A stretch of DNA of 64,000 nucleotides from Mesohalobacter halotolerans (GTDB taxonomy: Bacteria; Bacteroidota; Bacteroidia; Flavobacteriales; Flavobacteriaceae), in contig NZ_SWMU01000001.1 in assembly GCF_006120725.1 (NCBI RefSeq), positions 310,001 to 374,000 on the forward strand, read 5' to 3'. Position numbers and translations under genes: made by a program. The notes under the pieces were generated by a model. The model was not told where the DNA came from. It did not search any database and saw nothing but the letters and a program-made list of their open reading frames with translations. The number at the start of each line of letters is the position of its first letter. Position 1 is the stretch's first letter. Positions 1-64,000 of the stretch are shown here, in pieces.

Positions 1-2
1 TG

Positions 3-188
3 TACCCAGCTGTTAATGGATATTTTTTCCTTCCCACATATGGAACCCTTATTGCTGGAGTTAATTTTGACCAAACTGGTACTACCAAAATTGGTAAATA
101 TTTAGTGAACCATAGTTTTATGCTGCCAGGTTTAGTCACTACTATTTCAGCAGTTTTAATAGCACTAATTTTAACCACATTAATATAA
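3..188 (+). CDS. Anaerobic C4-dicarboxylate carrier (Dcu family), C-terminal fragment
   Basis: The window opens inside this gene; only the last 61 codons are present, ending in TAA at 186-188. The visible residues include [10 protein letters not shown] and [15 protein letters not shown], which match the conserved end of DcuA/DcuB carriers, followed by a final hydrophobic helix. These inner-membrane carriers exchange fumarate, aspartate, malate and succinate. The aspartase gene starts 9 bp downstream, so the two are almost certainly cotranscribed. That arrangement (Dcu carrier next to aspartase and asparaginase) is known from fumarate-respiring bacteria. DcuA and DcuB cannot be told apart from this fragment. 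Confidence 0.85.
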
Positions 189-197
189 ACGATAATT

Positions 198-1691
198 ATG
201 AAAATTCATATAATAGAATCCTCAATCACAACTGTAATCCTGATAGCTTTTCTAATTTTTTGCAATACCACTAGGTCACAAACATACCGAACGGAAACCG
301 ATCTTTTAGGGGATATGAGAATTTCAAACGAAGCCTATTACGGCATTCAAACGGCAAGGGCGCTTGAAAATTTTAATATATCAGGACAGAAAATCAATAA
401 TTATCCTCAGTTCATAAAAGCCTGGGGTATGGTCAAACTGGCTGCTGCTAAAGCCAACCATCAAGCTGGTAAAATGCCAAGGGAAACCTTGGACATGATC
501 ATACCTGCCTGTCAAGAATTGATAAATGGTAATTTTCTAAATCAATTCCCCGTTGATATCTACCAGGGTGGTGCCGGAACTTCAAGCAATATGAATGCCA
601 ATGAAGTGATTATGAATATTGCCTTGGAGAAAGCTGGGTTTGAAAAGGGAGATTATGAAAAGTTATCTTCAACTGATGATGTTAATATGTCCCAGTCTAC
701 CAATGACACTTATCCTACAGCAATTAAACTAGCTGTTCTTCTACATAACGATCAATTGATTCTACAATTAGACTCCATAGCCCAGTCTTTCAGGACACTA
801 GGTAATAAGTATTTAGAAGTAGTTAAAATGGGACGAACCGAAATGCAGGATGCTGTACCCATGACAGTTGGTCAAGAATTTCATTCCTATGCAACCATGA
901 TTGATATGGAACGAAAAAACTTGATCAGAGCCTCTGATGCAGTTAAAGAACTTAATATGGGCGCTACAGCCATTGGAACAGGTATTAATACACCTGAGGG
1001 TTACCACGACTATGTCATTAAACATTTAAAAACTATAACTGGGTTCAATCTTAAAAATAGTGATGATCTTTTTGCCGCTACTTCAAGTATGCACGGCTTT
1101 GTGGTCTATTCTTCAGCTCTTAAATCACTGGCCACCACAATGTCCAAAATTTCCAACGATATCATTCTGTTATCCTCTGGACCAAGAACAGGATTATTTG
1201 AAATTAACCTACCTCCGAGACAACCTGGATCCTCGATTATGCCTGGAAAAGTAAATCCAGTAATGCCCGAGTTGATGGCCCTTGTCAGTTACAAAGTAAT
1301 TGGAAATGATGTTACTGTTTCGATAGGAGCCTCTGATGGAGATTTACAACTCAACGCTTATGAGCCAGTTATAGCCTTATCAATCTTCGAATCTCAAAGT
1401 ATACTTATCAACACGATTACTTCCTTCAGACGTTTTTGTATCGAAGGTATTACAGTTAATGACAATGTCCATAAAAAAAACTTAGAGTCAACGGTTGGTA
1501 TAGTAACTGCACTTAATCCAGTATTAGGCCATAAAGTTGGAGATGAACTCGCTAAAGAAGCTCTGGCAACTGGAAAGGGTATTCTAGAGCTAGTTAGAGA
1601 AAAAGAACTGCTTACCGATGAGCAGATTAAAGAGCTTTTAGCTCCTGTTAACATGACTGGTCTAGACAAAACAAAATACATCAAAAATTAA
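198..1691 (+). CDS. aspA: Aspartate ammonia-lyase (aspartase) with an N-terminal export signal
   Basis: Converts L-aspartate to fumarate and ammonia. The 497-aa protein aligns over its whole length with the fumarase/aspartase superfamily. Visible motifs are GAGTSSNMNANE (125-136), SQSTND (165-170) and the superfamily signature GSSIMPGKVNP (344-354). Compared with the usual cytoplasmic enzyme of about 478 aa, it has some 28 extra N-terminal residues: a charged start, a hydrophobic stretch (about 10-22) and a polar end around TRSQT. This looks like a Sec signal peptide; the Cys at 22 lacks a good lipobox. The next two genes also encode exported proteins. Export of an aspartase is unusual and is inferred from sequence only. 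Family assignment is very secure; a fumarase is less likely given the asparaginase and Dcu neighbours. Confidence 0.93.
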   Translation: MKIHIIESSITTVILIAFLIFCNTTRSQTYRTETDLLGDMRISNEAYYGIQTARALENFNISGQKINNYPQFIKAWGMVKLAAAKANHQAGKMPRETLDMIIPACQELINGNFLNQFPVDIYQGGAGTSSNMNANEVIMNIALEKAGFEKGDYEKLSSTDDVNMSQSTNDTYPTAIKLAVLLHNDQLILQLDSIAQSFRTLGNKYLEVVKMGRTEMQDAVPMTVGQEFHSYATMIDMERKNLIRASDAVKELNMGATAIGTGINTPEGYHDYVIKHLKTITGFNLKNSDDLFAATSSMHGFVVYSSALKSLATTMSKISNDIILLSSGPRTGLFEINLPPRQPGSSIMPGKVNPVMPELMALVSYKVIGNDVTVSIGASDGDLQLNAYEPVIALSIFESQSILINTITSFRRFCIEGITVNDNVHKKNLESTVGIVTALNPVLGHKVGDELAKEALATGKGILELVREKELLTDEQIKELLAPVNMTGLDKTKYIKN

Positions 1692-1709
1692 ATCAATAAT
1701 ACTAAATCT

Positions 1710-2771
1710 ATGAAAACTTTAAAAAGCTTTATTTATCTGCTTACTCTCATTGTGTCGCTACATATGGTAGCTCAGAAAAATGATCTTTCCAATGTTGTAA
1801 TCTTAGCAACTGGTGGAACCATTGCAGGTGTTGGAGAAACTGGAGCTCAGGCAGGTTACACCAGTGGGCAGGTTGGTATTGAAACAATGATCAATTCTGT
1901 CCCTGGAATTGAAAAACTAGCCAATTTAACAGGTAAGCAAATATCCAATGTTGGTTCCCAAGATATGAGTATAAAAATTTGGTTAAAAATAGCCAATCGT
2001 ATCAATGAGCTTTTAGCTTCAGAGGACGTAGATGGTATTGTTATTACACATGGTACGGACACTCTCGAGGAAACAGCCTTCTTTTTAAACTTAATAGTAA
2101 AAAGTGATAAACCCGTTGTAACAACAGGGTCTATGAGACCTTCTACCGCTGTTAGTGCCGAAGGTCCCCTTAATCTATATAATGCGGTCGCAGTTGCAGC
2201 CCATCCAGACTCCAAAGGAAGAGGTACAATGGTAGTCTTGAACGACCAAATCCATGCTGCAAGGGCTGTCACTAAAACAAACACAAACGCTGTTCAGGCT
2301 TTTGTATCACCATTTAGAGGATTATTAGGGTCCGTTATATATGGTCAAATAGAATTTTATCGCAAACCATTTGGTGTTCACAGCACAGAAAGTATTTTTT
2401 CAGTAGATGATATTAGTTCACTTCCTAGAGTGGATATAATATATGCCGCTGCAGATAGCTCAGCAGACCTAATTGATCTTTCCATAAAGGCAGGAGTTAA
2501 AGGTATTGTAATAGCAGGCGTTGGTAATGGCAATATGAACACTGCCATGCTAGAAGCTTGTAAAAAAGCTGTTAATCAAGGGATTGTTGTAGTGCGAAGT
2601 ACACGTCTACCATCAGGGTATGTTATTAGAAATGCAGAAGTTAATGATGATGAGATTGGCACTATCGCTTCTGACGACCTTAACACAGCCAAGTCTAGAG
2701 TACTTTTAATGCTCTGCTTGCATGAAACGAAGAATGCTAAAGATATTCAGGAAATATTCTATAATTATTAA
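1710..2771 (+). CDS. ansB: Type II L-asparaginase, exported
   Basis: Hydrolyses L-asparagine to L-aspartate and ammonia, feeding the aspartase encoded 18 bp upstream. The 353-aa protein starts with a clear Sec signal (hydrophobic residues about 8-20, ending MVAQ). The two catalytic signatures of bacterial type II asparaginases are present: TGGTIAG at 34-40, with nucleophile Thr37, and HGTDT at 114-118. Length and motif order fit the high-affinity periplasmic enzymes. Together with the aspartase, porin and Dcu carrier it suggests a periplasmic route from asparagine to fumarate. Some glutaminase side activity is possible in this family. Confidence 0.93.
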   Translation: MKTLKSFIYLLTLIVSLHMVAQKNDLSNVVILATGGTIAGVGETGAQAGYTSGQVGIETMINSVPGIEKLANLTGKQISNVGSQDMSIKIWLKIANRINELLASEDVDGIVITHGTDTLEETAFFLNLIVKSDKPVVTTGSMRPSTAVSAEGPLNLYNAVAVAAHPDSKGRGTMVVLNDQIHAARAVTKTNTNAVQAFVSPFRGLLGSVIYGQIEFYRKPFGVHSTESIFSVDDISSLPRVDIIYAAADSSADLIDLSIKAGVKGIVIAGVGNGNMNTAMLEACKKAVNQGIVVVRSTRLPSGYVIRNAEVNDDEIGTIASDDLNTAKSRVLLMLCLHETKNAKDIQEIFYNY

Positions 2772-2783
2772 AAGTCGTCTGTC

Positions 2784-3977
2784 ATGAAAATTAATAAATT
2801 ATTGCTTTTTTTAGGCTTGTTTGTATTTTTCACATCTCACGGACAGCTCAAGCAGGCAGACACAGTCTATTACAAGAGCATCATCCCTGTTGGCAAGCAG
2901 AGCAGATTATCAGATATTGATCTGATTGCCAATACCAACTATAACCTAAGGAATGATTTTGCGGATGGAGAATATATCGATTCCCGTTTCCGATTCGAAC
3001 AGTTCCGAGCAGAGTTGAGGGGTTACTTAACCCCAAAAATATATTTCAGATTCAGACACAGATATACTAGTTCCTTTGAACCTCAGTCGAAAGATAAAAT
3101 CATAAAAGGAGTGGATATGGCTTACATCTCCTTTAAAATTGATAAAGAAGAAAAATGGGAAGCAATCGTTGGTAAATTTAGTGTAGACTGGGGAGGTATT
3201 GAATTTGACCTTAATCCAATTGATGTTTACGAATATTCAGATATTATAGAGCAAGCGGACAACTTTCTATCAGGTGCTGGTATCAAATATTTTTTAAATA
3301 AAAACAGCTATTTTGGTTTTCAGGTTTATAATGCCAGAACCCAAAATTATGACCAGCTTTATGGTAATAATTTGATTGTTGGAAGTACGGGGATTGAAGC
3401 CTCTAAAGCGCCATTAGGTGGTGTGGTCACCTGGCGCGGTTCTTTATTTAACGGGAAGCTTAATACTCTGTGGAGCTATTCTCTTACTAACGAAGCTTCT
3501 GGAATCTTTAAAAATTATTTTGTACTTGGTCAACAATTCAGCCTAAATAATTTTAAAATTGCTTATGATTTTAAATTCAGTAGGGAAGATTTGGATCGTA
3601 CTGGAATCATCAGTTCACTTATTCCTAGGGATGAATTTGGGTTTGTCCTTAGAGATACACAGTACATGAGTCACTGGATGCAGGTAGACTGGGAATTTTC
3701 ACCAAAATGGCATTTGGCTTTTACAGGCTTCTTTGATAATGCTCAATGGCTTGGTGATGAGGATCCAAACAAAAGAACCAACCAGATAAGAGATAGTTAC
3801 GGTTATATCCCCAGCATTGAATATTATCCATGGGAAGATATGAATCTTAAGTTTTTTATCGGCTACGTTGGAAGATCGTTCCGCTATAGTAGTTATGCCC
3901 AAAATGCTATTAATTTAGAAAACAAAGACACTGGGAGAATCATCTTAGGCTTTATATCACCATTAAAAATATTATAA
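2784..3977 (+). CDS. Outer-membrane porin of the OprO/OprP-like type
   Basis: A 397-aa protein with a Sec signal peptide (hydrophobic 4-18, ending SHGQ) and a body of alternating polar and aromatic residues ending in a run of beta-strands, as expected for an outer-membrane barrel. Features such as RFRFEQFRAELRG and the tract GKFSVDWGGIEFDLNP resemble Bacteroidota porins annotated as phosphate-selective porin O/P. It lies 12 bp after the asparaginase gene, so it is probably the last gene of the dcu-aspA-ansB operon and may admit asparagine, aspartate or dicarboxylates; the substrate is an inference from context. The true solute selectivity cannot be read from sequence. Confidence 0.75.
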   Translation: MKINKLLLFLGLFVFFTSHGQLKQADTVYYKSIIPVGKQSRLSDIDLIANTNYNLRNDFADGEYIDSRFRFEQFRAELRGYLTPKIYFRFRHRYTSSFEPQSKDKIIKGVDMAYISFKIDKEEKWEAIVGKFSVDWGGIEFDLNPIDVYEYSDIIEQADNFLSGAGIKYFLNKNSYFGFQVYNARTQNYDQLYGNNLIVGSTGIEASKAPLGGVVTWRGSLFNGKLNTLWSYSLTNEASGIFKNYFVLGQQFSLNNFKIAYDFKFSREDLDRTGIISSLIPRDEFGFVLRDTQYMSHWMQVDWEFSPKWHLAFTGFFDNAQWLGDEDPNKRTNQIRDSYGYIPSIEYYPWEDMNLKFFIGYVGRSFRYSSYAQNAINLENKDTGRIILGFISPLKIL

Positions 3978-4617
3978 GTTTCAAAAGTATTTTGACATCC
4001 CTCCGGTAAACGTTATATATACTATTTGATAATTTATTAATTTAGAGCAAAAAATCCACAACATTTTGTTTAAAAATATAGCTAAAGGTTTTTTCTTTAT
4101 TGAAAGTGGGGTAACATTAAGCGAAAACATAAATCTTTCATTCACATTATAAGTAATTTACCTCAAGTTCCTAAATAATTCAAAAACCGCTTGTTTATTA
4201 GCCTTGTGGCTACTACACTTATAACATTTTAATACAATGTAGTACATTCAAATGTAAAAGTAAAATCAGTTGTAATCGGAACTTAACAGAAAGTTATCGC
4301 GACCCCATTTCAAAAAACCTAGAGTACGTACCGTCCAAAAAATAGAAAGCCTTCCTATAGCACAGCGAGCAAAAATAATATAAGAAATCAACGGTCAAAA
4401 GCATCTTATCAAATTTTGAAACTTTTCAGTTTTTTAACTGAGAGACCACCAAATCACTTACCTGTGTTAGCTGTTGTTCTGTCAGGTTTAATTTCTTATT
4501 TAGTTTCTTGACCTGGTTTCAGGCAAACTTTTCTATAAATGAAGTTTTACCAACTTCTATAATACCTCTACAAATTCGGACCATTGTTTAAGTTGAAAAA
4601 ATTATTAACTTTAAACA
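3978..4617. other. 640-bp AT-rich intergenic region, no intact gene seen
   Basis: No reading frame here looks like a protein. Between the porin stop and the transposase remnant the sequence is AT-rich and contains many stops on both strands. A reverse-strand stretch around 4440-4540 briefly reads like a short charged helix but is interrupted. The segment may include decayed flanks of the adjoining insertion element; I could not identify terminal inverted repeats. Confidence 0.5.
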
Positions 4618-4921
4618 ATGGAAACAATGCGAAAATCACGAAGAAATCCCGCCTGTCCCGGCGGGCAGGTTCACCTCAGAATTTAAAACAAAAGTCGCCT
4701 TAGAGGCTTTAAAAGAGCGTTATAGTTTATCGTAACTAGCAGAGCGTTTTGAATTGCACCCGAACCAAATTAGTCAATGGAAGCAAGAGTTTTTAGAAAA
4801 ATCAAAGGATGTTTTTGGCAAAAAATCACCTAAACCCAAAGAAGAGCAAGTTGATTTAGACAAACTTTATGCTAAAATCGGTAAGCTTGAAGTAGAGCGG
4901 GATTATTTAAAAAAAACTTGA
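4618..4921 (+). pseudogene. IS3-family orfA (DNA-binding subunit) remnant
   Basis: The remnant starts METMRKSRR, then a short palindrome (4648-4669) shifts the frame. The original frame resumes at 4670 with FTSEFKTKVALEALKERY, meets an in-frame TAA at 4733-4735, and continues through LAERFELHPNQISQWKQEF to a TGA at 4919-4921. The second part is the typical helix-turn-helix and leucine-zipper region of IS3 OrfA. It cannot make a functional protein. The palindrome accounts for one lesion and the stop for a second, independent one. Confidence 0.8.
4648..4669. repeat. Short GC-rich palindrome inserted in transposase orfA
   Basis: A 22-bp imperfect palindrome, CCCGCC...GGCGGGCAGG, sits in a strongly AT-rich surrounding. 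The orfA codons before it (MRKSRR) and after it (FTSEFK) would join in one frame if about 22-23 bp were removed, so it looks like an insertion. A related GC-rich palindrome with CCTG...CAGG ends occurs between genes at 23471-23492, which suggests a dispersed small element family. Confidence 0.6.
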
Positions 4922-4940
4922 AAAGATTGGATCTACTGGG

Positions 4941-5702
4941 ATGAAAAAAGAACCGATTTTAAGTAACTACGATAAGTCATTAAGCGTTAGACAACAATGT
5001 GAACTTATGAATATCTCCAGAAGTAGTCTCTACTACAAACCTATTGGAGAGAAGCTGGAGAACCTTGTGATTATGCAGATCATGGACAAGCATATCCTTG
5101 AAGAACCAACAGCTGGTGTTCTGACTATGCAAAGTATGCTATCTGATAATGGTATAAAAGCAAGTTATGAACGTGTAAGACGATTAATGCGTAAAGCAAA
5201 CATACGCCCTATTTATCCTCGCAGTAATCTAACTGTTTTAGGAAAAAAAATACCTACATCCCTATGGAAAAAGGATTCATGTATCTCACAGCAATTATAG
5301 ACGTTTACAGTCGTGCTATAATGGCTTGGGGCCTTTCTAACACATTAGATGCTCAGGCAAGTTTTAGAAGTTGTCAAACAGGCTATCAAGACAAACGGAA
5401 AGCCTGAAATACTTAACTCAGATCAGGGTAGCCAATTTACTTGTTTGCAGTATGTAGATTTGCTTAAAAAAGAGAACATAAAGATCAGTAAGGATGGCAA
5501 AGGAAGAGCTTTAGACAATATCTACATAGAAAGATTCTGTAGAACAATCAAATATCAACACATATACCTATAAACCCAGCAGAAGACGGTATAACCCTGT
5601 TCAGAGGAATAAAAAAATGGATGGAAAGATATCATAATATATACCTTCAGGGTATAAACAAAAAGCGTATAGTAAAATATAAAAATGTAGCTCAAAATTA
5701 AA
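4941..5702 (+). pseudogene. IS3-family orfB (DDE transposase) remnant with several frameshifts
   Basis: The first piece (4941-5300) carries the HTH_21-like SRSSLYYKP region and ends NLTVLGKK at an eight-A run (5243-5250). Coding then resumes in another frame as TYIPMEKGFMYLTAIIDVYS, but some 20 residues that normally contain the first catalytic Asp are missing. An extra T near 5355 shifts the frame again; the next piece (5349-5573) holds NSDQGSQFT with the second Asp and IERFCRTIKY with the Glu. A last shift near 5572 precedes NPAEDGITLFRGIKKWMERYH, ending in TAA at 5700-5702. The element is therefore inactive. Confidence 0.8.
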
Positions 5703-5845
5703 ATTCAACTAAGAAACAACTAAAAGTGATCTAAAGAAAGGAGGGTATTATAATTCGTTATAGCGGGTCGCTAGTTTCTATTAATGATGAAAGGTAAATT
5801 AGGCTTATATTCTTAGGTAATGAGAAAACTTGTAACCTACTCTAG

Positions 5846-7693
5846 TTAAGATGACAAATCAAACCAACGTTTGGTTTTGGCATCAATTTTTTCTTCTATT
5901 TCCTGAAGCTTAATGCTATTTTCCTTAATTTCTTCTGCAGATAAATCTTTGAGAAAGGCTTGTTGTAGTGTTTCTTTGTCCCGTTCTAAATTTTTGATTT
6001 GGGTTTCTAATTGTTTGAGCTCTTTTTGCTCTAAATAACTCAGTTTTTTTTCTTCAGGGGCAGTAGTTTGTCTAACCGCTTTTGTCTCTGACTTAGGGTC
6101 TTTTTTTTCTGAGGGTTTGTTATCTGCATAAGTTCTATAATCTGAATAATTACCTGGGAAATCCTTGATGTTGCCACCTTCAAACACAAACAGATGGTCA
6201 ACAATTTTGTCCATAAAATAACGGTCGTGAGAAACGACAATCAGACATCCTGGAAAATCCATCAAAAAATTTTCAAGCACATTGATGGTAACGACATCCA
6301 GATCATTAGTCGGTTCGTCGAGAATTAAAAAATTAGGGTTTTGAATTAAGACCGTGCACAAATACAAGCGCTTCAATTCACCACCACTCAATTTTTCAAC
6401 ATAGTCGTATTGTTTTTTACGGTCAAATAAAAAGCGTTCCAGCAATTGTGAAGCTGATATTTTTCGGCCTTTAGCCAACGGGATGTATTCGCCAAAATCT
6501 TTAATCACTTCTATGAGTTTTTTACCCGGTTTAACCGCCAAGCCTCCTTGACGGTAGTAGCCAAATTTTAAGGTTTCTCCTAAGACGACTTTACCTGTAT
6601 CGGGCTTTAGGTTTTCGGTCAAAATGTTGAGAAATGTAGATTTTCCACTGCCGTTTTTACCAATAATTCCTACGCGTTCACCACGCTTAAAGTTATAATC
6701 AAAATTTTCAAATAAAGTCTTGTTATCAAAAGATTTAGAGACATTGTGAAACTCAACTATTTTGGTGCCAAGGCGTTCCATATTGATTTCCAGTTCAATA
6801 TCATGGTCTTTACGGCGTTGTTGTGCCCGTTTTTTAATGTCTTCAAAATCGTAAATTCGCGATTTTGATTTGGTGGTTCGGGCTTTGGGTTGACGGCGCA
6901 TCCAGCCCAATTCTTTTTTAAACAACTGTTTGGCTTTTTCTGTTGCAGTTTCTTGTTGCTGAAGACGTTCTTCTCGTTTTTCTAAATAGTAACTATAATT
7001 GCCTTTGTATGTAAAAAGTTCGCCTTGGTCGAGCTCCATAATTTGGTTACAGACCCGTTCTAAAAAATACCGATCGTGCGTCACCATGAAAAAACTCATG
7101 TTTGCTTGAGTAAAGTAGCCTTCAAGCCACTCAATCATATCGAGATCTAAATGGTTTGTGGGTTCGTCTAAAATGAGTAAGTCAGGCGAATCTAATAACA
7201 AAATCGCTAAAGCCAGTCGTTTTTTTTGTCCACCGGAAAGACTTTTTACAGGTTTTTGTAAGTTTTGTAATTTGAGTTTAGATAAGACTTGTTGGTATTG
7301 GCTTTCAAAATCCCAAGCTTGGAGCGCATCCATATCTTCGAAAGCTTTTTGATAGGCTTCTTGATCGTCTGGGTTTTCAAGTGCTTTTTCGTATTGATTA
7401 ATGACTTTAAGCATTTCATTGTCTGAAGCTAAAATGCTTTCCTCAACATTTAAGTTGGGGTTGAGATCAGGGTCTTGGGATAAAAAACCAATTTTTATAT
7501 CATTTCTAAAATTGATTTCGCCTTGGTCGGGCATATCTTTTTGGGCTAAAATTTTTAAAAGACTCGTTTTTCCACTGCCATTCTGCGCTACCAGTCCAAT
7601 TTTTTGACCGTGATTGATACCAAAGGATAAATCTTCAAACAGGTGTAGCGTGCCATAAGATTTGGCGATTTGTTCAACAGAGACCAGGTTCAT
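5846..7693 (-). CDS. uup: ABC-F family ATPase, Uup-like
   Basis: A soluble 615-aa protein with two ABC ATPase domains in tandem and no membrane segments, the layout of ABC-F proteins that act on ribosomes or DNA rather than as transporters. Domain 1 has Walker A AQNGSGKT (about 36-43), signature LSGGQKKR and Walker B LLILDEPTNHLD. Domain 2 has GKNGSGKS, LSGGELKR and FLILDEPTNDLD. The charged linker (QQQETATEKAKQLFKKE) and the C-terminal coiled coil (LEQKELKQLETQIKNLERDK) point to the Uup subgroup. The start is 2 bp from the lspA stop, so the two genes are cotranscribed. Confidence 0.9.
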   Translation of the reverse strand: MNLVSVEQIAKSYGTLHLFEDLSFGINHGQKIGLVAQNGSGKTSLLKILAQKDMPDQGEINFRNDIKIGFLSQDPDLNPNLNVEESILASDNEMLKVINQYEKALENPDDQEAYQKAFEDMDALQAWDFESQYQQVLSKLKLQNLQKPVKSLSGGQKKRLALAILLLDSPDLLILDEPTNHLDLDMIEWLEGYFTQANMSFFMVTHDRYFLERVCNQIMELDQGELFTYKGNYSYYLEKREERLQQQETATEKAKQLFKKELGWMRRQPKARTTKSKSRIYDFEDIKKRAQQRRKDHDIELEINMERLGTKIVEFHNVSKSFDNKTLFENFDYNFKRGERVGIIGKNGSGKSTFLNILTENLKPDTGKVVLGETLKFGYYRQGGLAVKPGKKLIEVIKDFGEYIPLAKGRKISASQLLERFLFDRKKQYDYVEKLSGGELKRLYLCTVLIQNPNFLILDEPTNDLDVVTINVLENFLMDFPGCLIVVSHDRYFMDKIVDHLFVFEGGNIKDFPGNYSDYRTYADNKPSEKKDPKSETKAVRQTTAPEEKKLSYLEQKELKQLETQIKNLERDKETLQQAFLKDLSAEEIKENSIKLQEIEEKIDAKTKRWFDLSS

Positions 7694-7695
7694 AA

Positions 7696-8307
7696 TTAAG
7701 AGGTCTTATCTTTCTTAGGAAATGCTTTTTTATGGAACACTAACAAAATACCAAAACCAGTGCTAATAGCGGTATCAGCAATGTTGAAAACAGGTTCAAA
7801 AAACACAAAGCGTTCGCCGCCCCAAATCGGAATCCACTCGGGTAGAATATCATTGTATATAGGAAAATACAACATATCAACTACCTTACCTTTGAGCAAA
7901 GGCGCATAACCTCCAGCATCAGGAAAAGCAGTTGCCACTTGGCCTAAACTATCATTAAAAATAACACCGTAAATGACAGAGTCGATGATATTACCCATAG
8001 CGCCGGCAAATATTAAGCTGATGGCTATTAATAAAATTTTAGGTGCTTTTTTGCGTGTCGAGTCCCATAGCCACCAGCCGATACCTACAATGGCAAAGAG
8101 TCGAAATACGGTGAGAATAATTTTACCATAATCACCTGGGATTTTTGCACCCCAAGCCATACCTTCATTTTCTATAAAAAGTATTTGAAACCATGAAAAC
8201 ACTTCAACACTTTCATGAAGCTTAAAATTTGTTTTGATATAAATTTTTGAAATCTGGTCAATAATTAAGATGACTACAATGATCCAGGTTGATTTTTTTA
8301 AGTTCAT
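7696..8307 (-). CDS. lspA: Lipoprotein signal peptidase (signal peptidase II)
   Basis: Inner-membrane aspartyl protease that cuts the signal peptide of prolipoproteins after diacylglyceryl attachment. The 203-aa protein has four hydrophobic segments and the two catalytic-Asp motifs, GAMGNIIDSVIYG and FNIADTAIS. The stretch between them is longer than in Escherichia coli, which is common in Bacteroidota. Lnt, the later enzyme of lipoprotein maturation, is also in this window (21.7-23.3 kb), and many lipoproteins encoded here would be substrates. Confidence 0.95.
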   Translation of the reverse strand: MNLKKSTWIIVVILIIDQISKIYIKTNFKLHESVEVFSWFQILFIENEGMAWGAKIPGDYGKIILTVFRLFAIVGIGWWLWDSTRKKAPKILLIAISLIFAGAMGNIIDSVIYGVIFNDSLGQVATAFPDAGGYAPLLKGKVVDMLYFPIYNDILPEWIPIWGGERFVFFEPVFNIADTAISTGFGILLVFHKKAFPKKDKTS

Positions 8308-8340
8308 CTATAAAAAGATTTGAGGGCAAAAATAGGGTTT

Positions 8341-8979
8341 TTATTCCATTTGCCTAACGATGATATCGCCGTTTACACTCTTTAAGTTCATTTGGTATGA
8401 TTTGGTATAAAATCTATCGATTTGTGATTTGCCATTTCGAGAAAAAGCATTCACGCTGGCATATCTTGTATAAATTGTGATATTGCCGCTGTAAGTGTTG
8501 ACATCTGCATTGCCTAAAAACTGATTAAGCCTGCAGTTACCAGATTTTGTGTTGAGTTGAAAGTTTTCAAATTGACCCTTAGCAATTACAGAAATGATAT
8601 CAGAATCTATGATCAACTTCGACTGATGAGGAAGAACAAAGTTTACACTAACCGAAAACTCTTGCATCGAGGTCATTTTGTTATCGCCAAACTCTAAAGC
8701 CTCGGGAAAAATACTTTTAATGATCAAACTATCATTTTTGATGTGATAGTCAAAATACAAGTCATTTTTATAAGTGCTTTCAGAAGAAGAGGAAAATATA
8801 AATTGAGACGCGTTATGCGTTTTAACCTGAATTGTAGAAACTTGGTCGGCCTGAAACCATACCGTCTTGATGTCCTCATTTTGGATTTCAAAAGCGGTTT
8901 TGAATTGTGCATGAGCCCGCTGATAGGAAACAATTAAGAGTAAAAACAAAAAGGTATGTCTGTGCTTCGTTAAAGACAT
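8341..8979 (-). CDS. Exported protein resembling DUF4097-type putative adhesins
   Basis: A 212-aa protein with a Sec signal (FLFLLLIVSY...AHA) and a body of short beta-strand repeats with alternating polar residues (NTKSGNCRLNQFLGNADVNTYSGNITIYT, read as successive strands). This right-handed beta-solenoid look resembles the DUF4097/DUF2807 putative adhesin group; the assignment is by pattern and is tentative. It ends 33 bp before lspA and directly follows the DUF3307 gene without a gap, so it is likely in the same operon. Its role is unknown. Confidence 0.55.
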   Translation of the reverse strand: MSLTKHRHTFLFLLLIVSYQRAHAQFKTAFEIQNEDIKTVWFQADQVSTIQVKTHNASQFIFSSSSESTYKNDLYFDYHIKNDSLIIKSIFPEALEFGDNKMTSMQEFSVSVNFVLPHQSKLIIDSDIISVIAKGQFENFQLNTKSGNCRLNQFLGNADVNTYSGNITIYTRYASVNAFSRNGKSQIDRFYTKSYQMNLKSVNGDIIVRQME

Positions 8980-9693
8980 CTAGAGCGCAATTAAATATTT
9001 GTAACCTAAACCAATACCAATGGCTATGAGAAAACTCAATAATGTTCCAATTAATATATATTCTGTGAGTTTTCTGTCTTTAGCTCTAGATAAATCTCCA
9101 AACCTAAATACAGATTTTGCGGTGATTAAAAAACCAATAGCACTCCAGTGTCCTAATACGATAAACAAAAAGATAAATAATCGTTCTAAAATACCAATAT
9201 AAGCCCCTGCATGTTTTAAAGCACTTTCAGGCTGAGTTTCATTAAATTTCCATTTACTCATTAATGTTTTCATCACAATTGAAGAGACTGATGTCAACAT
9301 CAAAACAGCTATAAACGTCAATAAAAATTTCTCAGAAAGTAGTTTATCAAAACCTATAGAAAGCGGAAAATTGAGATATATCACAAGACCTATCACTGAT
9401 AGGTGTAATGCTTGATCAATAAAAAATAGATATCTTGAATTTTTAGAGTTCTGAAATTGAACCTTTGCTAAATCAATAATAAAATGGCTCAATATAATCA
9501 TCAAGATATGAGGCCAAAACTTAAACTCTAGTTCCAAAAGCAGCAATAGTGCTATGATATGCACTAAAATATGAATGTATAAATATTTAGACTTATATTT
9601 TTTGCGTTTCTTTTCTTTAACCCACGACTTTGGTTGTAAGACAAAATCACCGATAATGTGAGCGATCAATAATTTTAAAGTAAAGACTAACAT
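8980..9693 (-). CDS. DUF3307 family integral membrane protein
   Basis: A 237-aa protein with about six to seven hydrophobic helices. The N-terminus, LLIAHIIGDFVLQPKSWVKEK, has the His-x-x-x-Asp pattern typical of DUF3307, and a second polar-in-membrane motif, LSHFIIDLAKVQ, repeats the His/Asp theme. The function of the family is not known. The start overlaps the end of the SatD-like gene by 7 bp, meaning translational coupling; DUF3307 and SatD genes are commonly found together, which suggests that the membrane protein and the putative regulator form one system. Confidence 0.75.
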   Translation of the reverse strand: MLVFTLKLLIAHIIGDFVLQPKSWVKEKKRKKYKSKYLYIHILVHIIALLLLLELEFKFWPHILMIILSHFIIDLAKVQFQNSKNSRYLFFIDQALHLSVIGLVIYLNFPLSIGFDKLLSEKFLLTFIAVLMLTSVSSIVMKTLMSKWKFNETQPESALKHAGAYIGILERLFIFLFIVLGHWSAIGFLITAKSVFRFGDLSRAKDRKLTEYILIGTLLSFLIAIGIGLGYKYLIAL

Positions 9694-10289
9694 AGTTCAG
9701 CAACCCGATTTTTATAATAATTATTCATCATCATCATTTCATCAAATCCACCTCGTTTTAAAGCTTCGCTGATACTGCTTTGAGATTTATTGAGCTTGTC
9801 AGCGCGGTCCTTTTGTTTGAGATTTGGGTTTTCAATAGAAAGTTTAATGATTTTGGCCACTGTTGGGCTCCAACGGTCTGCTGTAAGTAAAGATAGACAT
9901 AGCATTAGATTTATGGTGTCGTCAAACGTTTTGTTGTCCGATTTTAAAATCATTTGTTGTTTTTTTAAAGTATCAAAACTTTCTCCAGATCTTACAAATG
10001 CTGGACCATTAGATTCGGTAATTTGATTTGATTTATAATTTTGTTTTCCTAAACCTATTCCGATTCGCACATCTAAATCTTCAAATTGTTTAATCGCAGA
10101 TTTAATATGTATTGAGGCTAATATTGCCTTTTCTTTTGAAACCACTAATTGAAAACTATCACCTCTAAAAACTTCCCAATCTCTCGGTGTTTTTCCGTAT
10201 AATTCTAATGTAGATTTAAGAGTTTGAAGCCATACTTCTGCATTTTCGATTTTAGAATTTACAACATCTCCTGTTAATACAGCTATCAT
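9687..10289 (-). CDS. SatD family protein with C-terminal helix-turn-helix
   Basis: A 200-aa soluble protein. The N-terminal part has TGDVVNS (6-12, Asp8), RGDSFQL (42-48, Asp44), VRIGIGLG (74-81) and GPAFVRSGESFDTL (95-108). The order and spacing recall class III nucleotidyl cyclase domains (two metal Asp, RIGIhtG, G-A-R-L), although I only infer this. Residues about 158-180 (KQKDRADKLNKSQSSISEAL) form a clear helix-turn-helix. Three 20-bp inverted repeats spaced exactly 28 bp apart lie just upstream of its start (10314-10389), so autoregulation by the HTH is likely. It is translationally coupled to the DUF3307 gene. Confidence 0.75.
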   Translation of the reverse strand: MIAVLTGDVVNSKIENAEVWLQTLKSTLELYGKTPRDWEVFRGDSFQLVVSKEKAILASIHIKSAIKQFEDLDVRIGIGLGKQNYKSNQITESNGPAFVRSGESFDTLKKQQMILKSDNKTFDDTINLMLCLSLLTADRWSPTVAKIIKLSIENPNLKQKDRADKLNKSQSSISEALKRGGFDEMMMMNNYYKNRVAELC

Positions 10290-10313
10290 CTTTATTTAAA
10301 GTTTTTACAAATA

Positions 10314-10389
10314 TATCGGTTTTACAAACGATATACAAATATATCTGCTTTTAAGCCGATAATTCAAATTATCGGTTTTAAAGACGATA
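10314..10389 (-). promoter_or_regulatory. Three operator-like inverted repeats, 28-bp period, upstream of satD-like gene
   Basis: Three 20-bp units occur at 10314-10333 (TATCGGTTTTACAAACGATA), 10342-10361 (TATCTGCTTTTAAGCCGATA) and 10370-10389 (TATCGGTTTTAAAGACGATA). Each begins TATC and ends CGATA, and neighbours start exactly 28 bp apart with 8-bp AT spacers. Eleven bases separate the last unit from the stop of the upstream gene and 24 bases separate the first from the satD-like start codon, so the array fills the promoter region. The satD-like product has an HTH domain and is the obvious candidate ligand. Confidence 0.75.
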
Positions 10390-10399
10390 TTATATTTTT

Positions 10400-11344
10400 T
10401 TAATCTAAAACATCTCTTTTGATTTTATCTACAATGGTCTGTGCTAGTTTTGCCTTACTTTCGATAGTCCACCCAGCAATATGTGGCGATAAAAGCACAT
10501 TGTCGAGTTGGATTAAAGTCTTAAAAGCATCGGGCATTTGAGATGGGTTCGTAAATAAATATTCAAAAGAGGTTTTTTCGTATTCTAAAACATCTAAACC
10601 GGCGCCTTTCACTTTTTTTCTCTGTAAAGCTTTGACCAGATCCTCAGTGTTAACAACCTGACCACGAGCGGTATTGATTAACCAAATCGGTTGCTTAAAA
10701 TTAGAGAGGAAATTAGCATTGATCATTTGATGGGTTTTTTCTGTCAAAGGAAGGTGCACACTGAGAATTTGGGTTTTTTTGAAAAACGTTTCTAAATCGA
10801 CTTGCTTGGCGTATTTGTCTCCCAAGTTGGCTTTAATGTCATAACAAATCACCTTACAACCAAAACCCTGTAGGCGTTTTGCAAAAGCTTTTCCCATATA
10901 GCCATAGCCTAAAATGCCAATAGTTTTATCCATAATTTCTTCGCCGCGATTCTCTTCACGTTTCCAGACCCCATTGCTCACCTCTTGATGAGCGATGAAC
11001 AAGCGATTGGTCAATGCTAATAAAAGTCCTAAAGCGTGTTCGGCAACGGCATCGCGATTGCCTTCTGGGGCATTAAATAATTTAATGCCATGTTGTTTTG
11101 CAAATTCGACATCAATGTTTTCTAATCCAGCCCCAACTCGACCGATAAATTTTAAGTTTTTGGCCTTTTGTAAAAACGATTTATCCACAGGAAATCGACT
11201 GCGTATAACAATACCCTCGTAATTTTCAATACACTGTTCAATTTCTAATTTTGAAGAAGAATAATCTTCTACATTGGTCATCCCTAGAGCTTCAAGTTGC
11301 TCTATAAGTAAAGGGTGGTTTTGGTCGAGATGAAGAATTTTCAT
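10400..11344 (-). CDS. D-isomer 2-hydroxyacid dehydrogenase (phosphoglycerate dehydrogenase-like)
   Basis: A 314-aa NAD-dependent oxidoreductase. It shows the Rossmann motif GILGYGYMGKAFAKRL with the following acidic residue in CYDIKAN, the substrate-binding tract GRVGAGLENID, the catalytic Arg in NTARGQVVNTEDL, and the C-terminal catalytic His in LSPHIAGWT. It lacks an ACT regulatory domain. The closest match by pattern is D-3-phosphoglycerate dehydrogenase (serine synthesis), but a lactate, glycerate or erythronate-4-phosphate dehydrogenase cannot be excluded. It overlaps the thioesterase gene by 4 bp (ATGA-type coupling). Confidence 0.85.
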   Translation of the reverse strand: MKILHLDQNHPLLIEQLEALGMTNVEDYSSSKLEIEQCIENYEGIVIRSRFPVDKSFLQKAKNLKFIGRVGAGLENIDVEFAKQHGIKLFNAPEGNRDAVAEHALGLLLALTNRLFIAHQEVSNGVWKREENRGEEIMDKTIGILGYGYMGKAFAKRLQGFGCKVICYDIKANLGDKYAKQVDLETFFKKTQILSVHLPLTEKTHQMINANFLSNFKQPIWLINTARGQVVNTEDLVKALQRKKVKGAGLDVLEYEKTSFEYLFTNPSQMPDAFKTLIQLDNVLLSPHIAGWTIESKAKLAQTIVDKIKRDVLD

Positions 11345-11748
11345 AAGCTTTCAAAAAAGGGGTTTAAAATGTCTGAAGTTAATCGTGTCGGCTTTTGGGT
11401 TTTTAAATTCACAAAACACCATCTTGCCTGCGATTCAAAAATTACCTTTTGGGTATTGACCTCTGAAATGGTGGTTTTCCTGGTTGAAGTGGCTGTAGAA
11501 AAATCGTGTATCCAAGTTTTAATATTTAATTCATCATTGAGTATAGCTTGCCTTATGTAATTTAAGTTGTGTTTCATAATCATCCAACCAAATTGATTTC
11601 TGATCTTTTCTGAACTAAAGCTAATCCAGTGGTCTTTTGAAATCCCTAAAACCCATTGAACATAAGCTATATTATTGACATGATTAAAATGGTCTATCAC
11701 GTCATTTTCGACTTTAAACTTTTTTTCAAATGGAATGGCTTTTCGCAT
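11341..11748 (-). CDS. Acyl-CoA thioesterase, 4-hydroxybenzoyl-CoA thioesterase-like hotdog fold
   Basis: A single-domain 135-aa hotdog-fold protein. The tract VIDHFNHVNNIAYVQWV contains the D-x-x-x-H-V-N-N motif of the YbgC/FadM/4HBT branch, in which the Asp-equivalent region serves catalysis. The substrate is not defined by sequence; likely candidates are medium- or long-chain acyl-CoAs. It is the sixth gene of the run that starts with the RicT-like gene, 11 bp after mgtE, and overlaps the following dehydrogenase by 4 bp. Confidence 0.8.
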   Translation of the reverse strand: MRKAIPFEKKFKVENDVIDHFNHVNNIAYVQWVLGISKDHWISFSSEKIRNQFGWMIMKHNLNYIRQAILNDELNIKTWIHDFSTATSTRKTTISEVNTQKVIFESQARWCFVNLKTQKPTRLTSDILNPFFESL

Positions 11749-11759
11749 GGTAGTTCATT

Positions 11760-13112
11760 TCAGAAACCCAGCATATACTTGGCGATAGTAAAGAAGATAA
11801 GTAAACCAAATATATCGTTGCTTGTCGTAATAAAAGGTCCTGTTGCCAATGCTGGATCAATTTTGTAACGATTGAGCATGATGGGCACAAAAGTGCCAAT
11901 GAGTGAGGCTATGATAATCACAGAAATCAATGCTGTTGAAACTGTAAATGCTACAATGTAATCGCGTCCTAAAATAAAATGTGCGCCAAGAAATAGAATA
12001 ATAGATAAGATGATACCGTTTAAAACATTAAGCCCTACTTCTTTGAGTAGGCGTTTCCAAACTGAACCTGTCAAGGTGCCTTTGGCAATACTTTGGACGA
12101 TGATGGCAGAAGATTGCACGCCGACATTTCCGGCCATAGCAGCAATAAGTGGCATAAAGAAAAACAGAAAACCATAATTAACCATGGCACTTTCAAATTG
12201 ACCTGCAACGGTAACGGCTATAAACCCACCGAAAAGCGCCAAAACTAACCAAGGTAAGCGTGCACGTGTCAATTCCCAAATGCTATCATCAGCATCGACA
12301 TCTTCTGAAATCCCTGCGGCCATTTGGTAATCTTTGTCGGCTTCATCTCTTATAAAGTCGATGATATCATCAACAGTAATTCGCCCAACCAATCGACCAA
12401 TTTCATCAACAACGGGAATGGCTTCGAGGTCGTATTTTTGCATTACACGAGCAACTTCTTCTGCAGATGTATGCACATCGACATAGTCGACATTTTCAAT
12501 ATAAACGTCGGCAATATTGGCATTACTTGGTGCCGTAATTAAATCTTTGAGCGATAAACGGCCTTTTAATTTGCCTTTGTTGTCAACAACATATATGGCG
12601 TGAACGCGTGTCACATTTTCAGCTTGAGCTCGCATTTCTTCCATACAACCGGTCACGCTCCAGTTTTCATTAACCTTGATGAGCTCTTTAGCCATTAAAC
12701 CACCAGCTGAGTCTTCATCATAACGCATTAACTCTACAATATGCTGAGCGTGCTCGCGGTCTTTGAGATTCTTAAAAACCTCATCCTTCAGCTCTACCGA
12801 AAGGTTTGAAATGATGTCGGTAGCATCATCAGTATCCATTTCCTCAATCTCATCTGCAATTTCTTTTGGCGTTAGGTTTTCAAGGACACGTTCACGGTCA
12901 TCTTGATCGATCTCCATCAAAATTTCAGCAGTTTTTTCGCTGTCTAAAAGCTTGATGACATAAGTCGCTTCGTCAAGTGTAAGTTGGTCTAATATTTCTG
13001 CAATATCAGCGTGGTGCATATCACCAAGATGAGAAAGCAACTCCTGATTGTTTTGCTCTTCAATCAGATGTTCTATTTTTTCAATAAATGCTTTTGAGAT
13101 TTCAAACTGCAT
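11760..13112 (-). CDS. mgtE: Magnesium transporter MgtE
   Basis: A 450-aa Mg2+ channel of the inner membrane. Domains in order are an N-terminal helical MgtE_N domain (acidic, with repeats such as LGDMHHADIAEILDQL), two CBS domains (about 130-250; IYVVDNKGKLKGRLSL and IPVVDEIGRLVGRITV), a connecting helix, and five transmembrane helices (about 285-450). The pore region PLIAAMAGNVGVQSSAI is the family signature. The cytoplasmic domains sense Mg2+ and close the pore. It overlaps rsmA by 11 bp. Confidence 0.95.
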   Translation of the reverse strand: MQFEISKAFIEKIEHLIEEQNNQELLSHLGDMHHADIAEILDQLTLDEATYVIKLLDSEKTAEILMEIDQDDRERVLENLTPKEIADEIEEMDTDDATDIISNLSVELKDEVFKNLKDREHAQHIVELMRYDEDSAGGLMAKELIKVNENWSVTGCMEEMRAQAENVTRVHAIYVVDNKGKLKGRLSLKDLITAPSNANIADVYIENVDYVDVHTSAEEVARVMQKYDLEAIPVVDEIGRLVGRITVDDIIDFIRDEADKDYQMAAGISEDVDADDSIWELTRARLPWLVLALFGGFIAVTVAGQFESAMVNYGFLFFFMPLIAAMAGNVGVQSSAIIVQSIAKGTLTGSVWKRLLKEVGLNVLNGIILSIILFLGAHFILGRDYIVAFTVSTALISVIIIASLIGTFVPIMLNRYKIDPALATGPFITTSNDIFGLLIFFTIAKYMLGF

Positions 13113-13929
13113 CTTGGGCTATTTTTTGAGTCAATTCTACAAAATCCTGATAACTTAGTCGCTCAGGTCTTTGAGCAAAGATAAGGTCTGATTTTAAATT
13201 ATCGCTCAAATTAAATGTTTTTAAACTGTTACGAAGTGTTTTTCGACGCTGTTGAAATGCGGTTTTAACCACTTTAAAAAATAAATTTTCGTCGCAATCT
13301 AGTTTATAGTTTTCTCTACGGGTCAATTTTATCACGCCACTATCTACTTTTGGCGGTGGGTTAAAAACTTGGGGTTTTACAGTAAATAAATATTCTGTTT
13401 TATAGAATGCTTGTGTAAGCACAGATAAAATACCGTAAGTTTTATTACCACTTTCTGCACAAATTCGTCTGGCTACTTCTTTTTGAAACATTCCTGCAAA
13501 TTCAGGGACAACTTCTCTTAACTCGATAGTTTTGAATAAAATTTGGCTTGAAATATTATAGGGAAAATTACCTATAATTCCAAAGTTATAGTCATTTAAA
13601 ACTTCTTGTAAGTCGGCTTTTAAAAAATCTTGGGCTACAATCTTAAAACGGGTTTGATTATCTAACGGGTTTAAAAAATGTTCTTTGAGATATGCGATAG
13701 AGTCTCTGTCGATTTCAAAAGCATAGAGTTCAATGGGTTTTTTTAATAAATATTTGGTGAGCATTCCTGTGCCGGGTCCTATTTCTATAAGTTTAGAAAA
13801 CTTTGTGTAGTCTAGAGCATCAGCAATATTTTGAGCAATGGATTCATCTTTTAAAAAATGCTGGCCAATAAATTTTTTTGGGCGAACAGGTTGAGACGAC
13901 TTGTCATAATAAGCTTTAGAGTTCGCCAT
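13102..13929 (-). CDS. rsmA: 16S rRNA (adenine1518-N6/adenine1519-N6) dimethyltransferase
   Basis: A SAM-dependent enzyme that dimethylates two adjacent adenines in the 3' terminal helix of 16S rRNA during 30S maturation. Seen in the 275-aa sequence are KKFIGQHFLKD at the N-terminus, SAM-binding LIEIGPGTGMLTKYL, and the catalytic NFPYNIS motif (family N-L/F-P-Y). The C-terminal basic region QQRRKTLRNSLK is typical. It lies 18 bp after the PBP1A gene and overlaps mgtE at its end. Confidence 0.95.
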   Translation of the reverse strand: MANSKAYYDKSSQPVRPKKFIGQHFLKDESIAQNIADALDYTKFSKLIEIGPGTGMLTKYLLKKPIELYAFEIDRDSIAYLKEHFLNPLDNQTRFKIVAQDFLKADLQEVLNDYNFGIIGNFPYNISSQILFKTIELREVVPEFAGMFQKEVARRICAESGNKTYGILSVLTQAFYKTEYLFTVKPQVFNPPPKVDSGVIKLTRRENYKLDCDENLFFKVVKTAFQQRRKTLRNSLKTFNLSDNLKSDLIFAQRPERLSYQDFVELTQKIAQDAV

Positions 13930-13947
13930 AGTAAATGGGTTTAATTC

Positions 13948-16251
13948 CTAAAAGTCAATGTTGTAATCAGGCTCTGCTGTTGGGTTTTCATCATCCTTTG
14001 TTTCATCCTCACATTCCACTCGTATACTTAAATTTTCAGGTTTTTCAAATTCTTCGGCAGAAACTTCAAAGTTGTCATCTTCATAAAGGCTTTTCATAAA
14101 CATTCCCCAAATGGGCAAAGCCATGGTTGCGCCTTGACCATAAGTGAGGCTTGTAAATCTTACGGATCGGTCTTCTCCGCCAACCCAAACGCCAGTCGCC
14201 AAATCTGGCACCATCCCGATAAACCAACCATCACTTTGATTTTGGGTGGTTCCGGTTTTTCCAGCTATTGGGTTTTCAAAATCGTAGGGATAGCCTGTTA
14301 CAGCTTTTTTATAATGCGGTAAATTTTTAGCCCATGTTCCTCTAAGGCGTTGCCCTGAACCATATTGTGTCACACCTTCTAAAAGTTTGATAGTCACATA
14401 AGCAGTTTCACGGCTTAAAACATCTCGGCTTTTTGGCGTGTGCTGATATAACACTGTCCCGTTTTTGTCTTCAATTCGACTGACGTAATAAGGCTCTGTA
14501 TAAACTCCTTTATTGGCAAATGTGCTAAATGCCGAAACCATTTCATAAACACTCAAATCAGGTGTACCTAATGCAATTGATGGATAAGGTTCTATATTGT
14601 TTGTATCTATCCCTAATTTTTGAGCTAATTGCAATACAGGCTGAGGTCCGGTTTTATCTATGACTCTTGCCGTAATGGTGTTGATAGAATTTGCCAAGGC
14701 TTTCTTCAAGGTATAGATTTCACCATAATCGTCACTTGAATTTTCTGGAGTCCAGTCTTTAATTAAACCAAATTTCCCTTTAGGAATGGTAAATTTTGTG
14801 TTGGGCAATTCATAACAGGGTGAAAGATGAAGTTGGTCTATAGCTGTGGCATAAACAAAAGGTTTGAAGGTAGAGCCGACTTGTCTTTTGGCTTGTTGTA
14901 CATGTTCATATTTAAAGTTTTCAAAATCTATGCCTCCTACCCAAGCTTTGATTCCTCCGGTTTGCGGCCGCATAGACATCATGCCCACATTGAGATAAGA
15001 TTTATGGTAATAAATAGAGTCTCTTGGCGTCATAATCGTGTCTTTTTTGCCTTCCCAGCTAAAGACTTTCATTTTAACTGGTTTGTCAAATGATAACAAT
15101 ATTGAATCTTCCGGGATACCCACGCGCTTCATTTGTTTATATCGTAAAGAGTTTTTGATCGCTCTATTGATAATTCTATCTATTTCTTGTGAAGTAAGAC
15201 TTCGGAACGGAGCCGTCTTATTGTTTTTGTTTTGTTCAAAAAATACCTTTTGAAGGTTTTTCATGTGGGCTTCAACCGCATTTTCGGCATAGGTCTGAGC
15301 TTTTGAATCTATGGTGGTATAAATTTTTAAGCCATCACTGTAAAGGTTGTAGAGTTTGCCATCATCTTTTGGATTGTCTTTAATCCAATTGTTCATGAAT
15401 TTCTTCAGCTCTGCTCTAAAGTAGGTCGCACGACCATCATTTTGATATTCTGGGGTATAATTGAGCTCTAATGGTAAGGCTTGTAAAGAATCTTTTTCTT
15501 CTTCTGTAATAAATTCATTTCTGGCCATCTGGACAAAAACTTGGTTACGCCTTCTAAGGGCGTTATCTTTAAAAATATCACGATAGGGATTGTATAGTAC
15601 AGGGTTTTTAAACATTGCTACTAAGGTTGCCGACTCTTCAATATTTAAGTCTTGTGGTTCTTTTCCAAAATAGATTCGCGCTGCAGAACGGATACCAACA
15701 GCACCACGAGTAAAATCAAAAATGTTGAAGTACATCGCTATGATTTCATCTTTGGTATATTGTTTTTCAAGTCGAATAGCGATAATCCATTCTTTTATTT
15801 TTTGCAAAACCGCTTCCAACTTATTGCTAGAGCGCACACCTGTAAACAATTGCTTTGCTAGTTGCTGTGTGATTGTGCTCGCTCCACCTTTACTACCCAA
15901 ATAAGCAATAGCTCTTAAAGTCCCTTTAGCGTCTATTCCTGAATGCGAATAATAGCGTTCATCTTCTGTGGCAACTAAAGCGTTTACAAGATGTTTAGGT
16001 AGCTGATCGTAATCTACAGGGGTTCTATTTTGCTTGAAGTATTTTCCTAAAGTTATGCTGTCTTGAGATATGATTTCTGTCGCCAAGTTGGTCTGAGGAT
16101 TTTCCAATTGTTCAAAACTTGGCATTTTGCCAAAAGCGCCTACACTTGCAAGCAAAAATATTGATATGACAAAAACAAAGAGGAGCACATAAACAACCCA
16201 AAATCGCTTGAGTTGTTTAGAATAATTTGGGTTTTTTGTCTTTGAGGTCAT
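13948..16251 (-). CDS. Class A penicillin-binding protein 1A (transglycosylase/transpeptidase)
   Basis: A bifunctional murein synthase of 767 aa anchored by one N-terminal membrane helix (about 16-40). The glycosyltransferase family 51 domain shows LVATEDERYYSHSGID with the catalytic Glu and GGASTITQQLAKQ. The transpeptidase domain has the nucleophile motif STFKP, then the SIN motif in LANSINT and KTGTT near the C-terminus. The last 30 residues are acidic. It overlaps gldH by 4 bp, so both are translated from one message. Confidence 0.93.
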   Translation of the reverse strand: MTSKTKNPNYSKQLKRFWVVYVLLFVFVISIFLLASVGAFGKMPSFEQLENPQTNLATEIISQDSITLGKYFKQNRTPVDYDQLPKHLVNALVATEDERYYSHSGIDAKGTLRAIAYLGSKGGASTITQQLAKQLFTGVRSSNKLEAVLQKIKEWIIAIRLEKQYTKDEIIAMYFNIFDFTRGAVGIRSAARIYFGKEPQDLNIEESATLVAMFKNPVLYNPYRDIFKDNALRRRNQVFVQMARNEFITEEEKDSLQALPLELNYTPEYQNDGRATYFRAELKKFMNNWIKDNPKDDGKLYNLYSDGLKIYTTIDSKAQTYAENAVEAHMKNLQKVFFEQNKNNKTAPFRSLTSQEIDRIINRAIKNSLRYKQMKRVGIPEDSILLSFDKPVKMKVFSWEGKKDTIMTPRDSIYYHKSYLNVGMMSMRPQTGGIKAWVGGIDFENFKYEHVQQAKRQVGSTFKPFVYATAIDQLHLSPCYELPNTKFTIPKGKFGLIKDWTPENSSDDYGEIYTLKKALANSINTITARVIDKTGPQPVLQLAQKLGIDTNNIEPYPSIALGTPDLSVYEMVSAFSTFANKGVYTEPYYVSRIEDKNGTVLYQHTPKSRDVLSRETAYVTIKLLEGVTQYGSGQRLRGTWAKNLPHYKKAVTGYPYDFENPIAGKTGTTQNQSDGWFIGMVPDLATGVWVGGEDRSVRFTSLTYGQGATMALPIWGMFMKSLYEDDNFEVSAEEFEKPENLSIRVECEDETKDDENPTAEPDYNIDF

Positions 16252-16745
16252 GATTTTTTGGGGTTAACTATTTCATAACTGAAACCTATATCCTCAACAC
16301 CTTTTAACTTTGTCAAGATGCTGGTTTCATTGGCTTTGCGCATAGCATGTTTGATTTGTAAACTATATTTGCCGGTTTCCGTAAATTTAATTTTTTCTTT
16401 ATACCAAAGTTTATTGTGTTTTAAACTTCCTAGTCCTTCTCCCATAAGTCTTCCATCTTTAAACGCCATTTTGTACTCTAAAGTATCTACAATAATCTTT
16501 CCATGAGGAAACTGCATAGAAGTGATTATAAATAAGTTGCTGTATGCATATTTTGAAGTGTTTTTGATGTGTATAAAAAAATTATAGTGGTTTGTAGTGT
16601 CTGGTGCTTTAAATTCAAATTTGGCGATACTGTCTTTATGCCAAAACCCCGGAGTGGATTTTGACTCATAGTAAAAGGACCTTTCTTGGCAGCCTAAAAA
16701 ACAGAAAAGCACAAGAGGCATCAGTATAAAAAATTGTTTACGCAT
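16248..16745 (-). CDS. gldH: Gliding motility lipoprotein GldH
   Basis: A lipoprotein needed for gliding in Flavobacteriia. I chose the ATG at 16745 (MRKQFFILMPLVLFCFLGC) because it starts a textbook lipoprotein signal with the lipobox FLGC; an upstream start at 16826 would add a hydrophilic tail overlapping the preceding gene. With this start the overlap with the RicT-like gene is 8 bp. The body is a beta-rich domain (YYESKSTPGFWHKDSIAKF...), characteristic of GldH, and ends in a conserved DIGFSYEIV. Its presence suggests a gliding organism with a type IX secretion system, in line with the sorting domains seen elsewhere in the window. Confidence 0.88.
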   Translation of the reverse strand: MRKQFFILMPLVLFCFLGCQERSFYYESKSTPGFWHKDSIAKFEFKAPDTTNHYNFFIHIKNTSKYAYSNLFIITSMQFPHGKIIVDTLEYKMAFKDGRLMGEGLGSLKHNKLWYKEKIKFTETGKYSLQIKHAMRKANETSILTKLKGVEDIGFSYEIVNPKKS

Positions 16746-17904
16746 TTTTATTTGAATTCTTATGTCGTCTGTTGTGTTGTCTTGGTTTTCTTTTGTTGCG
16801 TCTTTTTTTTCGTTTTGGTTTATCAAAACGTGTTAAACTGTCTTGACCTACAACATTAGTGTAATCGTTAGAGTTTGTAGGAGTATCATCTACAAAATCT
16901 TCTAAAGCTTCTACAGGTTTATTTTGCTTTTCTGCTTTTATAATGTGGTTCACATCATCGACATCTAGTTCATGCCATGGATTGGGTTCGTCGTAATACG
17001 CATACCACAATTTTCGCTTAAAAATGTCCATTTTTTGTAAGCTGGCTTTCCCTTTTTTTGTGACGAGCTTATAATCCGTTTTTGGAAAATCTTTAAGTGC
17101 TTCAACATACATGTCTAGCTCGTAATTCAAACAACATTTTAATTTTCCACACTGGCCGGCTAACTTTAGTGGATTTAAAGACAGTTGTTGGTATCGGGCT
17201 GCAGAGGTTTTGACAGATCTAAAATCGGTGAGCCAAGTTGAGCAACAAAGCTCTCTACCACATGACCCAATACCACCTAAACGAGCAGCTTCTTGACGTA
17301 AACCAATTTGTTTCATTTCTATTCTTACCTTAAATACATAGGCATATTCTTTAATCAACTGTCTAAAATCAACACGTTGTTCTGCCGTGTAATAAAAAAT
17401 GGCCTTAGAACCATCACCTTGAAATTCGACATCACTAATTTTCATTTTCAGGTTAAGTCTGATGGCAATTTGTCTTGCTTTCACTTTAACTTCCTCTTCT
17501 CTTTGGCGACATTTTTGCCAGATATCGATGTCTTTTTGAGTCGCTTTTCGATAAATTTTAGGAAAGTCGTCTCCTTCAGGCTTGGCTTTTTTCTTTTTCA
17601 TTTGCACTTTGACCAATTCTCCTGTAAGACTTACGGTTCCAACATCGTGCCCTGGCTGAGATTCTGTTGCAACAATATCTCCCATGTAAATTGGTATATT
17701 GTCGGGGTTTCTAAAAAATGCTTTTCGACCGTTTTTAAAACGTACTTCTACCATGTCAAAAGTATCTTGACCTTCTGGTAATTGCATATTGGACAACCAA
17801 TCAAAAACACTTAATTTATTACAGCCGTCTGTACCACATGTTCCATTATTTTTACAGCCTTTTGGCGAGCCGTTGTTTTGGCTCGAGCAACTTCCGCATC
17901 CCAT
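16738..17904 (-). CDS. ricT: PSP1-domain protein, RicT/YaaT-like
   Basis: A 388-aa protein with a Cys-rich N-terminus (MGCGSCSSQNNG, then CKNNGTCGTDGC) and a PSP1 domain. The domain carries two conserved Cys motifs, GRELCCSTWL and GKLKCCLNYE. In Bacillus the homologue RicT works with RicA and RicF, binds Fe-S clusters and helps RNase Y; that role is not proven in Bacteroidota. The C-terminus is a long basic tail (KRKKRRNKRKPRQHNRRHK), which suggests RNA binding. It is the first gene of a tight run with gldH, the PBP gene, rsmA and mgtE. Confidence 0.85.
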   Translation of the reverse strand: MGCGSCSSQNNGSPKGCKNNGTCGTDGCNKLSVFDWLSNMQLPEGQDTFDMVEVRFKNGRKAFFRNPDNIPIYMGDIVATESQPGHDVGTVSLTGELVKVQMKKKKAKPEGDDFPKIYRKATQKDIDIWQKCRQREEEVKVKARQIAIRLNLKMKISDVEFQGDGSKAIFYYTAEQRVDFRQLIKEYAYVFKVRIEMKQIGLRQEAARLGGIGSCGRELCCSTWLTDFRSVKTSAARYQQLSLNPLKLAGQCGKLKCCLNYELDMYVEALKDFPKTDYKLVTKKGKASLQKMDIFKRKLWYAYYDEPNPWHELDVDDVNHIIKAEKQNKPVEALEDFVDDTPTNSNDYTNVVGQDSLTRFDKPKRKKRRNKRKPRQHNRRHKNSNKNA

Positions 17905-18022
17905 ATTGATATTTATTGAAACTAAATACTTATTTAGTTGATGAAAAATTTAAAACGTAAAGATATTAAAAATTGTAGGTTAAGCGTGAAAAATCGCAGG
18001 TTTGACCTTTGAGTTAAAAAAT

Positions 18023-18811
18023 TTAGACAATTGACTCTCTTTGCCTCAAAGCTTCAAAAATTAAGATTGCCGAAGAAACCGAAAGATTCATAGAGTCAAT
18101 TTGACCTTTCATGGGAATATTAATGGCTTGTATGTTTGGCTTTTGTCTCCAAAATGTTGTCAGCCCGTATGCCTCAGAACCCATTATAAAGGCAGTTTTG
18201 GTTTTGTAATTTTCACTTAAGTACGAGTTGGAGTTTTGTAAAGTTGCAGAATACATATTAAATGAATTATCATTTAAAAATTCATAAATTTCATCAGAAG
18301 ACCCTAATACAATAGAATTTGAAAACACGGCGCCCAAACTCGCCCTTATGGTATTAGGATTATACAAATCGGTTTTGGGGTCTGCAATCATAACAGCATC
18401 GAGCTTGGCAGCATCTACAGTACGAAGAATGGCTCCAATATTTCCAGGTTTTTCGGGAGACTCTAAAACCAGCACTAAAGGATTTTCGGCATGAGTTTTA
18501 AAATGACTTAAGTTATGTTTTGGACTTTTACAAAGTGCAACTATACCTTCTGTACTAGAGCGGTAAGCTAAATGTTGGTATACGTTTGAAGAAATCCTTA
18601 TGACTTGTGTATGCTCTTCAAATTTTAAATCTGCTTGGTAAAAATCTTCAGCTATAAAAACTTTGACAATGTGATAATGATGTGTCAAAGCCATTTCAAT
18701 TTCACGAACACCTTCAATGACAAAAGAATTTTCATCAACTCGCAATTTAGATTTTGATTGTAATTGCTTGAGGTGTTTAATTTGAGGGTTTTTTGTACTA
18801 GTGATGTGCAT
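18023..18811 (-). CDS. SpoU/TrmH-family RNA 2'-O-methyltransferase
   Basis: A 262-aa SPOUT methyltransferase that transfers a methyl from SAM to a ribose in rRNA or tRNA. All three family motifs are present: PGNIGAILRT (motif 1), IMGSEAYGLT (motif 2) and IPMKGQIDSMNLSVSSAI (motif 3, part of the trefoil knot). An N-terminal substrate-binding region (KNPQIKHLKQLQ...FVIEGVRE) resembles the RlmB/TsnR group. The target nucleotide cannot be told from sequence. The gene is alone on its transcript, with 118 bp to the following gene. Confidence 0.9.
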   Translation of the reverse strand: MHITSTKNPQIKHLKQLQSKSKLRVDENSFVIEGVREIEMALTHHYHIVKVFIAEDFYQADLKFEEHTQVIRISSNVYQHLAYRSSTEGIVALCKSPKHNLSHFKTHAENPLVLVLESPEKPGNIGAILRTVDAAKLDAVMIADPKTDLYNPNTIRASLGAVFSNSIVLGSSDEIYEFLNDNSFNMYSATLQNSNSYLSENYKTKTAFIMGSEAYGLTTFWRQKPNIQAINIPMKGQIDSMNLSVSSAILIFEALRQRESIV

Positions 18812-19021
18812 TGATTACCTCTATTTCGTTAAATGTATATTAATATTAAACATTTTAAATTATCTAATTGTTTGTTTTTCAATTATATATAAATTTAAGG
18901 GTTTCAAAATAAAAATTGTGGCATCGAAATTGTTTAAATTTTAATAAGCAACTTATCAAAATATTAACGAATCCTCATATTTCAAAACTAAGTTTAATTT
19001 GTTATTTTACATTAAAAAGTT

Positions 19022-19501
19022 ATGAAAACATTATTATCACTAATTTTAGTTTGTAGTCTTTACGGCTGTCAGTCTTCCGCCCAAAGTGAAAAGTCAAATA
19101 AAGACTTTGAAATCACAAAAACTGATGATGAATGGAAAGCAGAACTGAGCGATATGGAGTATCGGGTTCTCAGAAAAGCTGCAACCGAAAGACCGTTTAC
19201 AAGTGAACTTTTAAATATTAAAGAACCCGGTGTTTTTGTGTGTGCTGCTTGTGAAAACCCTTTATATGAAACTAAGCATAAATTTGATAGCGGCACCGGC
19301 TGGCCAAGCTTTGATCGTGCAATCGAAGGAAGCTTAGCCTACTCTTCAGATAGAAAATTAGGCTACAAAAGAGATGAATTGCTTTGTGGTAAATGTGGCA
19401 GCCACTTGGGTCACGTTTTCGATGATGGACCAAGAGAAACTACTGGAAAAAGACATTGTATCAATGGCGTAGCTTTAGATTTTAAACCCAAAAATAACTA
19501 A
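19022..19501 (+). CDS. msrB: Methionine-R-sulfoxide reductase MsrB, lipoprotein form
   Basis: Reduces methionine-R-sulfoxide in damaged proteins. The 159-aa protein has a short lipoprotein signal with lipobox LYGC, so it is probably anchored in the cell envelope. The MsrB domain has the zinc Cys pairs CAAC and CGKC, SGTGWPSFD, GSHLGHVFDDGP and the catalytic Cys in RHCINGVAL. A second MsrB without a signal follows directly 1 bp later. The pair gives one enzyme outside and one inside the cytoplasmic membrane. Confidence 0.93.
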   Translation: MKTLLSLILVCSLYGCQSSAQSEKSNKDFEITKTDDEWKAELSDMEYRVLRKAATERPFTSELLNIKEPGVFVCAACENPLYETKHKFDSGTGWPSFDRAIEGSLAYSSDRKLGYKRDELLCGKCGSHLGHVFDDGPRETTGKRHCINGVALDFKPKNN

Positions 19502-19502
19502 A

Positions 19503-19892
19503 ATGGCGAACCTCGAAAATACGGATTGGAAATCGAAACTGTCTCCAGAAGCTTATGAAGTTTTAAGAGAAAAAGGCACTGAACCGCCACATTCTGGAAA
19601 ATATAATATGCATTTTGAAAATGGCACTTATGTTTGTAAAGGTTGTGGTGCCGAATTATTTGATAGCAACACAAAGTTTGATAGTGGTTGCGGCTGGCCA
19701 AGTTTTGATGAGGCGAAAGAAGGAGCTGTTCGTTACGAGCCCGACCATTCGCTAGGCATGAAACGAGTAGAAATATTATGTAACAACTGCGGTGGTCACT
19801 TGGGTCATGTGTTTGAAGATGGACCTACGGAAACAGGACAACGCTATTGCGTAAATTCTCTAAGTTTAAATTTCAACCCAAAAAAACCATAA
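19503..19892 (+). CDS. msrB: Methionine-R-sulfoxide reductase MsrB, cytoplasmic form
   Basis: A 129-aa MsrB without signal peptide. Zinc ligands are in CKGC and CNNC, followed by SGCGWPSFDEA, GGHLGHVFEDGP and the catalytic Cys in QRYCVNSLSL. The extra Cys in SGCGW is a candidate resolving Cys and is absent from the upstream paralogue (SGTGW). The gene is 1 bp from the lipoprotein MsrB and its stop overlaps the start of the next gene, giving a translationally coupled trio. Confidence 0.95.
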   Translation: MANLENTDWKSKLSPEAYEVLREKGTEPPHSGKYNMHFENGTYVCKGCGAELFDSNTKFDSGCGWPSFDEAKEGAVRYEPDHSLGMKRVEILCNNCGGHLGHVFEDGPTETGQRYCVNSLSLNFNPKKP

Positions 19893-20422
19893 TGATGAAA
19901 AAATTAATTGTATTATTATTTAGTGTAGCTTTAATAAGTTGCGAAGGACCACAAGGCCCACCGGGACCTCCAGGTTTTGACGGTGTAAATATACTTGGAA
20001 ACGTATTTGAAGTTAATGTTGATTTTACACCTAATAATGGCTTTTCAAATTTGATAGCGTTTCCAAATAATATAGAAGTTTTCGAAAGTGATGTCGTAAT
20101 GGTCTATCTTTTAGAGGAACAAGTCAGCGACCCAAGTGGACCAATTGATGTTTGGACGCCTTTACCTCAATCTTTTTTTGTAGATGGTGGTGCTCAAGTG
20201 GTTTACAACTTTAACCATACTTTTCTTGATGTCAATTTATTTTTGGATGGCAATGTCAACCTCAACAATTTGGGACCTGGTTTTACCAATAATCAAGTTT
20301 TTAGAATCGCCATTTTGCCGGCAGATTTTGCTGAGGAGTTTGATGTGAATTTACAGGATTACAACGCAGTGATGCAGATACTTAAATCTCAAAATGCAGA
20401 TATTGAAGTTCAATCATTGTGA
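19892..20422 (+). CDS. Lipoprotein with a short collagen-like motif
   Basis: I start the gene at 19892 (MMKKLIVLLFSVALISC), because the TAATG overlap with the MsrB stop and the lipobox LISC make it a proper lipoprotein. Directly after the Cys comes EGPQGPPGPPGFDG, a collagen-type Gly-Pro-Pro repeat of four triplets, followed by a beta-rich domain of about 150 aa. This is a recurrent Bacteroidota family of unknown function. The upstream alternative start at 19847 lies within the msrB coding sequence and would bury the signal. A hairpin terminator follows at 20444-20475. Confidence 0.75.
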   Translation: MMKKLIVLLFSVALISCEGPQGPPGPPGFDGVNILGNVFEVNVDFTPNNGFSNLIAFPNNIEVFESDVVMVYLLEEQVSDPSGPIDVWTPLPQSFFVDGGAQVVYNFNHTFLDVNLFLDGNVNLNNLGPGFTNNQVFRIAILPADFAEEFDVNLQDYNAVMQILKSQNADIEVQSL

Positions 20423-20443
20423 AAATATATAACATAAAACAGT

Positions 20444-20475
20444 AAAAAACCTCGATAATATTCGGGGTTTTTTTA
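20444..20475 (+). terminator. Rho-independent terminator after the msrB operon
   Basis: AAAAAACCTCGA, a short AT loop and TTCGGGGTTTTTTT form a hairpin with an eight-base stem (one G-U pair) and a T-run, 22 bp after the stop of the collagen-motif lipoprotein gene. Confidence 0.8.
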
Positions 20476-20676
20476 TTAAGGTATAATCGATGTTATAATT
20501 CTGTTTATCAGTTTTTTAGAGATGTTTATCATATTATTTTAAATGAGGCTGCAGACACTTTGTCATTGTTTATTACCGTTATTAAGCCATAATGTCAGTA
20601 TAAATCAGTTGGTATAAGAATTGAACTTATGTGGTTGAAGAAAAAAATTGAAGTTTAACCAAAAAATTATAGTATT

Positions 20677-21111
20677 ATGGAATTAATGACAAGAACAAAG
20701 AACGGATGGTTACCTAATTTATTAGAAGACATTTTTGATGATAGGTTAACCGAAAATGGTTTTAACACCATGAAGTCTTTACCCGCAGTAAATATTGAAG
20801 AGAAAGAAGACAAATACACTCTTGAACTTGCTGCGCCTGGTAAAACTAAAAAAGATTTCAATATTGAATTGGATAACGATTTGTTAACCATTTCATCTGA
20901 AATCAAAGAAGAACATAAATCTGAGGATAAAGACAGAAACTTTACCCGAAGAGAATTTAGCTATGAAAGCTTTAAGCGAAGCTTTACATTACCAGACACC
21001 GTTGATACTAATAAAGTGAAAGCTAATTATAAAAATGGTGTGTTAACGGTAGATTTACCTAAGCGTGACGAAGCTAAAAAACAACCTAAGCGCTTAATTG
21101 ATATCAGTTAA
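20677..21111 (+). CDS. Small heat-shock protein, Hsp20 family
   Basis: A 144-aa holdase chaperone. The alpha-crystallin domain runs from about residue 35 to 130 (PAVNIEEKEDKYTLELAAPG ... ANYKNGVLTVDLPK), with the family A-x-x-x-N-G-V-L motif and a C-terminal extension that lacks a clear I-x-I but ends RLIDIS. The N-terminal arm has LPNLLEDIFDDRL. It is a single gene, bounded upstream by 254 bp with the terminator of the msrB operon and downstream by a long inverted repeat shared with convergent purE. I saw no CIRCE or other heat-shock operator. Confidence 0.93.
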   Translation: MELMTRTKNGWLPNLLEDIFDDRLTENGFNTMKSLPAVNIEEKEDKYTLELAAPGKTKKDFNIELDNDLLTISSEIKEEHKSEDKDRNFTRREFSYESFKRSFTLPDTVDTNKVKANYKNGVLTVDLPKRDEAKKQPKRLIDIS

Positions 21112-21127
21112 ATTTTATCAATAGTTG

Positions 21128-21195
21128 AAAAACCTTAAAGTTAGGTTTTGTTATTCTAAACTTGTTTCAGAATCTCTACTAACTTTAAGGTTTTT
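21128..21195. terminator. Bidirectional terminator between hsp20 and purE
   Basis: A perfect 17-bp inverted repeat, AAAAACCTTAAAGTTAG at 21128-21144 and its complement at 21179-21195, flanks a 34-nt loop. The A-rich 5' arm and T-rich 3' arm suit termination in both directions between two convergent genes. The long loop is unusual for an intrinsic terminator. Confidence 0.7.
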
Positions 21196-21677
21196 TATTT
21201 TAAAGATTTTGAGCCTTCTATGACTTTTGCTTTGAGCTCTTCTTTAAATTCTTCAACCTTTTTATGGATATCCTCTTGAGTTGCACCGAGGATTTGAGCT
21301 GCCAGAATTCCTGCATTTTTAGCCCCATCAAGCGCTACGGTAGCGACAGGCACACCACCTGGCATTTGTAGGATAGACAATACAGAATCCCAACCATCAA
21401 TAGACTTTCGAGATTTTACAGGCACGCCAATCACTGGTAAAGCAGTAACCGAAGCAATCATGCCTGGTAAATGGGCCGCACCACCGGCACCAGCGATAAT
21501 CACACCAATATTTCTATTGGCTGCAGATTTGCCGTATTCCATGAGTTTGTCTGGCGTGCGATGCGCAGAGACAATATCGACTTCAACGGGAATTTCAAAA
21601 TGTTTTAGAATATCTATGGCGTCTTGCATCACTGGCAAATCGCTTGTGCTTCCCATAATTACTGCAACCGTTTTCAT
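21195..21677 (-). CDS. purE: N5-carboxyaminoimidazole ribonucleotide mutase
   Basis: Catalyses the conversion of N5-CAIR to CAIR in purine synthesis. The 160-aa sequence has the class I PurE signatures [21 protein letters not shown] with the catalytic His, and [13 protein letters not shown]. The gene normally works with purK, which is not seen in this window. A 24-bp stem-loop repeat lies between it and lnt. Confidence 0.96.
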
Positions 21678-21702
21678 AAATAATTATTTTTAAATACATA
21701 AG

Positions 21703-21726
21703 GACGCTGAGCGAAGCCGAGGCGTC
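21703..21726 (-). repeat. Stem-loop repeat with CTTCGCTCAG loop core
   Basis: A 24-bp unit: on the minus strand it reads GACG, six bases, CTTCGCTCAG, CGTC. The four end bases pair (GACG/CGTC). A second 24-bp copy at 40701-40724 has the same CTTCGCTCAG core but different, also complementary, ends (TAGG/CCTA). It overlaps the lnt stop codon. Confidence 0.65.
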
Positions 21727-23320
21727 ATCTCTTCAATCCCTCACGTTTATACTTTATTAACGCAAAAATACCAATAAAGATGATAAAAAAGTAAGCAATT
21801 CGTGCAATATAATCACCATGTTTGACATAAAACGTCGTTTTTGTCATCAATGGTATATCTTCTTTTAAGCTAATTCTCGTATTGTAAACTGTTTTAGACA
21901 TCACTTCACCAAGCGGATTGATAAATCCAGAAATACCCGTATTAGCACTTCTCGCAACACTACGTCGGGTTTCTACTGCTCTTAGTTTGGCATATGAAAA
22001 GTGCTGTTTGTGGCCTTGTGTTTCGCCCCACCAAGCGTCGTTTGTGATAATCCCTAGAATTGTTGCGCCGTTGTTGACATATCCTGTAACAAATTCTCCA
22101 TAAACCGACTCGTAACAGATAATTGGGGCAACTTTGACCTCTTGATCGATTTCAAAAACTGAGCGGTTGTCTTGTGTGGTTTTCACCGCTACCGTGCCGC
22201 CTAAATCTAACATAATATCACCCAAAAGTGGTTTAAGAAACTCCTGATAAGGAAAGTTTTCCACTCCGACGACCAATTTAGATTTGTGATAAAACTCTAT
22301 AGATTGATTGGCTTTTGCCAAAAACGCCGAGTTGTAATCATTAAACCAAATCCCTTTTTTTAGATAATTGGTTTGGGTTTTAACTTGAGATGAATCACGA
22401 ATTATTTCATACATCGAAATCCCACTTATCAAAGACAACTGCGGAAATTGACTGGTGACTTGTTGAGTAAATTGATAGGCTGGACTCACATTAAATTGTT
22501 TTAATCTTGTACCGTCTGCAAAAACCGTTTCAGGAGCCAAAATCGTGCTTTCTCCTATTGGTTTTTGTTGAGCAATGAGTTCGATTAAATTTTTAGCAAC
22601 TTGTGGGTCTTTGGTGTTATATTTTTCGGAATACGGGTCAATATTGGGTTGTAGGACAATCACTTCAGCGGTTTTACCGAGGTTTGTGTATTGTGATTTG
22701 ATAAGATAGGACAAAGCAATTGGTAATCCCAAAAGTAAAATGAGTGAAACCAAGAGTTTAATTTTCTGTAATCGGTTTTGTCCCCATTTGAGGTAAGCAT
22801 TGAAAAGCAAAATATTGATCAACCAAATCCATAGCGTGCCACCAAAAGTGCCTGTGTATTCATACCATTGCACCCAATTGATATTTTCTGAAAACACATT
22901 ACCGAGATTGAGCCATGGCCACGAGAATTCCCAATGTAAATGCAATTTTTCAAACCCAATCCACAATGCAATTAGAAAAACCAAAGCATTGCGGTTTGAC
23001 GTGCGTTTGGCGATAAATTGATAGAACATAAAGACCAAAGCCATCAACCCCGAATTGACCAGAACCGCAAACCACATCCCGAAAGCTGTAGAATAATACA
23101 GCCAAAAGGTCGTGATGATATTAAAGACAAAAAAAGTAATGTAGGCTGAAACAAAACTTTTTAATAAAAGCCGCTTAGGTTTTTGAAGACGCAATTGATA
23201 AAACACAATCAACAAGGGCACAAAACCCAAAAACACCAATGGCGAAAACCCATGAGTAGGCCAGGCCAAACTTAATAATAGGCCCGAAAGTAGGAGAAGA
23301 CCAATTTGTTTACTGTTCAT
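21725..23320 (-). CDS. lnt: Apolipoprotein N-acyltransferase
   Basis: Adds the third acyl chain to lipoproteins at the inner membrane, after LspA. The 531-aa protein has six N-terminal membrane helices (about 5-205), a periplasmic nitrilase-type domain and one C-terminal helix (about 500-520). Catalytic residues are visible as Glu in ILAPETVF, Lys in YHKSKLVVGVE and Cys in PIICYESVYGEF. Its stop overlaps a 24-bp stem-loop repeat. Confidence 0.93.
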   Translation of the reverse strand: MNSKQIGLLLLSGLLLSLAWPTHGFSPLVFLGFVPLLIVFYQLRLQKPKRLLLKSFVSAYITFFVFNIITTFWLYYSTAFGMWFAVLVNSGLMALVFMFYQFIAKRTSNRNALVFLIALWIGFEKLHLHWEFSWPWLNLGNVFSENINWVQWYEYTGTFGGTLWIWLINILLFNAYLKWGQNRLQKIKLLVSLILLLGLPIALSYLIKSQYTNLGKTAEVIVLQPNIDPYSEKYNTKDPQVAKNLIELIAQQKPIGESTILAPETVFADGTRLKQFNVSPAYQFTQQVTSQFPQLSLISGISMYEIIRDSSQVKTQTNYLKKGIWFNDYNSAFLAKANQSIEFYHKSKLVVGVENFPYQEFLKPLLGDIMLDLGGTVAVKTTQDNRSVFEIDQEVKVAPIICYESVYGEFVTGYVNNGATILGIITNDAWWGETQGHKQHFSYAKLRAVETRRSVARSANTGISGFINPLGEVMSKTVYNTRISLKEDIPLMTKTTFYVKHGDYIARIAYFFIIFIGIFALIKYKREGLKR

Positions 23321-23470
23321 GCGTTGGCTTAGAATAAATCACAAATATAAGCGTCTCATTTTTTTGAATGGTCTTGTTTTGAATTTATTACATACAATAC
23401 CTCAAGTTGATGATGTTTAGAAATAAATTAATGCATTACACCTACCACATCCTTGACAATCTTTCGAATG

Positions 23471-23492
23471 CCTGACTTGCCGGCGAGGCAGG
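23471..23492. repeat. GC-rich palindromic repeat between hemB and lnt
   Basis: A 22-bp imperfect palindrome, CCTGACTTGCCGGCGAGGCAGG, in an AT-rich intergenic region, followed by GCTCAGGATGACAA. It resembles the palindrome found inside the IS3 remnant at 4648-4669. Similar GC-rich palindromes are scattered in many Flavobacteriaceae. Confidence 0.6.
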
Positions 23493-23519
23493 CGCTCAGG
23501 ATGACAATTAAAAAAATTA

Positions 23520-24506
23520 TTACAACAGTTTTACAACATCCTTAGCAAAATAAGAAGCGATCAAACTGGCACCAGCACGTTTTATAGCTGTCAATTGTTC
23601 AAGCATTACGGCATCATGGTCTAGCCAACCTTGTTGAGACGCGGCCTTGATCATGGCATATTCGCCACTGACTTGATAAACGGCTATCGGCTGCTCAACA
23701 GTATTGGCTAAATCTCTAACAATATCCAAATAGCACAAGCCGGGTTTTACCATCACAATGTCTGCACCTTCTTCAATATCTAAAAGTGTTTCGGTGATAG
23801 CCACTTTTCGGTTTGCCGGGTTCATTTGGTAAGTGCTTTTATCTTTAGGCACATCAGCTTCATCGACTGGGGCTGAGTCTAAAGCATCTCGAAATGGCCC
23901 ATAAAAAGCTGAGGCATATTTCGCAGAATAGCTCATAATACCGGTATCATCAAAGCCGTTTTTCTCTAAAATTTCGCGTATCGCTCCAATTCTTCCGTCC
24001 ATCATATCGCTTGGAGCAAGCATATCGGCACCAGCTTGCGCATGACCCAATGCCATTTTAGCCAGCATCTGCACGCTTTTATCATTGATGATTTTTCCAT
24101 GTTTTACAATCCCATCGTGGCCTAAAGATGAAAACGGGTCTAAAGCCACATCGGTCATCACATATAGTTCCGGCACAGCATTTTTAATGGTTTTAATGGC
24201 TTGTTGCATCAATCCGTTGTCGTCTATGGCAGCTAAACCTGTGTTGTCTTTCAATGTATCATCCACTTTTACAAAGAGCAAAACCGACTTTAAGCCCATG
24301 TTCCATAAGTCTTTTACTTCTTGCTTAATCAAATCCAGACTCATGCGGTAATAATTAGGCATGGATGGGATTTCTTCTTTGATGTTTTTGCCTTCTACAA
24401 TAAAAAGTGGCACAATAAAATCATCGGGATGCAAGCGTGTTTCTTTGACCAAATCTCTTATCGCTTGGCTTTTTCTAAGTCGGCGTGGGCGTTGATACGG
24501 ATACAT
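23520..24506 (-). CDS. hemB: Delta-aminolevulinic acid dehydratase (porphobilinogen synthase)
   Basis: Condenses two 5-aminolevulinate molecules to porphobilinogen in haem synthesis. The 328-aa sequence shows the two active-site Lys regions, SYSAKYASAFYGPFRDA and MVKPGLCYLDI. The usual allosteric-site Arg/Asp tract DVALDPFSSLGHDG has no Cys triad, so this is a Mg-type rather than Zn-type enzyme (inference from the missing DVCLCxYxxHGHC pattern). It lies 4 bp after hemF and is cotranscribed with it. Confidence 0.96.
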   Translation of the reverse strand: MYPYQRPRRLRKSQAIRDLVKETRLHPDDFIVPLFIVEGKNIKEEIPSMPNYYRMSLDLIKQEVKDLWNMGLKSVLLFVKVDDTLKDNTGLAAIDDNGLMQQAIKTIKNAVPELYVMTDVALDPFSSLGHDGIVKHGKIINDKSVQMLAKMALGHAQAGADMLAPSDMMDGRIGAIREILEKNGFDDTGIMSYSAKYASAFYGPFRDALDSAPVDEADVPKDKSTYQMNPANRKVAITETLLDIEEGADIVMVKPGLCYLDIVRDLANTVEQPIAVYQVSGEYAMIKAASQQGWLDHDAVMLEQLTAIKRAGASLIASYFAKDVVKLL

Positions 24507-24510
24507 ATAT

Positions 24511-25419
24511 TTATGAATTTATCCAGTCTTTAGGATGTTGTAATACGTTTACTAGTTTTTTTTCAGGCGAATTTTTCTCAGGTTCATGGTTGTATCGCCA
24601 TTGCACATGTGGCGGTAAACTCATCAAAATACTTTCTATACGACCATTGGTTTTGAGTCCAAACAGCGTGCCTTTGTCATGCACTAGATTAAACTCGACA
24701 TAGCGGCCACGCCGTATTTCTTGCCAATCGCGATGATGTTTTTCATACGGCATATCTTTTCTTTTTTCCACAATGGGAAGATAGGCATCTAGAAAACTAT
24801 CGCCAACTTCTGTAACAAAATCATGCCACTGATCAATGCTTCTTTCAGCATTGGGTTTTAAATAGTCAAAAAATAAACCGCCTATACCTCGAGCCTCGTC
24901 ACGATGGTGATTCCAAAAATATTCATCGCATCGCTTTTTATATTGAGGGTAAAAATCAGTGTGGTGTTGATCACATGCTGCTTTACAAACTTGGTGAAAG
25001 TGTTTAGCATCATCTTCAAATAAATAATACGGCGTCAAATCTAATCCGCCCCCAAACCATTGGTCTATACGATTTCCGGATTTATCAATCATTTCAAAAT
25101 ACCGCCAATTGGCGTGAACCGTTGGCACAAATGGATTTTTAGGATGAAGCACCAAACTTAAACCACAAGCATAAAAATCACAATCTTCAACTTTAAAATA
25201 AGATTGCATCGATTGTGGTAATGGGCCATGAACAGCAGACACATTTACGCCGCCTTTTTCAAAAATATTTCCGTTTTGAATCACCCGAGTTTTGCCGCCA
25301 CCACCTTCTTTGCGTTCCCATTGGTCTTCGTGAAATTTGGCTTTACCATCGATGTCTTCAAGTGCTGAAGTGATTCGATTTTGAAGATTGAGGATATAAT
25401 CGTAAAAAAGGTTTTTCAT
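24511..25419 (-). CDS. hemF: Oxygen-dependent coproporphyrinogen III oxidase
   Basis: Oxidatively decarboxylates coproporphyrinogen III to protoporphyrinogen IX using O2. The 302-aa protein has WERKEGGGGKTRVIQNG, HANWRYFEM, and the conserved GGGLDLTPYYLFEDDA and GIGGLFFDY segments. Pairing with hemB in one operon agrees with an aerobic haem pathway. It is divergent from the PLP enzyme gene to the right. Confidence 0.96.
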   Translation of the reverse strand: MKNLFYDYILNLQNRITSALEDIDGKAKFHEDQWERKEGGGGKTRVIQNGNIFEKGGVNVSAVHGPLPQSMQSYFKVEDCDFYACGLSLVLHPKNPFVPTVHANWRYFEMIDKSGNRIDQWFGGGLDLTPYYLFEDDAKHFHQVCKAACDQHHTDFYPQYKKRCDEYFWNHHRDEARGIGGLFFDYLKPNAERSIDQWHDFVTEVGDSFLDAYLPIVEKRKDMPYEKHHRDWQEIRRGRYVEFNLVHDKGTLFGLKTNGRIESILMSLPPHVQWRYNHEPEKNSPEKKLVNVLQHPKDWINS

Positions 25420-25516
25420 AAAATTTTATGTATTACAAATATAATTGAATTCTAAACGAGAAATAGCTAAATACATTTTGAGTTTGTTAAACATTAAATA
25501 AACCTAAACTTTAGGC

Positions 25517-25546
25517 TTGCAAATGTGCTTGGCTCTGCTAAATTTG
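25517..25546 (+). promoter_or_regulatory. Bacteroidota-type promoter for the Cys/Met PLP enzyme
   Basis: TTG at 25517-25519 and TAAATTTG at 25539-25546, separated by 19 bp, match the TTTG-N19-TAnnTTTG pattern of Bacteroidota promoters. Its position 18 bp before the ATG at 25564 shows that an upstream in-frame GTG at 25525, which lies inside the promoter, is not the real start. Confidence 0.75.
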
Positions 25547-25563
25547 TTTTAAAACCTTTTCAG

Positions 25564-26709
25564 ATGAAGTTCAATTCCAAAGCCATTCACGGTGGTCAAG
25601 ACAATATAGACCCGGGCTATAATGCAGTGATGCCACCAATTTATCAAACCTCAACTTATGCGCAAAAATCTCCCGGAAAACATAAAGGCTATGAATATTC
25701 CCGAAGTGCAAATCCTACACGAACAGCTTTAGAGCGCTCAATTGCGGCCTTAGAAAACGGTAAATACGGTTTGGCTTTTGGCTCTGGACTAGCAGCGATA
25801 GATGCCATTCTTAAATTGCTAAAACCCGGTGACGAGGTCATTTCAACCCATGACTTATACGGTGGGAGCTATCGTTTGTTTACTAGGATATTTGAAAATG
25901 TTGGTGTTAAATTTCATTTTATAAATCTCAACCTAATTGAAAATATTGAAGCTCATATCACACCAAAAACAAAAATGATTTGGGCAGAAACCCCAACCAA
26001 TCCTATGATGAATGTGATAGACATAAAAGCTTTGGCTAAAATCTGTAAAGCTCATCATCTTAAACTTTGTGTAGACAATACTTTTGCCACACCTTACCTT
26101 CAGCAACCCTTAGAGTTAGGTGCGGATATTGTGATGCACAGTGCGACTAAATATTTGGGCGGTCATTCAGATTTGATTTTAGGCACCGTGGTTGTCAATG
26201 ATGATAATTTAGCAGAGCAACTTGCTTTTATCCAAAATGCTAGCGGTGCTGTTCCCGGGCCGATGGATTGTTTTCTGACCTTAAGAGGCATCAAAACTTT
26301 ACATCTCAGGATGCAAAGACACTGCGAGAATGGCAGAGCTGTTGCTGAATTTCTGCAGCAACACCCACAAGTTGAAAAGGTCTATTGGCCAGGTTTAAAA
26401 ACAAATCCTAACTACAATATTGCTAAATCTCAAATGCGAGATTTTGGAGGTATGGTGTCGTTTACAACTCAAGGCAATTCCTACAAAAATGCCGTAAAAT
26501 TTGTAGAAGGGTTGAAGGTTTTTACTTTAGCTGAGTCACTTGGTGGCGTAGAATCTCTAGCAGGCCATCCTGCAAGTATGACGCATGCCAGCATTCCCAA
26601 AGCTGAACGTGAAAAAGCTGGTGTTGTAGATTCTTTAATCCGATTAAGTGTTGGGATTGAAGATAAAGAAGATTTAATTGAGGATTTAAATCAGGCTATA
26701 AAATCTTAA
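25564..26709 (+). CDS. metB: Cystathionine gamma-synthase/lyase family PLP enzyme
   Basis: A 381-aa PLP-dependent enzyme of Cys/Met metabolism. The internal-aldimine Lys is in HSATKYLGGHSD, the Asp contacting the pyridine N is in CVDNTFATPYLQQP, and EYSRSANPTR and AFGSGLAAI are phosphate-binding and family motifs. Gamma-synthase (methionine synthesis) is the usual annotation for this group, but a gamma-lyase or O-acylhomoserine sulfhydrylase cannot be excluded by eye. The start follows the upstream promoter. It ends 4 bp inside the convergent phosphatase gene. Confidence 0.85.
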   Translation: MKFNSKAIHGGQDNIDPGYNAVMPPIYQTSTYAQKSPGKHKGYEYSRSANPTRTALERSIAALENGKYGLAFGSGLAAIDAILKLLKPGDEVISTHDLYGGSYRLFTRIFENVGVKFHFINLNLIENIEAHITPKTKMIWAETPTNPMMNVIDIKALAKICKAHHLKLCVDNTFATPYLQQPLELGADIVMHSATKYLGGHSDLILGTVVVNDDNLAEQLAFIQNASGAVPGPMDCFLTLRGIKTLHLRMQRHCENGRAVAEFLQQHPQVEKVYWPGLKTNPNYNIAKSQMRDFGGMVSFTTQGNSYKNAVKFVEGLKVFTLAESLGGVESLAGHPASMTHASIPKAEREKAGVVDSLIRLSVGIEDKEDLIEDLNQAIKS

Positions 26710-27782
26710 AATTTTAAGTCATAGTCCTGCAAAACTCCCGCTTCATTTCGCATTTCCAGTAGAACCGAATTGCTTTCAAAATTGTATTTCAACATTCCAA
26801 AAGATTCTGTAGCCACCACTTTGCCAACACGATCTTCGTTAGGTTCTGAGGTGAACTTGGAATACGCGTGCGTTAAACCACTTGAGGTAAAATCAAATAT
26901 AGGATAATCATAGGCTTTAAGCGTTTGACTCGAAAATTCGGAAATGTGCCTATCGCCTGATAACATCACCAAATTTTGGGGTTGATAGGTGTTGAGAAGT
27001 TGTTTTAATTTATCGACTTCATGAGGAAAATTACCCCAAGTTTCAAAGCCGTGTTCATTTGACCAAATTTGGATACTGCTCATGATAATGTGATAATCGG
27101 CGTTTGATAGTTTAAGCTCGTTTTCTAACCATTTCCATTGTGTTTCACCTAATAGTGTTCCTTCGCCATTTCGCCATGGTTGGTAGCGCTTATCACTTTC
27201 CTTGTTGTCTTGTAGAGGACTTCTAAAATAACGTGTATCCAAAAGAATTAACTTGATTATATTGTCTTTAACTTGTAGCTCTTCTGAATAATAAATGCCT
27301 TTTTGGTTTCGTCTGACATCTGTAGAATCTACACCCAAAAAATCTAAAAACAACTGCTGACTTTCAGTTTTGTATGTCCATTCTTTGCCTGCATCGTTTT
27401 TACCATAATCATGGTCGTCCCACACCCCATAAATTTGATGATCTATTGTGTTTAAAAATGCTTTGTAATTAGGGTTTTCCAATTGGGTTTGATAGTCTTG
27501 AGCCATTTTAGTCATATCTTCGGTATCAGCGTAAATGTTGTCACCGCCCCAAATAAAAATATCAGGGTTTTGCTTTACCATAGCATTCCAAAGGGGTTGT
27601 TTATGGTTTTGTTTATTACAGCTTCCAAAGGCTACGACAAAATCAAATGTGTTAATTTTGGTTTTTACCTCATTAGGTTGTGTGCTTGGCGTATTTTGTT
27701 TTGAATCTTGTGGTTTATTATTCTTACAAGACACTATAGATATAATCAAAAAATAAAAACTTAAAACGCGCAAATTAAGCAT
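26706..27782 (-). CDS. PhoD-like metallophosphatase, lipoprotein
   Basis: A 358-aa exported protein with a lipoprotein signal (lipobox SIVSC). The metallophosphoesterase core shows GSCNKQN, WGGDNIYAD, WDDHDYGKNDAG, LLDTRYFRSPL and LSGDRHISE, matching alkaline phosphatase D (PhoD) enzymes that use Ca/Fe and cut phosphodiesters or monoesters outside the cell. There is no Tat motif; the protein should travel by Sec and be lipidated. Possible role in phosphate scavenging. The substrate is not determined. Confidence 0.85.
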   Translation of the reverse strand: MLNLRVLSFYFLIISIVSCKNNKPQDSKQNTPSTQPNEVKTKINTFDFVVAFGSCNKQNHKQPLWNAMVKQNPDIFIWGGDNIYADTEDMTKMAQDYQTQLENPNYKAFLNTIDHQIYGVWDDHDYGKNDAGKEWTYKTESQQLFLDFLGVDSTDVRRNQKGIYYSEELQVKDNIIKLILLDTRYFRSPLQDNKESDKRYQPWRNGEGTLLGETQWKWLENELKLSNADYHIIMSSIQIWSNEHGFETWGNFPHEVDKLKQLLNTYQPQNLVMLSGDRHISEFSSQTLKAYDYPIFDFTSSGLTHAYSKFTSEPNEDRVGKVVATESFGMLKYNFESNSVLLEMRNEAGVLQDYDLKF

Positions 27783-27905
27783 AATAAATAAAATTGTTTA
27801 AGCATTAAAAGTAATCGAATTGACCTTAATTTAATTTAATACTAAGTGAACAAAACATCAAGTGGGTGTAAAGTCTAAACGACTTTTTTTAACTTATAAA
27901 AAGTT

Positions 27906-28817
27906 CTATAGGTTTAACAGTTTATTCAATACTAAGTCTACATCGATTAACAAAATACTGAATACACCTAATACAATAATAAGTTTAAGTAAGTTGTGAA
28001 GAAGGCTGAATTGTATTTTGTACTTAGATTTCCATATCAAAAAAAAGAAAAACATAAAACCAATCAAGCTGACATAAAAATAATAGTCCATATAGCCTAG
28101 GTCAAAGTTCTGGATAAGTAATATATTGGTAATGAGTGCTAGCGAAATTAAAATGCTCAACACCACTTTGGTGTACTGCTCGCTATATCTCACGGGTAGA
28201 GTTTGGTAGTCTTGTGCAAAATCCCCTGTTAGATTTTCTAAGTCCTTTATTATTTCTCTTATTAAGATGAGCAGAAATAAGAAAACAGCATGGAAAAAAA
28301 TTACTTTTTCAAAGTTTTTGTAGTAGACAAATACAGCAAAGAAAGGTACTATAGCTAAAAGAGCAGCTACAATATTTCCCAAAAATGTGATTTTCTTCAG
28401 TTTGTGAGAATAGAACCAAATCCCAAAAATATAGGCTGAGAAAAAAATAACCGTTCTAAACGAAACGTAACTCGCCAAAATCACACTCAAAAAATTAAGT
28501 ATAAAATAGACAGATAGCTTAGTATTTTGACTGACTTTATTATCTAAATAAGTTTTGAAAGGCTTATTAATTAAATCTTTCTCAGAATCATAAAAGCTAT
28601 TGATAATATAGCCTGATGCAATAACTAAAGCACTGCAACATACTATAATAAATAAATTAACATCGAAAACAACATCTCTTAAAGAGAGGTAATCTGGTGA
28701 TATAATGAAGATTGAAGCTAAATATTGCGCTAGGATTATAATTAAAATATTATAGCCCCTTACACTTACAAACAAGCCAGCAATTTTGTAAAAAAAGGAC
28801 TTGTTTGAGAAACTCAT
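27906..28817 (-). CDS. UbiA-family prenyltransferase (geranylgeranylglycerol-phosphate geranylgeranyltransferase-like)
   Basis: A 303-aa integral membrane protein with eight to nine helices. The first Asp-rich motif is in IINSFYDSEKDLINKP (N-x-x-x-D) and the second in KDLENLTGDFAQDYQTLP. Both bind the Mg2+-prenyl-diphosphate. It lies 17 bp after the mevalonate kinase gene, a linkage common in Flavobacteriaceae, where the protein is usually named after the archaeal ether-lipid enzyme. Menaquinone- or haem-type prenyl transfer is an alternative; the acceptor is unknown. Confidence 0.8.
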   Translation of the reverse strand: MSFSNKSFFYKIAGLFVSVRGYNILIIILAQYLASIFIISPDYLSLRDVVFDVNLFIIVCCSALVIASGYIINSFYDSEKDLINKPFKTYLDNKVSQNTKLSVYFILNFLSVILASYVSFRTVIFFSAYIFGIWFYSHKLKKITFLGNIVAALLAIVPFFAVFVYYKNFEKVIFFHAVFLFLLILIREIIKDLENLTGDFAQDYQTLPVRYSEQYTKVVLSILISLALITNILLIQNFDLGYMDYYFYVSLIGFMFFFFLIWKSKYKIQFSLLHNLLKLIIVLGVFSILLIDVDLVLNKLLNL

Positions 28818-28834
28818 ACCATAATGTTGTGTGA

Positions 28835-29782
28835 TTAAAAGTTGTAGACAACCTCTAGTTTGTGGCCTTTCAAGGCTTGTTTAGCTTTCTCGATGTCTTC
28901 TGTAAAACCAAGAATATAACCACCACCGCCTGAGCCGCAGAGCTTAAGGTAATAAGCATTACTTTCTATTCCTTTTTTCCATAGGTCATGGAAGTTTTGT
29001 GGAATCATAGGCTTAAAGTTTTCTAAGACCACTTTTGAAAGTGATTTGACATTAGAAAATAGTGATTTGACATCACCTTTTAAAAAACTGTCAACACAAT
29101 CATCTGTATGCCTAATAAATCTGTCTTTCAACATTTTCCTAAAGCCTTCTTGTTTCATATTTTCCATAAAAATATTAACCATAGGCTCGGTCTCTCCAAC
29201 TATGCCGCTGTCTAGTAAAAAAACAGCTCCTTTACCACTTTTAGTTTGTGAAGGAATGCCAGCTGGCTCAATGCTATCTTTGGATTTAATAAGGATTGGT
29301 AGACTTAAATAACTATTTAAAGGGTCTAAACCAGAAGATTTCCCGTGAAAAAATGACTCCATCTCAGCAAAAATAAGTTTGAGTTTCTTAAGTTTTGGCT
29401 GATTTAAGTTTTCTAGAATTGTGATTTTATCTGTAGCATATTTATCATAAATAGCTGCTACCAAAGCACCACTACTACCAACACCATAACCTTGTGGTAT
29501 GCTGCTGTCAAAATACATTCCTCTTTCTATATCTTGATTTAAACTTTTTAAATCAAACCTGACAGGAGTTTCATTTTTTTGGTGAATAGACTCTAAATAT
29601 TTGCCATATGACAACAATTGTTGGTTTGATTTTTTCTTTTCTTCTGTGGATAAATCATCTATTTTGAGGGCACCTTTATAAAAATTGTAAGGTATAGACA
29701 AACCCCTAGAATCTTTAATGATTCCATATTCACCAAACAATAGAATTTTTGAATAAAATAACGGTCCTTTCATAATAGACAC
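28835..29782 (-). CDS. Mevalonate kinase-like GHMP kinase
   Basis: A 315-aa GHMP-superfamily kinase. Motif 1 is SKILLFGEYGII, motif 2 (ATP loop) is GYGVGSSGALVAA, and motif 3 is CGSGGGGYILGF. An Asp in SSGLDPLNSY is the likely catalytic base. Position between diphosphomevalonate decarboxylase (1 bp upstream) and the UbiA gene supports mevalonate phosphorylation; the next enzyme, phosphomevalonate kinase, is not in the window. The second Met (codon 4) is an alternative start. Confidence 0.87.
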   Translation of the reverse strand: MSIMKGPLFYSKILLFGEYGIIKDSRGLSIPYNFYKGALKIDDLSTEEKKKSNQQLLSYGKYLESIHQKNETPVRFDLKSLNQDIERGMYFDSSIPQGYGVGSSGALVAAIYDKYATDKITILENLNQPKLKKLKLIFAEMESFFHGKSSGLDPLNSYLSLPILIKSKDSIEPAGIPSQTKSGKGAVFLLDSGIVGETEPMVNIFMENMKQEGFRKMLKDRFIRHTDDCVDSFLKGDVKSLFSNVKSLSKVVLENFKPMIPQNFHDLWKKGIESNAYYLKLCGSGGGGYILGFTEDIEKAKQALKGHKLEVVYNF

Positions 29783-29783
29783 T

Positions 29784-30854
29784 TTACGATAATGGGCTTA
29801 TACCATCACCAACTTGGTCACAAATATACTGTTCATTTTGACAATAGCCAATTAAGTTTTTATTAATAAATTCTAAAACTTTGATTTTGTGAGATTTAGG
29901 AAATAGTAAATGTACATTTGCTCCGGCATCTAAAGTAAAACTGACTGGAATTGATGTGTTTTGGCGAAATTCCCAAATATGCTCTATTATGCTGAGAGTT
30001 TGAGGCTTCATTAATATAAAATATGGTTGGCTACACATCATCATGGCGTGAAGTGTCAGCGCTTCACTTTCTGTAATTTTAATAAACTTTTCAAGATTTC
30101 CGCTTTTTAAAACCTCTAGTAAACTAGACAAATTGGATTGTGCTTGCTCAAAACGCGGTTGTGCAAATGGATGATTTTTCATCAAATTGTGACCAATACT
30201 ACTGCTGACCTTTTTTTGACCCTTATCTACAAGTAGAATAACGTCTTGATAAGTTTTAAAGACATCGTCAATATTTTCATGGCAAATAGCGATCTCATCG
30301 CTACTATGGCTTAGGCCTAAATGCTTTCCCCAAATCATCATGGGACCAGAAATACTTCGAGATGCGCTCCCAGAGCCTAGTCTCGCAATAAAAGAGGCTT
30401 TTGCTGTATTGAAGCTAGCCTTTTGTTGAGCCAGATCTTGCTCTATCTTAACCAAGCAAGACGCTAAGGCTGCAAAGCCACTTGCTGATGAAGCAATACC
30501 ACTGCTGTGTGGAAAAGTATTATGGGTTTTTATCTTGAAATGATAGTGTTTTAAAAATAAAAAGTAGGGCTCTATTCTTGCTAGAAACTGAAGGATTTTT
30601 GGTTTGAAATCAAGATTCAATTGACCATCGACATAAACTTCAACATCAAAATTCTTTGAAACTTTTGACAGTTTTTGAGCTTCTATATAGGTTTCTGTTT
30701 TACAATTTTTTAGCGTAAAACTCACTGATGGATTGGCTGGAATTTGTTTGTGATATTTTCCCCAATATTTTACCAGTGCAATATTGCTAGGTGCAGCATA
30801 GCCTAGGCTCAAGTTCTTAATAATGGTTTGTGGCTGAAGCGCTTTAAATTCCAT
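29784..30854 (-). CDS. mvaD: Diphosphomevalonate decarboxylase
   Basis: Makes isopentenyl diphosphate from mevalonate 5-diphosphate. The 356-aa protein has the family hallmark APSNIALVKYWGKY, NPSVSFTL, and the GHMP loop HSSGIASSASGFAAL; the catalytic Asp is likely in SFTLDAGANVH. It is first in a three-gene run with the kinase and UbiA genes. It shows that this organism makes isoprenoids by the mevalonate route, as Flavobacteriia do. Confidence 0.93.
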   Translation of the reverse strand: MEFKALQPQTIIKNLSLGYAAPSNIALVKYWGKYHKQIPANPSVSFTLKNCKTETYIEAQKLSKVSKNFDVEVYVDGQLNLDFKPKILQFLARIEPYFLFLKHYHFKIKTHNTFPHSSGIASSASGFAALASCLVKIEQDLAQQKASFNTAKASFIARLGSGSASRSISGPMMIWGKHLGLSHSSDEIAICHENIDDVFKTYQDVILLVDKGQKKVSSSIGHNLMKNHPFAQPRFEQAQSNLSSLLEVLKSGNLEKFIKITESEALTLHAMMMCSQPYFILMKPQTLSIIEHIWEFRQNTSIPVSFTLDAGANVHLLFPKSHKIKVLEFINKNLIGYCQNEQYICDQVGDGISPLS

Positions 30855-30906
30855 TAATTGTGTGTGTTTTTACAAAAATATGTATTTAGTTGACAATGCT
30901 TAAAAA

Positions 30907-30938
30907 TTTGTGAAAATTAAAATATTTGTTTACTTTAG
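30907..30938 (+). promoter_or_regulatory. Candidate promoter for tspO
   Basis: TTTG at 30907-30910 and TACTTTAG at 30931-30938 (one mismatch to TAnnTTTG) are 20 bp apart, and the tspO ATG lies 8 bp downstream. The transcript would be nearly leaderless. Confidence 0.5.
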
Positions 30939-30946
30939 TCATCATT

Positions 30947-31426
30947 ATGAAAACTAACACTCTACTTAAAATAATCATCAGCATCGTCATTTGCTTGGCT
31001 GTGGGCTTCTTGGCAAGCATTGCAACACAAACTGGTGTTGGTGGCTGGTACGAAACAATTCAAAAACCTTCTTTTACACCACCCAATGCGGTTTTTGCTC
31101 CAGTTTGGACAGTTCTTTATGTGTTGATGGGAATTGCAGCTGGTATTGTTTGGAGCAGAGGCTTACATCATATTTGGGTAAAAACTGCACTTTACCATTT
31201 TGTGTTTCAATTGTTGTTTAATGCTCTTTGGTCTTTAGTGTTTTTTAATTTGGAGCAACCTTTATGGGCACTACTTGTAATCATTACTTTACTCATTTTA
31301 ATTTTATTAACCATTAAGTGGTTTAAAGTTGTAAATAATCTTGCCGCTTATTTGTTGATCCCTTATGCACTATGGGTTGCCTATGCTCTAGTCATTAATT
31401 TTGAAATTTGGCGTTTGAATAGCTAA
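30947..31426 (+). CDS. tspO: TspO/MBR family tryptophan-rich sensory protein
   Basis: A 159-aa five-helix membrane protein. Motifs include GGWYETIQKPSFTPPNAVFAPVW (read in two parts, GGWYETIQKP and FTPPNAVFAPVW), LFNALWSLVFF and a Trp-rich C-terminus (YALWVAYALVINFEIW). The family binds tetrapyrroles and is involved in porphyrin or stress responses. The ATG at 30947 was preferred over an upstream TTG at 30926, because the TTG lies within the promoter. It is divergent from the mevalonate operon. Confidence 0.9.
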   Translation: MKTNTLLKIIISIVICLAVGFLASIATQTGVGGWYETIQKPSFTPPNAVFAPVWTVLYVLMGIAAGIVWSRGLHHIWVKTALYHFVFQLLFNALWSLVFFNLEQPLWALLVIITLLILILLTIKWFKVVNNLAAYLLIPYALWVAYALVINFEIWRLNS

Positions 31427-31487
31427 TCTTTCTATAAGGTCAAAAAGACGACCTATCATCAATTGTTATTGGTATAAAAACACCAAT

Positions 31488-32630
31488 TTATTTGTTGAGA
31501 ATAGATCTAGAGATAACTATTTTTTGAATTTCAGAAGTTCCTTCGTATATCTGAGTAATTTTCGCATCTCTCATCATACGTTCTACATGGTATTCTTTTA
31601 CATAACCGTTTCCACCATGTACTTGGACAGCTTCTGTAGAAACATCCATAGCAACTTTTGAAGCATAAAGCTTGGCCATTGCTCCTGACAGGTCATAGTT
31701 TTCGCCTTGGTCTTTATCCCATGCGGCTTTCATTACCAAATGTCTTGCAGCTTCTATTTGTGTATGCATATCAGCAAGCTTAAATGCGATAGCTTGATGG
31801 TTCATGATTTCTGTACCGAAAGCTTTACGTGTTTTAGAGTATTCTTTTGAAAGCTCATAAGCACCTGCAGCAATACCAAGAGCTTGAGCGGCTATTCCTA
31901 TTCGGCCTCCAGATAAAGTTTTCATAGCAAACTTAAAACCAAACCCGTCTTCTCCTATACGGTTTTCTTTAGGAACCTTCACGTCGTTGAAGTTTAACGA
32001 ATGCGTATCACTACCTCTAATACCCATTTTGTCTTCTTTTGGTCCAACTTCAAAACCATCCCAGCCTTTTTCTACTATAAAAGCATTAATTCCTCTATGC
32101 TTTTTCTCTCTATCTGTTTGTGCAATTACGATGTAATAATCTGCACTTCCGCCATTTGTTATCCAGTTTTTGGTTCCGTTGAGGATATAATGGTCGCCTT
32201 TATCGATGGCAGTTGTTTTTTGTGAAGTAGCGTCACTTCCAGCTTCTGGCTCACTCAGACAAAATGCACCTAAGGCTTCACCAGTAGTCAGTTTTGAAAG
32301 GTATTTTTCTTTTTGAGATGTTGTACCATGAGTGTCTATGCCCCAGCACACCAAAGAGTTATTAACTGATACGACAACCGAAGCAGAAGCATCAACTTTA
32401 GATAACTCTTCCATAGCAATTACGTAGGAAATAGTATCCATACCGCCGCCTCCGTATTCTGGAGAAGCCATCATTCCCATAAACCCAAGTTCGCCTAATT
32501 TTTTAATTTGCTCATTTGGAAACTCTTGTTTGTTGTCACGCTCAATAACACCAGGTAGAAGTTCATTTTTGGCAAAATCTCTTGCCGCTTGGCTTATCAT
32601 TTCATGTTCTTCGGTAAGCTTAAAGTTCAT
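31488..32630 (-). CDS. Acyl-CoA dehydrogenase
   Basis: A 380-aa FAD-dependent enzyme that introduces the alpha-beta double bond in acyl-CoA. It shows AFCLSEPEAGSDATS (FAD contact), ALGIAAGAYE, and the C-terminal signature YEGTSEIQK with the catalytic Glu. Length and motifs match the short-chain/butyryl type often annotated bcd or acdA; chain-length preference is not readable here. A consensus promoter (32665-32695) precedes it, and it appears monocistronic. Confidence 0.92.
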   Translation of the reverse strand: MNFKLTEEHEMISQAARDFAKNELLPGVIERDNKQEFPNEQIKKLGELGFMGMMASPEYGGGGMDTISYVIAMEELSKVDASASVVVSVNNSLVCWGIDTHGTTSQKEKYLSKLTTGEALGAFCLSEPEAGSDATSQKTTAIDKGDHYILNGTKNWITNGGSADYYIVIAQTDREKKHRGINAFIVEKGWDGFEVGPKEDKMGIRGSDTHSLNFNDVKVPKENRIGEDGFGFKFAMKTLSGGRIGIAAQALGIAAGAYELSKEYSKTRKAFGTEIMNHQAIAFKLADMHTQIEAARHLVMKAAWDKDQGENYDLSGAMAKLYASKVAMDVSTEAVQVHGGNGYVKEYHVERMMRDAKITQIYEGTSEIQKIVISRSILNK

Positions 32631-32664
32631 AATCTTGTTTTAAAAAATCATCAAAAATTATATG

Positions 32665-32695
32665 CAAATATATGCTATCTTTAAATGTTTGGCAA
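32665..32695 (-). promoter_or_regulatory. Promoter of the acyl-CoA dehydrogenase gene
   Basis: On the minus strand TTG (32695-32693) is followed after 20 bp by TATATTTG (32672-32665), a perfect match to the Bacteroidota -7 element TAnnTTTG. The start codon is 34 bp downstream. Confidence 0.75.
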
Positions 32696-32839
32696 TTTAT
32701 TTAAGCTTTTTTGAGACTTGTGTAATTAAAATGGAGATGCTTTTTGAATAATACATTTGGTCACCTGTATACCTAAATAAACCAAGAAAAAATTACCAGA
32801 CTATATTTTAAAAATGGTCAACTATGTTTAAAATTGCTT

Positions 32840-33790
32840 TTACTCATCAAAGATATTAGAGTATTTCCCATCTGTGGTTTCAAAAAACTTGCCGTTAACA
32901 TAGCGGTAGTGCTTATCAAGTGATTTGATTTGCTGCATATCTTCATCAGTTAAATTAACTTTTGCACTATTTATATTTTCTTGAATTCTTTTAGGGTTTG
33001 TAGATTTTGGGATAACTGCTGTATGCCGATGTAAGTGAAATGCTATCAAAATTTGAGCTGGAGTGACATCATGTTGCTTTGCAATAGCTTTTACAACAGC
33101 ATTTTCTAATAGAGAAGGTTCATCTTCAGCTTTCATTTCTGTTGAACGGTCACCACTTCCGAGTGGCGAATAAGCCGTCAAATGAATATTGTTAGAGTGG
33201 CAGAATTCTAATAAGTTTTCTTGGTGTAAAAAAGGATGCAATTCCACTTGATTCATCTCCGGTGGGTTATCTGTTTTGCCCATTAAATCTTTAAGCTTGG
33301 TCACGCTAAAGTTTGAGACGCCAAGATGCTTCACAAGGCCCTGCTTTTTGGCTTCTTGCATCGCTTGCCATGTTTCAATTACAGGAACTTCCTGTAAAGA
33401 AAGAAAGTCATCGTCACTTTCTGGAAAACCATGTAAATCTGGTCTGAACGCCACTGGCCAATGGATAAGATATAAGTCTAAATAATCTAATTGCAAATCG
33501 TCTAAAGTTTGTTTAAGTGCGGGTATAACATCTTCTGCTTTGTGGGCAGTATTCCACAGTTTTGAAGTTACCCATAGGTTTTCTCTTGAAATCACCTTTT
33601 GATTAATCGCCTTTTGGAACGCCTTTCCTATTTCAGCTTCATTGCCATATACGGCAGCACAATCTATGTGTTTATAACCGCTTTTTAAAGCAGATAATAC
33701 CGCGTCCTCAACTTTAACGGGTTGAGATTTCCAAGTGCCTAATCCTATGGCGTCTAGTTGATCTCCATTATTAAATTTAAGTACTTTCAT
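32840..33790 (-). CDS. Aldo/keto reductase
   Basis: A 316-aa NADPH-dependent (beta/alpha)8 oxidoreductase. The catalytic tetrad is visible as Asp and Tyr in HIDCAAVYGNE, Lys in WVTSKLW and His in YLIHWP. Nucleotide-binding tract IPKSTNPKRI near the C-terminus fits AKR enzymes such as alcohol or aldehyde reductases. The substrate is unknown. It is followed at a 209-bp distance by the acyl-CoA dehydrogenase gene and is likely independently transcribed. Confidence 0.9.
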   Translation of the reverse strand: MKVLKFNNGDQLDAIGLGTWKSQPVKVEDAVLSALKSGYKHIDCAAVYGNEAEIGKAFQKAINQKVISRENLWVTSKLWNTAHKAEDVIPALKQTLDDLQLDYLDLYLIHWPVAFRPDLHGFPESDDDFLSLQEVPVIETWQAMQEAKKQGLVKHLGVSNFSVTKLKDLMGKTDNPPEMNQVELHPFLHQENLLEFCHSNNIHLTAYSPLGSGDRSTEMKAEDEPSLLENAVVKAIAKQHDVTPAQILIAFHLHRHTAVIPKSTNPKRIQENINSAKVNLTDEDMQQIKSLDKHYRYVNGKFFETTDGKYSNIFDE

Positions 33791-33864
33791 ATATTTTTGA
33801 AATTTAGCATTTTAAGGAATGAATTAATATGTAATTAAAACCAATTTTTGGTATGAGTCGTAAA

Positions 33865-35472
33865 TTATTCTTTAATGAACTTTTGAGTCAAGAGCTTTTG
33901 ATTTTGATCTCTCAATTTTAGGATGTAAATTCCTTTAGGAATTTGACTTAAATCAATTGTTGATTGGTTCAATTTGTTTTTGATTAATAGCTTTCCTGAT
34001 ATATTGTAAATGGTATATTGTATTATATGATTTTTGCTTTCTACATGTAAAACACTATCAGCTGGATTTGGATATATCTTCACAGGCTTTGCTACCTCAG
34101 TATCGTCTGTATTTAAACTTTCTTCCTGATAAATTCTTATAAAATCAACCTCTAAACTACTTTCTGTAAAACTTGGTTCGATATTTGGCAAAATGGCGAC
34201 ATTAAATAAGATGTATTGCGGCAAATCAAACGGCCAAGTATTATCATCTTTCACGGCTGGATTATAAGTATAATGGGGCGCCCCATCTACGGAAAATCTT
34301 ACAAAATCTTCTGTCCACTTCATAGTGTAAAGGTGAAACTGATTGGAGGCGCCACTTACATTTTGACCACCTGTGTTGACAGTGGCCCCAAAACTTGATG
34401 GTGAGTGAATAGCACTGGAAATATAATCTTGATTATCACCCCAATGTTCCATAATATCAAGTTCTCCACAGGCAGGCCATGATGTCGTACCAAATCCTTG
34501 ATTATTCCAATAACCACCATCTTCATCTATGTTTTGTCCAAGTGTCCAAAGCGCAGGCCAAGTCCCAACACCTGTTGGTAATTTTGCACGTATTTCTACT
34601 TTTCCATACGTAAATGCAAATTTTGAATTTAGGCGGGCAGAGGTATAATTTTTGGTTACACCTTGGTCTGTAAAGGTTTCAGCTTTTGCAATAATTTTTA
34701 GAGTCCCATTACTGACTTCTGCATTGTCAATTCTATCGGTGTAGTGCTGAATTTCTCCATTAAACCAAGAGTTTCCTTGAGGGAGTTGGGTTTGGTGAAA
34801 CCATTTAGAGTCATCTACAGGTCCGGAATAATTGAATTCATCTTGCCAAACTAGCTCATCAAAGATGGGCTCGTCACCATTGCCTGAACCAGCATCTGAG
34901 GTAAATGAAAAGTCATCTATATATGCTGTTACAGGGTCATTATTATCTTCACCATTGACCTGTAGTAAAAGTCGATTCAAATTTATTCTCTGGCTTGGTG
35001 GTGGTGAGTTAGGATCTAAGTTGATAAAGTTATCAGTATTAAAATCGAATGTAATTGTTTGCCATTGGTCTAATACTATGGGTTTTATAATTTCAGTTTG
35101 GGTAGACCAAGGTGCTGCCAAATTTCCATTTTGAAGTTTTAAAGAGATTTGGTTTGGTGAATTGCCTGTTATGCTAGAAGAAGGCACATAAATTAATAGA
35201 CTAAATTCATGGGTGCCAGAAAGGTCAAATGTTGGGCTGTAGTCAAATCCTATATTAGCAAATAAACCACCGATGTCTTGATAAATCAGCACAAAGTTGG
35301 AATTATTGTTAGAGTTTTGTAGTGGATTGGCTTGGTGTGTATCTATAAAACTATCATCAGCAAACCAAGCTAAATTAGGTGTTGGGCTTTCAAAATCTTC
35401 TGAAATATCAGTTTGGGCATTAATAAGCATATAAGATGCGAGGCTAAAGGCAAGGAGTACAATTTTTCTCAT
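33865..35472 (-). CDS. Secreted GH16 beta-glucanase (laminarinase-like) with T9SS sorting domain
   Basis: A 535-aa exported enzyme. Order: Sec signal (about 1-19), an N-terminal beta-sandwich of about 180 aa with DISEDFESPTPNLAWF (carbohydrate-binding-like), a GH16 catalytic domain starting LVWQDEFNYSGPVDDSKW, with the catalytic ELDIMEHW (E-x-D-x-x-E), then a type A type IX secretion domain (VKIYPNPADS ... KGIYILKLRDQNQK). It probably cuts beta-1,3-(1,4)-glucans such as laminarin. No SusC/SusD genes lie beside it, so it is not in an obvious polysaccharide utilisation locus. Confidence 0.9.
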   Translation of the reverse strand: MRKIVLLAFSLASYMLINAQTDISEDFESPTPNLAWFADDSFIDTHQANPLQNSNNNSNFVLIYQDIGGLFANIGFDYSPTFDLSGTHEFSLLIYVPSSSITGNSPNQISLKLQNGNLAAPWSTQTEIIKPIVLDQWQTITFDFNTDNFINLDPNSPPPSQRINLNRLLLQVNGEDNNDPVTAYIDDFSFTSDAGSGNGDEPIFDELVWQDEFNYSGPVDDSKWFHQTQLPQGNSWFNGEIQHYTDRIDNAEVSNGTLKIIAKAETFTDQGVTKNYTSARLNSKFAFTYGKVEIRAKLPTGVGTWPALWTLGQNIDEDGGYWNNQGFGTTSWPACGELDIMEHWGDNQDYISSAIHSPSSFGATVNTGGQNVSGASNQFHLYTMKWTEDFVRFSVDGAPHYTYNPAVKDDNTWPFDLPQYILFNVAILPNIEPSFTESSLEVDFIRIYQEESLNTDDTEVAKPVKIYPNPADSVLHVESKNHIIQYTIYNISGKLLIKNKLNQSTIDLSQIPKGIYILKLRDQNQKLLTQKFIKE

Positions 35473-35558
35473 ATTTAAACTTAAGCAAAATCGAAGATTT
35501 AAAATAAATCTATTGTATTGTTTTATAATTATTTAACTATAAATTATTTAAAGTAGGT

Positions 35559-36501
35559 TTAGTAATCAATTAGTTTTTTAGCTATGAGTTCAAGCTCCTC
35601 GTCAATTTCTTTTTGATGGATATAGTTTAAAGCATCTTCGTTTAATTTCTTTAAATTTTTAAGTGAAGCATTGTCCATTTGAGAATCAGCAGATTTTATT
35701 TCTGGTTCTAATCTATGATAACAATTTTTGTCGTATTGGCTTCAGGGTATCAAATATCTGAGCTAAATGATAATGTGTCGCTTCTGAATTGCCTGACATC
35801 ATGATTTCAATAACCGGTTTCACCCATTGTATTTGGCCCCAATCTTTAACTTTGTTGTCAAAAGTCATAGCTCTTGCCTCAGAATAAGCAACCATACTCG
35901 GGTTGTTTGCAAAAGTACCACCGTCAACTAGTGTAAATGATGTTCCTATTTCATTTTCTATTTGTGCTGCTTCAAAATACGTTGGGGCCGCTGAGGTTGC
36001 TCTTGCAACATCTTTAATTTTATAATTATAAATTTTGTTTTCAGACTTATGCTGCTTAAAAAAGTGAGGCTTGCCATTCCATACATCATAAGAAGATATG
36101 ATACAGGGTTTTATAAGGTCTTTTAAAGTAAGGTCTTTAAACGTAGCTTCAAGTGAAGCCTCTAGACTTTTTTCATCGTATTTTTCATCTAGAATACCGC
36201 CACCACTTTTTATTTTTTGCCACAGACTTACATCAAATATTTCGCCACCTTTTTTTAAATAGAGGTCTACAGCTTCTTGCGCACTCAAAAGCGGTCTTTG
36301 ATTTTCATCAGCTATAAGGTAAGACAAAGTTAATATTCCACCAGTACTGGTTCCAGCAAATAAATCAAAAAAGTCAGCCAGTTTTACATCTTTATCCTTG
36401 CTAAGAATTTGAAGTTTTTCTTCAAGACGTGTCAAAACGACCCCAGCAAGAATACCTCTTATTCCGCCACCATCAATACTGAGAATTTTTACTTTAGGCA
36501 T
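35559..36501 (-). pseudogene. Patatin-like phospholipase with a C-terminal frameshift
   Basis: Residues 1-262 read as a patatin lipid acyl hydrolase: oxyanion GGGIRGILAG, nucleophile elbow GTSTGG (Ser), and the catalytic Asp in VDGGTFANNP. The frame stops at 35713, but the next frame continues without a break (YDKNCYHRLEPEIKSADSQM ... LIDY) to TAA at 35559-35561. The joint length, 943 bp, is one base more than 3 x 314, so a single indel near 35740 explains it. The catalytic core is intact, so a shortened protein might still be active. Whether this is a true mutation or a base-call error is open. Confidence 0.8.
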
Positions 36502-36571
36502 AAATAAATTTTCCCTAAGTTAAGAAATTTTTAATTTACCAACTTAGAAATGGCTTAGAGGTAAAATGCTC

Positions 36572-36814
36572 TTATTTGCCTTTGATAGCACTGACTATGA
36601 CCAATAACAGCCATGCCCCACCAACTGAAATCAGAATTTCACCAAGCAAGCCGTTCCAACTTATTCCTACGAGGCCGGCTACCCAGCCACCGAGGAAACC
36701 ACCGATAATTCCTACAATAATATTGCCGAGAAGACCAAAACCGGCGCCTTTCCAAATTTTTCCAGCTATCCAGCCAGATACCGCTCCAATTAAAATAAAA
36801 TACAAAAAAGACAT
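36572..36814 (-). CDS. GlsB/YeaQ/YmgE family stress-response membrane protein
   Basis: An 80-aa protein with three Gly-rich membrane helices: AVSGWIAGKIWKGAGFGLLG, IIVGIIGGFLGGWVAGLVG and GGAWLLLVIVSA. This is the pattern of the transglycosylase-associated family (name historical; no enzyme activity shown). It is a single gene between the patatin and the XerD-like recombinase genes. Family members are often induced by envelope or general stress. Confidence 0.88.
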   Translation of the reverse strand: MSFLYFILIGAVSGWIAGKIWKGAGFGLLGNIIVGIIGGFLGGWVAGLVGISWNGLLGEILISVGGAWLLLVIVSAIKGK

Positions 36815-36859
36815 CGTTAAATATTTTAAGATTTGTTTAGTAATATAATTAAATTATTT

Positions 36860-37759
36860 CTATTTCGCCATGGGGTGATAATTATCAATGACATTTTTTA
36901 AGTGAGTTTTGTCCAGGTGAGTGTAAATTTCTGTTGTAATGATACTTTCGTGCCCGAGCATCTGTTGAATGGCTCTTAAATCTGCACCGTTTTCAAGTAA
37001 ATGTGTCGCAAAAGAATGTCTAAACGTGTGCGGGCTTACAGTTTTTTGAAGGTTTATGCTTTTTGCCAACTGTTTAATGATGGTAAATATCATAGCTCTG
37101 GTTAAACGTTTACCGCGCCGATTAAGAAATAAAATATCTGTTTCGCCAGGTTTTGGTTCTTGATGAAGACGTACCTCGTCTTTGTATAAATTGATGTATT
37201 TAATAGCTCTAGAATTAATCGGCACAAAACGGTCTTTTTGTCCTTTGCCGTGAACTTTGATAAACCCTTCGTCAAAAAATAAGTCAGATAGTTTTAGGTT
37301 AGTTAGCTCACTGACGCGCAAACCACAAGCATAAAGGGTTTCTATAATTGCGCGATTGCGTTCGCCTTGCGGATGGGTTAAGTCTATACTGCTGATGAGT
37401 TTATCAATTTCTGCGGTGCTGAGCACTTCGGGCAATTTTTGACCAATTTTAGGTGATTCTATCAGCGCCATAGGGTTATCTGAGCGCAAGTTTTCAAATA
37501 TTAAATAGTCAAAAAAACGCTTCAATCCAGAAATCAAACGGGCTTGACTTCTAGCGTTGATAACTTTAGACATGGTGTAGATAAAATCTTTGAGTTCATC
37601 TTCTGTAATACTTTCTGGTGGAGATTCAATATCAAATTCCTTGAGGTACCGCATCAGTTTTTTGATATCAAACTCATAGTTGAGCACAGAATTTTCGGTC
37701 AAGCCACATTCTATGGTCAAATACATTTTAAAATCGTCTAAAGCGTGTTGCCAGGTCAT
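36860..37759 (-). CDS. xerD: Tyrosine recombinase XerD
   Basis: A 299-aa site-specific recombinase. The N-terminal SAM-like core-binding domain (about 1-90) precedes the catalytic domain. Visible catalytic residues are Arg in ACGLRVSEL, His-x-x-Arg in HTFRHSFATHLLENG, His in LGHESI and the nucleophile Tyr in TEIYTH. Length and motifs fit XerD (chromosome dimer resolution at dif) rather than an integrase; XerC is an alternative. Its ATG overlaps the folC stop (TAATG). Confidence 0.88.
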   Translation of the reverse strand: MTWQHALDDFKMYLTIECGLTENSVLNYEFDIKKLMRYLKEFDIESPPESITEDELKDFIYTMSKVINARSQARLISGLKRFFDYLIFENLRSDNPMALIESPKIGQKLPEVLSTAEIDKLISSIDLTHPQGERNRAIIETLYACGLRVSELTNLKLSDLFFDEGFIKVHGKGQKDRFVPINSRAIKYINLYKDEVRLHQEPKPGETDILFLNRRGKRLTRAMIFTIIKQLAKSINLQKTVSPHTFRHSFATHLLENGADLRAIQQMLGHESIITTEIYTHLDKTHLKNVIDNYHPMAK

Positions 37760-38985
37760 TATTCCTCAGGTAAAAGTTCTGCCACCGTAAATATGCTTCC
37801 TCCTACAAATATAACATCTTTAGGTTGTGCTTGAGATTTTGCCACTTCAAAGGCTTCTTTTAATGACCAGAAAAATTGTTTTTTAATAGACAAGTGTTCA
37901 AGTTCTAGTTTTAAATCCTCAACCGATTTGGCCCTTGGAATGTTTGGGGCAGAAAAATAGTATTTAGCCTCTTGTGGTAATAGTTTTAAGAGGCTTTTGA
38001 CATCTTTATCATTTACAAAACCCATAACCATGTGAAGGTTTTTATAACTTAACGTTTGAAGCTGCTTGACGACGTATTTTATGCCTTCCAGATTATGTGC
38101 CGTGTCTGCTATGCAAAGTGGATGTTGACTTAAAATTTGCCAACGCCCCTGAAATCCAGTGTTTTTTACCACTTGAGATAAACCTGTAGTAATGGCTTTA
38201 TTAGAAATTTTCCAATTTTTAGTTTTTAAAATTTCAACAGCTTGTAAAACGGTTTGTTGGTTTTTGCGTTGATATAAACCATTTAAGTCCGTTTCAAAAA
38301 ATTCAAAATTTTCATCTTCGGCAAAGTATATTTTAGAAGAGTTGTCTTGTGCCACTTGTCTAAAAACAGGTTCAGTTTCAGGATGCTTTTCGCCTATGAC
38401 AACAGGTGTTTTTGGTTTAATGATCCCAGCTTTTTCTCGCGCAATTTTTGAAAGCGTATCGCCTAAAAATTTAGTATGGTCTAAACCAATATTGGTAATG
38501 ACAGACAGTTCTGGATTGATAATATTTGTTGCATCCAATCGGCCACCCATACCGACTTCAACAATGGCAATATCAACGTTTTGTTCTGCAAAATATTGAA
38601 ACGCTAAACCTACAGTCATTTCAAAAAAGGACAAATTGTTTTGTTCAAAAAAAACTTGATGTTGGTTGATGAAGTCCACAACGCTTTCTTTTGAAATCAT
38701 TTGCCCATTAATACGAATCCGCTCTCTAAAGTCTTTTAAATGTGGTGAGGTGTAAAGCCCAACTTTGTAGCCAGACTCTTGTAAAATAGATGCCAGCATA
38801 TGGCTACAAGAGCCTTTGCCGTTGGTGCCACCAATGTGAATGCTTTTAAAGTGTTGTTCAGGGTGGTTTAAATGATTTGAAAGTAATTTTATATTGTGTA
38901 AGTCTTTGCGATAAGCTGCTTGACCTTCACGTTGATACATGGGTAGTTGAGCAAACAGCCAGTTTAGGGTTTCTGTGTAAGTCAT
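37759..38985 (-). CDS. folC: Bifunctional folylpolyglutamate synthase / dihydrofolate synthase
   Basis: A 408-aa ATP-dependent ligase. The P-loop is GGTNGKGSCSHMLAS, the Mg/ATP region SPHLKDFRERIRING is present, followed by VEVGMGGRLDATNII and the GLDHTKFLG tract. The central domain ends with DTAHNLEGI (Mur ligase-like DxxHN motif). It adds Glu to dihydropteroate or tetrahydrofolate. It is 17 bp after the SGNH gene and overlaps xerD by one base. Confidence 0.93.
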   Translation of the reverse strand: MTYTETLNWLFAQLPMYQREGQAAYRKDLHNIKLLSNHLNHPEQHFKSIHIGGTNGKGSCSHMLASILQESGYKVGLYTSPHLKDFRERIRINGQMISKESVVDFINQHQVFFEQNNLSFFEMTVGLAFQYFAEQNVDIAIVEVGMGGRLDATNIINPELSVITNIGLDHTKFLGDTLSKIAREKAGIIKPKTPVVIGEKHPETEPVFRQVAQDNSSKIYFAEDENFEFFETDLNGLYQRKNQQTVLQAVEILKTKNWKISNKAITTGLSQVVKNTGFQGRWQILSQHPLCIADTAHNLEGIKYVVKQLQTLSYKNLHMVMGFVNDKDVKSLLKLLPQEAKYYFSAPNIPRAKSVEDLKLELEHLSIKKQFFWSLKEAFEVAKSQAQPKDVIFVGGSIFTVAELLPEE

Positions 38986-39002
38986 TTTACTTTACAAGTA
39001 TT

Positions 39003-39725
39003 TTATTCTGAAATCATTTCTAAGACCACCGGTAAAATCTTTTCGACCCATAATCCATATTGAAAACCACTAGGATGTAAATTGTCTGGTGCTAAAGCGC
39101 CTTCAGAATCACCAAGTGATCTTGAAATATCGGTTATATTAATGAATGCTATGCCAACTTCAGAACACTTTTGGCTTATGTGATTATTATACATATCAAT
39201 TTCTGAAGCAATTTGTTCTGGGTTTCCCCATGAATTGCCAAAAGGTGTGACCCCATAATCTGGTATTGAGACTACAAACACACGGTTATTTTGTCCTGAT
39301 ATTTGAGTCGATTTTTGAATTAATAAATCAAATTCTTCGACAAAAGTTTCAAAATCTTGGTTACTAAACTGGTTATTGACACCTATTTGTAGAGATATCA
39401 GATTAAAGTCTTTTGGGTTGTTAGTTTCAATAGCATTAATAAGGTCACTGGTTCGCCAGCCTGTTTTGGCAATGATATCCAACTTATCGACAGACAAATC
39501 GTTTGACTCAAATTCTTCGACAAGTTGATTTGGCCAGCGCTTTGAGTCTTGAACACCTTCACCAATAGTGTATGAATCGCCTAGTGCCAAATACTTTATG
39601 GATTTTGTCAATATTTCAGACTTATCCTCAGATTCAGAATGGGTTATGGATTGCTCATCGGAAGAACAAGCACCTAAAGCACAAATAAAAACTAAAAATA
39701 TTAATACTTTGTTATTCATTGACAA
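39003..39725 (-). CDS. SGNH/GDSL-family esterase, lipoprotein
   Basis: A 240-aa hydrolase with a lipoprotein signal (lipobox ALGAC). Block I is LALGDSYTIGEG (nucleophile Ser), block III SLQIGVNNQ, and block V DNLHPSG with the catalytic Asp and His. The start could equally be the Met two codons later. Sits 22 bp after the tonB-like gene and before folC. Acyl or acetyl esterase activity on an envelope or extracellular substrate is likely; the substrate is unknown. Confidence 0.85.
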   Translation of the reverse strand: MSMNNKVLIFLVFICALGACSSDEQSITHSESEDKSEILTKSIKYLALGDSYTIGEGVQDSKRWPNQLVEEFESNDLSVDKLDIIAKTGWRTSDLINAIETNNPKDFNLISLQIGVNNQFSNQDFETFVEEFDLLIQKSTQISGQNNRVFVVSIPDYGVTPFGNSWGNPEQIASEIDMYNNHISQKCSEVGIAFINITDISRSLGDSEGALAPDNLHPSGFQYGLWVEKILPVVLEMISE

Positions 39726-39747
39726 CTATTGTATCCCTTTAAAAGAT

Positions 39748-40641
39748 TTAATCGGAAAGCTTAAAGACATAAGTAATGTATCCAATTTGTTTTGAAGGCG
39801 CGTTACTGTCTTTGTTAAACTTAGTATCTAATGCCGCACGTTGAGCTGGCCGTAATAAGCAGGGATCGCTATTATCTGTGCCTTTTACACCTGGTGTGGC
39901 TTTGATGACATTGCCATTTTGATCAACTTCAATTTTTACGACGACGGTGCCAGACTCATTACACTCCTGCGTATATTTGGTTTTAGTTACAGCTTCTCGT
40001 CCACCAAGCCTATAATTACCATCGCCATCTACACCTTTTCCTGTGCCGTAGTAAGATTTGGCATTGGGGTCGCCATCGGGACCGCCTTTATCACCAGCGG
40101 TTTGATCATTGCCTTCGCTATTTTCAGCTTGTCCATCATTTTCAGGGCCGTTTAAGAGATTATCCATGGCGTCTGTTACTTCTTTATCAGGTTTGGGATC
40201 AGGTTTTTTTTCGGGGATTTCCTCAGTTTCTTTTTCGATTGGTTTTGTTTCTTTCTCAGGTTTTTCTTCTTGCGGCTTCTCCTTTTCAGGTTCGTCTTTT
40301 TCGGGCTCTATTTCTTTTTTATCTTCTTCTTCTTTAATCACAGGTGCGTCCTCTGTTTCTTGTGTGGCGACTTCTTCTTTAACCTCAGAGCTTATGGGTT
40401 GTGTTTGAGGTTGAGGTGTTGGTTCAGGAATGTTTTGTTCCGGAGCGGTTTTAAGAGGTTGGGTTGGTTGAGTGTTGCCCTGACCCATTTCGGTGGTGCC
40501 AAAATTGACTAAAATACCTTTTTCTTTTGGTGGGTCAAAGTATTTTAAACCTAATAAGAGCAACAACAAAATCAGCAACACGTACAATATTGATGTAACA
40601 ATTAAAGATTTTTTTTCGTATTTGGTTTCTAAAATTGGCAT
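39748..40641 (-). CDS. TonB-family energy transducer
   Basis: A 297-aa protein with an N-terminal cytoplasmic stub, one membrane helix (about 14-32), a long Pro/Glu/Lys-rich periplasmic spacer and a C-terminal TonB-like domain (GTVVVKIEVDQNGNVIKATPG). The spacer is extremely rich in Glu and Lys (EEEDKKEIEPEKDEPEKEKP), which makes opposite-strand frames look open. It follows the exbB-exbD pair on the same strand and would couple the proton gradient to outer-membrane transport. Confidence 0.85.
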   Translation of the reverse strand: MPILETKYEKKSLIVTSILYVLLILLLLLLGLKYFDPPKEKGILVNFGTTEMGQGNTQPTQPLKTAPEQNIPEPTPQPQTQPISSEVKEEVATQETEDAPVIKEEEDKKEIEPEKDEPEKEKPQEEKPEKETKPIEKETEEIPEKKPDPKPDKEVTDAMDNLLNGPENDGQAENSEGNDQTAGDKGGPDGDPNAKSYYGTGKGVDGDGNYRLGGREAVTKTKYTQECNESGTVVVKIEVDQNGNVIKATPGVKGTDNSDPCLLRPAQRAALDTKFNKDSNAPSKQIGYITYVFKLSD

Positions 40642-40700
40642 TTATTTGCTTACAATTTTTAGTTAATTAACTCACTACTTTTGGTTAAAGAGCACGGTAT

Positions 40701-40724
40701 TAGGCTTAGACTTCGCTCAGCCTA
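40701..40724 (+). repeat. Stem-loop repeat with CTTCGCTCAG loop core
   Basis: A 24-bp unit with TAGG...CCTA complementary ends, a six-base spacer and the 10-base core CTTCGCTCAG. The same length and core are found at 21703-21726, where the complementary ends differ. It sits between exbD and the tonB-like gene. Confidence 0.65.
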
Positions 40725-40741
40725 CTATGACATCGCTCAAT

Positions 40742-41134
40742 TTAGTTAGGTTTAACTGCCAAGACTACTTTAAATCGGTTTCTGTTCGCAATATCCATTA
40801 CTTTGACGGCTTTTTCAACAGGTACGCCTTCTTCAGCTCTCAATATAATCGTTGGGTTTTCTACATCTTTTAAACGATTAATCAAATTTTGTTCCAAACC
40901 ACTTTCGCTAACTTTATCTTTATTGATAAAGATCTCTAATTCTTTATTTATGCTTACCGAAATGTTATGTTTATTGGTGGTTTTACCTTTAGCTTTTGGT
41001 AAAATTAGGTCTAAAGCTTCTGGTGTAATCACAGGTGACGTCAGCATGAAAAAGATGAGCAATAAAAAGACAATGTCGGTCATTGACGACATGCTAAAGC
41101 TAGCGCTAACTTTGTTTCGTCCTCTTAAGTTCAT
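40742..41134 (-). CDS. exbD: ExbD-like biopolymer transport protein
   Basis: A 130-aa protein with one N-terminal membrane helix (FSMSSMTDIVFLLLIFFML) that contains the Asp used for proton translocation, and a small periplasmic domain. It is 1 bp after exbB. With ExbB it forms the motor that energises TonB. Confidence 0.9.
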   Translation of the reverse strand: MNLRGRNKVSASFSMSSMTDIVFLLLIFFMLTSPVITPEALDLILPKAKGKTTNKHNISVSINKELEIFINKDKVSESGLEQNLINRLKDVENPTIILRAEEGVPVEKAVKVMDIANRNRFKVVLAVKPN

Positions 41135-41135
41135 A

Positions 41136-41837
41136 TCAAGTCGGTTCGTTTAGTAAATCTAAGAAATCAACTGCGGTTGCTTCCATTTGGTGAACCACTT
41201 TATCGGTTTTTACTACTAAATGATTATAGCCTATATACGCAATAATACCGACGACAAGACCGGCAACTGTCGTTGTCATAGCTGTATAAATACCTTCAGC
41301 GAGCAAGCCCATTTCAGCTTGTCCGCTACTGGTCGCTAATTCGTGAAATGCCAAAACCATACCGATAACTGTTCCGAGAAACCCAATCATGGGAGCAGCT
41401 CCAGCAACAGTAGCAAGAATACTCACATTTTTCTCAAGTTTGTAAACTTCGAGTCGACCAGCATTTTCTATGGCCGTATTAATATCTTCAAGCGGATTGC
41501 CAATTCTGGAAATGCCCTTAGCTGTTAATCGCGCCACTGGCGAATTTTCTTGAGCACAACGCACTTTGGCGGCTTCTATGTTTCCGCTACTCACATTATC
41601 TTTAATTTGAGACATAAAGTTTTTATCGGTTTTTGAAGCGGCTTTTATGGCAAATAGACGTTCAAAATATATATATATTCCAGCAAACAAAAGGACAGCG
41701 AGTATAATAATAATGATGGTTCCTCCTAAACCGCCACTAAACAACAATTCGAGTAGGGATATGGATTTTTCTTCAGAAACTTCAGCAACCGGATCAGCCT
41801 GATCAGTAACCTCTTGTAACAGGTTTATAAACATCAT
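41136..41837 (-). CDS. exbB: ExbB/MotA/TolQ-family proton channel protein
   Basis: A 233-aa membrane protein with three helices: near residues 38-58 (GTIIIIILAVLLFAGIYIYF), and a C-terminal pair (VAGAAPMIGFLGTVIGMVLA and MTTTVAGLVVGIIAYIGYN). The GLLGTV-like segment GFLGTVIGM and TxxxG pattern are typical. First of the exbB-exbD-tonB set, it probably drives all three genes and perhaps the following SGNH and folC genes. Confidence 0.9.
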   Translation of the reverse strand: MMFINLLQEVTDQADPVAEVSEEKSISLLELLFSGGLGGTIIIIILAVLLFAGIYIYFERLFAIKAASKTDKNFMSQIKDNVSSGNIEAAKVRCAQENSPVARLTAKGISRIGNPLEDINTAIENAGRLEVYKLEKNVSILATVAGAAPMIGFLGTVIGMVLAFHELATSSGQAEMGLLAEGIYTAMTTTVAGLVVGIIAYIGYNHLVVKTDKVVHQMEATAVDFLDLLNEPT

Positions 41838-41999
41838 TGGATATAGTTTTATGTCTTAACGAAAAATTTTGGACTAAATTACATTTTTACGATTAACATG
41901 CATATAGATTAATAAAAATTATTTAGCTCTTGTTATTATCTTAAACTTTTATGAATAGTTTTTTTTGTTTAACCTTTATCTTTAATTTTAAAACAAAAA

Positions 42000-42221
42000 A
42001 TGAAATCTAAGGGAATATTATTACTTATCATTACAACTATTATGCTCGTAATGCTCAGCATAATGGCAGCATTAAATTTTCAATATGCCTGGATATTTAG
42101 TCTTACAACGCTAGGTCAAATTCTTTTAGTCTTTGCGGTCTACCATGTTTTAAAAGACAACTACAAGACTGAGAAAGAATTTAAAGATTGGTACGAAGAT
42201 CACCCTATTGACCGAAGCTAA
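42000..42221 (+). CDS. Small two-helix membrane protein, function unknown
   Basis: A 73-aa protein with two hydrophobic segments (LLLIITTIMLVMLSIMAA and AWIFSLTTLGQILLVFAVY) and an acidic, basic-mixed cytoplasmic tail (KTEKEFKDWYEDHPIDRS). I do not recognise a family. The long upstream space (162 bp) and codon use suggest a real gene; it is divergent from exbB and convergent with the metalloprotease gene. Confidence 0.65.
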   Translation: MKSKGILLLIITTIMLVMLSIMAALNFQYAWIFSLTTLGQILLVFAVYHVLKDNYKTEKEFKDWYEDHPIDRS

Positions 42222-42298
42222 ATGATTTAATTTCAATTCATTTATCACTATTTAAACTAAAATTTAGCATTAAATGATAGCTCTTAGACCATAGGTAT

Positions 42299-44461
42299 TT
42301 AGCGTTTAATGACTCGTTTAACGATGGATGAATTTTCACTTATTAATTTTATAAAATATACTCCTGAACCTAAAGACCCTAAGTCCATTTTGGTATCCAA
42401 CTCTTGATTGAGTGACTTTTTAGAAACAATTTTACCCTTAATATCATAAATGATGAGCTGGCTTAAAGCCGTTTTTGAAGAAATGTTTAATAGATTATCG
42501 ACTGGATTTGGATAAACAGAAACTTCATTTTTAGAAAATTCATTTGTTGATAATGACACACAAGATACCGTGATATCCCATCCTGTTGTGTTGATAGTAA
42601 AGTCTGAAGTGAACTCAACAGTGATTGCACCTGCAGAATTTGTGGCTTGAAAAAATGTTGTTGTTGGATTAGATCCTGTTAATTCAAGGCCACCGGCAAA
42701 AGCTAAGTCATTGGTAGACTCACCATCATAAATCGTCATAAAATCAAACCCTGACTCAAGATTTAAAGCGTTAATATCTAGTGCAATAGCATGACCAGGA
42801 AGGTTTGGGTAAAAGGTTTTAATAATCAATTCATTATTGCCGTAGTCTTCATTTAAGCCACCTGTGTCTGTAAAGGTTTGACTAGAACACCAGTCGTCGT
42901 CTGAGAGGTAATTTAATACGAAAGAGCTTCCAATGTTACCATTTGAACAATTATTTCCAACCTGAATAACATAATAGGTGTTGGGTTGCACATTGTTAAA
43001 GACAATGGAGTTTGTATTTGTAGTTGTAAAACCGCCTGGAAATGATGCGTCTTGTTCAAAAATTCTATAATCCCATGAGTTTGAAATTACATCGTCAATA
43101 TTAACAGTAAAAGAGTTGAGATCTGTTTGTGTAACACTTACACCAGCTATAGTCTGCATACACGAATTTATACAATCTGTACCCAAACAAGACTTGGTAT
43201 CTATATTTGTACTCATATAAGAGCCTACTTGTGGGTGAAAACCTAAAGCAAGGTTTACTCCGGTAGAATCTAAATGACAATAGCTCATAACTGTTCCTCC
43301 ATTGCTTGGGATAGGACCATTGTCACACCCTTCTGAATAACCATTATCAGGACCACAAGCATCGATGGCAGTATTGTTATTGTTCCAAAAACAAGCATGC
43401 GTATGTGGTGAGCCAAGAGAGTGCCCCATTTCATGTGCAATGACATTAACTGACCAAGAATAGGTTGGCAATTGTTGAAAAGAGACGGACGCTCCTGAAA
43501 AAGCATAGCGAGAACTTTGACATAAGCTATTGAGATAAGCTACACCTCCTGTAGCTGGAAAATCAATAAGGTGAGCTAAGTCGCCATTAAAAGCAATACG
43601 ATTGTCTCTAAAAAATGATAGTTTATTACCATTATTTCCAGAGTAAGGGTCGTTTTGTTGCCAAATTAGCACATCACTTAAGGCCGTTGTTATGTTAGAG
43701 TCGCTATACAGGGTTGCTACGATGTTATGTACTGAAGTAATCCAGTTGGTGGTATCACTAACTGAAGATGAATTGGCAGAATAGACATCATTTGTTAATT
43801 CGTAAAACACGCGAACGCAATTTGTGGAAACATTTGAAAAGCTTGAAATATTACCTTGTTGTGGAAGGCTAGTCTCTTGCGCTAATTCATCTACTTCACA
43901 AATGAAATTTTGTTTTACAGTCATTTCACTGTCTGTATAAATCACGTAATTTTGTGATTCTTGGAGTTGACCTATGATTCTATTACCTGAATTAGGTTGA
44001 GAAATCACACCATTTACACTCTCAGAAAACAAATTAAATACAACCAAGCTACTTCTGTCCTCATTAACTATTCCTCTATAATAAAGCCCGGGATTATAAT
44101 CTAAAATCTCGTCATTTTCATTTCTCACGATAAAGTCTTCTGTGAGAATCTCTTGACGTTGCATCTTAACGGTGAAAGTCTCCGATCCGTGCTGAAGCTG
44201 AAATTGAATAAATTGGGGCTTGTCTTGCTGGATTTGTGCTAAAACAGCATTATCTACTTCCAAAAAGCTAGCATCTGTTGCTATGTCTCTTAAAGTTTCT
44301 GGTACGGGTTGATTGCTGGAGGAAAATAAAGCGTAATTTTGAAAGCTTTTAACTTCTTGAGTCGCAAATTGAGTAGCTTCTTCATGAGATTGGAAGCCTT
44401 GACTAAACATAAAAGTTAAATTAAAAACGATCAGAACAAAGACGTAAAAAGAGTTTTTCAT
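42299..44461 (-). CDS. Secreted zinc metalloprotease (reprolysin-like) with T9SS sorting domain
   Basis: A 720-aa exported protease. It carries a Sec signal, a propeptide-like N-terminal region, and a catalytic domain with the zinc motif VIAHEMGHSLGSPH (HExxHxxGxxH), typical of metzincins of the M12B/reprolysin-like group. The Met-turn may be VMSYCH. Then come a fibronectin III-like and a CUB-like region (FMTIYDGEST), and a type A sorting domain (VSVYPNPVDNLLNISS ... GVYFIKLISENS). It would be secreted by the type IX system and degrade extracellular proteins. Confidence 0.88.
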   Translation of the reverse strand: MKNSFYVFVLIVFNLTFMFSQGFQSHEEATQFATQEVKSFQNYALFSSSNQPVPETLRDIATDASFLEVDNAVLAQIQQDKPQFIQFQLQHGSETFTVKMQRQEILTEDFIVRNENDEILDYNPGLYYRGIVNEDRSSLVVFNLFSESVNGVISQPNSGNRIIGQLQESQNYVIYTDSEMTVKQNFICEVDELAQETSLPQQGNISSFSNVSTNCVRVFYELTNDVYSANSSSVSDTTNWITSVHNIVATLYSDSNITTALSDVLIWQQNDPYSGNNGNKLSFFRDNRIAFNGDLAHLIDFPATGGVAYLNSLCQSSRYAFSGASVSFQQLPTYSWSVNVIAHEMGHSLGSPHTHACFWNNNNTAIDACGPDNGYSEGCDNGPIPSNGGTVMSYCHLDSTGVNLALGFHPQVGSYMSTNIDTKSCLGTDCINSCMQTIAGVSVTQTDLNSFTVNIDDVISNSWDYRIFEQDASFPGGFTTTNTNSIVFNNVQPNTYYVIQVGNNCSNGNIGSSFVLNYLSDDDWCSSQTFTDTGGLNEDYGNNELIIKTFYPNLPGHAIALDINALNLESGFDFMTIYDGESTNDLAFAGGLELTGSNPTTTFFQATNSAGAITVEFTSDFTINTTGWDITVSCVSLSTNEFSKNEVSVYPNPVDNLLNISSKTALSQLIIYDIKGKIVSKKSLNQELDTKMDLGSLGSGVYFIKLISENSSIVKRVIKR

Positions 44462-44583
44462 GATAAATATTTAAGAGATTGGGGTTGTTTTGGTTAGAAA
44501 ATTAAGTCATTTTACCTTAATAAATCTTAGTTTCAGCAATATTTATTTATAGGTGACTAAGTATATTAACATTTTGTTTTAAA

Positions 44584-45753
44584 TTATTTATTCTTTTTGG
44601 CTAGCATATTATAAGCTTCATCTACATATATGTAAAAGTCTTTTGGAAAATGATTGATTTTTTTGGGACTTCTTTGGTGGCCTAACCTTACAATGAGTAT
44701 GTCATCCTCGGGTATACCTATTACGTATTGACCTAAAATTCCACGCATCACAAAAATCTGTTTTTGCTTATAATTACTTAACCAAAATCCATAACCATAA
44801 TGAGGGTGGTCTTTAAACCTAGGGTTGATAGCTTTCTTTATAAAATTTTCTTTTATGATTTGTTGACCGTTCCATTGCCCGTTTTGGAGGTATAGTTGAC
44901 CTAGTTTTGCAAAATTTCTGGCATTTGTAGCGATGCAACAGTAGCTTTTCTCTATTCCACTTTCAACCCCGTCCAGTTGCCATAACCCGAAGTCATTCAT
45001 ACCAAGAGGACGCCAAAAACTCTCACTTAAATATGCTGAAAGTGATTTTTGAGTTGCTTTTTCAATAATCATACCTAGGAGTTGAGTGTTTCCACTTAAA
45101 TAAGTAAACGACTGCCCAGGTTTATCTTTAATGGCTAAACTTGTTATTAAAGTACGAACATTAGTATCATAATACGATTTTGCTGTCATAGAAAACGGGC
45201 TGTAATACTGCTCGTCCCAATTGAGCCCACTAGACATCGACGCTAAGTCGCCGACGGTACATTTTGCAGCAAATTCACCATTAAATTCTGGGAAAAAATC
45301 AGTGATGGGTTGTTCTAGGTTTTTAATATACCCGTCTTGAATGGCTTTAAATAAAAGACTAACTGTAAAACTTTTAGCCATTGAAAACGAATTAGTTTTT
45401 GATGTTTTACTATAGTTCTCTGCATAGTTTTCATACCATAATTTTCCATCTTGAATAATTAAAAATGCAACTGTTCCAAATTTTTGGTTTGTCTTCTGAA
45501 GCTTCTGTGTTGCAGATACAGAGTTGTAACCCTCCGACAACTCCCAGGGTTGCGGGTTTGAGTTCTCAATAGTACGGTTATCAAAATATGAGTAATCATC
45601 GATAAAAGCTGTGGTATGACCGGTTAAGTAAACCACTTGAATTCCTTTAAAAATATAGCCATAGCCTAAAATATAGAGGCCTACAACTAAAACTAAGGTT
45701 GTAACTAAAATCCACTTAAGTGTTTTGATAAAAGATTTCAAAATGTTATGCAA
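44584..45753 (-). CDS. Serine hydrolase, class C beta-lactamase family
   Basis: A 389-aa protein with one N-terminal membrane helix (about 12-30). The nucleophile motif is SMAK in NSFSMAKSFTV, the second motif is the Tyr in YLSGNTQ, and LVRLGHQ near the end stands where K-T/S-G is usual. Members include esterases, 6-aminohexanoate-dimer hydrolases and D-aminopeptidases; the exact substrate is unknown. The active site likely faces the periplasm. It stands 18 bp downstream of the gluconate 2-dehydrogenase subunit 3 gene, so may be in that transcript. Confidence 0.82.
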   Translation of the reverse strand: MHNILKSFIKTLKWILVTTLVLVVGLYILGYGYIFKGIQVVYLTGHTTAFIDDYSYFDNRTIENSNPQPWELSEGYNSVSATQKLQKTNQKFGTVAFLIIQDGKLWYENYAENYSKTSKTNSFSMAKSFTVSLLFKAIQDGYIKNLEQPITDFFPEFNGEFAAKCTVGDLASMSSGLNWDEQYYSPFSMTAKSYYDTNVRTLITSLAIKDKPGQSFTYLSGNTQLLGMIIEKATQKSLSAYLSESFWRPLGMNDFGLWQLDGVESGIEKSYCCIATNARNFAKLGQLYLQNGQWNGQQIIKENFIKKAINPRFKDHPHYGYGFWLSNYKQKQIFVMRGILGQYVIGIPEDDILIVRLGHQRSPKKINHFPKDFYIYVDEAYNMLAKKNK

Positions 45754-45771
45754 ATTTAATTTGAGGCAAAG

Positions 45772-46398
45772 TTATATAGGTTTTCTTTTAACGGTATCAT
45801 TTCCTAGCGACCACCTTTTACCTTTTGTTAATTTATCTAAGTCATCGCAATAATAAATACCTGGCACTGGGTCATAGGCTAGTACATTTTCGCCTATGTT
45901 TTTATTTGTAATGTATGCATCTATACACATATACTTTATAGCGTTAAGGCACTCTGATGTTGTCAAGCCTTGATAGCTAATGTTATTTTGCCTTTCGATA
46001 TCAATTTCTCCATTAACTTTTAAATGTTCATCTAAGAAGTTTTCAATGTCTTTCTCTTCAAGGTCATCAACTTCTTTTTGAGATTGGGTTTTAAGTTTAT
46101 CAAGCGTATTATCGTAGGCAGCTTTAAAAAGAACCTGTTCTTCTTTTAAAAATACATCATTAAGGTATTTGTCTAAAAATTCAGGAATATTTAACGCTGA
46201 TGCAGAGGGCAGTTCGGTTTTAGGTAGAAAAACATCTGCCATTTTTTGAAGTGCTATTCCGCCCTCGTGACTCAAAAATTGAGGTTTCCACAAGTGCTGT
46301 TCTGTAGTGCAACTATTGAGTAAGCTGAGCAATGTAGGTGTAGCCACAATAGCTGCAGAAGTTAAGCCTAGTCGTTTTAAAGCTGCTCTTCGCTTCAT
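45772..46398 (-). CDS. Gluconate 2-dehydrogenase subunit 3 family protein
   Basis: A 208-aa protein with a Tat-like signal MKRRAALKRLGLTSAAIVA followed by a lipobox-like LLNSC. The rest matches the small gamma-subunit of periplasmic FAD-linked sugar dehydrogenases (MADVFLPKTELPSASAL ... FLDKYLNDVF). It lies 11 bp after the GMC-oxidoreductase gene, which has no signal of its own; the GMC subunit is probably carried across by this subunit through Tat. Confidence 0.85.
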   Translation of the reverse strand: MKRRAALKRLGLTSAAIVATPTLLSLLNSCTTEQHLWKPQFLSHEGGIALQKMADVFLPKTELPSASALNIPEFLDKYLNDVFLKEEQVLFKAAYDNTLDKLKTQSQKEVDDLEEKDIENFLDEHLKVNGEIDIERQNNISYQGLTTSECLNAIKYMCIDAYITNKNIGENVLAYDPVPGIYYCDDLDKLTKGKRWSLGNDTVKRKPI

Positions 46399-46409
46399 AA
46401 TTTTCGTCT

Positions 46410-48134
46410 TTAGCTTTGTTTAGTTTTAAGTTGTTTGGCCGCGTGATTAGCGGCTCTTGCGGTAAAAGCCATATAAGTTAGTGAAGGGTTTTGACAGCCT
46501 GACGAGGTCATAAAAGCGCCATCTGTAACGTATACGTTTTTGCATGTGTGTACCTGATTGTACTGGTTTACAATAGATGTTTTAGGATCATAGCCCATTC
46601 TAGCACCACCCATTTCGTGGATACCCAACCCCATCGCTCTTTTATCTTTCATGTCGTAGCCCTTAACCTCTTTAAAGCCTGCAGCCTTAAGCATATTTTC
46701 AGCTTGCTGTTTCATATCCTTTCTCATGGCTAATTCATTTTCACCAAAATCTGCGTCAAAAGTTATGGTTGGTAAGCCCCAATTATCTCTTTTGTCATAA
46801 TTCAAATACATTCTATTATTTCTATTTGGGAGCGTTTCCCCAAAACCAAGTAAATCTACTTTCCATTGGCCGGGTTTTAAAATGGCTTCTTTCAATTGAG
46901 GACCATATTTAAGTTCGGCAACCATATCTGATATACTCGTTCGTGTTGCTCCACCTTGATAGCCATACCCACGAATAAATTGTTTGGTATTGGTGCGGCC
47001 ACCAAGATTTCTAAACCTAGGAATATATACACCATTAGCTCGGCGACCTTTGTAATATTTATTTTCAAAACCATCGGCTATGGCTGTTGCACCAACCCAA
47101 AAATGATGATCCATCAGGTTTCGCCCAAGTTGGTCATTATCGTTTCCTAAGCCGTTTGGAAATCGTCTAGATTTTGATTGCAGCAAAATGGCATTAGTTG
47201 CCATAGCAGAGGCACATAAGAAAATCACTTTGGCTTTATATTCTTTTTTCTGTTTTGTCTTTGCGTCTATAATTTTTACTCCAGTGGCTTGTTGGGTTTT
47301 TTCATCGTAAATAATTTCGTAAACTATAGCGTGTGGTCTTAAGGTCATATTACCGGTTGATGCAGCTGTAGGTAATGTCGAAGAGTTACTGCTAAAATAA
47401 GCGCCATACGGACAGCCTCTCATGCACCGGTCTCGATATTGACAAGTAGTTCGTCCAGCGCCGGGTTTTTTACCCTCAGTGATATGGGCAACTCGACCAA
47501 TAGTTAAGGTCCTTCCGTCATCAAAGTTTTTATTCATTTTTTCTTTAAGGTGATTTTCTACACAGTTTAAATTCATTGGTTTAAGCAATTTTTGGTCTGG
47601 TAGCTGTTTTAAACCTAAATTTTCGCCGCTCACCCCGATAAATTGTTCTACTTTGTCATACCAAGGTTCGATATCTTTATAGCGTACTGGCCAATCTACT
47701 CCTATCCCGTCTTTTTTATTCGCTTCAAAGTCAATATCACTTAAACGGTAGCTCTGTCGTCCCCAAGTTAGTGAACGTCCACCAACATGATAACCCCTAA
47801 TCCAGTCAAATCTTCTTTTTTCGTTGTAAGGGTGTTTGATGTCATCTACAAAAAAGTGTTGGTAAGGCTCACGGGTTGTATAGCCTGTTCGGTGTTGCTT
47901 ATATTTTCGTTGTTTGGTTTTTCTTGTAGCTTCAATACCCGTTGGAAAATCCCATGGATCCATATGAGCTGTTTTATAATCTTTGACATGCTCTATGTTT
48001 CTTCCGCGTTCTAACACTAAAGTTTTTAAACCATTCTCACATAATTCTTTTGCGGCCCATCCACCTGAAATTCCTGTTCCGACAACAATAGCGTCATATT
48101 GTTGATTTGAGGCGTCAATTTCCATTCTATTCAT
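46410..48134 (-). CDS. GMC-family FAD oxidoreductase (large subunit)
   Basis: A 574-aa FAD enzyme. The dinucleotide-binding motif is AIVVGTGISGGWAAKEL, and the active-site C-terminal region has HEMGGARMGYDP and DGAFMTSSGCQNPSLT. A Cys-rich stretch (TTCQYRDRCMRGCPYGAYFS) is reminiscent of the gluconate/fructose dehydrogenase group. With the gamma-subunit-like gene downstream it should oxidise a sugar or sugar acid, passing electrons to the chain. The divergent isomerase gene hints at 3-keto-sugar chemistry, an inference only. Confidence 0.87.
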   Translation of the reverse strand: MNRMEIDASNQQYDAIVVGTGISGGWAAKELCENGLKTLVLERGRNIEHVKDYKTAHMDPWDFPTGIEATRKTKQRKYKQHRTGYTTREPYQHFFVDDIKHPYNEKRRFDWIRGYHVGGRSLTWGRQSYRLSDIDFEANKKDGIGVDWPVRYKDIEPWYDKVEQFIGVSGENLGLKQLPDQKLLKPMNLNCVENHLKEKMNKNFDDGRTLTIGRVAHITEGKKPGAGRTTCQYRDRCMRGCPYGAYFSSNSSTLPTAASTGNMTLRPHAIVYEIIYDEKTQQATGVKIIDAKTKQKKEYKAKVIFLCASAMATNAILLQSKSRRFPNGLGNDNDQLGRNLMDHHFWVGATAIADGFENKYYKGRRANGVYIPRFRNLGGRTNTKQFIRGYGYQGGATRTSISDMVAELKYGPQLKEAILKPGQWKVDLLGFGETLPNRNNRMYLNYDKRDNWGLPTITFDADFGENELAMRKDMKQQAENMLKAAGFKEVKGYDMKDKRAMGLGIHEMGGARMGYDPKTSIVNQYNQVHTCKNVYVTDGAFMTSSGCQNPSLTYMAFTARAANHAAKQLKTKQS

Positions 48135-48273
48135 AAAGTCCTAATTCAATATTTTTGAATATAAGGCAATAAAAATAGACTTTTGAGATTTATTTTACCA
48201 TTAAGAACCAAGGTTTTTTCAAATTGATAATTATTTTTAGCATTTTTGAGGATCTACTTTAAACTATATTAAT

Positions 48274-49245
48274 ATGAAACTATCGCATTTTTCAATAGGC
48301 TTATTCTGTTTATTAGTTTTTGTCATAAGTTGTAAAGACCCTAAAAACACTTCAAAAGAAGTCCAAAAGTCTCAAGATGTAAACAAAACTGTTGACCCAT
48401 TTTTTAAACTCTCTTTAGCACAATGGTCTTTGCATCGCACGTTTTTAGAGGACAGTGTAAGTCCTTTTAAGTTTGCTAAAATTTCTAGAGATATGGGGTT
48501 TGAGGGTTTAGAATATGTCAATCATCTCTACAGTGAACAGATTGATCGCTTAGGATTTGATACTGTAATAGATTCTCTAAATGTACTGAGCAAAAAACAC
48601 AATATGCAAAACGTATTGATTATGGTAGATGGAGAAGGAGATTTAGCCAGCCCCGACGAGACTGAAAGAAACAAAGCTGTTGAAAACCATAAAAAATGGA
48701 TAGATGCTGCTAAAGTGCTGGGCTGTCATTCAATTAGGGTAAATACTTTTGGAACTAATGATCCTAAACTTTGGTTACCCTCTGTTGTAGATGGGCTAAA
48801 AAAATTATCTGACTACGCAGCCAAGCAAAACATCAATGTTTTATGCGAAAATCACGGTTGGCTTTCGTCTGATGCTCCATTACTTATAGAAGCTATAGAT
48901 ATGGTAGATATGGATAATTGCGGTACGTTGCCTGATTTTGGCAATTGGTGCACCAAAAGAAAAGATGGCTCTACGTGGGGTGAATGTATTGAGGAATATC
49001 CAGATAAGTATCAAGGGATAGAACTTTTACTTACAAAGGCAAAAGCCGTTAGTGCAAAATCTTATGATTTTGATGCCAATGGACAAGAAACGACTTTAGA
49101 TTTTGGCAAAATCGTAAAGTTAGTTAAAAATTCAGGTTATACAGGCTATATTGGAGTTGAGTACGAAGGTGACCGCTTGCCAGAGAAAAAGGGAATTGAT
49201 GCGACAAAATCGCTATTATTAAGATCTGCAAAGGCTTTAAAATAA
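48274..49245 (+). CDS. Sugar phosphate isomerase/epimerase (TIM barrel), lipoprotein
   Basis: A 323-aa exported protein with a lipobox (VFVISC) and an AP-endonuclease-2/xylose-isomerase-like TIM barrel. Metal-binding acidic residues are suggested by FEGLEYVNHLY, VLCENHGWLS, LPDFGNWC and YIGVEYEGD. Envelope location is unusual for a classical sugar isomerase but common for periplasmic sugar lyase/epimerase homologues in Bacteroidota. It is divergent from the GMC oxidoreductase operon, which suggests a joint carbohydrate pathway. Confidence 0.8.
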   Translation: MKLSHFSIGLFCLLVFVISCKDPKNTSKEVQKSQDVNKTVDPFFKLSLAQWSLHRTFLEDSVSPFKFAKISRDMGFEGLEYVNHLYSEQIDRLGFDTVIDSLNVLSKKHNMQNVLIMVDGEGDLASPDETERNKAVENHKKWIDAAKVLGCHSIRVNTFGTNDPKLWLPSVVDGLKKLSDYAAKQNINVLCENHGWLSSDAPLLIEAIDMVDMDNCGTLPDFGNWCTKRKDGSTWGECIEEYPDKYQGIELLLTKAKAVSAKSYDFDANGQETTLDFGKIVKLVKNSGYTGYIGVEYEGDRLPEKKGIDATKSLLLRSAKALK

Positions 49246-49357
49246 CGTCTAAAGTTATCGATATAAAGTTGATATTTTTAAGTTTATTAAATTTTTTTAG
49301 GTATATAATTTAATATTTCATAATTTTTTTGTTACTTTATTATCAAATTAAAATGTT

Positions 49358-49831
49358 ATGGGGATAAAAAGTTTTCAAGGTAATCACGTCGGTAAGGCGA
49401 ATAAAAAAGCAGAAAAAATAACGGTAAAAGACTGTATGTCTAAAAATATGGTGTTATTCACCAAAGATCAAAGCGTAATAGAAGTTGTAGAAAAACTGAT
49501 AAAACATCGCATATCAGGTGGACCCGTTGTCGATAAACACAAACATGTCATAGGTGTAATTTCAGAAGGTGATTGTATCAAACAAATCTCTGAAAGCCGT
49601 TACTACAATATGCCTATGGAAGATACTAGCATTGAAAAATACATGTCAAAAGAGGTCGATACCATGTCGCCTGAAATCAATTTATTTGATGCGGCAAATC
49701 GATTTTTGGTCTCAAAAAGACGACGCTTTCCTGTGGTAGAAAATGATAAAATAATAGGAATTGTAAGTCAAAATGATATTCTTAGAACCGCATTATATCT
49801 TAAGGGAAGTAGTTGGAAGTATGGGGTTTAA
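49358..49831 (+). CDS. CBS-domain protein (tandem pair)
   Basis: A 157-aa protein made of two CBS domains (about 22-80 and 92-150), with the repeats GGPVVDKHKHVIGVISEGD and RRFPVVENDKIIGIVSQND. Such pairs bind adenine nucleotides and act as regulators; no partner domain is fused. The gene has no close neighbour on the same strand that suggests its target. Confidence 0.88.
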   Translation: MGIKSFQGNHVGKANKKAEKITVKDCMSKNMVLFTKDQSVIEVVEKLIKHRISGGPVVDKHKHVIGVISEGDCIKQISESRYYNMPMEDTSIEKYMSKEVDTMSPEINLFDAANRFLVSKRRRFPVVENDKIIGIVSQNDILRTALYLKGSSWKYGV

Positions 49832-49878
49832 TCTTTTAGTAATCTAGATTTATCATTTTTTAAAATCCAGGTAAACTC

Positions 49879-50534
49879 TTAGATTTTCTTTTGTTTAGGC
49901 TTTGTATATTTTCTTGTCCAATATGCAATCCAAAATGTAACAAACACTGTTGGTAACACCCAAACTAACCAGTGTTTTAGTTGTAAGCCCGTGGTTAAAA
50001 ATGCGGTAAAAGAGGCTGTAAATGCGCCAGACATCTGTCCGATATGTCTTCCAATATACTCCGTGGCTGGCTTGCTGCTTTGAAAAAAAATCTAAAATCC
50101 TGAATCGATAAAAATACGCTTAAACACCCAAAAAAGAAAAATAAGATCGATGGCCCGTTGGGATATAATAGTTTAAAACCTCCTTCAATTATTAAGGCCA
50201 AACCAAACAAAGACATCACACTACTGATTAACCAGTCTTTCCAAATTTTAATATTGTTGAGGTTATTTAATTTGAAAAGAAGAGCTCTTTGACCGCTTAA
50301 AACCAAATACATTGTGAACACTGCAATGGCAAATAAAAACATATTTTCATGCCCGGGCATAAAACATACTGGGATAGAAATCATTGCACTTGCCAACATA
50401 GCATATACAAAAATTTTACCAGCAGTTTTATGCAGCTTTTGACCTTTTTTGCTCGCCATGCTAATAATACCGGCAGTCAAACCTATTCCACCAAGTGAAG
50501 CGTGAATTATTATTAAAATACTGACTAAGTTCAT
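49879..50534 (-). pseudogene. DUF2306-like membrane protein, frameshifted at an A8 (T8) run
   Basis: The reading frame from 50534 begins MNLVSILIIIHASLGGIGLTAG and gives about five membrane helices, then goes off family after DFRFFFKAASQPRS and stops at 49995. At the run of eight A (50083-50090, T8 on the coding strand) one extra T would lead into SKPATEYIGRHIGQMSGAF and on to WIAYWTRKYTKPKQKKI, TAA at 49879-49881. With the added T the gene is 219 codons, a full-length small membrane protein. The family name is tentative. Sequencing error, phase variation by slippage or decay are the alternatives. Confidence 0.75.
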
Positions 50535-50864
50535 AATTTAATTTTAGACAAATTAATGTCTTCATTTCAAATTAAATCTTGTCAACATTTCTGAATTGTC
50601 AGTATTTTGAGTTGAATAGAAGAAACAGAAGTTTCAATTGAAAATGTTGTTTACTGTACACTACTTCTTTTTAGAATTAATACAGCGATATATTTGAAGT
50701 ATATTTCTATTCTTGATATTCCTTAGTAGAATAAGAACAGATAAAAATTTGCTTTACTAGTTTAGATAAAGTTTTATAGTAAAGAATTAGAGTATATTAT
50801 CCTATTTTAGTTTAAGCTTATCGGATAGCTATTTAATAAAGCAGAGAATAAAGTGATGTAATAA
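50535..50864. other. 330-bp AT-rich intergenic region
   Basis: No open frame of interest, no tRNA and no repeat was seen. It probably holds the promoter of the minus-strand membrane gene. Confidence 0.5.
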
Positions 50865-51515
50865 CTATTCTACTTTAGATAAACTCAACTCGGCTTGAAA
50901 ATCTTGTTCAATGTCAAAACTGAAATCTGGGAAGTCTTCAAAACCCGTCAATAAATCAGTTATATCAGGAACACCTCCAGACTCTAAAATAGTGCTAAAA
51001 CTAGGTAATTCTTCATCTGTAAAGAGTTCCATATTTGGGCTATTAAAGGAAACTATAGTATAATTTTCCTCACCTTGATCAGATACTAAAGTAAGGACAC
51101 CGCCTGAAACAGACCATGTACCAGAGGCAAAGTTGTTTACACCGGTCTCTGTCATTTCTGGGATACTGGTTCCACTTTGTTCTCCAGTTATAACTAAAGT
51201 CGCTGTACCAGAAGAAGTAAATTGACCATCATCAGTAAATGTAATTGTTATATCACCTGATTCCTGATTCATATTTAAAGTCTGAACTTCATTTACACTT
51301 TCTCCTTGAAACTCTATAAATAAATTCTGGGTTATATCTATGTTTTGATCAGAAACCTCCCATGTGCCTAGGATGCTTTCGCTAGGTACGTCTATGCCTC
51401 CAGGAGTACTGGGGTTGTTGAGTTCAAAATCATCAGACAATGGCTCATCGTCACAGCTTGTTAAACAAAAAATACTAAATACGATTATACCGGTTAATTT
51501 AAAATAAGTTTTCAT
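50865..51515 (-). CDS. Acidic lipoprotein with lipocalin-like repeats, function unknown
   Basis: A 216-aa protein with lipobox LTSC and a strongly acidic, beta-rich body (ILGTWEVSDQNIDI, FASGTWSVSGGVLTLV). The two G-T-W segments resemble the start of lipocalin-like domains found in many Bacteroidota lipoproteins. No catalytic signature is evident. It should be attached to the inner or outer membrane after LspA and Lnt processing. Confidence 0.65.
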   Translation of the reverse strand: MKTYFKLTGIIVFSIFCLTSCDDEPLSDDFELNNPSTPGGIDVPSESILGTWEVSDQNIDITQNLFIEFQGESVNEVQTLNMNQESGDITITFTDDGQFTSSGTATLVITGEQSGTSIPEMTETGVNNFASGTWSVSGGVLTLVSDQGEENYTIVSFNSPNMELFTDEELPSFSTILESGGVPDITDLLTGFEDFPDFSFDIEQDFQAELSLSKVE

Positions 51516-51585
51516 GCCTTCTTTAAGATTTTTGGCAAGTTAATAAAAAAAAGAAACTCTAATAAAAAAATATTTTCATGTAAAG

Positions 51586-51618
51586 TTTGCTTGACATTAA
51601 TTAATTATTTTATATTTG
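51586..51618 (+). promoter_or_regulatory. Bacteroidota-type promoter for the membrane protein / XRE regulator pair
   Basis: TTTG at 51586-51589 and TATATTTG at 51611-51618, 21 bp apart, match TTTG / TAnnTTTG; the next coding start is 32 bp downstream. A second TTG at 51591-51593 gives a 17-bp spacing. Confidence 0.7.
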
Positions 51619-51649
51619 TAAAGTTTTATTTACATAATGTATAACTTTA

Positions 51650-52051
51650 ATGACTTTTATCATGACAACACAAAAACAACAAACCATCAAATTAGCCGTT
51701 TGGACGTGGAGTTGGGTGGCTACTCTAGCTATCGCCACCTTTGGTCCTCGGTTTATCTGGGATGACCATCAACTCTTAACGGTTTTAGCCATATTAACTA
51801 ACTTAGCTAACGGAGTCATGATGATTATAGCTAATCGAAAATACTTTAATATTATGGATGAGTTACAACGAAAAATACATCTGGAGTCTTTGGCTATTAC
51901 TTTAGGTTTAGCGGTAGTTGTAGGCTTAAGTTTTTCCCTCCTAGATCAAACCAACCTAATTACTTTTGATGCCGAAATTGGGTTTTTAGTTGGATTTATA
52001 GGAATCACTTATTTAATTACTTTATTCATCAATAGAAGCCGATATTTATGA
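51650..52051 (+). CDS. Four-helix membrane protein paired with an XRE regulator
   Basis: A 133-aa hydrophobic protein with four helices (WSWVATLAIATFGPRF; VLAILTNLANGVMMIIA; ITLGLAVVVGLSFSLL; GFLVGFIGITYLITLFI). The second Met, four codons later, may be the real start. It overlaps the XRE gene by 4 bp (ATGA). Homologues of this pair are widespread; the membrane protein is probably the regulatory target or sensor, which is an inference. Confidence 0.7.
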   Translation: MTFIMTTQKQQTIKLAVWTWSWVATLAIATFGPRFIWDDHQLLTVLAILTNLANGVMMIIANRKYFNIMDELQRKIHLESLAITLGLAVVVGLSFSLLDQTNLITFDAEIGFLVGFIGITYLITLFINRSRYL

Positions 52052-52242
52052 AAAACAAACTGAAAGTGCTGCGTGCAGAACACGACATGACGCAACAAGA
52101 TTTAGCCCAAGCAGTTGAAGTTTCAAGGCAAACGATAAATGCTATTGAAAAAGGCAAATTTGACCCGAGTTTAGTTTTAGCGATGAAATTAAGTCGGTTG
52201 TTTAAAGAGGATATTGAGACGTTGTTTATTTATGAAGACTAA
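52048..52242 (+). CDS. Small XRE-family transcriptional regulator
   Basis: A 64-aa protein that is nearly all helix-turn-helix: LRAEHDMTQQDLAQAVEVSRQTINAIEKGKFDPSLVLAMKLSRLF, with the recognition helix RQTINAIEKGK. Length and sequence match YozG-like regulators. It is translationally coupled to the four-helix membrane protein and convergent with rnr. Confidence 0.88.
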   Translation: MKNKLKVLRAEHDMTQQDLAQAVEVSRQTINAIEKGKFDPSLVLAMKLSRLFKEDIETLFIYED

Positions 52243-52255
52243 TTATTTAGGTTAT

Positions 52256-54433
52256 TTAAACCATCTCAAAATCCAAATTGCGTTTGATTAAATCGGCTTT
52301 TTTGACTTGAACGTCTATTTCATCACCAAGACGGTAGCTTTGCCCGGTTTTTTTACCAACAACTTCATAGGTTTCGGGGTCAAATATATAGTAATCACCG
52401 GGAATTTCTTTGAGACGAATCATACCTTCACACTTGTTCTCAATAAGTTCTACAAAAATTCCAAAGTCTGTAACGCCAGAAATTACGCCTGTAAAAATTT
52501 CACCTTCGTGTTTTTGCATAAACTTAACCTGCATAAATTTAATGGAATCGCGCTCAGCATTGGTCGATAAATTTTCCATAGCACTACAATGCTTACATTT
52601 GTCTTCATAAAGAGCTTCACTTTGACTGGATTTTCCGTCGAGGTAATGTTGTAATAAACGATGCACCATCACATCGGGATAGCGGCGAATAGGCGATGTA
52701 AAATGCGAATAATATGGAAAAGCTAAACCGTAATGCCCAATATTTTGAGTGGAATAATAGGCTTTACTCATGCTTCGAATAGCTAGAGTATCCACCAAAT
52801 TTTGCTCATTTTTACCTTCGACATCTTTTAAAAGTTTATTGATAGATTGGCTTAAGGATTTTGGAGTTTTATAGTTTAATTTATACCCAAACTGACTTAT
52901 TATTTTATCTAAGGCTTCCAATCGATCCTCGCTAGGTTCGTCGTGGCAACGATACACAAAAGTTTTGGTTGGCTTCTGTTTTCCTATAAATTCAGAAACT
53001 TTTTTGTTGGCTAAAAGCATAAACTCTTCAATGAGTTTGTTGGCTGCTTTTGAAGTTTTAAAGTAAACGCCTTCAGGTTCATTGTCTTCGGATAGGTTAA
53101 AATTAACTTCTACTTTGTCAAATGAAATTGCGCCTTTTTGAAACCTTTTATGTCTCAACTGTTTGGCTAAAGTGTTTAATGTTAAAATCGCTTCTTTTAA
53201 ATCGTCAGAAACGTGGTATGATTTTCCTGTTAGAGACACAGATTGATCAACTTTAGTATCTTTTGCATCTAAAATATATTGAGCTTCTTCGTAAGCTAAT
53301 CTTTGGTTAGAATGGGTCACGGTTCGTCCAAACCATTGTTGAATCACCTGACCGTTATCACCTAATTCAAAAACTGCAGAAAATGTGAGCTTGTCTTCAT
53401 TTGGTCTTAGGGAACACGCATCATTTGATAAAATTTCTGGTAACATGGGCACCACTCGGTCAACGAGATAAATAGATGTTGCGCGATTATAAGCTTCTTC
53501 ATCAAGAATAGTATCAGGCTGTAAATAATGTGATACATCCGCAATGTGAATACCGACTTCAAAATTTCCATTTTTTAATGGTCTAAAACTTAAAGCATCG
53601 TCAAAATCTTTAGCTGTTGCTGGATCGATTGTAAAGGTTAAAACCTCTCGCATATCTCGACGCGATTTTATATCTTTTTGCGTAATATCTGTTTTGAGTT
53701 GATTAGCAAAATTACTGACTTCCTCAGGAAAAGCTTCAGGTAAATCGTATTGTGCGAGAATGGCGTGCATTTCGGTGTTGTGGTCACCTGGTGTTCCTAA
53801 AACTTCCAGAACTTTACCATTTGGTGAATCTTTGTTGTCTTGCCATTTGGTCATTTCTACGACAACTAATTCGCCATTTTTTGCATTATTGTAGTCTGAT
53901 TTATCAATAAAAATATCAGTATACATTTTAGGGTCTTGAACAATCACAAAAGCAAAACGTTCGTTGATTTCTATTTTACCAACAAATTTACTTTTATAGC
54001 GTTCAATAATTTTAGTGACTTCACCTTCAGACTTTCTACCATGTGGTTTAAGGTTAACCACATAAACTTCAACTTTATCTTTGTGAAAAGCCGTGTTAAG
54101 TTTTTTGGCTGGCACGTAAATATCAGTCTCTAAATCATCAACTTTAATGTAAGCATCACCACGATTGGTCATATCGACTTCGCCTTCAAACAGATTTGAA
54201 GTATCATTAAACTGAAATTGCCCCGACTGGGTTTGCACTAATTTTTTTTTAGCCGTCAGTTCACCTAAAGTCCTTATAATTCTATTTCGCGTTTTGGTGT
54301 CGTTGGCATTAAGTTTTTCAGCAATTTGTGGAAATTTAAATCCTTTGGTAGGTTGTTTTCTAAAAATATTAAGGATTTGATGAGAGAATTTTTCCGAAGA
54401 TTTGTTGCTTTTGTGGTGTTTTTGTTTTCGCAT
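52256..54433 (-). CDS. rnr: Ribonuclease R
   Basis: A 3'->5' exoribonuclease that degrades structured RNA. I start at 54433 (MRKQKHHKSNKSSEK), the usual basic start of the family; a Met seven codons upstream is the alternative. Domains: an N-terminal winged helix (LNIFRKQPTKGFKFPQIAEKL), cold-shock OB folds, the RNB catalytic domain with FTIDPATAKDFDDALSF (the Mg-binding Asp residues), and a C-terminal S1 domain (GVISGVTDFGIFVELIENK). The Lys-rich tail of E. coli RNase R is absent. It is the last leftward gene next to the probable origin. Confidence 0.93.
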   Translation of the reverse strand: MRKQKHHKSNKSSEKFSHQILNIFRKQPTKGFKFPQIAEKLNANDTKTRNRIIRTLGELTAKKKLVQTQSGQFQFNDTSNLFEGEVDMTNRGDAYIKVDDLETDIYVPAKKLNTAFHKDKVEVYVVNLKPHGRKSEGEVTKIIERYKSKFVGKIEINERFAFVIVQDPKMYTDIFIDKSDYNNAKNGELVVVEMTKWQDNKDSPNGKVLEVLGTPGDHNTEMHAILAQYDLPEAFPEEVSNFANQLKTDITQKDIKSRRDMREVLTFTIDPATAKDFDDALSFRPLKNGNFEVGIHIADVSHYLQPDTILDEEAYNRATSIYLVDRVVPMLPEILSNDACSLRPNEDKLTFSAVFELGDNGQVIQQWFGRTVTHSNQRLAYEEAQYILDAKDTKVDQSVSLTGKSYHVSDDLKEAILTLNTLAKQLRHKRFQKGAISFDKVEVNFNLSEDNEPEGVYFKTSKAANKLIEEFMLLANKKVSEFIGKQKPTKTFVYRCHDEPSEDRLEALDKIISQFGYKLNYKTPKSLSQSINKLLKDVEGKNEQNLVDTLAIRSMSKAYYSTQNIGHYGLAFPYYSHFTSPIRRYPDVMVHRLLQHYLDGKSSQSEALYEDKCKHCSAMENLSTNAERDSIKFMQVKFMQKHEGEIFTGVISGVTDFGIFVELIENKCEGMIRLKEIPGDYYIFDPETYEVVGKKTGQSYRLGDEIDVQVKKADLIKRNLDFEMV

Positions 54434-54566
54434 ATAAATATTAAAATCGGCCAAATTTACGTTATATAAATTTAGGAAACTTAAATAGGTGTGTAATAAT
54501 TTGTTAAGAGCTAAACATGATTGGTCATTTTATTAACGATTTAATAAAACAGAAAACCCACTCATA

Positions 54567-54598
54567 TTTGTTAAATCCTTAAAAAAATGTTAATTTTG
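54567..54598 (+). promoter_or_regulatory. Promoter upstream of the 34-aa peptide gene
   Basis: TTTG at 54567-54570 and TAATTTTG at 54591-54598, 20 bp apart, match the Bacteroidota consensus. The ATG follows 17 bp later. It supports transcription of the small gene below. Confidence 0.7.
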
Positions 54599-54615
54599 TA
54601 AACTAAGTTATTATT

Positions 54616-54720
54616 ATGTCCAAATCCCTCAAAATAGTCTTGTTATTTATTTCTATCTTTATTGTTGGAGTGATAGCTACTTGGATATATCTGAGCTTTA
54701 TGATTGAGCAATCGCTTTAA
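54616..54720 (+). CDS. 34-aa single-helix membrane peptide
   Basis: MSKSLKIVLL is followed by a hydrophobic run and ends MIEQSL. The 34-aa product has one transmembrane helix with a basic N-terminus (inside). A consensus promoter lies just upstream, and the stop overlaps the start of the decayed DUF2007 gene (TAAATG), which implies that they were one operon. No known family. Confidence 0.6.
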   Translation: MSKSLKIVLLFISIFIVGVIATWIYLSFMIEQSL

Positions 54721-54976
54721 ATGCAATCTAACATTGGAAAATTACGTTGTTTTAGCTCGTTTTACTTACACTTATGAGTATGCGGTATTAAAGTTATTAC
54801 TGGACAAAGCTGAAATCCTATATTATTTTAAAAATGAACACTTCGCGAGTATTCTGCCTATCAATGCTATTGGAAATAATGGTATATTATTGATGGTCCA
54901 CTAAAAAGATCAAAAAGAAGCTAAACAAATTTTAGAAGATTTTTACACCTCAGATTCCCCATTGAAATTAATTTGA
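54721..54976 (+). pseudogene. DUF2007-family small protein, frameshifted and with an in-frame stop
   Basis: The reading frame from 54704 to 54904 contains ENYVVLARFTYTYEYAVLKL, a typical start of DUF2007 proteins (putative signal-transducing domain). The original ATG at 54721 (MQSN) is one base out of frame: an extra T in ATTGGAAAAT replaces the expected ATGGAAAAT. After LLMVH an in-frame TAA at 54902 interrupts a frame that continues KDQKEAKQILEDFYTSDSPL, ending TGA at 54974-54976. Two independent lesions make decay likely. Confidence 0.7.
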
Positions 54977-55601
54977 AGTTATCAACACTATATACCATAT
55001 TATGTATTTTATTTAAAAATTTTAAAAACTAAATGATGCTTATTATGGTGTGTTGATAATTGCTATAACTTTAAGGTGTTTAATTTGATTTTAAAGTTTT
55101 TAAAATATGATGCAACTTTATCAACAAGCTTGTCAATTTTAAAACATTGATTATTAGATTTCATTCTGCTTTATCAACATCTGTTCATAAAAAGCACCTT
55201 TAATAAATATTGATTTTTACCTTAGAATTTAGTGTTGATAAAACGACTTTAGATGCTGATAAATTTGTTTTTAAAAACCCATAAAAAATTTGTTGAGTTC
55301 AATTGGATTTCTATCTGTATTTTTTCTGATAAAAAACAAATCTATTTTTCATTTTCTTACTAAAACATATCAACAGTATTGTTAATTAAAACTATATTGA
55401 ATATCAATATGTTATATTAATGAGTTAACAATGCCTTAATCTTTGGTTAATCAAGGTATTTTTAAAATTATCTAGAAAAAGTAAAAATTATAAAGCCCTT
55501 GATAAACGGCATTAATTAATAAGTCTTTGTTAAAACCCATTAAAGTTTGTGAGTCTATTTCAGCTTTCTTTTATTTGGGCGCTAATAAAAAATAAAAATA
55601 T
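54977..55601. other. Probable chromosomal replication origin (oriC)
   Basis: This gene-free, very AT-rich region has five perfect TTATCAACA sequences, at 54979-54987 (+), 55051-55059 (-), 55118-55126 (+), 55171-55179 (+) and 55233-55241 (-). Near matches are at 55182-55190, 55254-55262 and 55367-55375, and a sixth perfect copy lies downstream at 56047-56055. TTATCAACA differs from the E. coli DnaA box TTATCCACA by one base. The part from 55261 to 55601 is the more AT-rich and could be the unwinding element. Gene directions diverge from this point, and two parS-like sites lie within 9 kb. I could not compute GC skew. Confidence 0.8.
55546..55577 (+). promoter_or_regulatory. Candidate promoter for the DUF4168 gene
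   Basis: TTTG at 55546-55549 and TTTATTTG at 55570-55577 (one mismatch to TAnnTTTG) are 20 bp apart, with the ATG 24 bp downstream. Confidence 0.5.
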
Positions 55602-56033
55602 ATGTTTAAGATTGCCACAAGTTTAGTGTTGTGTTTTATGACTACATCACTCATAGCACAAAGTCAAAATGTATCAGATCAGGAACTCGAAAAATTTGCC
55701 ACAGCCTTTCAACAGGTTAGAATGATTAACCAATCCTCTCAACAAAAAATGATGAAAGCTGTCACAGATGAAGATTTAACTGTAGAACGTTTTAACGTTA
55801 TCAATCAAGCTGAGCAAAATCCAAATAAAGAAGTTCAAGCTTCTGATGATGAATTAAAAAAATATAAAGCAGCTATGTCATCTGTAGAGGCTATACAGAA
55901 AGAGATTCAAGCTCAGTTACAAACAAAAATTAAAGATACCGGTTTAACTGTAGAGCGTTTTCAGCAAATTTCTGCTTTACTCCAAAAAGATAAATCTTTA
56001 CAGCAACGCTTAAGGGCTTTAATGCAAGGATAA
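55602..56033 (+). CDS. DUF4168-domain exported protein
   Basis: A 143-aa protein with a Sec signal (ATSLVLCFMTTSLIAQ) and two related helical repeats (VSDQELEKFATAF ... LTVERFNVI and ASDDELKKYKAAMSSVEA ... LTVERFQQI). The repeated LTVERF segments define the DUF4168 duplication. Function is unknown; it is expected in the periplasm. It is the first gene to the right of the probable origin. Confidence 0.78.
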   Translation: MFKIATSLVLCFMTTSLIAQSQNVSDQELEKFATAFQQVRMINQSSQQKMMKAVTDEDLTVERFNVINQAEQNPNKEVQASDDELKKYKAAMSSVEAIQKEIQAQLQTKIKDTGLTVERFQQISALLQKDKSLQQRLRALMQG

Positions 56034-56046
56034 TTTCAAAACATAT

Positions 56047-56055
56047 TTATCAACA
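56047..56055 (+). other. Outlying TTATCAACA (DnaA-box-like) site
   Basis: A perfect copy of the 9-mer found five times in the probable origin region, 52 bp before rpiB. It may belong to the origin or be a regulatory DnaA site. Confidence 0.4.
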
Positions 56056-56106
56056 ATCAATTAGAGATTTGTAGAGTTTATGTAATTTTGTTTAAAACAT
56101 AAAATT

Positions 56107-56538
56107 ATGCAAATCTCTATTGGTAATGATCACGCAGGAACGAGTTATAAACACGCTATAGTACAGCATCTGAAAGATAACGGTCATGATGTTAACAACC
56201 ACGGCACCGACAAAGAAGATTCTGTAGATTATCCCGATTTTATTCATCCAGTCGCTAAGGATGTAGAAAACCAATCTGCTCAATTTGGCATCATTGTATG
56301 TGGTAGCGGAAATGGCGCCAATATGACGGCCAATAAACACCAAGGCATCCGTTCTGCTTTATGCTGGAATAATGAAATAGTAGCACTTGCCAGGCAGCAT
56401 AATAATGCAAATATCTTGAGTATTCCAGCGCGATTTGTATCTCTTCAACAAGCCATCAAGTTTGTTGATATTTTTCTTGATACGCCATTTGACGGTGGTC
56501 GACATCAAAGACGGGTTGAAAAAATAGCTTGTTCATAA
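56107..56538 (+). CDS. rpiB: Ribose-5-phosphate isomerase B
   Basis: Interconverts ribose-5-phosphate and ribulose-5-phosphate in the pentose phosphate pathway. The 143-aa RpiB/LacAB fold has GNDHAGTSYKHA at the N-terminus and CGSGNGANMTANKHQGIRSA, with the Cys as general base. TAATTTTG at 56083-56090 is a candidate -7 element. The next gene starts 8 bp after the stop. Confidence 0.93.
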   Translation: MQISIGNDHAGTSYKHAIVQHLKDNGHDVNNHGTDKEDSVDYPDFIHPVAKDVENQSAQFGIIVCGSGNGANMTANKHQGIRSALCWNNEIVALARQHNNANILSIPARFVSLQQAIKFVDIFLDTPFDGGRHQRRVEKIACS

Positions 56539-56545
56539 CCAGATT

Positions 56546-57448
56546 TTGGGTCATCACCACTTTCATACCAAACCGTCACATTCAGGTAAAATCCTGATAA
56601 CCATTTTTCTCAACATTGGTATCACGATAGCACAGGTTATAGGTGGCTTAATTAGCGGGAGTTTAGCCTTATTGTCTGATGCTTTACACAATTTTACTGA
56701 TGTCGTTTCGCTTATTATAAGTTATGTGGCCTCTGTATTTGCTTCAAAAGAGGCGTCCACGCAACGCACATTTGGTTACAAACGCGCAGAAATTTTAGCA
56801 GCCTTTGTTAATGCGGCATCTCTTGTTGTCATAGCAATCATCTTAATTATTGAAGCTATTGAGCGTTTTTTTTCACCACATCATATTGAATCGGATTTGG
56901 TGATTATTTTATCTTTAGTTGCTATCCTAGGAAATGGTTTTAGTGTGTTACTTCTCAAAAAAGATAGTGGTAAAAACATGAATATGCGTTCTGCATATTT
57001 ACACTTACTTTCAGATTTGTTGGCTTCAATAGCCGTTTTAGTAGGCGGAATACTTATGAAGTATTATCAAACATATTGGATAGATAGTTTATTGACTTTA
57101 GCAATTGCATTATATCTTATCTATATGAGTGTAGACTTACTCAAAAGATCTTATCGTGTTCTGATGTTGTTTACACCAACTCATCTAAATGTCAAAGATA
57201 TTGTTAACCACATCAACGATATTGAAGGTGTTGCTCTACTTCATCACGTTCACGTTTGGCAACTTAACGAAGATGAAGTTCACCTAGAAGCCCATTTGGA
57301 TTTTGAAGACAACCTTAAAATTTCAGAATTTGATCAAGTTTTAGAAGAGATTGAAGATTTACTTAAATCAAAATATAATATCAATCACGTCACCATTCAA
57401 CCTGAATATAACAAAAGAGACCCAAAAGACATTATTGTTCAAGATTAA
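56546..57448 (+). CDS. Cation diffusion facilitator (zinc exporter type)
   Basis: A 300-aa CDF transporter. Six membrane helices are seen, with the paired His/Asp metal site in SDALHNFTDVVSL and HLLSDLLASIAVL, plus a C-terminal cytosolic domain (EGVALLHHVHVWQLNEDEVHLEAHL). The His-rich N-terminus (GHHHFHTKPSHSGK) starts at a TTG; no ATG in frame is closer, so a rare start codon is implied. Probably exports Zn, and perhaps Co or Cd, in exchange for protons. Located 8 bp after rpiB. Confidence 0.92.
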   Translation: MGHHHFHTKPSHSGKILITIFLNIGITIAQVIGGLISGSLALLSDALHNFTDVVSLIISYVASVFASKEASTQRTFGYKRAEILAAFVNAASLVVIAIILIIEAIERFFSPHHIESDLVIILSLVAILGNGFSVLLLKKDSGKNMNMRSAYLHLLSDLLASIAVLVGGILMKYYQTYWIDSLLTLAIALYLIYMSVDLLKRSYRVLMLFTPTHLNVKDIVNHINDIEGVALLHHVHVWQLNEDEVHLEAHLDFEDNLKISEFDQVLEEIEDLLKSKYNINHVTIQPEYNKRDPKDIIVQD

Positions 57449-57453
57449 TCTAT

Positions 57454-57912
57454 ATGACATTTCAAAATTTCAATTTTTCTCAACTTACCATCCAACAGCT
57501 TTACGACATTTTGCAATTGCGTTCAGAAGTTTTTGTGGTTGAGCAAAATTGCGTTTATCAAGATATTGATGGTTATGACCAGTTAGCTACTCATATTTTA
57601 GCTTACGACGAGAAAGTTTTGGTCGCTTACGCTCGGATATTACCACCACATACTTATTTTAAAGAGTTAAGTATAGGAAGAATCATTGTTAAAGAAAAGT
57701 ATCGTAAGCAAGCAATAGGCCATGACTTGATGAGTTTTTGCCTTCAATTTATTTCAGTTCAATTTGATTCCCAAATTATTAAACTTTCTGCTCAAGAACA
57801 TTTAAAATCATTTTATGAATACCACAACTTTTATCAACAAGGTGATGGTTATCTTGAAGATGGTATTCCGCATATAGCGATGTATCGTTCTCATGAAAAG
57901 GTTAAACTTTAG
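57454..57912 (+). CDS. GNAT family N-acetyltransferase, ElaA-like
   Basis: A 152-aa acetyltransferase of the ElaA group. The segment LRSEVFVVEQNCVYQDIDGYD at the start, and the acetyl-CoA-binding region IGRIIVKEKYRKQAIGHDLM, are diagnostic. The substrate is unknown. The gene follows the CDF gene by 5 bp, so rpiB, CDF and this gene form one operon. Confidence 0.88.
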   Translation: MTFQNFNFSQLTIQQLYDILQLRSEVFVVEQNCVYQDIDGYDQLATHILAYDEKVLVAYARILPPHTYFKELSIGRIIVKEKYRKQAIGHDLMSFCLQFISVQFDSQIIKLSAQEHLKSFYEYHNFYQQGDGYLEDGIPHIAMYRSHEKVKL

Positions 57913-57972
57913 CAACACCTTTTTCAAGCTTACCAAATATATCTTACATTTGATTTTCTAGAAACGATAGCA

Positions 57973-60900
57973 ATGCAGAATTACAATATCATAGAACAAA
58001 AAATCAATCAATATATACGCAAGTATTATATCAACGAATTGATAAAAGGGTTGATATTGTTTTTTTCTGCAACACTCTTTTATTTTATCATCACAACGGC
58101 TTTAGAATACCTTCTGTGGTTAAATTCCATTGGACGAGCAATTTTATTTTGGAGTTTTGTGTTATTTTCTTCGCTGTTATTTGCCAAATTTATTGTTTGG
58201 CCTATCGCCAAATTAATGCGTTGGTTAAAGGGTATCGATTATAGTGATGCATCAACTCAAATTGGTAAGCATTTTCCCGAGGTCAGTGACAAGCTCACCA
58301 ATTTACTACAGCTCAAAGCTCAGGGTGCTCAAGATGAGCTTGTTATTGCTGGTATCGAACAAAAAGCCAAAGACCTAAAACCTGTACCATTTCAACTCGC
58401 CGTTAATTTGTCTTTAAATCTTAAATATTTAAAATTTGCTGCAATTCCTATTAGTATTATCATCATCGTTATTGCTTTCGGTAAAATTGATCTTTTTACG
58501 GATTCCTACAAACGGGTTGTTAATTACCAAACCTACTACGAACCACCGGCGCCATTTTATTTTCAACTCCATAATACAAGTCTAAAAGTTGTAGAAGGTG
58601 AAGCATTAAAGTTGAAAATTTCTACTGCCGGTGAAATACTACCCAAGCAAGCCAAAATCAACATCAACAATCAAGACTTTTTTTTAAGGCCTGTGGGCAA
58701 TGGCCAATTTGAATATCTATTCAATCAAGTAAATGAGGATTTAAATTTTAAGTTTTCAGCCAATGGGATTACTTCAAAAACTTATCAAATAGAAGTGATG
58801 GAAGTGCCTAAAATTCTCGATTTTACCATGGCTCTAGATTACCCAGATTACACGCAAAACCAAAATAAACGTATCCAAGGTCAAGGCAGTATTAATATCC
58901 CGGAAGGCACTAAAATAGAATGGCAGCTTAAAACTCAAGCCACCAATTATGTCAAGTTCCTAAGTGAATCGCAAACTGATACTTTCCAAAAGAAAGACGA
59001 CATATTTACTTTACACAAAAAAGTAAATAAAAATCTTAATTACAGCATTTCAACCTCAAACCAAAACCTTCAAGACTACGAAACCCTTTCTTATAAAATA
59101 AAAGTCATCAAAGACCAATATCCTAAAATAAGTGTTCAACAAAAGAAAGATTCTAGTAGTCAAAAAACGTATTATTATCAAATTAATTTGACAGATGATT
59201 ATGGTTTAAAACGTAGTCAAATAGTATATTATGAAGCCAATAACCCTCAACAAACCCACAAAGAAGACATCCCTATAAAACCTTCAACTTACGAAAAATA
59301 CTTCTACGTATTTCCCAATGAAAACCTTGAATTAAAACAAGGCACTTCTTATAAATACTATTTTGAAGTGTTTGATAATGATGGAGTTAATGGATCTAAG
59401 TCTTCTCAATCACAAGTGTTTGGATATCGCGTAAATACTCAATCTGAAATTGATAACGCCTTGCTTAACCAACAAAACAGAAGTTTAGACAGTCTCAATT
59501 CGGGTTTAGAAAATTTAAAAAAACAAGAAAAAGACCTCAAAGCCATTGAAAAGCTACAAAAGGAAAAGCAAAAGTTCAATTATTCAGATAAACAAAAGAT
59601 TTCAAATTTCATCAAACGCCAAAAACAACAACGCCAAATGATGAAAAACTATATGAAATCTTTAGAAAAGTCGCTTGATGAATTTCAACCCGAAGAGAAT
59701 AACGAAGACAAAAAAGCACTTCAAGAACGGATACAAAACAATGAAAAAATGCTTCAACAAAATGAAGACTTGTTGAAAGAATTAGAAAAATACCAGAATA
59801 AACTAGACAACGAAAAGCTACAAGAAAAACTTGATAAATTTTCTAATTCTTCAAAAAAACAGGAGCGAAGTCTAGAGCAATTACTGGAGCTGACCAAGCG
59901 CTATTACGTAGAACAAAAAACCCAAAAGATCGCTGAAGATTTAAATGAATTGGCAGAAAAACAAGAACAACTCTCTAAACAAGAAAGCGACAAAGAAAGT
60001 GAAACCCAAAAACAATTAAATAAAGAATTTGACGACTTACAAAAACAACTTGACGACCTTGATAAAGAAAATAAAAAGTTAAAACAACCCCTATCTATTG
60101 AGCGGGATAAACTGGCAGAAAAACAAGTTGATCAAGCTCAAGAAGATGCCCAAGACAATTTAGAGAAAAGTGAATCTAAAGATAATACTGAAAGCCAAAA
60201 AAATCAACAACAACAACAAGCCAATCAACAGCAGAAAAAAGCCAGCGAACAAATGAAAAAGATGGCGCAGCAAATGTCGCAATCTATGATGAGTATGAGT
60301 GCACAGCAACAAAGTGAAGATGCCGAAATGCTTAAACAAATTTTAGATAATTTGATTACGTTTTCAAAAGAACAAGAAGCTTTGATGAAAGACTTCAAAT
60401 CTATAAATGCTTCAAACCCTAATTTTGCTAAAAAATTGCGTCGACAAGGGCAACTCCGTGAAAATTTTGAGCATATCGATGATAGTCTGTTTGCTTTAGC
60501 CTTAAGAAATCCCATGATTTCAGAAAGCATAACGTCAAAACTTACTGATATTCAGTTTGATATAGAAAAATCTTTAGAACGACTGGCCGAAACAGAAATG
60601 CGTCTTGGCACAACAAGTCAACAATATGTGATGGTTAATGCCAATGAATTGGCCAATATGCTTGATGCCTCGCTGGACCAGATGCAAATGCAGATGCAAG
60701 GCTCAGGACAAGGCCAGTCAGGCAAAGGTAAACAAGGACAATCTAAAGGTCAAGGATTTCAATTATCAGATATTATCAAATCACACGAAGAGTTACAAAA
60801 GCAAATGGGCCAAAAAGGCCAAGGAAAAAAACCAGGCCAAAAGCCCGGCCAAGGGCAAAAAGGTCAACAGTCTGGTCAAAATAAACAACAAGGAGGAAAA

Positions 60901-61437
60901 CAACAAAGCGGACAACAATCCGGACAACAAGGACAAAATGGAAAGAACGGAGAAAACTCCAATACAAACCAAAAGGGCGAAGACCAAAATGCCGAAAAAC
61001 CGGGACTATCTGAAGAAATGAGTTCAGAAATATTTGAAATTTATAAGCAGCAACAAGACCTTAGAAATCAATTGGAAGACAAAATAAAAGAACTAGGTTT
61101 AGAGTCCCAATCTCAAAATCTTGAGCGTAGTTTAGACCAATTAGAAGAAGACATGTTGTTGAAAGGATTTTCTTCTGATGTTCTAAAACAGATGCAAAAT
61201 ATCAAACACCAATTACTTAAACTAGAAAAAGCCGCTCAACAACAAGGGCAGGACGATAGACGACAAGCTACTACACACTTTAAAGATTATCAAAACAACA
61301 AAAAACCACAATCCACTAACAAAGCTAAAGAATATTTTGAAACATTTGAAATATTAAATCGCCAACAATTACCTTTGCAAAATAAATACAAAGTATTAAT
61401 TAACAAGTATTTTGATGAAAGCGCAAATCAACTTTAA
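57973..61437 (+). CDS. Giant DUF4175-family membrane protein with coiled coils
   Basis: A 1154-aa protein. It has two N-terminal membrane helices (about 24-48 and 54-75), a third at about 153-170, an Ig-like region (about 175-500), then a very long coiled-coil region rich in Glu, Lys and Gln (about 505-800). A low-complexity Gly/Gln/Lys stretch (about 920-1010) follows, and a helical C-terminus. The start is supported by a TACATTTG -7 element at 57945-57952. It overlaps ybeY by 23 bp. The family's role is unknown; the shape suggests an envelope-spanning scaffold. Confidence 0.85.
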   Translation: MQNYNIIEQKINQYIRKYYINELIKGLILFFSATLFYFIITTALEYLLWLNSIGRAILFWSFVLFSSLLFAKFIVWPIAKLMRWLKGIDYSDASTQIGKHFPEVSDKLTNLLQLKAQGAQDELVIAGIEQKAKDLKPVPFQLAVNLSLNLKYLKFAAIPISIIIIVIAFGKIDLFTDSYKRVVNYQTYYEPPAPFYFQLHNTSLKVVEGEALKLKISTAGEILPKQAKININNQDFFLRPVGNGQFEYLFNQVNEDLNFKFSANGITSKTYQIEVMEVPKILDFTMALDYPDYTQNQNKRIQGQGSINIPEGTKIEWQLKTQATNYVKFLSESQTDTFQKKDDIFTLHKKVNKNLNYSISTSNQNLQDYETLSYKIKVIKDQYPKISVQQKKDSSSQKTYYYQINLTDDYGLKRSQIVYYEANNPQQTHKEDIPIKPSTYEKYFYVFPNENLELKQGTSYKYYFEVFDNDGVNGSKSSQSQVFGYRVNTQSEIDNALLNQQNRSLDSLNSGLENLKKQEKDLKAIEKLQKEKQKFNYSDKQKISNFIKRQKQQRQMMKNYMKSLEKSLDEFQPEENNEDKKALQERIQNNEKMLQQNEDLLKELEKYQNKLDNEKLQEKLDKFSNSSKKQERSLEQLLELTKRYYVEQKTQKIAEDLNELAEKQEQLSKQESDKESETQKQLNKEFDDLQKQLDDLDKENKKLKQPLSIERDKLAEKQVDQAQEDAQDNLEKSESKDNTESQKNQQQQQANQQQKKASEQMKKMAQQMSQSMMSMSAQQQSEDAEMLKQILDNLITFSKEQEALMKDFKSINASNPNFAKKLRRQGQLRENFEHIDDSLFALALRNPMISESITSKLTDIQFDIEKSLERLAETEMRLGTTSQQYVMVNANELANMLDASLDQMQMQMQGSGQGQSGKGKQGQSKGQGFQLSDIIKSHEELQKQMGQKGQGKKPGQKPGQGQKGQQSGQNKQQGGKQQSGQQSGQQGQNGKNGENSNTNQKGEDQNAEKPGLSEEMSSEIFEIYKQQQDLRNQLEDKIKELGLESQSQNLERSLDQLEEDMLLKGFSSDVLKQMQNIKHQLLKLEKAAQQQGQDDRRQATTHFKDYQNNKKPQSTNKAKEYFETFEILNRQQLPLQNKYKVLINKYFDESANQL

Positions 61438-61852
61438 CCACCTTGAAAAATTCGACCTGAACTTAGAGTCAGAGGTTAAAAATTGGCTGTCAAAATATAT
61501 CTATGATCAGAGTTATGTCTTTACAGAAATTAATTATAACTTTTATACCGACGAGGAATTACTTGAAATCAATCAAAAACATTTAGACCACGATTTTTAT
61601 ACTGATATAATCACTTTTGATAATACTATCCAGAATGCTATTTCAGCAGATATAGCTATAAGTCTTGAAAGGGTTAAAGATAATGCCCAAAAAAACAATT
61701 TAGATTTTAAAAAAGAACTCTATCGCGTAATGATACACGGTATTTTACATTGTATGGGCTATAATGATAAAAACGAAAGCCAAAAACAAGTAATGCGCTC
61801 AGAGGAAGATAAAGCTTTAGAAATGTTCCACGTGGAACAAAACAAAAATTAA
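61415..61852 (+). CDS. ybeY: Endoribonuclease YbeY (16S rRNA maturation)
   Basis: A 145-aa zinc endoribonuclease needed for 16S rRNA 3' end processing and ribosome quality control. The signature MIHGILHCMGYNDKNE holds two of the three metal His; the third position is Asp, as is usual in Bacteroidota. The start at ATG 61415 was preferred over a TTG at 61412. A parS-like palindrome sits inside the last codons (encoding MFHVEQ). It overlaps the DUF4175 gene and ends 4 bp before mnmG. Confidence 0.92.
   Translation: MKAQINFNHLEKFDLNLESEVKNWLSKYIYDQSYVFTEINYNFYTDEELLEINQKHLDHDFYTDIITFDNTIQNAISADIAISLERVKDNAQKNNLDFKKELYRVMIHGILHCMGYNDKNESQKQVMRSEEDKALEMFHVEQNKN
61824..61839. other. ParB-binding parS-like site 1
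   Basis: TGTTCCACGTGGAACA is a perfect 16-bp palindrome that fits the bacterial parS consensus TGTTnCACGTGnAACA. It lies within the 3' end of ybeY. A second copy is 1.9 kb downstream. parS sites normally cluster near the origin, which agrees with the DnaA-box cluster 6.5 kb to the left. Confidence 0.8.
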
Positions 61853-61856
61853 AGAG

Positions 61857-63728
61857 ATGTTTAATAATAAATATGATGTTATTGTTGTTGGTGCAGGCCA
61901 TGCTGGAAGTGAGGCTGCAGCCGCAGCAGCTAATATGGGGTGCTCTACTTTGCTAGCCACCATGAATTTACAGAACATTGCTCAAATGTCATGCAATCCA
62001 GCCATGGGTGGCATTGCCAAAGGCCAAATTATACGTGAAATAGATGCTTTAGGCGGCTACTCCGGAATAGTTTCAGACGAAACGGCTATACAATTCAAAA
62101 TGCTTAACCGTTCTAAAGGTCCAGCGATGTGGAGTCCGAGAGTGCAATCTGACCGTATGATGTTTTCCCAACGTTGGCGTGAGCTCTTAGAACAAACACC
62201 AAATCTCGATTTTTACCAGGAAATGGTTTCCGGACTTATAGTAAACCATAACAAAATAGAAGGTGTAAAAACCTCATTAGGTCTTGAAATAAAAGCGAAA
62301 ACCGTTGTGCTTACCAATGGCACTTTTTTAAATGGTTTAATTCATATTGGCGATAAAAACTTTGGAGGTGGTAGAGCTGGTGAACGTGCCTCAACTGGTA
62401 TTACTGCAGAACTTGAGCAAATAGGCTTTCAAGCTGGTCGTATGAAAACAGGAACTCCACCACGCGTAGATGGCCGTTCTTTAGATTTCTCTAAAATGGT
62501 TGAACAGCCCGGAGACGATAATATCGGTCAATTTTCATTTTTGAAGGACATCAAAACCATAAAAAAACAGCGTTCGTGCTATATGACTTATACTTCACCA
62601 GAAGTTCATGACCTCTTAAGAGAAGGCTTTGACCGTTCACCCATGTTCAATGGTCGAATTCGAAGTATAGGACCAAGATATTGCCCCAGTATTGAGGATA
62701 AAATTGATCGCTTTGCAGACAAAGACAGACATCAAATGTTTATAGAGCCTGAAGGCTGGACAACTATTGAATACTATGTAAATGGGTTTTCTACTTCTCT
62801 GCCAGAAGATGTTCAATACAATGCCCTAAAATCAGTCAAAGGTTTTGAAAACGTCAAACTTTTTAGACCCGGCTACGCTATTGAATACGATTATTTTCCA
62901 CCAACCCAATTAAAGCATACACTAGAAACAAAGCTCGTATCTGGTTTATTTTTTGCAGGTCAGATTAACGGCACAACAGGTTATGAAGAAGCCGGTTCAC
63001 AAGGTATGATGGCTGGCATAAATGCTGCGCTTAAAGTTAAATCCCAAGATCCTTTTATTCTCAGACGAGACGAAGCTTATATCGGTGTGTTAATCGACGA
63101 TTTAATCACAAAAGGCACTGAAGAACCTTACAGGATGTTTACCTCACGCGCAGAATATAGAACCTTACTTCGACAAGACAACGCGGACATCAGATTAACA
63201 GAGCGATCTTATCGTCTTGGTTTAGCTTCAGAAGAACGCATGAAGCAAGTCGATAAGAAGATAGCAAAAACCAAAAAATTCGTTCAATTTTTCAAAGATA
63301 CTAGTGTTACAACTTCAGAAATTAATCCAATTTTAGAATCAAAAGGCTCAAAACCTGTAGATCAACAGGGTAAATTATTTAAGATATTTGCACGACCTAA
63401 TATTTCACTTTCAGATTTAAAGCAAATTGATAAAGTTGATGCTTTCATTAAAGAGAACAACTTAGATTCTGAAATACAAGAGCAAACTGAAATACAAGTT
63501 AAATATGCCGGCTATATTGAAAAAGAAAAGCAAAACGCTGATAAACTACACCGGTTGGAAAACATTAAAATTCCTCAAAATTTTGATTATTCGCAATTGA
63601 AATCTATGTCTTATGAGGCTAGAGAAAAACTCTCCCAAATACAACCACAAAGTATCTCTCAAGCTTCACGCGTAAGTGGTGTAAATCCAAGTGACATCTC
63701 GGTGTTATTAGTGCATTTAGGACGATAG
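61857..63728 (+). CDS. mnmG: tRNA uridine-5-carboxymethylaminomethyl modification enzyme MnmG (GidA)
   Basis: A 623-aa FAD protein that, with MnmE, modifies wobble uridine 34. It has the FAD fold VVGAGHAGSEAAAAAANMG, CNPAMGGIAKGQI, and GLFFAGQINGTTGYEEAGSQG, and a helical C-terminal domain ending INPSDISVLLVHLGR. In many bacteria this gene lies near the origin. MnmE is not in this window. Neighbours: ybeY 4 bp upstream; a methyltransferase gene 22 bp downstream. Confidence 0.96.
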   Translation: MFNNKYDVIVVGAGHAGSEAAAAAANMGCSTLLATMNLQNIAQMSCNPAMGGIAKGQIIREIDALGGYSGIVSDETAIQFKMLNRSKGPAMWSPRVQSDRMMFSQRWRELLEQTPNLDFYQEMVSGLIVNHNKIEGVKTSLGLEIKAKTVVLTNGTFLNGLIHIGDKNFGGGRAGERASTGITAELEQIGFQAGRMKTGTPPRVDGRSLDFSKMVEQPGDDNIGQFSFLKDIKTIKKQRSCYMTYTSPEVHDLLREGFDRSPMFNGRIRSIGPRYCPSIEDKIDRFADKDRHQMFIEPEGWTTIEYYVNGFSTSLPEDVQYNALKSVKGFENVKLFRPGYAIEYDYFPPTQLKHTLETKLVSGLFFAGQINGTTGYEEAGSQGMMAGINAALKVKSQDPFILRRDEAYIGVLIDDLITKGTEEPYRMFTSRAEYRTLLRQDNADIRLTERSYRLGLASEERMKQVDKKIAKTKKFVQFFKDTSVTTSEINPILESKGSKPVDQQGKLFKIFARPNISLSDLKQIDKVDAFIKENNLDSEIQEQTEIQVKYAGYIEKEKQNADKLHRLENIKIPQNFDYSQLKSMSYEAREKLSQIQPQSISQASRVSGVNPSDISVLLVHLGR

Positions 63729-63743
63729 GTTCCACGTGGAACA
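63728..63743. other. ParB-binding parS-like site 2
   Basis: GGTTCCACGTGGAACA differs from the perfect palindrome at 61824-61839 only in its first base, and otherwise fits TGTTnCACGTGnAACA. It overlaps the end of mnmG by one base and lies in the gap before the methyltransferase gene. Confidence 0.75.
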
Positions 63744-63750
63744 TTGTGAT

Positions 63751-64000
63751 ATGAAAATCAAAGACCATTTCTTAACCCAAGAATATTTTGAAGTTAAACC
63801 TTCACAATACAAGGGAATTCTTCAAACTTTTCCACAACCAAAAGAAGAAGACCTGTCTAAATATTATGACTCGCCAGCATATATTTCACACCAAACACAA
63901 GCTAAATCTTTAAAAGATAAAATTTACCAACGAGTAAAATCTTTTATGACTAATAAGAAAAGACAAATGGTTTTAAAACACCATCAACAGGGCAAAATTT
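63751..64000 (+). CDS. Class I SAM-dependent methyltransferase, N-terminal fragment
   Basis: The window ends inside this gene. The 83 visible codons (MKIKDHFLTQEYFEV ... PQPKEEDLSKYYDSPAYISH) match the N-terminus of a Bacteroidota SAM-dependent methyltransferase that is often found directly after mnmG. The methyltransferase core (GxGxG) lies beyond the window, so the call is by context and by the N-terminal pattern. The 22-bp gap from mnmG contains the parS-like site. Confidence 0.65.
   Translation, partial: MKIKDHFLTQEYFEVKPSQYKGILQTFPQPKEEDLSKYYDSPAYISHQTQAKSLKDKIYQRVKSFMTNKKRQMVLKHHQQGKI

Follow-up and report, generated by a model that had tools for sequence, protein, structure and literature searches.

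The DNA at positions 54979-55601 of the window (the whole 64-kb stretch analysed, C1:310001-374000 of a draft genome of 11 contigs and 2,651,256 bp) is very probably the chromosomal replication origin, oriC, and the support for this, which is good, comes mainly from relatives. Computation revealed a cluster of DnaA boxes that stands apart from the rest of the genome, is conserved, and in several relatives lies at or near the GC-skew flip. The first-pass annotation had called the site a probable oriC; that proposal is sustained by the outstanding cluster, its conserved position and arrangement, the skew flip in a relative, and a pooled skew change that is seen whatever the direction of the genes. 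The region has features of an origin: boxes clustered above chance, an intergenic setting with an adjoining AT-rich stretch, and boxes kept in place and orientation. For this strain we infer that DnaA binds the boxes, where the DNA unwinds and that the site is used as an origin. DnaA, encoded 190 kb away, would bind six or more TTATNAACA-type boxes of either orientation that have rnr on one side and the DUF4168 gene with rpiB on the other, and the bound protein would assemble into an oligomer. The oligomer would open the adjoining AT-rich stretch, probably 55242-55601, which would then admit the helicase, and forks would depart both ways.

The cluster itself (Table 1) was found as first described: five perfect copies of TTATCAACA in 263 bp (54979-55241) in both orientations, with three near matches, TTATGAACA (55182, minus strand), TTATCAGCA (55254, minus) and ATATCAACA (55367, plus). 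A sixth perfect copy, also reported earlier, is present at 56047 on the plus strand, 0.8 kb off and on the far side of the DUF4168 gene. The original estimate was one or two chance copies of TTATCAACA per window; shuffled sequence gives 1.37 (sd 1.24, largest 5; n = 100) against the nine actually present. Genome-wide there are 112 copies, compared with 48 of the reversed control, an approximately two-fold over-representation, and the recommended scan for other clusters turned up no rival group near five in 263 bp among the matches listed (100 of the 112 places). The inverted pair TTATCMACA..TGTKGATAA, its two boxes separated by 45-75 bp, a pattern that reads alike on both strands so that every pair is printed twice, occurs as two pairs in the genome, both inside the cluster. 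Base 6 is A in all six window boxes, so that they depart from the E. coli-type TTWTNCACA, which has C at position 6. The E. coli box TTATCCACA was rejected as the box of this genome: it has 32 copies compared with 52 in the control, and none in the cluster.

Table 1. Features of the putative origin region and its surroundings (window coordinates unless marked C1; weak boxes and spacings as described in the text)
Feature	Position	Strand	Remarks
rnr (RNase R), divergent left neighbour	52256..54454	-	Pfam RNB, CSD2, OB_RNB, S1
DnaA box 1	54979..54987	+	TTATCAACA; same letters in G031 and G036
DnaA box 2	55051..55059	-	TTATCAACA; inverted relative to box 1, start-to-start 72 bp; G031 has TTATTAACA at 71 bp
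DnaA box 3	55118..55126	+	TTATCAACA; same letters in G031
DnaA box 4	55171..55179	+	TTATCAACA; 53 bp past box 3; letters and spacing same in G031
DnaA box 5	55182..55190	-	TTATGAACA; 11 bp past box 4; G031 TTATAAACA, G036 TTATCAACA
DnaA box 6	55233..55241	-	TTATCAACA; G031 TTATAAACA, G036 TTATTAACA
AT-rich stretch, candidate unwinding element	55242..55601	.	22.5% GC; weak boxes 55254-, 55367+; 251/360 bases identical to G031
DUF4168 protein, right neighbour	55602..56033	+	Pfam PF13767
rpiB (ribose-5-phosphate isomerase B)	56107..56538	+	Pfam PF02502
mnmG/gidA, matched domain part	61875..63047 (C1:371875-373047)	+	PF01134; starts 6.6 kb from cluster

The region was said to be free of genes, and 54979-55601 indeed holds no ORF of at least 60 aa. 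To its left, the single ORF of at least 60 aa in 54455-54978 is a 66-aa ORF starting with TTG, which had no Pfam match at E 0.01; translated fragments in 54704-54975 resemble, by eye, a decayed small gene. To its right, the DUF4168 gene, rpiB, a cation-efflux gene and a GNAT gene follow in this order, all on the plus strand. The stretch 55261-55601, described as very AT-rich, has 21.7% GC compared with 35.4% for the window, and lower values occur in less than 0.1% of stretches of its size. Its least stable 100 bp by duplex stability (start 55319) ranks only sixth lowest in the window. The AT-rich stretch is a plausible unwinding element. A DnaA-trio was sought and discarded, since there are just A-rich runs at 55473-55587 and no convincing trio next to a box. 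As had been pointed out, dnaA is not adjacent; it lies at C1:556081, and this would be an oriC unlinked to dnaA.

Where does the GC skew place the origin? In the window's own genome the skew is weak and was read from a draft contig. The cumulative curve is still falling at the cluster (365 kb) and goes on down until 415 kb, stays flat to 610 kb, where it is lowest, and then rises. There is no clean minimum at the expected place, about 55 kb into the window: the floor lies 50-245 kb further on. Splitting the skew by gene strand gave, by eye, no replication component above scatter, and this approach was dropped. In relatives, the orthologous region lies at the skew minimum in Allomuricauda, in Robiginitalea and in the pooled loci, and in the interval next to it in G037; in G031 it does not. 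The Allomuricauda chromosome (CP051244, a metagenome-assembled genome in a single record, sampled as 20 stretches of 20 kb) has negative skew over 1.08-1.10 Mb and positive skew from 1.115 to about 2.4 Mb. Its rnr-rpiB intergenic region is at 1,109,007-1,109,784, with dnaA 1.78 Mb apart at 2.888 Mb, and a two-step skew fit puts the origin in 1.090-1.125 Mb, with the region inside (R2 0.87, rank 1 of 20 intervals). Over the 55 kb around the region the cumulative curve reaches its lowest value at 1,121,690, 12 kb beyond it, on a flat floor. Contig 1 of Robiginitalea, of weak skew, goes from -0.024 at 0.50 Mb through +0.002 at 0.53 Mb to +0.067 at 0.575 Mb, with the region at 0.564 Mb.

Pooling the 59 loci that have the rnr-rpiB gene pair and span 20 kb or more gave a third-position skew, left and right of the region, of -0.046 and +0.064 for plus genes and of -0.036 and +0.161 for minus genes. 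In 50 of the 59 loci the rnr side has the higher skew, and the same holds for third-position skew in 44 of 59 for plus genes and 29 of 37 for minus genes. The sign change is seen in genes of both strands and is therefore independent of gene direction. Within the genus of the window the picture is more mixed. The best interval of G037 (2.024-2.050 Mb, R2 0.57) adjoins its cluster at 2.013 Mb, and the interval containing the cluster has R2 0.30 (rank 7 of 20). An origin forced at the cluster gives R2 0.37 (rank 6 of 20; best elsewhere 0.43) in G030, which is compatible with an origin there. In G031, the closest complete relative, the same constraint accounts for 1% of the variance in the sampled skew (rank 15 of 20), and the best fit of 2.01-2.16 Mb is 0.23-0.38 Mb from the cluster at 2.394 Mb. 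A rearrangement near the origin would explain the shifted skew of this clade. An origin at dnaA was also tried and rejected, with no valid skew fit in Allomuricauda or G030 and a poor fit in G037 (R2 0.07, rank 15 of 20) and G031 (R2 0.03, rank 12 of 20).

Could the cluster instead be a site for DnaA titration or reactivation, which we would liken to datA or DARS, or the relic of a former origin, in a genome that now starts replication at another place? The displaced skew floor of the window's own genome and the lack of a flip at the G031 cluster would fit such a site. However, neither TTATCAACA, among the matches listed, nor the inverted-pair pattern reveals a second cluster, in Allomuricauda and Robiginitalea the skew flips at the orthologous region and in G037 right next to it, and the boxes are kept in relatives. 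We regard a titration site or relic as improbable.

Conservation of the cluster was followed in a genus set of 27 genomes, 26 of which have rpiB. The genus appears to include Psychroflexus, because the box array of G014 is that of P. aurantiacus (L041) in both letters and spacing. In G031 the six boxes are spaced, start to start, by 71, 67, 53, 11 and 52 bp, compared with 72, 67, 53, 11 and 51 bp in the window; 51 of 54 bases are kept inside the boxes and 149 of 208 between them, and all three changes are at position 5, which the known consensus leaves free. The more distant G036 keeps 47 of 54 bases inside boxes and 107 of 207 between; two of its six boxes carry a change, at position 1 or 3. 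Of the 27 genomes, 11 contain the inverted-pair pattern, and the ten other than the window's own have it once each. Six of these ten loci are next to rpiB, that of G022 is between rnr and ytxH, and those of G020, G026 and G032 are flanked by ytxH and by a gene for a class II tRNA synthetase, which we take to be glyS. No cluster was identified in 4 of the 27 genomes (G024, G028, G029 and G034). The flanking genes change and the cluster stays, which is how an origin would behave, and the differing flanks (rnr, rpiB, ytxH and the class II tRNA synthetase gene; L223-L226) around a constant cluster suggest rearrangements ending at the origin.

This behaviour also bears on whether the boxes serve transcription only, as part of a promoter through which DnaA would control rnr, the DUF4168 gene or rpiB. 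The boxes do lie between divergent genes, and TACCTTTGT, which resembles the Bacteroidetes -7 promoter element, is enriched in the rnr-rpiB intergenic regions of the family (23 observed compared with 0.7 expected, at 22 loci). Yet the cluster is kept beside other genes, ytxH and rnr in one genome and ytxH and the tRNA synthetase gene in three, and the skew of relatives flips at the region, so that a role as promoter alone is less likely still than a titration site or relic.

The origin reading extends beyond the genus. An RNase R scan was taken to the best 80 of 589 relatives, mostly Flavobacteriaceae or its genera, with some of broader or other assignment (L087, L115), and a divergent rnr-rpiB pair within 3 kb is found in 70 of these 80. 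The 71 regions made up by these 70 relatives and the window, which contributes seven boxes, contain 212 copies of TTATN[A/C]ACA where 20 rounds of dinucleotide shuffling give 21.4 +/- 4.6, a ten-fold excess; 70 of the 71 have at least one copy and 38 at least three. Upstream of rnr (as far as rpiB, or over 1.4-1.5 kb in loci that lack it there), TTATCAACA or TTATCCACA occurs 68 times in 78.1 kb, compared with 75 times in the remaining 1,534.6 kb of the 80 loci, or 0.87 and 0.049 perfect boxes per kb; the shuffles are the better control, since AT content makes part of this contrast. A motif-free ranking of 9-mers in 68 regions, with three Psychroflexus regions excluded, put TTATTAACA first (71 observed, 4.6 expected) and TTATCAACA fourth (40 observed, six of them from the window, 2.4 expected). 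Several spacings recur, plus-minus at 71 bp (six times), minus-plus at 134 bp (six) and minus-minus at 34 bp (nine), counts that random placement reaches in 0 of 500 rounds; they are not independent and are inflated, because the loci share descent. The plus-plus spacing of 52 bp was set aside, as random placement of the same boxes reaches its count in 35 of 500 rounds. One strain, L037 (92% identity in RNase R), has no perfect box within 1,455 bp upstream of rnr. Positions L037:116-1183 upstream of its rnr are corA (PF01544, E 7e-57), and the contig ends shortly afterwards. A chance cluster in AT-rich DNA, or the sites of another regulator, might be suspected from the 21-23% GC of the region and the genome-wide excess of TTATCAACA, but is scarcely credible against a Poisson estimate of about 7e-8 for such a cluster anywhere at the genome's own TTATCAACA rate, the ten-fold excess over dinucleotide shuffles and box substitutions in G031 that are confined to position 5.

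Which DnaA would read a box with A at position 6? The DnaA of this genome has PF00308 and PF08299 matches and the RDHATVLH motif of the box-binding domain, with alanine at the place equivalent to E. coli T435. In E. coli, the helix of residues 434-451 is described as reading the 3' part TnCACA, and T435M as defective in box binding (PMC5742627); a C. difficile study predicted the consensus TTWTNCACA for DnaA having these residues (PMC7561715). Within the genus set, the identity of residue 435 (alanine or serine) corresponds to that of box base 6 (A or C) in all 23 genomes that could be evaluated, a count that leaves out the four with no cluster identified. All 11 genomes with serine (of 27) have three to six copies of TTATCCACA and no TTATCAACA in the examined locus; G037 has two overlapping copies of TTATAAACA besides. 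Alanine is found in 16 genomes, and the 12 of these with an identified cluster all have at least one TTATCAACA; TTATCCACA is absent from 11 of the 12 and has one copy in G022, and TTATTCACA is present in nine of the 12 genomes. These box counts cover whole loci of 3.4-14 kb, and the loci of G020, G022, G026 and G032 were located by the inverted-pair pattern, which itself allows A or C. Across the family regions base 6 is A in 163 boxes (16.6 expected) and C in 32 (4.8 expected), and DnaA has alanine at 435 in nine of nine further flavobacterial genera checked. From the counts by genome and by family, alanine is associated with a preference for A that tolerates C, and serine with C.

In a tree of DnaA, a branch with support 100/100 separates the serine group from the others, which makes this a single joint change of residue and boxes. 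The branch is long (0.28), and there are other differences in the same region of DnaA. That initiator and origin changed together within one genus, Ala-435 DnaA reading TTATNAACA with A at position 6 and C tolerated and the serine clade having rebuilt its array as TTATCCACA, is a proposal drawn from these sequences for which we judge the prospects evenly balanced. Variation at residue 435 is not new, since Epsilon- and Deltaproteobacteria already vary there, with mostly serine and less often threonine or alanine (PMC5043019).

The oriC of E. coli has several 9-bp DnaA boxes, in both orientations, next to an AT-rich stretch. The region described here is similar in having multiple boxes of both orientations that adjoin an AT-rich stretch, and differs in the A at position 6 of its boxes, where the E. 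coli consensus TTWTNCACA has C (PMC7561715, PMC5043019), and in the alanine of its DnaA in place of T435. An oriC remote from dnaA is an already known kind, as it has been reported in Bacteroidetes for Prevotella intermedia and, based on DoriC, as a general statement (PMC4755523). The P. intermedia origin is likewise a box cluster at a skew transition remote from dnaA, but it belongs to a different lineage of the phylum, and the comparison covers the clustering, the distance to dnaA and the skew (PMC4755523). Closer to the window, Ori-Finder predicts oriC at mnmG in two Flavobacteriaceae, Mariniflexile litorale (PMC11278836) and Algorimicrobium (PMC12843772). The Mariniflexile origin did not fit dnaA either, and mnmG is near the window's cluster (Table 1); those accounts name mnmG alone, unlike the present one, which gives boxes between rnr and rpiB with their form and spacing. 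The text of PMC11278836 has oriC at mnmG and ter at leuB, and the legend of its Figure 3 has them reversed. The default box of Ori-Finder 2022 is TTATCCACA, and the indicator genes it uses depend on the lineage (PMC10225481). Blattabacterium, also of this group, is described as lacking both dnaA and boxes (PMC2768785). In titles and the openings of abstracts, largely outside subscription journals and outside DoriC, we found neither such a box form in Flavobacteria nor a joint change of this type, and no match for a Psychroflexus oriC. The 9-mer TTATCAACA turns up there in work on Cyanothece and phytoplasma, and TTATTAACA with DnaA in work on Mycoplasma.

An origin would thereby be placed for a lineage whose assemblies dnaA cannot orient, and boxes between rnr and rpiB would be a family-wide marker of it, in a cluster that a search by the E. 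coli box alone would miss. The co-variation of residue 435 and base 6 is a fresher lead than the remote oriC, though it is one evolutionary change. If the reading is true, one DnaA residue sets the sixth base of the DnaA box, and if the relation is causal, this genus offers a natural experiment on the joint change of an essential initiator and its sites.
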